Assembly: GCA_016188575.1 (NCBI GenBank)
Contig: JACPHN010000156.1
Span: 1-18,742 of the forward strand
Length of the DNA: 18,742 nucleotides
Origin: Candidatus Schekmanbacteria bacterium
GTDB lineage: Bacteria > CSSED10-310 > JACPHN01
Reading direction: 5' to 3'
Shown here: positions 1 through 18,742 of the stretch, one piece after another
Numbering within the stretch: the first letter of the stretch is position 1
Layout of the letters: every line of letters begins with the position of its first letter
Translations under genes and position numbers: made by a program
The notes under the pieces: model-generated
The model's input: the letters and a program-made list of their open reading frames with translations, nothing else
What the model was told of the DNA's origin: nothing
Databases searched by the model: none

Positions 1-53
1 CGTTCGCCCTCTTCTCTTGCGAAGGTGTGTGCAGAAGATTCTTCCGTTCAGAA

Positions 54-75
54 CCCCCCGGCTTTAGCCGTGGGG
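54..75 (+). mobile_element. Hairpin resembling the right end of an IS200/IS605-type (tnpB) element
   Basis: A C-rich arm (54-59) followed by GGCTTTAGCCG and TGGGG folds into an imperfect hairpin with one bulged T. Hairpins of this form, a CCCC arm, GGCTTTAGCC core and bulged GGGG arm, are familiar from the right ends of IS200/IS605/IS1341 elements, just after tnpB and at the 3' end of its guide (omega) RNA. The reading frame entering from position 1 runs through the hairpin, so a tnpB tail could lie left of the window. No transposase domain is visible here. An ordinary rho-independent terminator is less likely because no T-tract follows. The identification rests on remembered pattern similarity. 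Confidence 0.4.
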
Positions 76-291
76 AGACTCAGGATTGTGCGCCGCGAAC
101 ACTCACCGCCTCACCGCTGGCACTGGAATGTTCGCGGCCAGGATGTCAGAAAAGATGGCAATAGAGAGGCACGCCGTGGACGGTCGAGGCGCCTACCCAT
201 GGCATGTTCCCTGCAAACTCTCTGACGAATCCGCAAGAACCGCCCCGCGCCGGCCTCGTGCCTGCGCCTCCCTTACTCTCAGGAGATCGAC
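76..291. other. Non-coding leader upstream of the first gene
   Basis: No convincing gene is seen here. The overlapping short open frames are arginine- and proline-rich shadows typical of high-GC DNA. The only clear signal is the ribosome binding site AGGAG at 281-285, which serves the ATG at 292. Confidence 0.5.
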
Positions 292-1470
292 ATGGCCGGA
301 GTCCCACGCATCGGAGATCCTCTCCCGCAGCTTCCTGCCGACGCCTTCGCTGACATCGGCACCTGCTCCGACGCCACCCCGCCGTCAACCGCCGAGCCCG
401 TCGCGGCAACCCAGGAGGCGCCGGCGGCGCGCCAGGGGTATACCGACTGGGCGTCCACCGCGTCCGGAAAGGACGTCCGCGCTCTGTTTGCCGCCGCCGC
501 TCCTGGCTGTACCGCGCCACAAGCTCGTGCCCTGCCCCCTCTGAACCTCTGGTCGACGCGCGGCCTCGGTCTTGCCGACAGCATCCGCGCCGCGATACCC
601 GGGCTCAGCGATGGCGCCATCGGGGCCGTCGCAAACCTGGAGGAGCTCCTACGTTCCGACCTCTCGCCGCAAGCCGTCGATGAGAAGTCCCAGGCCGTCA
701 TCTCGCAACTTGGCGACCTCGACGCCGGCGAACGCGATCGACTTCTGAGCGCGCTGTGCGAGGGCGGCGGCGTCTTGCTCAACAACTTCGTGCGGGTTCT
801 CCACGACGCGGACCGCTGGAACCGCAACCCAATGATGCTGAGGGATCTGGCCGCGGTGTTGGCCCGGTCCAGCCCGGCCGTCGCGGCGCAGGTGCGGGCG
901 GCGCTGCACCCAACCCTGCAGGCGCACCTCGACGCCGGCACCGCACAGTTGAGCGGTCCGGCGAATCTGGATCACCTCATCGGTACGCCCGACTACTACC
1001 GTGCCCGCTACGAGGATTTCAAACGCCGCTACCCGAACCTGCCGGCGCCCGACTACTACCTCGGCTACGGCGATAAATACGCGCGCCGCTTTCTGGAGCA
1101 GACGCGCCCCCAGCTCAGCCCGCGCGGGCAGCGCTGGCTCGACCAGACCTTTCGGCTCCTGCAGACCAGGATGGAGGAGCTCAGACGCCGCGACCCCGCG
1201 GCCTTCGATCGCCTTGAACGCGATCCCGACGCGTTCCGGCAATTCGCTTATCAAACCCATCCGGACGCCTACCTGCAAGCGGGTCTGAGTCTGCTACCCG
1301 TCGAAGATCTGAAGGCGATCGCCCTTACTCCCGATCTCGAGGATCTCGCGACGCGCGATGGGATCGAGCAAATGGCCGACGCGGGACAGCGCACCTACCT
1401 GGAGTGGATCTTGCGCTGGGGCAACATGCCATTTGTGCCCGGCCTGCCGCACCGGCCGGCAGGGAGCTGA
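292..1470 (+). CDS. Uncharacterised 392-aa protein with a YGDKY-type motif
   Basis: I do not recognise a family. The ATG at 292 follows AGGAG with a short spacer. There is no signal peptide or membrane segment, so the product is probably cytoplasmic, or exported by a route that needs no signal. Residues 1-90 are rich in Pro and Ala and look disordered. Residues 90-220 look helical. Residues 230-300 are aromatic and charged, with PDYY occurring twice (about 233 and 253) and the string GYGDKYARRF at about 258-267. Residues 300-375 form charged helices. The sequence around the YGDKY string faintly recalls proteins that travel with contractile secretion systems, but this is a weak impression and no secretion gene is present. 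The gene stands alone on the plus strand, with no operon partner. Confidence 0.75.
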   Translation: MAGVPRIGDPLPQLPADAFADIGTCSDATPPSTAEPVAATQEAPAARQGYTDWASTASGKDVRALFAAAAPGCTAPQARALPPLNLWSTRGLGLADSIRAAIPGLSDGAIGAVANLEELLRSDLSPQAVDEKSQAVISQLGDLDAGERDRLLSALCEGGGVLLNNFVRVLHDADRWNRNPMMLRDLAAVLARSSPAVAAQVRAALHPTLQAHLDAGTAQLSGPANLDHLIGTPDYYRARYEDFKRRYPNLPAPDYYLGYGDKYARRFLEQTRPQLSPRGQRWLDQTFRLLQTRMEELRRRDPAAFDRLERDPDAFRQFAYQTHPDAYLQAGLSLLPVEDLKAIALTPDLEDLATRDGIEQMADAGQRTYLEWILRWGNMPFVPGLPHRPAGS

Positions 1471-1577
1471 GCCGGGGGTGCGGCCGCGATCGACCGGCGT
1501 TGCGTGGAGCGGCGCCGCGTGACATGATGGGCTTACCATAAATTGTTGCCAACGCTGTCTATTCTGGTGTGCGCTCC

Positions 1578-2003
1578 ATGGGATACGTCGGCTCGATCGG
1601 GTGCGGCAGCATCCTCAGCATTTTCGGTCTCGTCATGATTCTCGGCGTCGTGGTCTCGGAAACGATTACGGGCGCCGATCTCGCCGGCCTGTTGATCGCC
1701 GGGATCGTCCCGCTCTCATTCGGCTCGGCCCTGGTCGTCCATGGAGGACGCAAGCTGAAACGGAGGAATCAGATTCGCCTCGAGGAAACCGTGTTGCGAC
1801 TGGCGACTCAACATGGCGGCATGGTGACGCCGGCGCTCGTCGCCCGCGACGCGCCAGTATCGCTCGCCGAAGCCTCCGCCATCCTGGAGGACATGTCGGC
1901 AAAAGGTCATGCGGAGCTGACGCCCATGGAGGACGGCTCGCTCCGCTACTACTTCCCAGGAGTCGGCGCGAGCCGGCCGACGCCGCTGCTGCCGCGCTTC
2001 TGA
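1578..2003 (+). CDS. Small membrane protein with C-terminal winged-helix-like domain
   Basis: A 141-aa protein. I place the start at ATG 1578; an in-frame GTG at 1569 would add three residues, and neither has a clear ribosome binding site. Two hydrophobic segments (about 8-30 and 34-56) form a membrane hairpin. A basic stretch (GGRKLKRRN, about 57-64) follows, which the positive-inside rule would put in the cytoplasm. Residues 65-128 look like a winged helix: a helix ending before GGMVTP, a turn and recognition-like helix around VSLAEASAILEDM, then a beta wing ending LRYYFPG. Many small bacterial proteins combine a short membrane anchor with this sort of domain, and their roles are mostly unknown. 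It converges on the Ehr operon, with only 17 bp between the two stop codons. Confidence 0.7.
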   Translation: MGYVGSIGCGSILSIFGLVMILGVVVSETITGADLAGLLIAGIVPLSFGSALVVHGGRKLKRRNQIRLEETVLRLATQHGGMVTPALVARDAPVSLAEASAILEDMSAKGHAELTPMEDGSLRYYFPGVGASRPTPLLPRF

Positions 2004-2024
2004 CGGCGTGGCGAGGGGCGTCAG
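2000..2024. terminator. Possible short bidirectional hairpin between convergent genes
   Basis: CTGACG at 2000-2005 pairs with CGTCAG at 2019-2024 across a 13-nt loop, and the arms contain the TGA stop codons of both converging genes. There is no T-tract on either side and the stem is only six pairs. A terminator role is a guess based on position. Confidence 0.2.
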
Positions 2025-2815
2025 GCGGTGGGCCGCGGCGCCGTCTCGGGGATGTCCGGCAGTCTGCCAAGGAGCCGAAGCAAGCCGTCCAGGATGCTGA
2101 GCGGATGCGGCGGACAGCCCGGAACGTACAAGTCGACGGGAACAACCGCGTCGGCGCCGTTCAGCACCTGCGGCGAATCCACGTAGGGCCCCCCTGAAAT
2201 CGCGCAGGCGCCGACGGCGATCACAATCTTGGGCGCCGGGACCGCCTCGTAGGTTTTCCGCAGAGCGAGCTCCATGTTCCGGCTCACTGGGCCGGTAATA
2301 AGCAACCCGTCCGCGTGGCGCGGTGATGCGACGAACTGGATGCCGAAGCGACCGAGGTCAAACACCACCGTGCCGAGCACGTTGACGTCCGCCTCACAGG
2401 CGTTGCAGCCAGCGGCGCTGACCTCCCTGAGCTTGAGCGAGCGGCCGAGAAGGCCCCGCAGCTCGCGCCCGAGCGCCTCGGCCCTGGCCAGCATTTTGCT
2501 CTCGCTGATGATCAGACCCGCTCGGGTGCGCCCGGCGAGATGCCAGTCCTGGGTCATGCGGATGGCACCATGCGGGCACGCTCGCTCGCAATCCACGCAG
2601 AAAAGACACCTTCCGAGGTCGAGCGCGATGCCGTTGTCGCCCGGTACCAGCGCATCCGTGGGACAGGCTTCGGCACACTCGCCGCATCCATTCGGGCACC
2701 GCGACGAGTCGAGCACCGGCAGACCGCGATAGGGCGCGGGAAGCGCAGGCTCGCTCCGGGGGTACGTGAGCGTCCGGTGTCCCTGCTTCAGACGGGATAC
2801 GAGGACTTTCCACAT
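2021..2815 (-). CDS. hyfI: Ehr complex small subunit: ferredoxin fused to NuoB/HyfI-like [4Fe-4S] protein
   Basis: A 264-aa peripheral-arm electron-transfer subunit. I chose the ATG at 2815 because AGGTGA lies six bases upstream; the open frame continues further, but with arginine-rich low-quality sequence. Residues 36-90 form a two-cluster ferredoxin domain: Cys40, 44, 47 and 51, then Cys70, 73, 76 and 80, each set ending CP. Residues 130-250 match the NiFe-hydrogenase small subunit/NuoB family. They keep the ligands of the proximal cluster (N2-like): Cys137 and Cys140 (CNAC), Cys204 (GACAISGG) and Cys234 (PGCPP). In E. coli hydrogenase-3/4 the ferredoxin (HycF/HyfH) and small subunit (HycG/HyfI) are separate proteins; here they are one chain. 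It is the last gene of the operon, 68 bp after the large subunit. The electron route from ferredoxin clusters to the proximal cluster is intact by sequence. Confidence 0.9.
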   Translation of the reverse strand: MWKVLVSRLKQGHRTLTYPRSEPALPAPYRGLPVLDSSRCPNGCGECAEACPTDALVPGDNGIALDLGRCLFCVDCERACPHGAIRMTQDWHLAGRTRAGLIISESKMLARAEALGRELRGLLGRSLKLREVSAAGCNACEADVNVLGTVVFDLGRFGIQFVASPRHADGLLITGPVSRNMELALRKTYEAVPAPKIVIAVGACAISGGPYVDSPQVLNGADAVVPVDLYVPGCPPHPLSILDGLLRLLGRLPDIPETAPRPTA

Positions 2816-2883
2816 GATGTCACCTGGCACCTTTCGGCGCGGATGCGGGCAACGCCGTCGCTGCCGGCGCCGCCCCGCCATGC

Positions 2884-4401
2884 TCACAAATCGTGACCGC
2901 AGTAGGACAAGTTGAAGCTCTTGTTGCACAGAGGGAAGTCCGCGATCTGCTGATTACGGAGCGCAATCGCCAACCCCATCCAGTTATGGAACGAGGGGTC
3001 GACCACCTTGTACCGGGCAAACCGCCCTCCCTTGTCCGTAATCGCAACGTGACAGACCTCGCCGCGCCAGCCTTCCACCAGTGATACGGAAAGCGAGCTT
3101 GGCGCCGTCTCCGGCACGGGACTGTGGATGTGACCCGCCGGAAGCGTCCCGAGCTGATCGCGAATAAACGCCGCCGAGCGCTTTATTTCCAGCCACCGCA
3201 CATAAGCCCGGGCAAAGACGTCGCCCGTATCCCAGGTGGAAACAGGAATTTGGGCGAAACGGAAGATCCCGGAGGGAAGCTCATAGCGGCAATCCCGCTC
3301 GAGGCCGCAAGCGCGGGCGGCGACGCCGACCAGGCCGAGATCCCGACAAGTATCCACCGACACCGGTCCCGTCTCCTCGAACCGCGCCATCACCGACGAC
3401 GTATTCCATAGCAAGTCGGCGGCATTCGTCACCTCCCGCTCGGCGGCCTCCAGACGTTCCAGGATCTGGCTGACCTGCGCGCCATCGACATCGAACCACA
3501 GCCCCCCGGGTCGAATCAGCGAGCGCCCGAAGCGGTTGCCGCAGAGGAGCGCCGTGGTGTTCAAGAAGTCGCCGCGGATGCGGCCGCAGTATGAAGATGT
3601 CGGCAGAAAGCCGATGTCGGTAGCCAGCGCCCCGAGATCACCCGTATGGTTGGCAAGCCGTTCCAGCTCCAGAGCAATACCGCGCAGCGATTGCGCTCGC
3701 GCCGTGACGGTAACGCCGCCGAGCGACTCCAGGATTTCACTGTAGGCGATGGCGTGGGCCACGGAGGTGTCGCCGGCCAGGGTTTCGATGAAGTGGAGAC
3801 TGCGCTTGTCCGGACCTCCGAGCAGGCCGCTCTCCACCCCGCGGTGTTGAAAGCCCAGGGAGATCTCCAGATGCAGCACCTCTTCGCCATGGCACTGAAA
3901 GCGAAAATGCCCTGGCTCGATGATGCCGGCGTGGACCGGTCCGACGGCCACCTCATGAACCTCTTCGCCGGCAACCTGGAAGAAATCGGTCACGCCAGGC
4001 AGCAGCGCGGCGTCCGCGGGCCGGCCCCAGGCGTCCTCTCCGGCGCGGTACGAGCGGTGGAAGCGGATAGGCTTGAGCCACGGATGCCCCAGCGGCCGCA
4101 CTCCCCACTGCTCCGCGATCTCGCGCTCGAACCAGTGCGCCTGAGGGCAGTCCGGGGTCAAAGCGGGGTACCTGTCCGCGACGTCGGTCGCGAGCACGAG
4201 CAGGTTTCCGGAAAATCCATCGACGAGAATCGCAAACAACCGCAGCGAAGACGCGTCCAGCGGATTCCCAAAGAAGGCACCGAGGCGCGCGCCGGCGCCG
4301 GCGGCACGGATCACGTGGTCGCGCAGCTCCGCGACGCTCAGCACCGGGACATCGGCCAGCGCGACGGTCTGGCCGTTGTGCATGGACAAGGCCGCAGTCA
4401 T
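2884..4401 (-). CDS. hyfG: Ehr complex large subunit: NuoC-NuoD/HyfG-like, lacking all [NiFe] cysteines
   Basis: A 505-aa protein. The ATG at 4401 overlaps the preceding TAA by one base (TAATG) and has GGGAGG upstream; a GTG two codons earlier is possible. Residues 15-125 are a NuoC-like (30-kDa) domain with the signature FEREIAEQWG...GHPWLKPIRF. Residues 150-505 are the NuoD/HycE/HyfG large-subunit domain (HAGIIEPGHFRF, LGFQHRGVE, LERLANHTGDLG). Active group 4 hydrogenases carry CxxC near the first third and DPCxxC at the C-terminus. Here the first site reads AGDTSVAH (209-216), with the His kept and no Cys. The C-terminus reads DPSFHNW...NKSFNLSY without the motif. The chain also has no extension for a maturation protease to remove. 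It should therefore not bind Ni-Fe or handle H2, and instead resembles complex I and Ehr complexes. Cys492 and Cys501 lie near the end but do not form CxxC. Confidence 0.92.
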   Translation of the reverse strand: MTAALSMHNGQTVALADVPVLSVAELRDHVIRAAGAGARLGAFFGNPLDASSLRLFAILVDGFSGNLLVLATDVADRYPALTPDCPQAHWFEREIAEQWGVRPLGHPWLKPIRFHRSYRAGEDAWGRPADAALLPGVTDFFQVAGEEVHEVAVGPVHAGIIEPGHFRFQCHGEEVLHLEISLGFQHRGVESGLLGGPDKRSLHFIETLAGDTSVAHAIAYSEILESLGGVTVTARAQSLRGIALELERLANHTGDLGALATDIGFLPTSSYCGRIRGDFLNTTALLCGNRFGRSLIRPGGLWFDVDGAQVSQILERLEAAEREVTNAADLLWNTSSVMARFEETGPVSVDTCRDLGLVGVAARACGLERDCRYELPSGIFRFAQIPVSTWDTGDVFARAYVRWLEIKRSAAFIRDQLGTLPAGHIHSPVPETAPSSLSVSLVEGWRGEVCHVAITDKGGRFARYKVVDPSFHNWMGLAIALRNQQIADFPLCNKSFNLSYCGHDL

Positions 4402-5909
4402 TACCACCCTCCCACCGCCTGGGAGGCCTCGTGGACCGCCCGTAGCACTACCGGGGGAACGTACAGACCCAGCACCAACACGCCGATTCCCAGAAGCGCA
4501 GGCGGCACGACGGCCAACACGCGCTCGGAGCCCAGGCGAAGCGGCGTCGCTCCACCTGGTTCATCGCCGCCCAGCAGCGCCTTTTGTGGCCTCCCCTGCG
4601 CCATCGGCAATACCGCCGTCGCCATTCCCACAAAGATCAAGGCCAGCAGCGCAAGGTAAAAAACGGCAATGACCCCACGCCCCTGATCCAGTGCGCCCTT
4701 GAGAATCGTGAGCTCGCTCAGGAACGGACCGAAGGGCGGCGAGCCGGTGATGGCGAGGAAGCCGGCCACCCACAAGACGCCCGAAATCGGCAAGCCGCGG
4801 AGGATGCCGCCGACTTCGGCGATGGATTTTGTCCGGTATGCGGCAAGAATGTTCCCGGCCACCAGAAAGAGCATCGCCTTGGTGAGCGAGTGGTTGACTG
4901 CATGCAGCATGGCGCCCAGACTGGCGGCACCACCGAGGCCGACCCCGAGCGCGAGGATGCCCACATGTTCCACGCTCGAATACGCGAGCAGGCGCTTGTA
5001 ATCCGTCTGCCTGAGGATGAACACCGCCGCGAAGGCCATCGAGAGCAGGCCGAAGAGCACGAGGAGCTCCTGGCCGAAACCGGCCTGCCCGGCCGCGGCA
5101 CACACTTGTTGCGCCCGCAAAATCGCCAGGAACGCGCAGTTGAGCAGCGCGCCGGACAACAGCGCCGAGACCACCGAAGGCGATTCACTGTGCGCGTCCG
5201 GGAGCCAGGTGTGCATGGGCGCCAACCCCATTTTTGTGCCATATCCCACCAGGAAAAACAGAAACGCAGCCTTGAGCCACGGGATGTCCAGGCGGGGCCC
5301 CTGTTTCACGAGCTCGGCAAGAAGCATGGACTCCTGGCCGCTGCCGGTGCGCGACGCCGCCACGACGAGGAAGATGTTTCCGAGCAGCGCCAGGGCGATG
5401 CCCACGGAACACACCAGCAGGTACTTCCAGGTCGCTTCGAGGGAGCGGTGATGCCGGTGAAAGTAGATCAGCGGGGCGCTGACCAGCGTCGTCGCCTCCA
5501 CCGCCACCCACAGAATCCCGAAGTGCTGGCTGACGGCTACCATCGTCATGGTCGCGTGAAAGAGCAGCAGGCTGCCCGTGAAGCGCGCCTCGGGAGCGTT
5601 GCTGAAAGCGACGGCCTCCTCGAAATCCTGGCGCCGGCCCTGCACTTCCCGGTCGAGGTAGCCCACCGAATAGAGCGCGGCCATCAGGAACAGACAGCTC
5701 GTAATGCTCAGGAAGAGCAGACCCGGTCCATCCAGAGCGATCCATCCCCCAAGCTCCGGAGCCGGCCTCCGAATCCAGGCGGCCAGAGTCAACAGCGTGT
5801 GGGCCGCGGCTCCCACAATGAGCAGACCGCGCCGCAACGCGTCGGAGCGAATCGCGAGCGAAATCACACCAGCGATCGCTGGCACCAGAACCAGACACAC
5901 GATCATCAT
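4401..5909 (-). CDS. hyfF: Ehr complex antiporter-like proton-conducting subunit (HyfF/NuoM-NuoN type)
   Basis: A 502-aa polytopic inner-membrane protein of the Mrp-antiporter-like family (NuoL/M/N, HyfB/D/F). Key charged residues of the half-channels are visible: Glu138 in the TM5-type helix (WVAVEATTLVSAP), Lys226 in the TM7-type segment (VGYGTKMGLAPMHTWLPDAH), His340 and Lys344 (VNHSLTKAMLFL), and Glu399/Lys404 in a late helix. The discontinuous-helix signature SPSVVSALLSGALLN is also present. Its role would be to move H+ or Na+ across the membrane, driven by the redox arm. The ATG at 5909 is the first of tandem Met codons, with AAGGA upstream and only three bases after the hyfE stop. It overlaps hyfG by one base. 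Confidence 0.92.
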   Translation of the reverse strand: MMIVCLVLVPAIAGVISLAIRSDALRRGLLIVGAAAHTLLTLAAWIRRPAPELGGWIALDGPGLLFLSITSCLFLMAALYSVGYLDREVQGRRQDFEEAVAFSNAPEARFTGSLLLFHATMTMVAVSQHFGILWVAVEATTLVSAPLIYFHRHHRSLEATWKYLLVCSVGIALALLGNIFLVVAASRTGSGQESMLLAELVKQGPRLDIPWLKAAFLFFLVGYGTKMGLAPMHTWLPDAHSESPSVVSALLSGALLNCAFLAILRAQQVCAAAGQAGFGQELLVLFGLLSMAFAAVFILRQTDYKRLLAYSSVEHVGILALGVGLGGAASLGAMLHAVNHSLTKAMLFLVAGNILAAYRTKSIAEVGGILRGLPISGVLWVAGFLAITGSPPFGPFLSELTILKGALDQGRGVIAVFYLALLALIFVGMATAVLPMAQGRPQKALLGGDEPGGATPLRLGSERVLAVVPPALLGIGVLVLGLYVPPVVLRAVHEASQAVGGW

Positions 5910-5912
5910 GGT

Positions 5913-6557
5913 TCAATCCTTGAGGCTTGCCATCTGCTCGGTGTCGAGGTCGTCAAACTCTCGGTTGATGTGGAACATCGTTATCCCCATGACGAACACC
6001 GCAACGAATACATCGAGCAAGACTCCGAGCTCCACGATCAGCGGCGCTTCTTGAGCCAGCGCCACGCCGAAGATGTAGATCCCATTCTCCAGGACCAGGT
6101 AGCCGAGCACCTGGGTAAGTGCTTTCTTGCGGCTGACGATCAGAAACAGCCCGGAGAGGATCGTAAACAGTGCAACCGGCACCACGACGGGCGAGGCGAC
6201 CGCCGTGGGTAGAGGTAGGCGCGTGCCGACCCAGAGGGAAAGGCCAAGCATGGCGGCTCCAACCAGCAGCGACGACGTGTACCCTACGAACGGCTCTACC
6301 TCACGTCTCACTCTGGCCTCCCTGAGCGCGCGGAATAACAGGCGCGGAAAGACCACGCCCTTCAGCGCCATCGACACCGCCGCCAGAAACAACACGTGGC
6401 CCGTGAGGTCGCCCCCCCGCGAAGCCAACGCCAGCAGTCCAAGGACGACCCCCTGAAGGGCGACGACGCGAACGGACGCTCCGAGACGGCTTGACCCAAG
6501 GAGCCTCAAGTTGGTCAGAAAGACCAAGATCAACAGCGTGTCGAGCCACAAGGTCAT
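5913..6557 (-). CDS. hyfE: Ehr complex membrane subunit HyfE-like (NuoK domain)
   Basis: A 214-aa inner-membrane protein with about six to seven hydrophobic helices, the usual size for HyfE. The C-terminal half is NuoK-like. Glu157 (VLENGIYIFG) and Glu176 (IVELGVLLDVFVAVFVMGI) correspond to the two buried glutamates of NuoK that connect the quinone end to the antiporter chain. The N-terminal half (1-110) is the HyfE-specific extension. The soluble tail FDDLDTEQMASLKD is charged. ATG 6557 has GAGGTGA placed over the end of the upstream hyfC-like gene (TGA at 6562-6564), which indicates translational coupling. Confidence 0.9.
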   Translation of the reverse strand: MTLWLDTLLILVFLTNLRLLGSSRLGASVRVVALQGVVLGLLALASRGGDLTGHVLFLAAVSMALKGVVFPRLLFRALREARVRREVEPFVGYTSSLLVGAAMLGLSLWVGTRLPLPTAVASPVVVPVALFTILSGLFLIVSRKKALTQVLGYLVLENGIYIFGVALAQEAPLIVELGVLLDVFVAVFVMGITMFHINREFDDLDTEQMASLKD

Positions 6558-6561
6558 GCGG

Positions 6562-7473
6562 TCACCTCAGAGACAGGACCAGCGCCAGCACCGAGAGCAA
6601 CCCGGCACCGACGAGCAGTTGCGGGATACGGATCAGCCGCAGCCGGGCCATGCAGGACTCGACCACGCCGACGAGGACCGCGATTCCGAAGATGGCGATG
6701 ACAGCGACGGCCACCTCGATCCAAAGGTTGCCCGTGCGCACCGGCAAGGCCAACCCGGTGAGGAGCGCGCAAAACACCCATAGCTTCAAGGATGCGCCGT
6801 AGAGGATAAACGCGAAATCCGGGCCGCCGAAGTCCAGGACCATGACTTCATGGATCATGGTCAGCTCGAGGTGGGTATTGGGGTCGTCCACCGGAATGCG
6901 CGCATTCTCCGTCAGCAGGACCATGAAAAGCGACGCGGCGAGAAGCGCCTGCATCGCGCCCGCCTGCGACCAGTGCGTGGACGACAGACCCGAGATCATC
7001 TCCGACAAGGACAGGCTGTGAGTGTGGTACGCGACGGCGGCCAGGCCGAGCAAGAGTGCCGGCTCGGCCAGCGCGGAAAATTGCACCTCGCGGCTGGCGC
7101 CCATGCCCTCGAAGCTCGACCCCGTATCCAGGGCGCCGATTACGGCAAAGAAGCGGACCAGACCGAGCAGATAAGCCAGCAGAATGAAGTCCCCCGGAAA
7201 GGCGAGCAGCGCGGGCAGCGCCGCCAGCGGCAGCAGCGTCGTCGCCAGTAGAATCGCCGCAAGGCCCACGACCGGAGCGGCGCGAAACACCCAGGTCGTC
7301 GTGCGGCTGTACACCGCGCCCTTCCGCAACAGCTTCCACAGGTCTCGATAGGGCTGCGCAAGCGGCTGACCGACGCGGCCAGCAAAGATGGCCTTGGTGC
7401 GATTGATCACGCCGAGCAGCAGGGGAGACAGGACGAGCGCGAGCGCGGGATGGACAAGAGCGATGGTCTGCAT
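6562..7473 (-). CDS. hyfC: Ehr complex membrane subunit HyfC/HycD-like (NuoH family)
   Basis: A 303-aa inner-membrane protein, NuoH/HycD/HyfC family, which anchors the peripheral arm and lines the entry path for coupling. Diagnostic segments: NRTKAIFAGRVGQP and YRDLWKLLRKG (24-51), the first cytosolic loop; ALDTGSSFEGMGASREVQFS (114-133) with acidic residues Asp116, Glu122 and Glu129; and the acidic loop ENARIPVDDPNTHLELTMIHE (189-209). About eight membrane helices are present. The ATG at 7473 lies three bases after the hyfB stop. Length and motifs are complete. Confidence 0.92.
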   Translation of the reverse strand: MQTIALVHPALALVLSPLLLGVINRTKAIFAGRVGQPLAQPYRDLWKLLRKGAVYSRTTTWVFRAAPVVGLAAILLATTLLPLAALPALLAFPGDFILLAYLLGLVRFFAVIGALDTGSSFEGMGASREVQFSALAEPALLLGLAAVAYHTHSLSLSEMISGLSSTHWSQAGAMQALLAASLFMVLLTENARIPVDDPNTHLELTMIHEVMVLDFGGPDFAFILYGASLKLWVFCALLTGLALPVRTGNLWIEVAVAVIAIFGIAVLVGVVESCMARLRLIRIPQLLVGAGLLSVLALVLSLR

Positions 7474-7476
7474 GGA

Positions 7477-9474
7477 TCAGCCCAACTTCCAGACCAGAAG
7501 CACGAGAATGGTCACTGCGATATAGAGCACGTACAGTTGAACCCGGCCGTGCTGCAGCCATCGCAGACGCCCGAGCGTCCGATCGATTGCCGCAAACCCG
7601 GGCGCATAGACATGCTCCTGAAAGACGTCCGGGGTCGCGGTGTGAAATGTTGACCGGGAGAGCGGGAAGAGGCCGCGTGGTGGGGCGAAATGCCGCCGCG
7701 TCCGCAGGACCTTGTCGAAAAGTAGCGTCAACGGTTGTGCAAAGGACGATGCCGTGTACTGCATGCGCGCGGAGGGCGACGCGTAGCCGCAATCCCAGGT
7801 TACGGACTCGCTGACCTGCCGCCCGGCGAGAAGCCGGCTGCGGCCGACCGCCAGCAGGGCCACCAGCGCAGCGAAGCCAACCGACACTACGACCACCGTC
7901 GACAGGGCCTCCGAAGCAAACGCAAGCTCCGCCGCGAGCTCGCCCGCCGGTCGGCCGCTGACGGCAGCGACCACACCGCCCAGCACACCAATCGTCCACG
8001 GCGCGCAGAACCCCACGGCGACACAGCCGGTGGCGAGCACGACCAGCGGAACGCGCATGGCCAACCCGGTCTCGTGGGCCCTGGCTGCGGCGCTGCCGCG
8101 CGGCTCTCCCAGGAACACGATGCCGAACGCCTTGGTGAAACACGCCGTGGCGTGACCGCCGATCAGCGCCAGCGCGGGGATCACCGCGAGCACCGCGAGC
8201 CCCGCCAGGGAGCGGGGTTCCGTGGCCCCCCGATAGGCGCCCAGATAAATCAATAGCTCGCTGATGAAACCGTTCAGAGGCGGAAGTCCCGAAATGGCTA
8301 CGGCGCCGATCAGGAACGCGACGCCGGTCCAGGGCATGCGCTTGAGCAGCCCGCCGAGATGATCGATCTCGCGCGTTCCCGTGCTGTGCAAAACCGCGCC
8401 GGCACCGAGAAAGAGCAAACCCTTGAAGAGCGCGTGGTTGAGCACGTGCAGCAGGCCACCGCCAAAACCGAGCACGAGCAGCGGCAGCGATCCGTAGCTC
8501 ATGCCGATCAGACCGACTCCGAGCCCCAGCGCTATGATGCCGATGTTTTCGACGCTGTGGTAGGCGAGCAGGCGCTTCAAGTCGTGCTGCGCGAGCGCGA
8601 AGAGCACGCCGAGGATGCCGGACGATGCGCCGATAGCCAACAGCAGCCATCCCCACCACGGTGCCGGTGCTCCCAGGAAGGTCAAAACCCGCAGCAGACC
8701 GTAGATGCCGGTCTTGATCATCACGCCCGACATCACCGCTGACACGTGACTGGGCGCGGCAGGATGAGCCTCCGGAAGCCAGATATGCAGCGGCATGAAC
8801 CCGGCCTTGGTCCCGAAACCGACGACCGCCAGCGCGAAGAGAAGCCCGGCGCCGTCCACGAGCCCCGCCTGCCCACGCGCCGCCATCTCGGCGAAGTCCA
8901 GGGCACCCGCTCCGCCATGGCCTAGCAGCACGAAAAGCGCCAACAGAAACGCCGTCCCGATATGGGTGGCGACCAGGTACGTCCAGCCCGCGGCGCGGGC
9001 GCTTTCGTTCTCGTCCTCGAAGGTAACGAGAAAAAACGAAGCGAGCGACATCAGCTCCCAGCAGACCAGGAACAGCACGCCGTTGCGCGCGAGCACGACC
9101 ATGACCATGCTCGCGACGAGCAGATTGAAGAAAAAGTGGTGCGCCCCGAGGCAGCGCGCGCCGCGGAGTCCTCCGAGGTACTCGCCACCATAAATGGCCG
9201 CGAGCAGCGACACAGTCAGGATTGGCAGGAGGAAAAACGCGGAAAGAGGATCGAGCTCGACGCTGAACGCGCCGTACGGAACGCTCCAGGCGTGCTGCAG
9301 GCTGTCGGTCTGTCCGCCGAGTAGCACGCGGAGCGTCGGAATCAACCCGAGGATCGCGCCACCGGCGACGCCGCCGATGCCCAGTGCCACCGGCAGCCGT
9401 GGCGATCCGCTCGCGAGCAGGGCGGACACGCCGCCGAGGAGCATGATGCCAACGCCGATCAGGAGAAGGGTCAT
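7477..9474 (-). CDS. hyfB: Ehr complex large antiporter-like subunit (HyfB/NuoL type)
   Basis: A 665-aa polytopic membrane protein, close to the length of E. coli HyfB. Antiporter-family signatures are intact: Glu140 (LVCWELMSLASFFLV), Lys223 (VGFGTKAGFMPLHIWLPEAHP), Lys254 (VMIKTGIYG), His347 and Lys351 (LNHALFKGLLFLGAG), and Glu406 (LNGFISELLIYLG). The C-terminal third carries further helices after a CGY...RMQYTASSF segment typical of HyfB. Together with the HyfF-like subunit it gives two ion channels, fewer than the three of hydrogenase-4 or complex I. ATG 9474 overlaps the stop of the EIIA gene (ATGA), with GGAG upstream. The 917-codon open frame on the same strand that spans this gene and part of hyfC is a high-GC shadow. 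Confidence 0.93.
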   Translation of the reverse strand: MTLLLIGVGIMLLGGVSALLASGSPRLPVALGIGGVAGGAILGLIPTLRVLLGGQTDSLQHAWSVPYGAFSVELDPLSAFFLLPILTVSLLAAIYGGEYLGGLRGARCLGAHHFFFNLLVASMVMVVLARNGVLFLVCWELMSLASFFLVTFEDENESARAAGWTYLVATHIGTAFLLALFVLLGHGGAGALDFAEMAARGQAGLVDGAGLLFALAVVGFGTKAGFMPLHIWLPEAHPAAPSHVSAVMSGVMIKTGIYGLLRVLTFLGAPAPWWGWLLLAIGASSGILGVLFALAQHDLKRLLAYHSVENIGIIALGLGVGLIGMSYGSLPLLVLGFGGGLLHVLNHALFKGLLFLGAGAVLHSTGTREIDHLGGLLKRMPWTGVAFLIGAVAISGLPPLNGFISELLIYLGAYRGATEPRSLAGLAVLAVIPALALIGGHATACFTKAFGIVFLGEPRGSAAARAHETGLAMRVPLVVLATGCVAVGFCAPWTIGVLGGVVAAVSGRPAGELAAELAFASEALSTVVVVSVGFAALVALLAVGRSRLLAGRQVSESVTWDCGYASPSARMQYTASSFAQPLTLLFDKVLRTRRHFAPPRGLFPLSRSTFHTATPDVFQEHVYAPGFAAIDRTLGRLRWLQHGRVQLYVLYIAVTILVLLVWKLG

Positions 9475-10184
9475 GCCTGGCTCCGGGGCTCGGGAGCAGA
9501 GGCGCTCGGCGCGCCGAGCTGGCCTTCGATGCGAGCGACTTCTCGCAGGAGCTCCGCGTCGGGCGCGCGCCGGCCAAGCAGGGCCTTGAAACCGGGATCA
9601 CGCAAGGTAAACGCGAGCCTCGACAGCATGTGCAAGTGGCTGCGAACCGTCGGGCTGATCAGGGAAAACAGCGTGTGCACCGGTTGCCCGTCAAGAGCGC
9701 AGAAATCGACCGGGGTGTCGAGAAAGCAGAGCGTGATCGTGGGCCGCGTTACGTGGAGCACGATGGGGTTGCGGACGTGGGGAATGGCAATGCCGTCCCC
9801 GATGCCTGTTGAACCGAGCGCTTCCCGGGCCAGGAGCACGCCGTGGAGAAACTCGCGATCCACATCCTTGCCCACCTTCAAGAGGTTCACGACGGCCCGG
9901 AGCACCGATTCCTTGTCAGCGCCTTTCACGCCGCGAAAGATCCCGCCGGCTTCGAGCGCTTCGAGCAAGCCCGTCATGCGCTCGAGGCCGTTTTCCTGCT
10001 CGCGGAATACGTCCGCTGCGGCGTCGATCTTGTTCGCGGTCGCCCACTCCAAGAGCTCGGCCCGATTAAAGCGGTACTGCTCGTTTACCAAATGCGCCGG
10101 CAGCGTGCCGTCGTCAATCCACCGAAAGATCTGTTTCTCCGGAACGCGGAGAATCCTTGAGGCGTCGCGGACAGTCAGTTGCAC
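9471..10184 (-). CDS. HTH-PTS EIIA (PtsN/fructose-type) fusion, presumed regulator of the Ehr operon
   Basis: A 237-aa protein from GTG 10184, chosen because AGGGTG precedes it and the residues from there (VQLTVRDASRIL) begin the domain directly; the frame extends to 10298 without domain-like sequence. Residues 1-55 are an excisionase/MerR-like helix-turn-helix (ASRILRVPEKQIFRWIDDGTLPAH...YRFNRAELLEWA). Residues 70-215 are a PTS EIIA type-2 domain. The phosphorylatable histidine is His136 in the canonical context GIGDGIAIPHVRNP. No EIIB or EIIC domain is present, so sugar transport is not implied; a sensor or regulator of the PtsN class is more likely. It is the first gene of the operon and its TGA overlaps the hyfB ATG. 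Control of the complex by phosphorylation, or of its own promoter through the HTH, is inference. Confidence 0.88.
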   Translation of the reverse strand: MQLTVRDASRILRVPEKQIFRWIDDGTLPAHLVNEQYRFNRAELLEWATANKIDAAADVFREQENGLERMTGLLEALEAGGIFRGVKGADKESVLRAVVNLLKVGKDVDREFLHGVLLAREALGSTGIGDGIAIPHVRNPIVLHVTRPTITLCFLDTPVDFCALDGQPVHTLFSLISPTVRSHLHMLSRLAFTLRDPGFKALLGRRAPDAELLREVARIEGQLGAPSASAPEPRSQA

Positions 10185-10516
10185 TTTTCGTTCACCCTTT
10201 CGGTTCTCACGAGAAAAGTCACTTCGATCTTGTGCGGGGAATGAACCGTGGAGAATGGAGTCAAGCATCACGGTTGTGCGGCGGGAGCCCGAGAACACGG
10301 ACAGCGCACTTTAGGCCAGGTCCGACGCGTTGTCAAGACTTAAGGGGGCCGCCGGAGCTTTCAGTAGAGAATCCGGGCTGGTGGGTCAGTGTCAAAGGGA
10401 GCCGGCCGAGCACGTCCGACCCGTGCGGCTACAGCAGGGGACCTCGCGGCGTGGCGGGGGCGGTAGACGTAGGGCGGGCGACGCCCTGCCGTGACCACTG
10501 CGGTGGGCTCGCGGAA
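10185..10516. other. Intergenic region: Ehr operon promoter side and end of the signalling operon
   Basis: No gene is supported. The part next to 10184 must hold the Ehr operon promoter, but I found no convincing -35/-10 pair or sigma-54 site. At 10400-10430 there is an imperfect minus-strand hairpin (AGCC/GGCT outer arms, GCACG/CGTGC inner arms) downstream of the cyclase stop. It lacks a T-tract, so a terminator role is uncertain. Confidence 0.4.
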
Positions 10517-13318
10517 CTAGCCCGCCACCGTACCCACCAGCCGTCCCTCCACCGGGTAGCAGGCGACCGGGTCGGCGAAGCCCTTCGCCTCCAGCCGCCG
10601 AGTCGCCCCCAGGACGTAACCGTCTCTGACCAGCACTCCAACCGCGTGCCCGACGAGGATCGCTCCCGGCTCCGCAAGCTGCTCGAGGCGCGCCGCGAGG
10701 TTCACGGGGGTGCCGATCACCGTGTAGTCGAGCTGCCCCTCCCCGCCGAAGCTGCCCACCGTCACGTAGCCCGCGTTGATCCCCATGCGCACCTGCAGCC
10801 CGCTGGGCAGGCCCTCCTGCTGCTCCCACCGCGAGTTGAGCACCGCGAGCGCCTGCCGCATCCCCAACGCCAGCTCGATCGCCCGCCTGGCCTGCTCCTC
10901 CCGGGACATCTCCGCCGGCGCCCCGTAAAAGGCCATGAAGCCGTCGCCCATGATCCGCCCGAGCGTACCGCCCGTCGCCGCCACCTCGCGCTGCATGGCC
11001 CCCAGGTAATCGTTCAGAATCACCGTGATCTGTTCCGGCGCGAGCTCCTGGCTTGCCTTGGTGAAGCCCACGAGGTCGCCAAACAGCATGGTTGCCCACC
11101 GCCTTTCCGAGGCCGCGACGGCCGGCAGCTCGCCGCGGAGGAGTGCGTCCACCACCGGCCTCGGCAGGTACCGGTGCACGGTCGCGGAGCGCAGCAGCTC
11201 CGCTACCTGGTCCCGCACGCGCTCCCCCAGGTGCCGGTTCCACTCTCGCAAGCCGTGGGCGTAGCGGCCCATCAGCACCAGGTTCCGGACGCGGCAGACC
11301 AGCTCCTGCGGATGGAACGGCTTGACCAGGTAGTCGTCGGCCCCATGTTCCAGGCCTTCCATTCGGGTGCCCACGTCGGCCTTCGCCGAGATCATGACCA
11401 CCGGAATACGGGAGCTCCCGGGAGTGTCGCGGATTCGCCGGAGCAGCTCGTAGCCGTCCATGACCGGCATCATGACGTCGGTGAGGACGAGATCGGGCGG
11501 AGCATCGCCCATCCGCTCGAGGGCCTCCGCCCCGTTTGCCGCGGTCAGCACGCGAAAGGCTGGCGAGAGGATGCGCCGCACGAGCTCCCGCATCTCCGGA
11601 TGGTCGTCGACGACGAGCACGGTGGCGTCGCCTTCCTCGCCCCCCACCTCGGCGTCGCGCGCACCTCCAGCCGCGAGCGGCGGGAGCGGGGGCAGGCAGG
11701 GTGGAGAGGACGGCACCAGATCCAGTGCGAGATCCGCCGATGCCAGCGACACCGCATCGAGGCCCTCGACCTCCGGCCGCGACTCCCGCCGACGATCCGG
11801 AATCCCCACCCCCCCGGCGGCCGGTGCCCCGACCAACGGCAGGGCCAGGCTGAAGGTCGCCCCCGCGCCCGGCTCGCTCGCCAGGGTGAGCGTCCCACCC
11901 TGCACCTCCGCCAGCTCCCGGGACAGCGCCAGGCCAATCCCGGTCCCCTTGTACCCGCTGACCTGCGCGGACGTCGTGCGGCCGAACCGCTCGAATACCC
12001 GCTCGTGCTCTTCCAGCGGGATCCCCGGTCCGCTGTCGCTCACCGCCACCCGCACCACCTCCTCGCCCGCCGACACCTCCACGGTCAGCGTGCCGCCGGG
12101 CGGGCTGAACTTGACGGCGTTGGAGAGGAGATTCAGCAGGATCTTCTCCACCTTCTCGCGATCGGCAACGGCGCGCGCCTCGTCCGTCGCGAAGCGGGTC
12201 GCGAGCGCCAGCTCCCGGCGGACCAGCCAGGAAGACACCGACGCCAGGAGGTCGCGCACCAGCCCGACGAGATCGAGCTCCTCCGCCCGGACCTGCATCG
12301 CCCCCGCCGCCAGCCGCGAGAAATCGAGCAGGTCGTCGATCAGGCGATAGAGGCGCTGGGCGTTCGAGCGCATGGTATCGAGCGTCGGGGCCAGCTCGGG
12401 GAGGCGGTCCCCGTAGTGGCCCGCCCGCATCGCCTCGAGCGGTGTGAGGATCAGCGTGAGCGGCGTCCGGAGCTCGTGGCTGACATTGGCGAGAAAGCGG
12501 CTCTTGAGCGCGTCGAGCTCCCGTAGCCGCGCCTCTCGCTCCTCGGCGCTCGTGAGCCGGGTGATGGTCTCCTGGAGGTCCCGGATCTTCTCACGCAACG
12601 CCGCGCGCATGGCCTCGAAGGCCGCGGCGAGCCGCCCCACCTCGTCCCGGCCAGCCGGCCCGACCTCGTGGTCCAGCTCCCCGCCGGCGATCCGCACGGC
12701 GTCCCGCGTCAGCCTGACGACCGGGCGGGTGACGCGGCGGACGAGGAGCAGCGCGAGGAGGCCGGCGGCGGCGAGCAGGAGGACGGACTCGAGCACGACC
12801 GCGACCAGACTCGCCCGGACCGCGGCGTCAACCTGAGCGAGCGAGAACCCGAGGCGGAGGACCCCGAAGCGCCGGTTCGTCATGGACAGGACTGGTACGG
12901 CGACCTCGAGCACCGGCGTGCCGCGCGCGGCGGAGTCCTGGATGAGGATGCTCTCGGCGGCCCACGCCCGCCGGCCGGTCTCGTCCCCATTCAGGGGTTC
13001 CCCGATTCGCTCCGGGTCCCAGTGCGCGATCGCCAGGTTGCCCTCCCCGGCTACCAGCGCATACAGGATGTCCTCCCCGTCCACCGTCCGCTGCATGGCG
13101 TCATTCACGAAGCTGAAGTTGTTGGCCATGACGGACTCCAGGAGCAGGACGGCGAGATTCCCGGCGATGACCCGGGCGCCGCCCTCGAGGTCGGTGCGGA
13201 GGATCGCCCGCTGCCGCCGGACGGCCAGGGTGCCGAAGGCCAGGACGAAGGCGGCCAGGAGGACCAGCACGAGGGCCGCGACCCGGGCGGCGAGGTGCCG
13301 GCGCAGGTAGCTGATCAT
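10517..13318 (-). CDS. Membrane hybrid histidine kinase with receiver and class III nucleotide cyclase domain
   Basis: A 933-aa protein. ATG 13318 overlaps the stop of the binding-protein gene (ATGA), with GGGGAGG upstream; the open frame extends far beyond this start in sequence belonging to another frame. Layout: TM1 about 11-31; periplasmic sensor about 35-165; TM2 about 170-193; HAMP about 194-245; short coiled coil; HisKA with His281 (VSHELRTPL); ATPase domain with Asn400, DSGPGIP (428-434) and GTGIGLALS; Pro-rich linker 495-560; receiver with Asp571/572, phosphoacceptor Asp614 (LTDVMMP) and Lys666; then a cyclase domain about 740-890. The cyclase keeps metal ligands Asp748 (FGDLVGFT) and Asp792 (MGDGFMAFYG), adenine-side Asp864 (DYTVIG), and Asn873/Arg877. 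Arg788 sits where adenylate cyclases usually have the base-selecting Lys. The kinase should phosphorylate the receiver and so gate cyclic nucleotide synthesis. Confidence 0.93.
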   Translation of the reverse strand: MISYLRRHLAARVAALVLVLLAAFVLAFGTLAVRRQRAILRTDLEGGARVIAGNLAVLLLESVMANNFSFVNDAMQRTVDGEDILYALVAGEGNLAIAHWDPERIGEPLNGDETGRRAWAAESILIQDSAARGTPVLEVAVPVLSMTNRRFGVLRLGFSLAQVDAAVRASLVAVVLESVLLLAAAGLLALLLVRRVTRPVVRLTRDAVRIAGGELDHEVGPAGRDEVGRLAAAFEAMRAALREKIRDLQETITRLTSAEEREARLRELDALKSRFLANVSHELRTPLTLILTPLEAMRAGHYGDRLPELAPTLDTMRSNAQRLYRLIDDLLDFSRLAAGAMQVRAEELDLVGLVRDLLASVSSWLVRRELALATRFATDEARAVADREKVEKILLNLLSNAVKFSPPGGTLTVEVSAGEEVVRVAVSDSGPGIPLEEHERVFERFGRTTSAQVSGYKGTGIGLALSRELAEVQGGTLTLASEPGAGATFSLALPLVGAPAAGGVGIPDRRRESRPEVEGLDAVSLASADLALDLVPSSPPCLPPLPPLAAGGARDAEVGGEEGDATVLVVDDHPEMRELVRRILSPAFRVLTAANGAEALERMGDAPPDLVLTDVMMPVMDGYELLRRIRDTPGSSRIPVVMISAKADVGTRMEGLEHGADDYLVKPFHPQELVCRVRNLVLMGRYAHGLREWNRHLGERVRDQVAELLRSATVHRYLPRPVVDALLRGELPAVAASERRWATMLFGDLVGFTKASQELAPEQITVILNDYLGAMQREVAATGGTLGRIMGDGFMAFYGAPAEMSREEQARRAIELALGMRQALAVLNSRWEQQEGLPSGLQVRMGINAGYVTVGSFGGEGQLDYTVIGTPVNLAARLEQLAEPGAILVGHAVGVLVRDGYVLGATRRLEAKGFADPVACYPVEGRLVGTVAG

Positions 13319-14232
13319 CGCGCCGCCTCCCCGTTCGCGGGGGCCTCGCTCCGTGGGGCGGAGACATCCAGCTCCGCCGCCGTGTAGAGATCCCGCCAGG
13401 CGCCCGGAACCAGCCGGTCGAGACGGACGTAGTCGAACCACCGCCGCCCGGTCGGGGTGTCGTGCAGTTTCAAGCCTTTCCGAAGCAGGATCTCCCGTTC
13501 CCGCGGGCTGGTGGTCGGGAACAAGACCACGACCGCGAGCGGGATCGGCGGCGACTCGTGGACGACGTGCATCGCCCGCCAGATGGCGGCGCTCCGCTCG
13601 CGGAGCACCTCGAACGCCCGGTTCGAGACGAGCGCCGCGTCGCCCTCGCCGTAGTAGACGCCCAGAAGCGCGGAGATCGAGGAGTCGGAGAGCTTCAGGT
13701 CTCCCAGGTCGGCGAGGTGGAGCTCGACCTTGCCGCCCGCTTCGGCGAGGACCTTGCGCTCGAAGCGGGCGGTGTCGGTCCCCCAGTAGTCCGGCGCGAT
13801 GAGCGTCTTGCCGGCGAGCTCGCCCAGGCCCCGCACCGCGCTCTGGCGGGAGATGACGACGCTGAGCGTGTGGGTCGGGGAGCCGCCGGGCCGTACGGTA
13901 TAGGCAACCATGTCCAGACCCCAGCGCGCGCGCTCGACGACGGCGAGCTCGGCAGGGATGGTGCCCCAGACAGGGTAGACAGCGCGCCGTGCACACTCGT
14001 CGAGGTACTTCTCGAGGTCGGGCAGACGGGCGAAGTACCTCAGCGTGAGCGGGAAACCGAGCGCTGGTACCAGCTCCGCATCGATCCATTCCTGGGCGAG
14101 CGCCGCGGTGTCCGTGCGGTTCTGCGCGACGGTATCGGGAAAGTAATAGATGGCCTCGCGCACCTCCTGCGCCCGAGCCATGAAAGGGCTCAGCAGGAGC
14201 ACGGCAGCGACCGGCGCGACCAGGAACCTCAC
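13315..14232 (-). CDS. Exported PhnD-like phosphate/phosphonate-type binding protein
   Basis: A 305-aa protein from GTG 14232 with a clear signal peptide (hydrophobic VAPVAAVLLL, predicted cleavage after ARA at residue 21). The mature part fits the PhnD/TAXI-like periplasmic binding fold: an early strand (EAIYYFP), ELAGKTLIAPDYWGTDTARF at about 136-155, the loop GVYYGEGDAALVSNRAFEVL, and a hinge strand PLAVVVLFPTTSPREREILL. No ABC permease or ATPase gene is adjacent. Instead the gene overlaps the sensor kinase by four bases, so its likely role is ligand presentation to the kinase sensor domain. The ligand is unknown. Upstream, AAGGATGGGG lies rather far from the GTG. Confidence 0.85.
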   Translation of the reverse strand: MRFLVAPVAAVLLLSPFMARAQEVREAIYYFPDTVAQNRTDTAALAQEWIDAELVPALGFPLTLRYFARLPDLEKYLDECARRAVYPVWGTIPAELAVVERARWGLDMVAYTVRPGGSPTHTLSVVISRQSAVRGLGELAGKTLIAPDYWGTDTARFERKVLAEAGGKVELHLADLGDLKLSDSSISALLGVYYGEGDAALVSNRAFEVLRERSAAIWRAMHVVHESPPIPLAVVVLFPTTSPREREILLRKGLKLHDTPTGRRWFDYVRLDRLVPGAWRDLYTAAELDVSAPRSEAPANGEAAR

Positions 14233-14718
14233 GGTAGGGCCCCATCCTTCGTCCCCCCCGTGCTGCGGGGAGAGATGAGGTCCGGGCCCGCGGCGGCGGC
14301 CATGACAGTCCGCTCGGTCAACAGGAGGTTCCTCCCGGGGGCTGATGCTTCTCCGCTCCCGACCCTAGTGCGCTGTCGCACGTCTGTTGGTGGATGTCTC
14401 CATTGGCGTGACTTGTGGATTCCCTGAGGTGCGAATCAATCTCAACCGGCCATTTCCATCATTCGACACGTGCTGGAGCACTGGCACCAAGCGCAACGCG
14501 GGCCAGGTCGCCGGGCGGCGGGATTCCCAGGGGCGGACCGGCCGCGATCCATCGACCCGCGTGCCGCGGCCCGGCACGATACGACTATAGATAGATTTTG
14601 CCGTCCTATAAGTGACATCTTAGACGGAACAACGCCATCTGTCAAGAGACGCCCCCCCCAAGAAAATCGCGAAAAATCGCGCAAGAATCTCGATTCAGGA
14701 CGGCCCGGTGCTCACCGT
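14233..14718. other. Intergenic stretch with an AT-rich segment; no gene supported
   Basis: Open frames here are short and unlike known proteins. The first part must contain the promoter of the signalling operon. From about 14580 to 14720 composition falls sharply toward A+T, with AAAATCGCG repeated at 14663-14671 and 14673-14681, unlike the flanking DNA. This could be the edge of an old mobile element or a promoter region, but I see no terminal inverted repeats. Confidence 0.35.
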
Positions 14719-15168
14719 CTAGTACTTTGGAAAAAGAGAAGACAGCCGGACGATCATGGCCTCACCAAGAAAGCGCGACCAGAGGCATTGGAGGGTGTTG
14801 ACACGATCCGAAAGTCGTCCTCCAGTCGATCCCGCACGATCAGGTTTGCACAGAGCATCTTGCGCGCAACGCGCAGGCTGTTGCGCTGACGCCCCCCAAG
14901 CTGACCTCGTTGCACGCGCGATGTCAGCAGGAATAGCCTTGCCCGAGACTGGGGATAAACCAGGCGCTTCCTGGGGAGAGTGAGTCAGAAAGGACACATG
15001 TGCTGGTGCGAAACGGACCAGCAGATCGAAATCTCTGTCGGGACGGTGATCCGGGTGGAGCATCGACCCGAAGAGCGCCAACTCATGCACCTGATAACGG
15101 CGGCAAAGGTCCGGCAGCTCATTGAAGGGAACATGATGACGCAGGGCGTTGTTCATCGTCGTTCGCAT
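14719..15168 (-). pseudogene. Truncated MNT-type nucleotidyltransferase (MntA-like antitoxin family)
   Basis: The first 62 residues or so match the minimal nucleotidyltransferase family found in MntA/HepT toxin-antitoxin pairs: a helical start, HELALFGS with the GS motif, then RPDRDFDLLVRF carrying the Asp-x-Asp metal site (DFD). After HVSFLTH (about 14980) the family sequence stops. The remaining 85 residues are low-quality, shadow-like sequence with no family resemblance, and I did not find the missing C-terminal part in the other minus-strand frames examined. No HepT/DUF86 partner is present. The fragment most likely lost its end by rearrangement. Start at ATG 15168, or at 15156. Confidence 0.55.
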
Positions 15169-15489
15169 CCGCAGTCACTCTCGCGTGCCGAGGGGCGGCG
15201 ACAACATAGATCTAGCGCAACGTGACACGGCTCTGACGACTTTGCAAGACCCGGAGCTTGCCAAAATCCACCGGCCCGCGGGCGACTTTTCTCGGTTGCG
15301 TCGAGTCGGTGCCAAACGCATCCCTGGGACACTCCTCGGAGCAGTCGCCAGACGTTATGGTGGAGGGTTTCTGCTGCTTTTCATGTCCTTTCCGCCGCCT
15401 TTTTCGCGTCGCGGTGAGCTTGGTGAGGCGCGCCGCGCACCGTTGTGCGCCCCCGGCCCCGCCCGAGCTGCCGTGGATGTCGTCCCTTA
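15169..15489. other. Non-coding stretch, possibly the 3' flank of the IS remnant
   Basis: No gene is supported. It lies directly downstream (minus strand) of the transposase fragment and may include the untranslated tail and right end of that insertion sequence, but I could not define a terminal repeat or target duplication. Confidence 0.3.
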
Positions 15490-15819
15490 TCAGACGGCCT
15501 GGCTTTGCGAGTGCTTCGCGACTCCGCGGCATAAGGCCTGGATGAGCCAGTTGGACGGGTGAGCGGCCGTGAGCCGGATCACCAGTTGCCTGCTCCGCCT
15601 CACCACGCGCCCCGGCAGGTTGATGAGGTGCGCGCGAATCGCCTTCAGTCGCTTTCCTACCCACTCTCCCGGTAGCGTCAGGAGCTTCATCGCCTGGTTC
15701 AGGTTGTAGCTCAGAACCGCGCAAGCCCACCACGCGGCGTTCTCGCCGAAGTCGCCCGAGGGCTAATGACCGCCGCCCAACGCGCTCTTCAGCTCGCCGT
15801 AACCGTGCTCGTCCCTATG
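15490..15819 (-). mobile_element. IS1380-like transposase, C-terminal fragment with in-frame stop
   Basis: Translation of the minus strand gives GELKSALGGGH, then a TAG (15763-15765), then PSGDFGENAAWWACAVLSYN, and on through WVGKRLKAIRAHLINLPGRV to QSQAV and a TGA. This is the familiar C-terminal region of IS1380-family (DDE group 1) transposases: the ELKSALG/PSGDF block carrying the last catalytic acidic segment, the AWW..AVLSYNLN helix, and the LPGRVVRRSRQLVIRL tail. Everything N-terminal is missing: a TAA lies just before the fragment and the neighbouring gene's stop codon is at 15828. It is a dead remnant of about 330 bp. The insert boundaries are not resolved. Confidence 0.75.
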
Positions 15820-15827
15820 TTAGCACC

Positions 15828-16824
15828 TCATCGCGGTATCGCTCCCGGCGCTTCGGTCGGCTTTTCCTGGGCCAGGACGTGCGGGAGCCAGTTGCGTATC
15901 TTCTCCCCAAGCCCGATCCCGTCCGCGAGCGACATCCGCGACTCGATCTCCCGAGCGAGAGCCTTCACGTCGACTTCCTCGAACATTCGCCCTTCTTGAT
16001 GCACGATGGCGAGTTGGCGCCTCAAGGCGCGCACCTTCAGGATGGGGATCCGCTCGGTCACAGCTCCCAGGTATTCATGTGCTTTCCGGAGCATCTGCGG
16101 ATCCGCGGTGTTCTTATCGGGAATGTGGCTCCACCGGATCCTGTATTCGTTCGCCCAGTAATCGCCGAGCGCGTAGCGGGCGTGATCCGCGTAGAGCGAG
16201 TCGGGATACTGCTCGAGCAGGCGTTCGAGGGGCGCCACGCCTTCCTTGTAGGTGTAGCCCTGGATGAACCTGGCGACCTCGGGGCGGCTCCAGATCTCCA
16301 TCACCGGCTGCTCGCTTTCCGGGAGGGGCGCCACAGTGACCCGGACGGCGTTGGAATGGAGTTTCCCCGCATAACTTGGCTCCACCTTCACGTAATAGGT
16401 GCCGGGGCGAGGAAAGACCAGGTCATTCACGTAGCCGTCTTGTTGCTCGAGATCCTCTCTGACTGCGCCTTTCAGATACAAACCGATCTCCTTCCATAAG
16501 GCGCTTCCGGGAAGCATTTCGTGTGTTTTTCCGAAAAACATCCATTCTCTGCCATTGACACAATCCGAATACTCACTGCCGTCAAGCGAGCATAGTAATA
16601 TGGAGTTGTAAATATGGCCCGGGTAAACATGGATGGTTATCGCTGAGGTGTTACGCAAGGATATAAAAAAGGCGAGCTGGTTCTGCAAAGGTGATGCTGT
16701 CATCCTGGCACTCGATATTGAATCGTATTGCGTCTGGAACCGGCTCTCCATTCGCCACGGTCCAGCCCATCGATACCATCAGCAGACATCCGCAGACCTT
16801 TGAGACCGGTGACCGGCCAACCAT
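15828..16824 (-). CDS. Secreted protein with beta-type N-terminal and TPR-like C-terminal parts; frame interrupted
   Basis: The best start is ATG 16824: GGGAGGA lies just upstream and the previous gene stops two bases before. It gives a signal peptide (VCGCLLMVSMGWTVANG) and mature sequence ending EPARLF, then hits a TAA at 16651-16653. The rest continues in the next frame (ISLRNTSAITIHVYPG onward to 15828). Removing one base from the run of six A/T at 16665-16670 joins them into one 331-residue protein. The early part looks like an immunoglobulin-like or C2-like beta domain (PGTYYVKVEPSY, SNAVRVTV). Residues from about GYTYKEGVAPLERLLEQYPD to HARYALGDYWANE resemble a tetratricopeptide-type helical pair. 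Function unknown; translational coupling suggests it works with the upstream metalloprotease-like protein. Confidence 0.65.
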
Positions 16825-16826
16825 TT

Positions 16827-17810
16827 TCAGTTCCTCCCGTAGAGATCGACTGACGCGATCTTCCTCAGACCAACGCCATTGAGCTGCAGCGAGTCGACCT
16901 CAGCCTGGGTATCGGCTGTCAACAGCGCGACGCTGTCCATCAGCGGACCGTCGTCTCCTTTGTCCTTGTCCACCAGACCGAATTCGTGCGCGATTTCGTG
17001 CACTGCCGTCAGCGCCCACAGATTGGCCTCGGCAGTCGTGACGCCAGCGACAGGTGCCAGGACAACGTCGCGCACGCTCTCACGGTACAGCAGCGCGTAT
17101 GGGCCGGAATTTAGCCCGCGACCCCCAAAGCCGAGAATCCAATCCTCACGGTCAGGATCTGCATCTTTGTCCACTCGCCCCTGAAAGGCACCCAGGACAT
17201 AAGCGACCCAAAAATCCGGTGAGGAAGGAGCCTGCTTGTTCGCTCTTACCAGATCGTCTTTTTCCGTCGTCTGATTCGCGTCCGTCCCGTCCGTTCCCAC
17301 GTTGAGCTTGAACGGCACCGCGGCATCGTCAACGGGCGCGGTGCTGTCGGAGGCGAGATCGGTCTTGGTGGTGTCGACGCGCACGCAGGCCGGCAAGAAC
17401 CGCGTCGGCATCAGCGTGAGGACGGGCACCATGTCCGCGGCGGTGACCGCGTTCGCCACGTCGTCGTCGACGAGATCCCGGAAGGCATCGGCTGTCGCCG
17501 GCACCGGATACCGCACCACGATCCGCGAGCCAGTTCCGGTCGTATTGGCCGCCACCGTCTCGGTTTTCAGCGGGGTTTCACCCTCGTAGAGCGCGATCGC
17601 GCCGCCCGAGAACTGGTCGGTGCCGCCGGGCTTGTGGATATCGCGATCCGTGGTCATCGTCAGGTCGGCCTTCGCCGTGATCGCGCCCGCCGGGATCCGG
17701 CTCGGTCCCGGCTCCTGGGTAAGAATCGGCGTCGCCATGGTGTCCCGCTCCACGTACAGCGTCCGCCAGACGGTCAGTGTCGAGGTGCGGTAGGGCTCGC
17801 CTACCGGCAC
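16827..17810 (-). CDS. Secreted metalloprotease-like module, HExxHxxGxxD (C-terminal part of a larger protein)
   Basis: A 327-codon frame from GTG 17810. Near the end is HEIAHEFGLVD (271-281): a zinc site with His271, catalytic Glu272, His275 and a candidate third ligand Asp281, preceded by the helix LWALTAV. Downstream, GPLMDSVALL (288-297) may be a Met-turn, as in metzincins. The His-His-Asp spacing recalls snapalysin (M7) proteases. Residues 11-25 (TLTVWRTLYVERDTM) are a beta-strand block that in large modular exported proteins follows a preceding domain rather than starting a protein, and there is no signal peptide. The upstream frame ends at 17801 with just such a domain, so I read this as the C-terminal half of one protein broken by a one-base loss near 17810-17812. 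Confidence 0.75.
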   Translation of the reverse strand: MPVGEPYRTSTLTVWRTLYVERDTMATPILTQEPGPSRIPAGAITAKADLTMTTDRDIHKPGGTDQFSGGAIALYEGETPLKTETVAANTTGTGSRIVVRYPVPATADAFRDLVDDDVANAVTAADMVPVLTLMPTRFLPACVRVDTTKTDLASDSTAPVDDAAVPFKLNVGTDGTDANQTTEKDDLVRANKQAPSSPDFWVAYVLGAFQGRVDKDADPDREDWILGFGGRGLNSGPYALLYRESVRDVVLAPVAGVTTAEANLWALTAVHEIAHEFGLVDKDKGDDGPLMDSVALLTADTQAEVDSLQLNGVGLRKIASVDLYGRN

Positions 17811-18742
17811 CCGGTCTCCGCGACCACCAGCGTCACTCCGTCGGCCGCAAAGCCGACGCTTTCGACGTATTCCGGGCTGGTGTGCGCCACCACCGCGAAA
17901 TTGTTGCCCGGCTGCCGCGCTGCGATCTCCAAGACCATCTCGATCTCATCGGTGGCGCCGTCGCCGACCATCGTGAATGAGCCGTCGCTCGCCGACAGGT
18001 CCGGATTCAGAATCGTTGCCCCCACCGTCACCGCATTCCCGCCCGCGGCGAGGTTGTCGTCCGGCGCCGCGCCATTGGTGTCGAACCCGCTGTCCTCGCT
18101 ATAGTGGTCGGGATCGAGCACCCGGAAATACACGGTCAGCGTCTCGCCTGCCGGCGGCGCCGAGGTCAGCGTGACCCGGATCTTCGCCTTGTCGTGGAGC
18201 TCGTCGCCAGCGCGACCGGGCGGTTGCCGGCGCTCGGCGAAGATCCGGCCCGTACCCCCGCAGGCGCCGCTCGGGTCGGCGGCCTCATAGCCGGTGTGGC
18301 CGTCTCCGGGGTCGTACCCCTCCCACGCCACGCCCGCCACCCCGATCGCCACCGGCTCCGCCTCCAGCTTCATCTCCTCGCCGCCGGGCGGTATGTAGGC
18401 CACCGTCACCGTCACTTCCCCCGCCTGCAGCGCGGTGATCTCGTTCGCCGGGTCCGCCGTCTCGCCCGCGGCCAGCTCGAGCTCCGGCCCTGTGGCCTCC
18501 CACTGGTAGGTTCCCGGCAGCGCGACCTGGCGGGTGCGCCCCGCCGCTTCCCCGCCCGCCGGCGCCGCCTCGTCCCTCGCGCCCGTGCCCTCCACTGTCG
18601 CCTTGAAGAGCAGCGGCACCGCCACCCCGACCGGCAACACCTGCGGGATCTCCAGCTCGACCGCGAGCCCATAGCTCAGCGCCCGCAGCCACTGGATGTC
18701 CGACCCCGGCGTCTCCGACTGGACGAGGCCGCTGGTGCAGCA
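17801..18742 (-). CDS. N-terminal/middle part of the modular exported protein; partial at window edge
   Basis: The frame is open to the right edge of the window, so the start lies outside; an internal GTG at 18640 is not a convincing start. The 313 visible codons are Gly/Ala/Glu-rich and beta-predicted. They suggest repeated immunoglobulin-like domains: VEGTGARDEAA...PGTYQWEATGPELELAAGE...ITALQAGEVTVTVAYIPPGG reads like one, and DKAKIRVTLTSAPPAGETLT through PGNNFAVVAHTSPEYVESVG like another. It ends GVTLVVAETGCR and a TAG (17801-17803). The continuation in the other frame begins VPVGEPYRTS. Restoring one C at 17810-17812 would join the two. No function can be given beyond surface or exported structural role by inference. 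Confidence 0.65.
   Translation of the reverse strand, partial: CCTSGLVQSETPGSDIQWLRALSYGLAVELEIPQVLPVGVAVPLLFKATVEGTGARDEAAPAGGEAAGRTRQVALPGTYQWEATGPELELAAGETADPANEITALQAGEVTVTVAYIPPGGEEMKLEAEPVAIGVAGVAWEGYDPGDGHTGYEAADPSGACGGTGRIFAERRQPPGRAGDELHDKAKIRVTLTSAPPAGETLTVYFRVLDPDHYSEDSGFDTNGAAPDDNLAAGGNAVTVGATILNPDLSASDGSFTMVGDGATDEIEMVLEIAARQPGNNFAVVAHTSPEYVESVGFAADGVTLVVAETGCR

Follow-up and report, generated by a model that had tools for sequence, protein, structure and literature searches.

What a hydrogenase-4-like membrane complex might do once its large subunit has lost every ligand of the [NiFe] centre is the question raised by the minus strand of this window (the whole 18,742-nucleotide stretch that was analysed). 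The complete operon found there begins with a gene at 9471-10184, within a longest ORF of 9471-10298, that encodes a fusion of an HTH_17 domain (excisionase/MerR-like; PF12728, 5e-11) and a PtsN-like PTS EIIA domain (PF00359, 1e-24). Six hydrogenase-4-like genes follow, encoding in order a HyfB/NuoL-like antiporter subunit (7477-9474; NCBIfam hydrogenase 4 subunit B, 2e-189), a HyfC/HycD/NuoH-like membrane anchor (6562-7473; PF00146, 9e-29), a HyfE/NuoK-like subunit (5913-6557; NCBIfam hydrogenase 4 membrane subunit, 1e-28), a HyfF/NuoM-N-like antiporter subunit (4401-5909; NCBIfam hydrogenase 4 subunit F, 9e-110), a HyfG/HycE-like large subunit of the NuoC+NuoD fusion type, EhrL (2884-4407; PF00346, 2e-34, and PF00329), and an iron-sulphur protein (2021 to about 2815; PF13187 and PF01058). 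The last of these joins a HyfH part, with two [4Fe-4S] clusters, to a HyfI/NuoB-like part that carries the proximal [4Fe-4S] cluster. Its longest ORF opens with a GTG at 2929, position 1 of the NCBIfam HyfH profile aligns at residue 39, and the ATG at 2815 is the likely start.

A first-pass annotation had placed six contiguous genes for a membrane arm and a peripheral arm at 2021-10184. The genes and their order stand, but that range also takes in the uncounted HTH-EIIA gene, and HyfH and HyfI prove to be a single fused protein. With its large, small, HyfB-, HyfC-, HyfE- and HyfF-type subunits and a large subunit without the four NiFe-binding cysteines, the cluster is an Ehr (Ech-hydrogenase-related) complex, as had been proposed. 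The family name dates from 2005, and the window complex reportedly fits the sense in which Coppi (2005) and Marreiros (2013) used it. We therefore regard the complex as a member of a known family, wherein the apparently new element is the link to the HTH-EIIA gene.

The large subunit retains none of its four [NiFe] cysteines. The CGIC motif has become AGDT at residues 211-214 (the longer string AGDTSVAH occupies 211-218, rather than 209-216 as originally given), and DPCxxC has become NLSYCG at 499-504, so that the C-terminus reads NLSYCGHDL. The two CxxC motifs that bind Ni-Fe in catalytic group 4 [NiFe] hydrogenases are thus missing, and an alignment of 81 sequences from many phyla agrees with the reported loss: the Cys1 position holds Ala in 74, Ser in five and Cys in two, the Cys2 position Thr in 69, Ser in nine, Ala in two and Val in one, and the Cys3 and Cys4 positions Ser and Gly, respectively (80/80 each). 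The gene stops exactly at the position where HycE is trimmed, leaving no maturation tail, and HypD is absent from 12 of 45 Ehr genomes, including those of the isolates Geothrix paludis and Rectinema subterraneum. Displaced cysteines that rebuild a four-Cys site had been named at the outset as grounds for abandoning this view. We rejected such a site, given that C494 and C503, which lie nearby, supply at most two ligands; they are subfamily cysteines, conserved in 77 of 80 sequences and absent from most plasmid-type Ehr.

Placement inside group 4 had been named as a second such ground, and here the outcome is mixed. The Ehr clade (100/100), in which the window protein groups with those of Geobacter, Geomonas and Nitrospinales apart from HycE and NuoD, is nested within the group 4 hydrogenases on the HycE/HyfG side of a NuoD-rooted tree (98/94), and this nesting implies descent from catalytic hydrogenases, but it does not restore the NiFe site of the window protein. 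Two rows inside the clade (L114 in L139 and L115 in L140) are hydrogenases built on the Ehr frame; they share the six-gene operon, GPIHAGIIEPGHFRF, DFPLxNKSF and the lack of a C-terminal extension, but retain, in CGVC and LCYSCTDR, all four cysteines of a NiFe-type motif. From this arrangement in the alignment and tree, secondary loss of nickel appears most likely. The cysteines may have been lost once or several times: a tree constrained to a single NiFe-less clade withstands the AU test (p-AU 0.446).

The same operon is carried by 80 relatives at 50-68% identity and is not a chance observation. Ehr complexes are widespread, with at least 575 relatives from many phyla in one scan. Among eight genomes searched in the host's own phylum, the host alone was positive. 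Geobacteraceae members (L046 and L068) group with the window protein in the Ehr clade (100/100) at about 55-57% identity; the G. sulfurreducens genes (GSU0739-0745), which lie outside the alignment, likewise specify a Hyf-like membrane arm, an iron-sulphur small subunit and a NiFe-less large subunit. Some Geobacteraceae loci have an extra HyfB-like gene, whereas the window has one. For Geobacter KN400, where the ehr genes have acquired missense changes, Ehr has been described as a decayed, non-functional hydrogenase (PMC13194489). We consider this very improbable for the family, since about 90 columns are invariant in 63 sequences from many phyla, the rebuilt pocket among them, and the operon is intact. 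In annotations, Ehr proteins frequently bear the names of hydrogenase or formate hydrogenlyase subunits.

The remainder of the machine is also conserved, and the first-pass claim of an intact iron-sulphur relay, NuoH/NuoK glutamates and antiporter lysines is borne out by alignment. All 12 cluster cysteines are present in the HyfH-HyfI fusion, and the proximal-cluster motif is the hydrogenase-type CxxC, not the CC of complex I. Conserved residues of the membrane arm comprise E140, K223, K300, H343/H347, K351 and E406 of the HyfB-like subunit, E137, E203, D196 and E272 of the HyfC-like subunit, and E138, K226, K305 and K344 of the HyfF-like subunit. To these are added E157 and E176 (75/77) and D182 (76/76) of the HyfE-like subunit and the Ehr-specific D197, H201 and H208 of the HyfC-like subunit (75/75). 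Such conservation suggests that redox chemistry is coupled to ion translocation.

Our preferred reading, to which we assign a probability of roughly 0.55, is that this NiFe-free relative of group 4 hydrogenases and complex I is a redox-driven ion pump, probably fed by ferredoxin, that reduces a substrate other than protons and probably other than a quinone. Low-potential electrons, most likely from ferredoxin, would enter the two HyfH clusters, travel on to the HyfI proximal cluster and there reduce a substrate held where [NiFe] once sat; this redox step would power ion movement through the HyfC, HyfE, HyfF and HyfB subunits. The function of Ehr has been described as unknown or never investigated (PMC12342949, PMC10284858, PMC7894505), and neither an electron donor nor an acceptor is known to have been established for it.

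Invariant residues G212-D213, E164, H159, N495-K496-S497-F498 and the C-terminal SYxGxDL tail rebuild the cavity in a manner that excludes reduction of protons to H2 and makes quinone binding like that of complex I unlikely. An AF2 monomer model of the large subunit (pLDDT 91.6) best matches HycE among PDB entries (7z0s_E, TMq 0.87) and is also close to NuoCD, but its pocket loops (157-165 and 503-507) are of low confidence, and the pocket proposed here is therefore drawn from the alignment. E164 corresponds to MbhL E21, so the hydrogenase proton-transfer glutamate is retained, and the Nqo4 residues H38 and Y87 are replaced by invariant I163 and G212 (for the roles of these residues, see PMC7684303).

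These substitutions bear directly on whether Ehr could be a minimal complex I, that is, an ion-pumping ferredoxin:quinone oxidoreductase holding the quinone headgroup differently. The two belong to one superfamily, with NuoB/CD/H/I/K/L/M homologues, a NuoH/NuoD-type interface, the NuoCD-like fold and loss of all four Ni ligands in common, and numerous bacteria that respire carry Ehr (rhizobia, Rhodococcus, Geobacter, Nitrospinales). However, Ehr lacks NuoA, NuoE, NuoF and NuoG, forms a separate clade (100/100), and has neither the His38/Tyr87 quinone ligands of NuoD nor the CC motif of NuoB. Furthermore, none of the quinone markers MqnA/D, MenD and UbiE was found in 11 of 44 Ehr genomes, including the isolate Rectinema, although these markers are imperfect and give some false negatives, because the host, which encodes its own complex I (on C198), also yields none of the three. 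On balance, we judge a minimal complex I somewhat unlikely.

For a group 4 relative without NiFe, the solved precedent is the archaeal MBS/Mbx sulfane sulfur reductase, which likewise lacks the complex I quinone residues (PMC7684303). By analogy, the Ehr proximal cluster might itself reduce sulfane sulfur or another disulfide, perhaps assisted in one subfamily by the well-conserved C494 and C503. MBS, however, keeps two of the four large-subunit cysteines, binds its proximal cluster through three Cys ligands and has no E21 equivalent (PMC7684303), whereas Ehr retains none of the four, conserves all four small-subunit cysteines of the CxxC type and keeps E164. With the two assisting cysteines missing from most plasmid-type members, this chemistry seems improbable. 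More tentatively, and in our estimation rather unlikely, Ehr could be a third type of complex I relative devoid of NiFe, in which the former NiFe cavity has turned into a polar catalytic site coupled to protons (E164, D213, K496 and the C-terminal GxDL), with a substrate unprecedented in the superfamily and use tied to PTS phosphorylation through its dedicated EIIA-HTH protein. Knowing what Ehr reduces would place one more respiratory enzyme in many bacteria of soils and sediments and in many fermenters, and would reveal how the NiFe site was lost on a path parallel to that of complex I.

Gene neighbourhoods bear on the donor. E. coli Hyf (hydrogenase-4) and Hyc (hydrogenase-3/FHL) share subunit set, order and proton-transfer Glu with the window complex, which lacks their NiFe cysteines, maturation tail, HyfA/HycB-type gene, formate dehydrogenase gene and HycI/HycH. 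Neither the formate dehydrogenase nor the HycB-type ferredoxin subunit that marks a formate hydrogenlyase occurs in the window or recurs in 80 Ehr loci. An Ehr membrane module serving a formate dehydrogenase complex has been proposed from fdhA and nuoE/F-like genes in Margulisbacteria and Saganbacteria genomes (PMC6349859). Ehr proteins of G. sulfurreducens are also more abundant on formate than under hydrogen conditions, a rise its authors tie to formate dehydrogenase (PMC7894505) and one that counts against our ferredoxin-fed pump. Given the neighbourhoods, we nevertheless hold such a module to be quite improbable. No dehydrogenase, ferredoxin, reductase or other soluble partner recurs across the 80 loci, and we rejected all of these as operon members; the lack of a linked donor or acceptor gene also speaks against our preferred reading.

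The HTH-EIIA gene is the sole neighbour to recur: among the 58 loci that could be tested it lies next to Ehr in 37, across many phyla, an association that is apparently new. This protein is a putative phosphorylation-controlled regulator, judging from its domains and from the phosphorylatable histidine (H174) kept in 31 of 32 sequences, and from the operon head it probably sets Ehr expression in response to the PTS. Together with the four-Cys sister operons, this link offers direct handles for genetics and ancestral comparison. The GTG start at 10184 coincides with the family start methionine in 30 of 32 sequences.

The closely packed Ehr (Ech-hydrogenase-related) operon at positions 2021-10184 of the minus strand comprises seven genes, as judged from the gene calls and profile matches for the window. 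Six of these encode HyfB, HyfC, HyfE, HyfF, HyfG and a fusion of HyfH with HyfI, in agreement with the six-gene complex proposed by the first-pass annotation, but the same span also holds a leading gene that was left uncounted (9471-10184, minus strand), whose product fuses a DNA-binding domain (HTH_17) with a PtsN-like EIIA domain of the PTS (HTH-EIIA). The longest ORF of the fusion gene matches the HyfH profile from residue 39 onward, which makes the ATG at 2815 its likely start. The operon is a member of the already known Ehr family, and what we add are a pocket signature, four-cysteine sister operons, the HTH-EIIA link, and tests of maturation and quinone markers.

The alignment of the large subunit (2884-4407, minus strand) included 80 relatives together with HycE, HyfG and NuoCD of Escherichia coli. 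All four [NiFe] cysteines are missing, as had been claimed: the ligand positions carry A211 (74 Ala, 5 Ser, 2 Cys), T214 (69 Thr, 9 Ser, 2 Ala, 1 Val), S501 (80/80) and G504 (80/80). C494 and C503, each present in 77 of 80 members of the window's subfamily and not kept in plasmid-borne relatives, fail together with C172, C274 and C289 to rebuild a displaced four-cysteine site. The C-terminus (...GHDL) aligns with the mature HycE end (...CTDR) and the natural NuoD end (...DVDR). In hydrogenases, HycI cleaves a C-terminal tail; given that this protein already ends level with mature HycE, such a tail is absent from the gene. An AlphaFold2 model from a 63-row alignment (pLDDT 91.6, pTM 0.93) most closely matches HycE of E. 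coli formate hydrogenlyase (7z0s_E, TMq 0.87), followed by NuoCD, and both pocket loops are disordered in this model, which was made without partner subunits.

The remainder of the machinery is intact, as previously proposed. The alignment shows all eight cysteines of ferredoxin type and all four of NuoB type to be preserved, the latter with the CxxC spacing of hydrogenases, and the membrane arm retains E137 and E203 of HyfC, E157 and E176 of HyfE, E138, K226 and K305 of HyfF, and E140, K223 and K300 of HyfB. HyfC residues D197, H201 and H208 are Ehr-specific (75/75) and lie within the stretch aligned to NuoH 214-225, a region that faces the peripheral arm in complex I.

A tree of 61 large subunits, rooted on NuoD and built with the ligand columns left out, unites all Ehr sequences (100/100) and nests them within the group 4 hydrogenases on the HycE/HyfG side (98/94). 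Two sequences within the clade carry CGVC and LCYSCTDR, and thus four cysteines in the Ehr frame, with the same six-gene order. Because the entire clade sits among four-cysteine hydrogenases, ligand loss from a four-cysteine ancestor is the simplest reading. The AU test does not reject a topology in which the NiFe-less sequences form one clade (p-AU 0.446). In both operons the large subunit retains the whole four-cysteine NiFe motif and has no C-terminal extension, which makes them candidates for hydrogenases ancestral to Ehr.

We propose that the complex would act as a redox-driven ion pump, in which electrons pass from a two-cluster entry domain via the proximal cluster to a remodelled pocket coupled to the antiporter arm. 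The donor is probably ferredoxin, given the entry domain and the absence of NuoEFG-like genes. Protons are ruled out as acceptor by the loss of the [NiFe] ligands. A quinone is disfavoured; in direct alignment with solved proteins, the counterparts of Nqo4 H38 and Y87, which are quinone-headgroup residues (PMC7684303), are I163 and G212 (both 81/81). E164 (81/81) corresponds to MbhL E21, which is described as key to proton reduction (PMC7684303). The archaeal sulfane sulfur reductase MBS offers a precedent for sulfur reduction, but Ehr differs from it in cluster ligation and in keeping the glutamate. With modest confidence, we consider the likeliest chemistry to be a proton-coupled reaction in which a small, non-quinone substrate is reduced in the E164/D213/K496 pocket. 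The family, whose name PMC13194489 traces to 2005 (Coppi), is discussed in PMC6349859, PMC10284858, PMC7894505, PMC8691401 and PMC12342949, the last of which still gives its function as unknown. The Ehr of Geobacter KN400 has been called non-functional (PMC13194489), a description that the conservation in our alignment disfavours for the family as a whole.

Marker genes were surveyed across Ehr genomes, which include incomplete drafts. HypD, which is required for [NiFe] maturation, is absent from 12 of 45 (two of them isolates), and Ehr thus appears to be independent of it, with single absences being weak evidence because of draft incompleteness. MqnA/D and MenD are both absent from 17 of 44 genomes, 11 of which also lack UbiE. 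This absence is suggestive only, since the host, in which MqnA/D, MenD and UbiE were not found above the cut-off, also has complex I; HypD and the large subunits of two other NiFe hydrogenases are encoded in this genome as well, with these genes on contigs C198 (complex I), C271, C265 and C236.

At least 575 Ehr relatives were recovered in one scan, and the best 80 of these include Verrucomicrobiota, Planctomycetota, Zixibacteria, Myxococcota, Omnitrophota, Acidobacteriota, Nitrospinota, Spirochaetota, Thermodesulfobacteriota, Elusimicrobiota, Fibrobacterota, Gemmatimonadota, Chloroflexota and others. More distant relatives reside on plasmids of rhizobia, Azospirillum, Cupriavidus, Rhodococcus and Allomeiothermus. 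Plasmid 3 of Variovorax sp. PBL-E5 bears two differing Ehr operons inside 18 kb, and the Ehr operons of proteobacterial plasmids (this one, L005, as well as L008 and L010) repeatedly have genes for universal stress protein, YoaK and a spermidine-synthase-like protein in their vicinity, with an HPr-like gene also nearby in L008.

The HTH-EIIA gene adjoins Ehr in 37 of 58 testable loci, 31 of 32 close relatives retain its phospho-acceptor histidine, and clustering of flanking ORFs in Ehr loci revealed no other recurrent operon partner. A full-text search with partial literature coverage found no paper tying EIIA to Ehr or hydrogenase-4, and the link is probably new. In six loci (L020, L022, L034, L042, L044 and L068), a second HyfB-like gene lies between HTH-EIIA and the main HyfB, which suggests that the antiporter arm is extended in certain lineages. 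One Opitutaceae genome has a second, divergent Ehr operon whose large subunit ends in TDR rather than GxDL, also with an HTH-EIIA-like gene upstream. Directly upstream of the window's operon, on the same strand, is a hybrid sensor (10517-13400), a single protein that combines cache-like and HAMP domains with a histidine kinase, a response regulator and an adenylate/guanylate cyclase. Just upstream of this gene, a PhnD-like periplasmic binding protein (13315-14232, minus strand) is perhaps its sensor partner.
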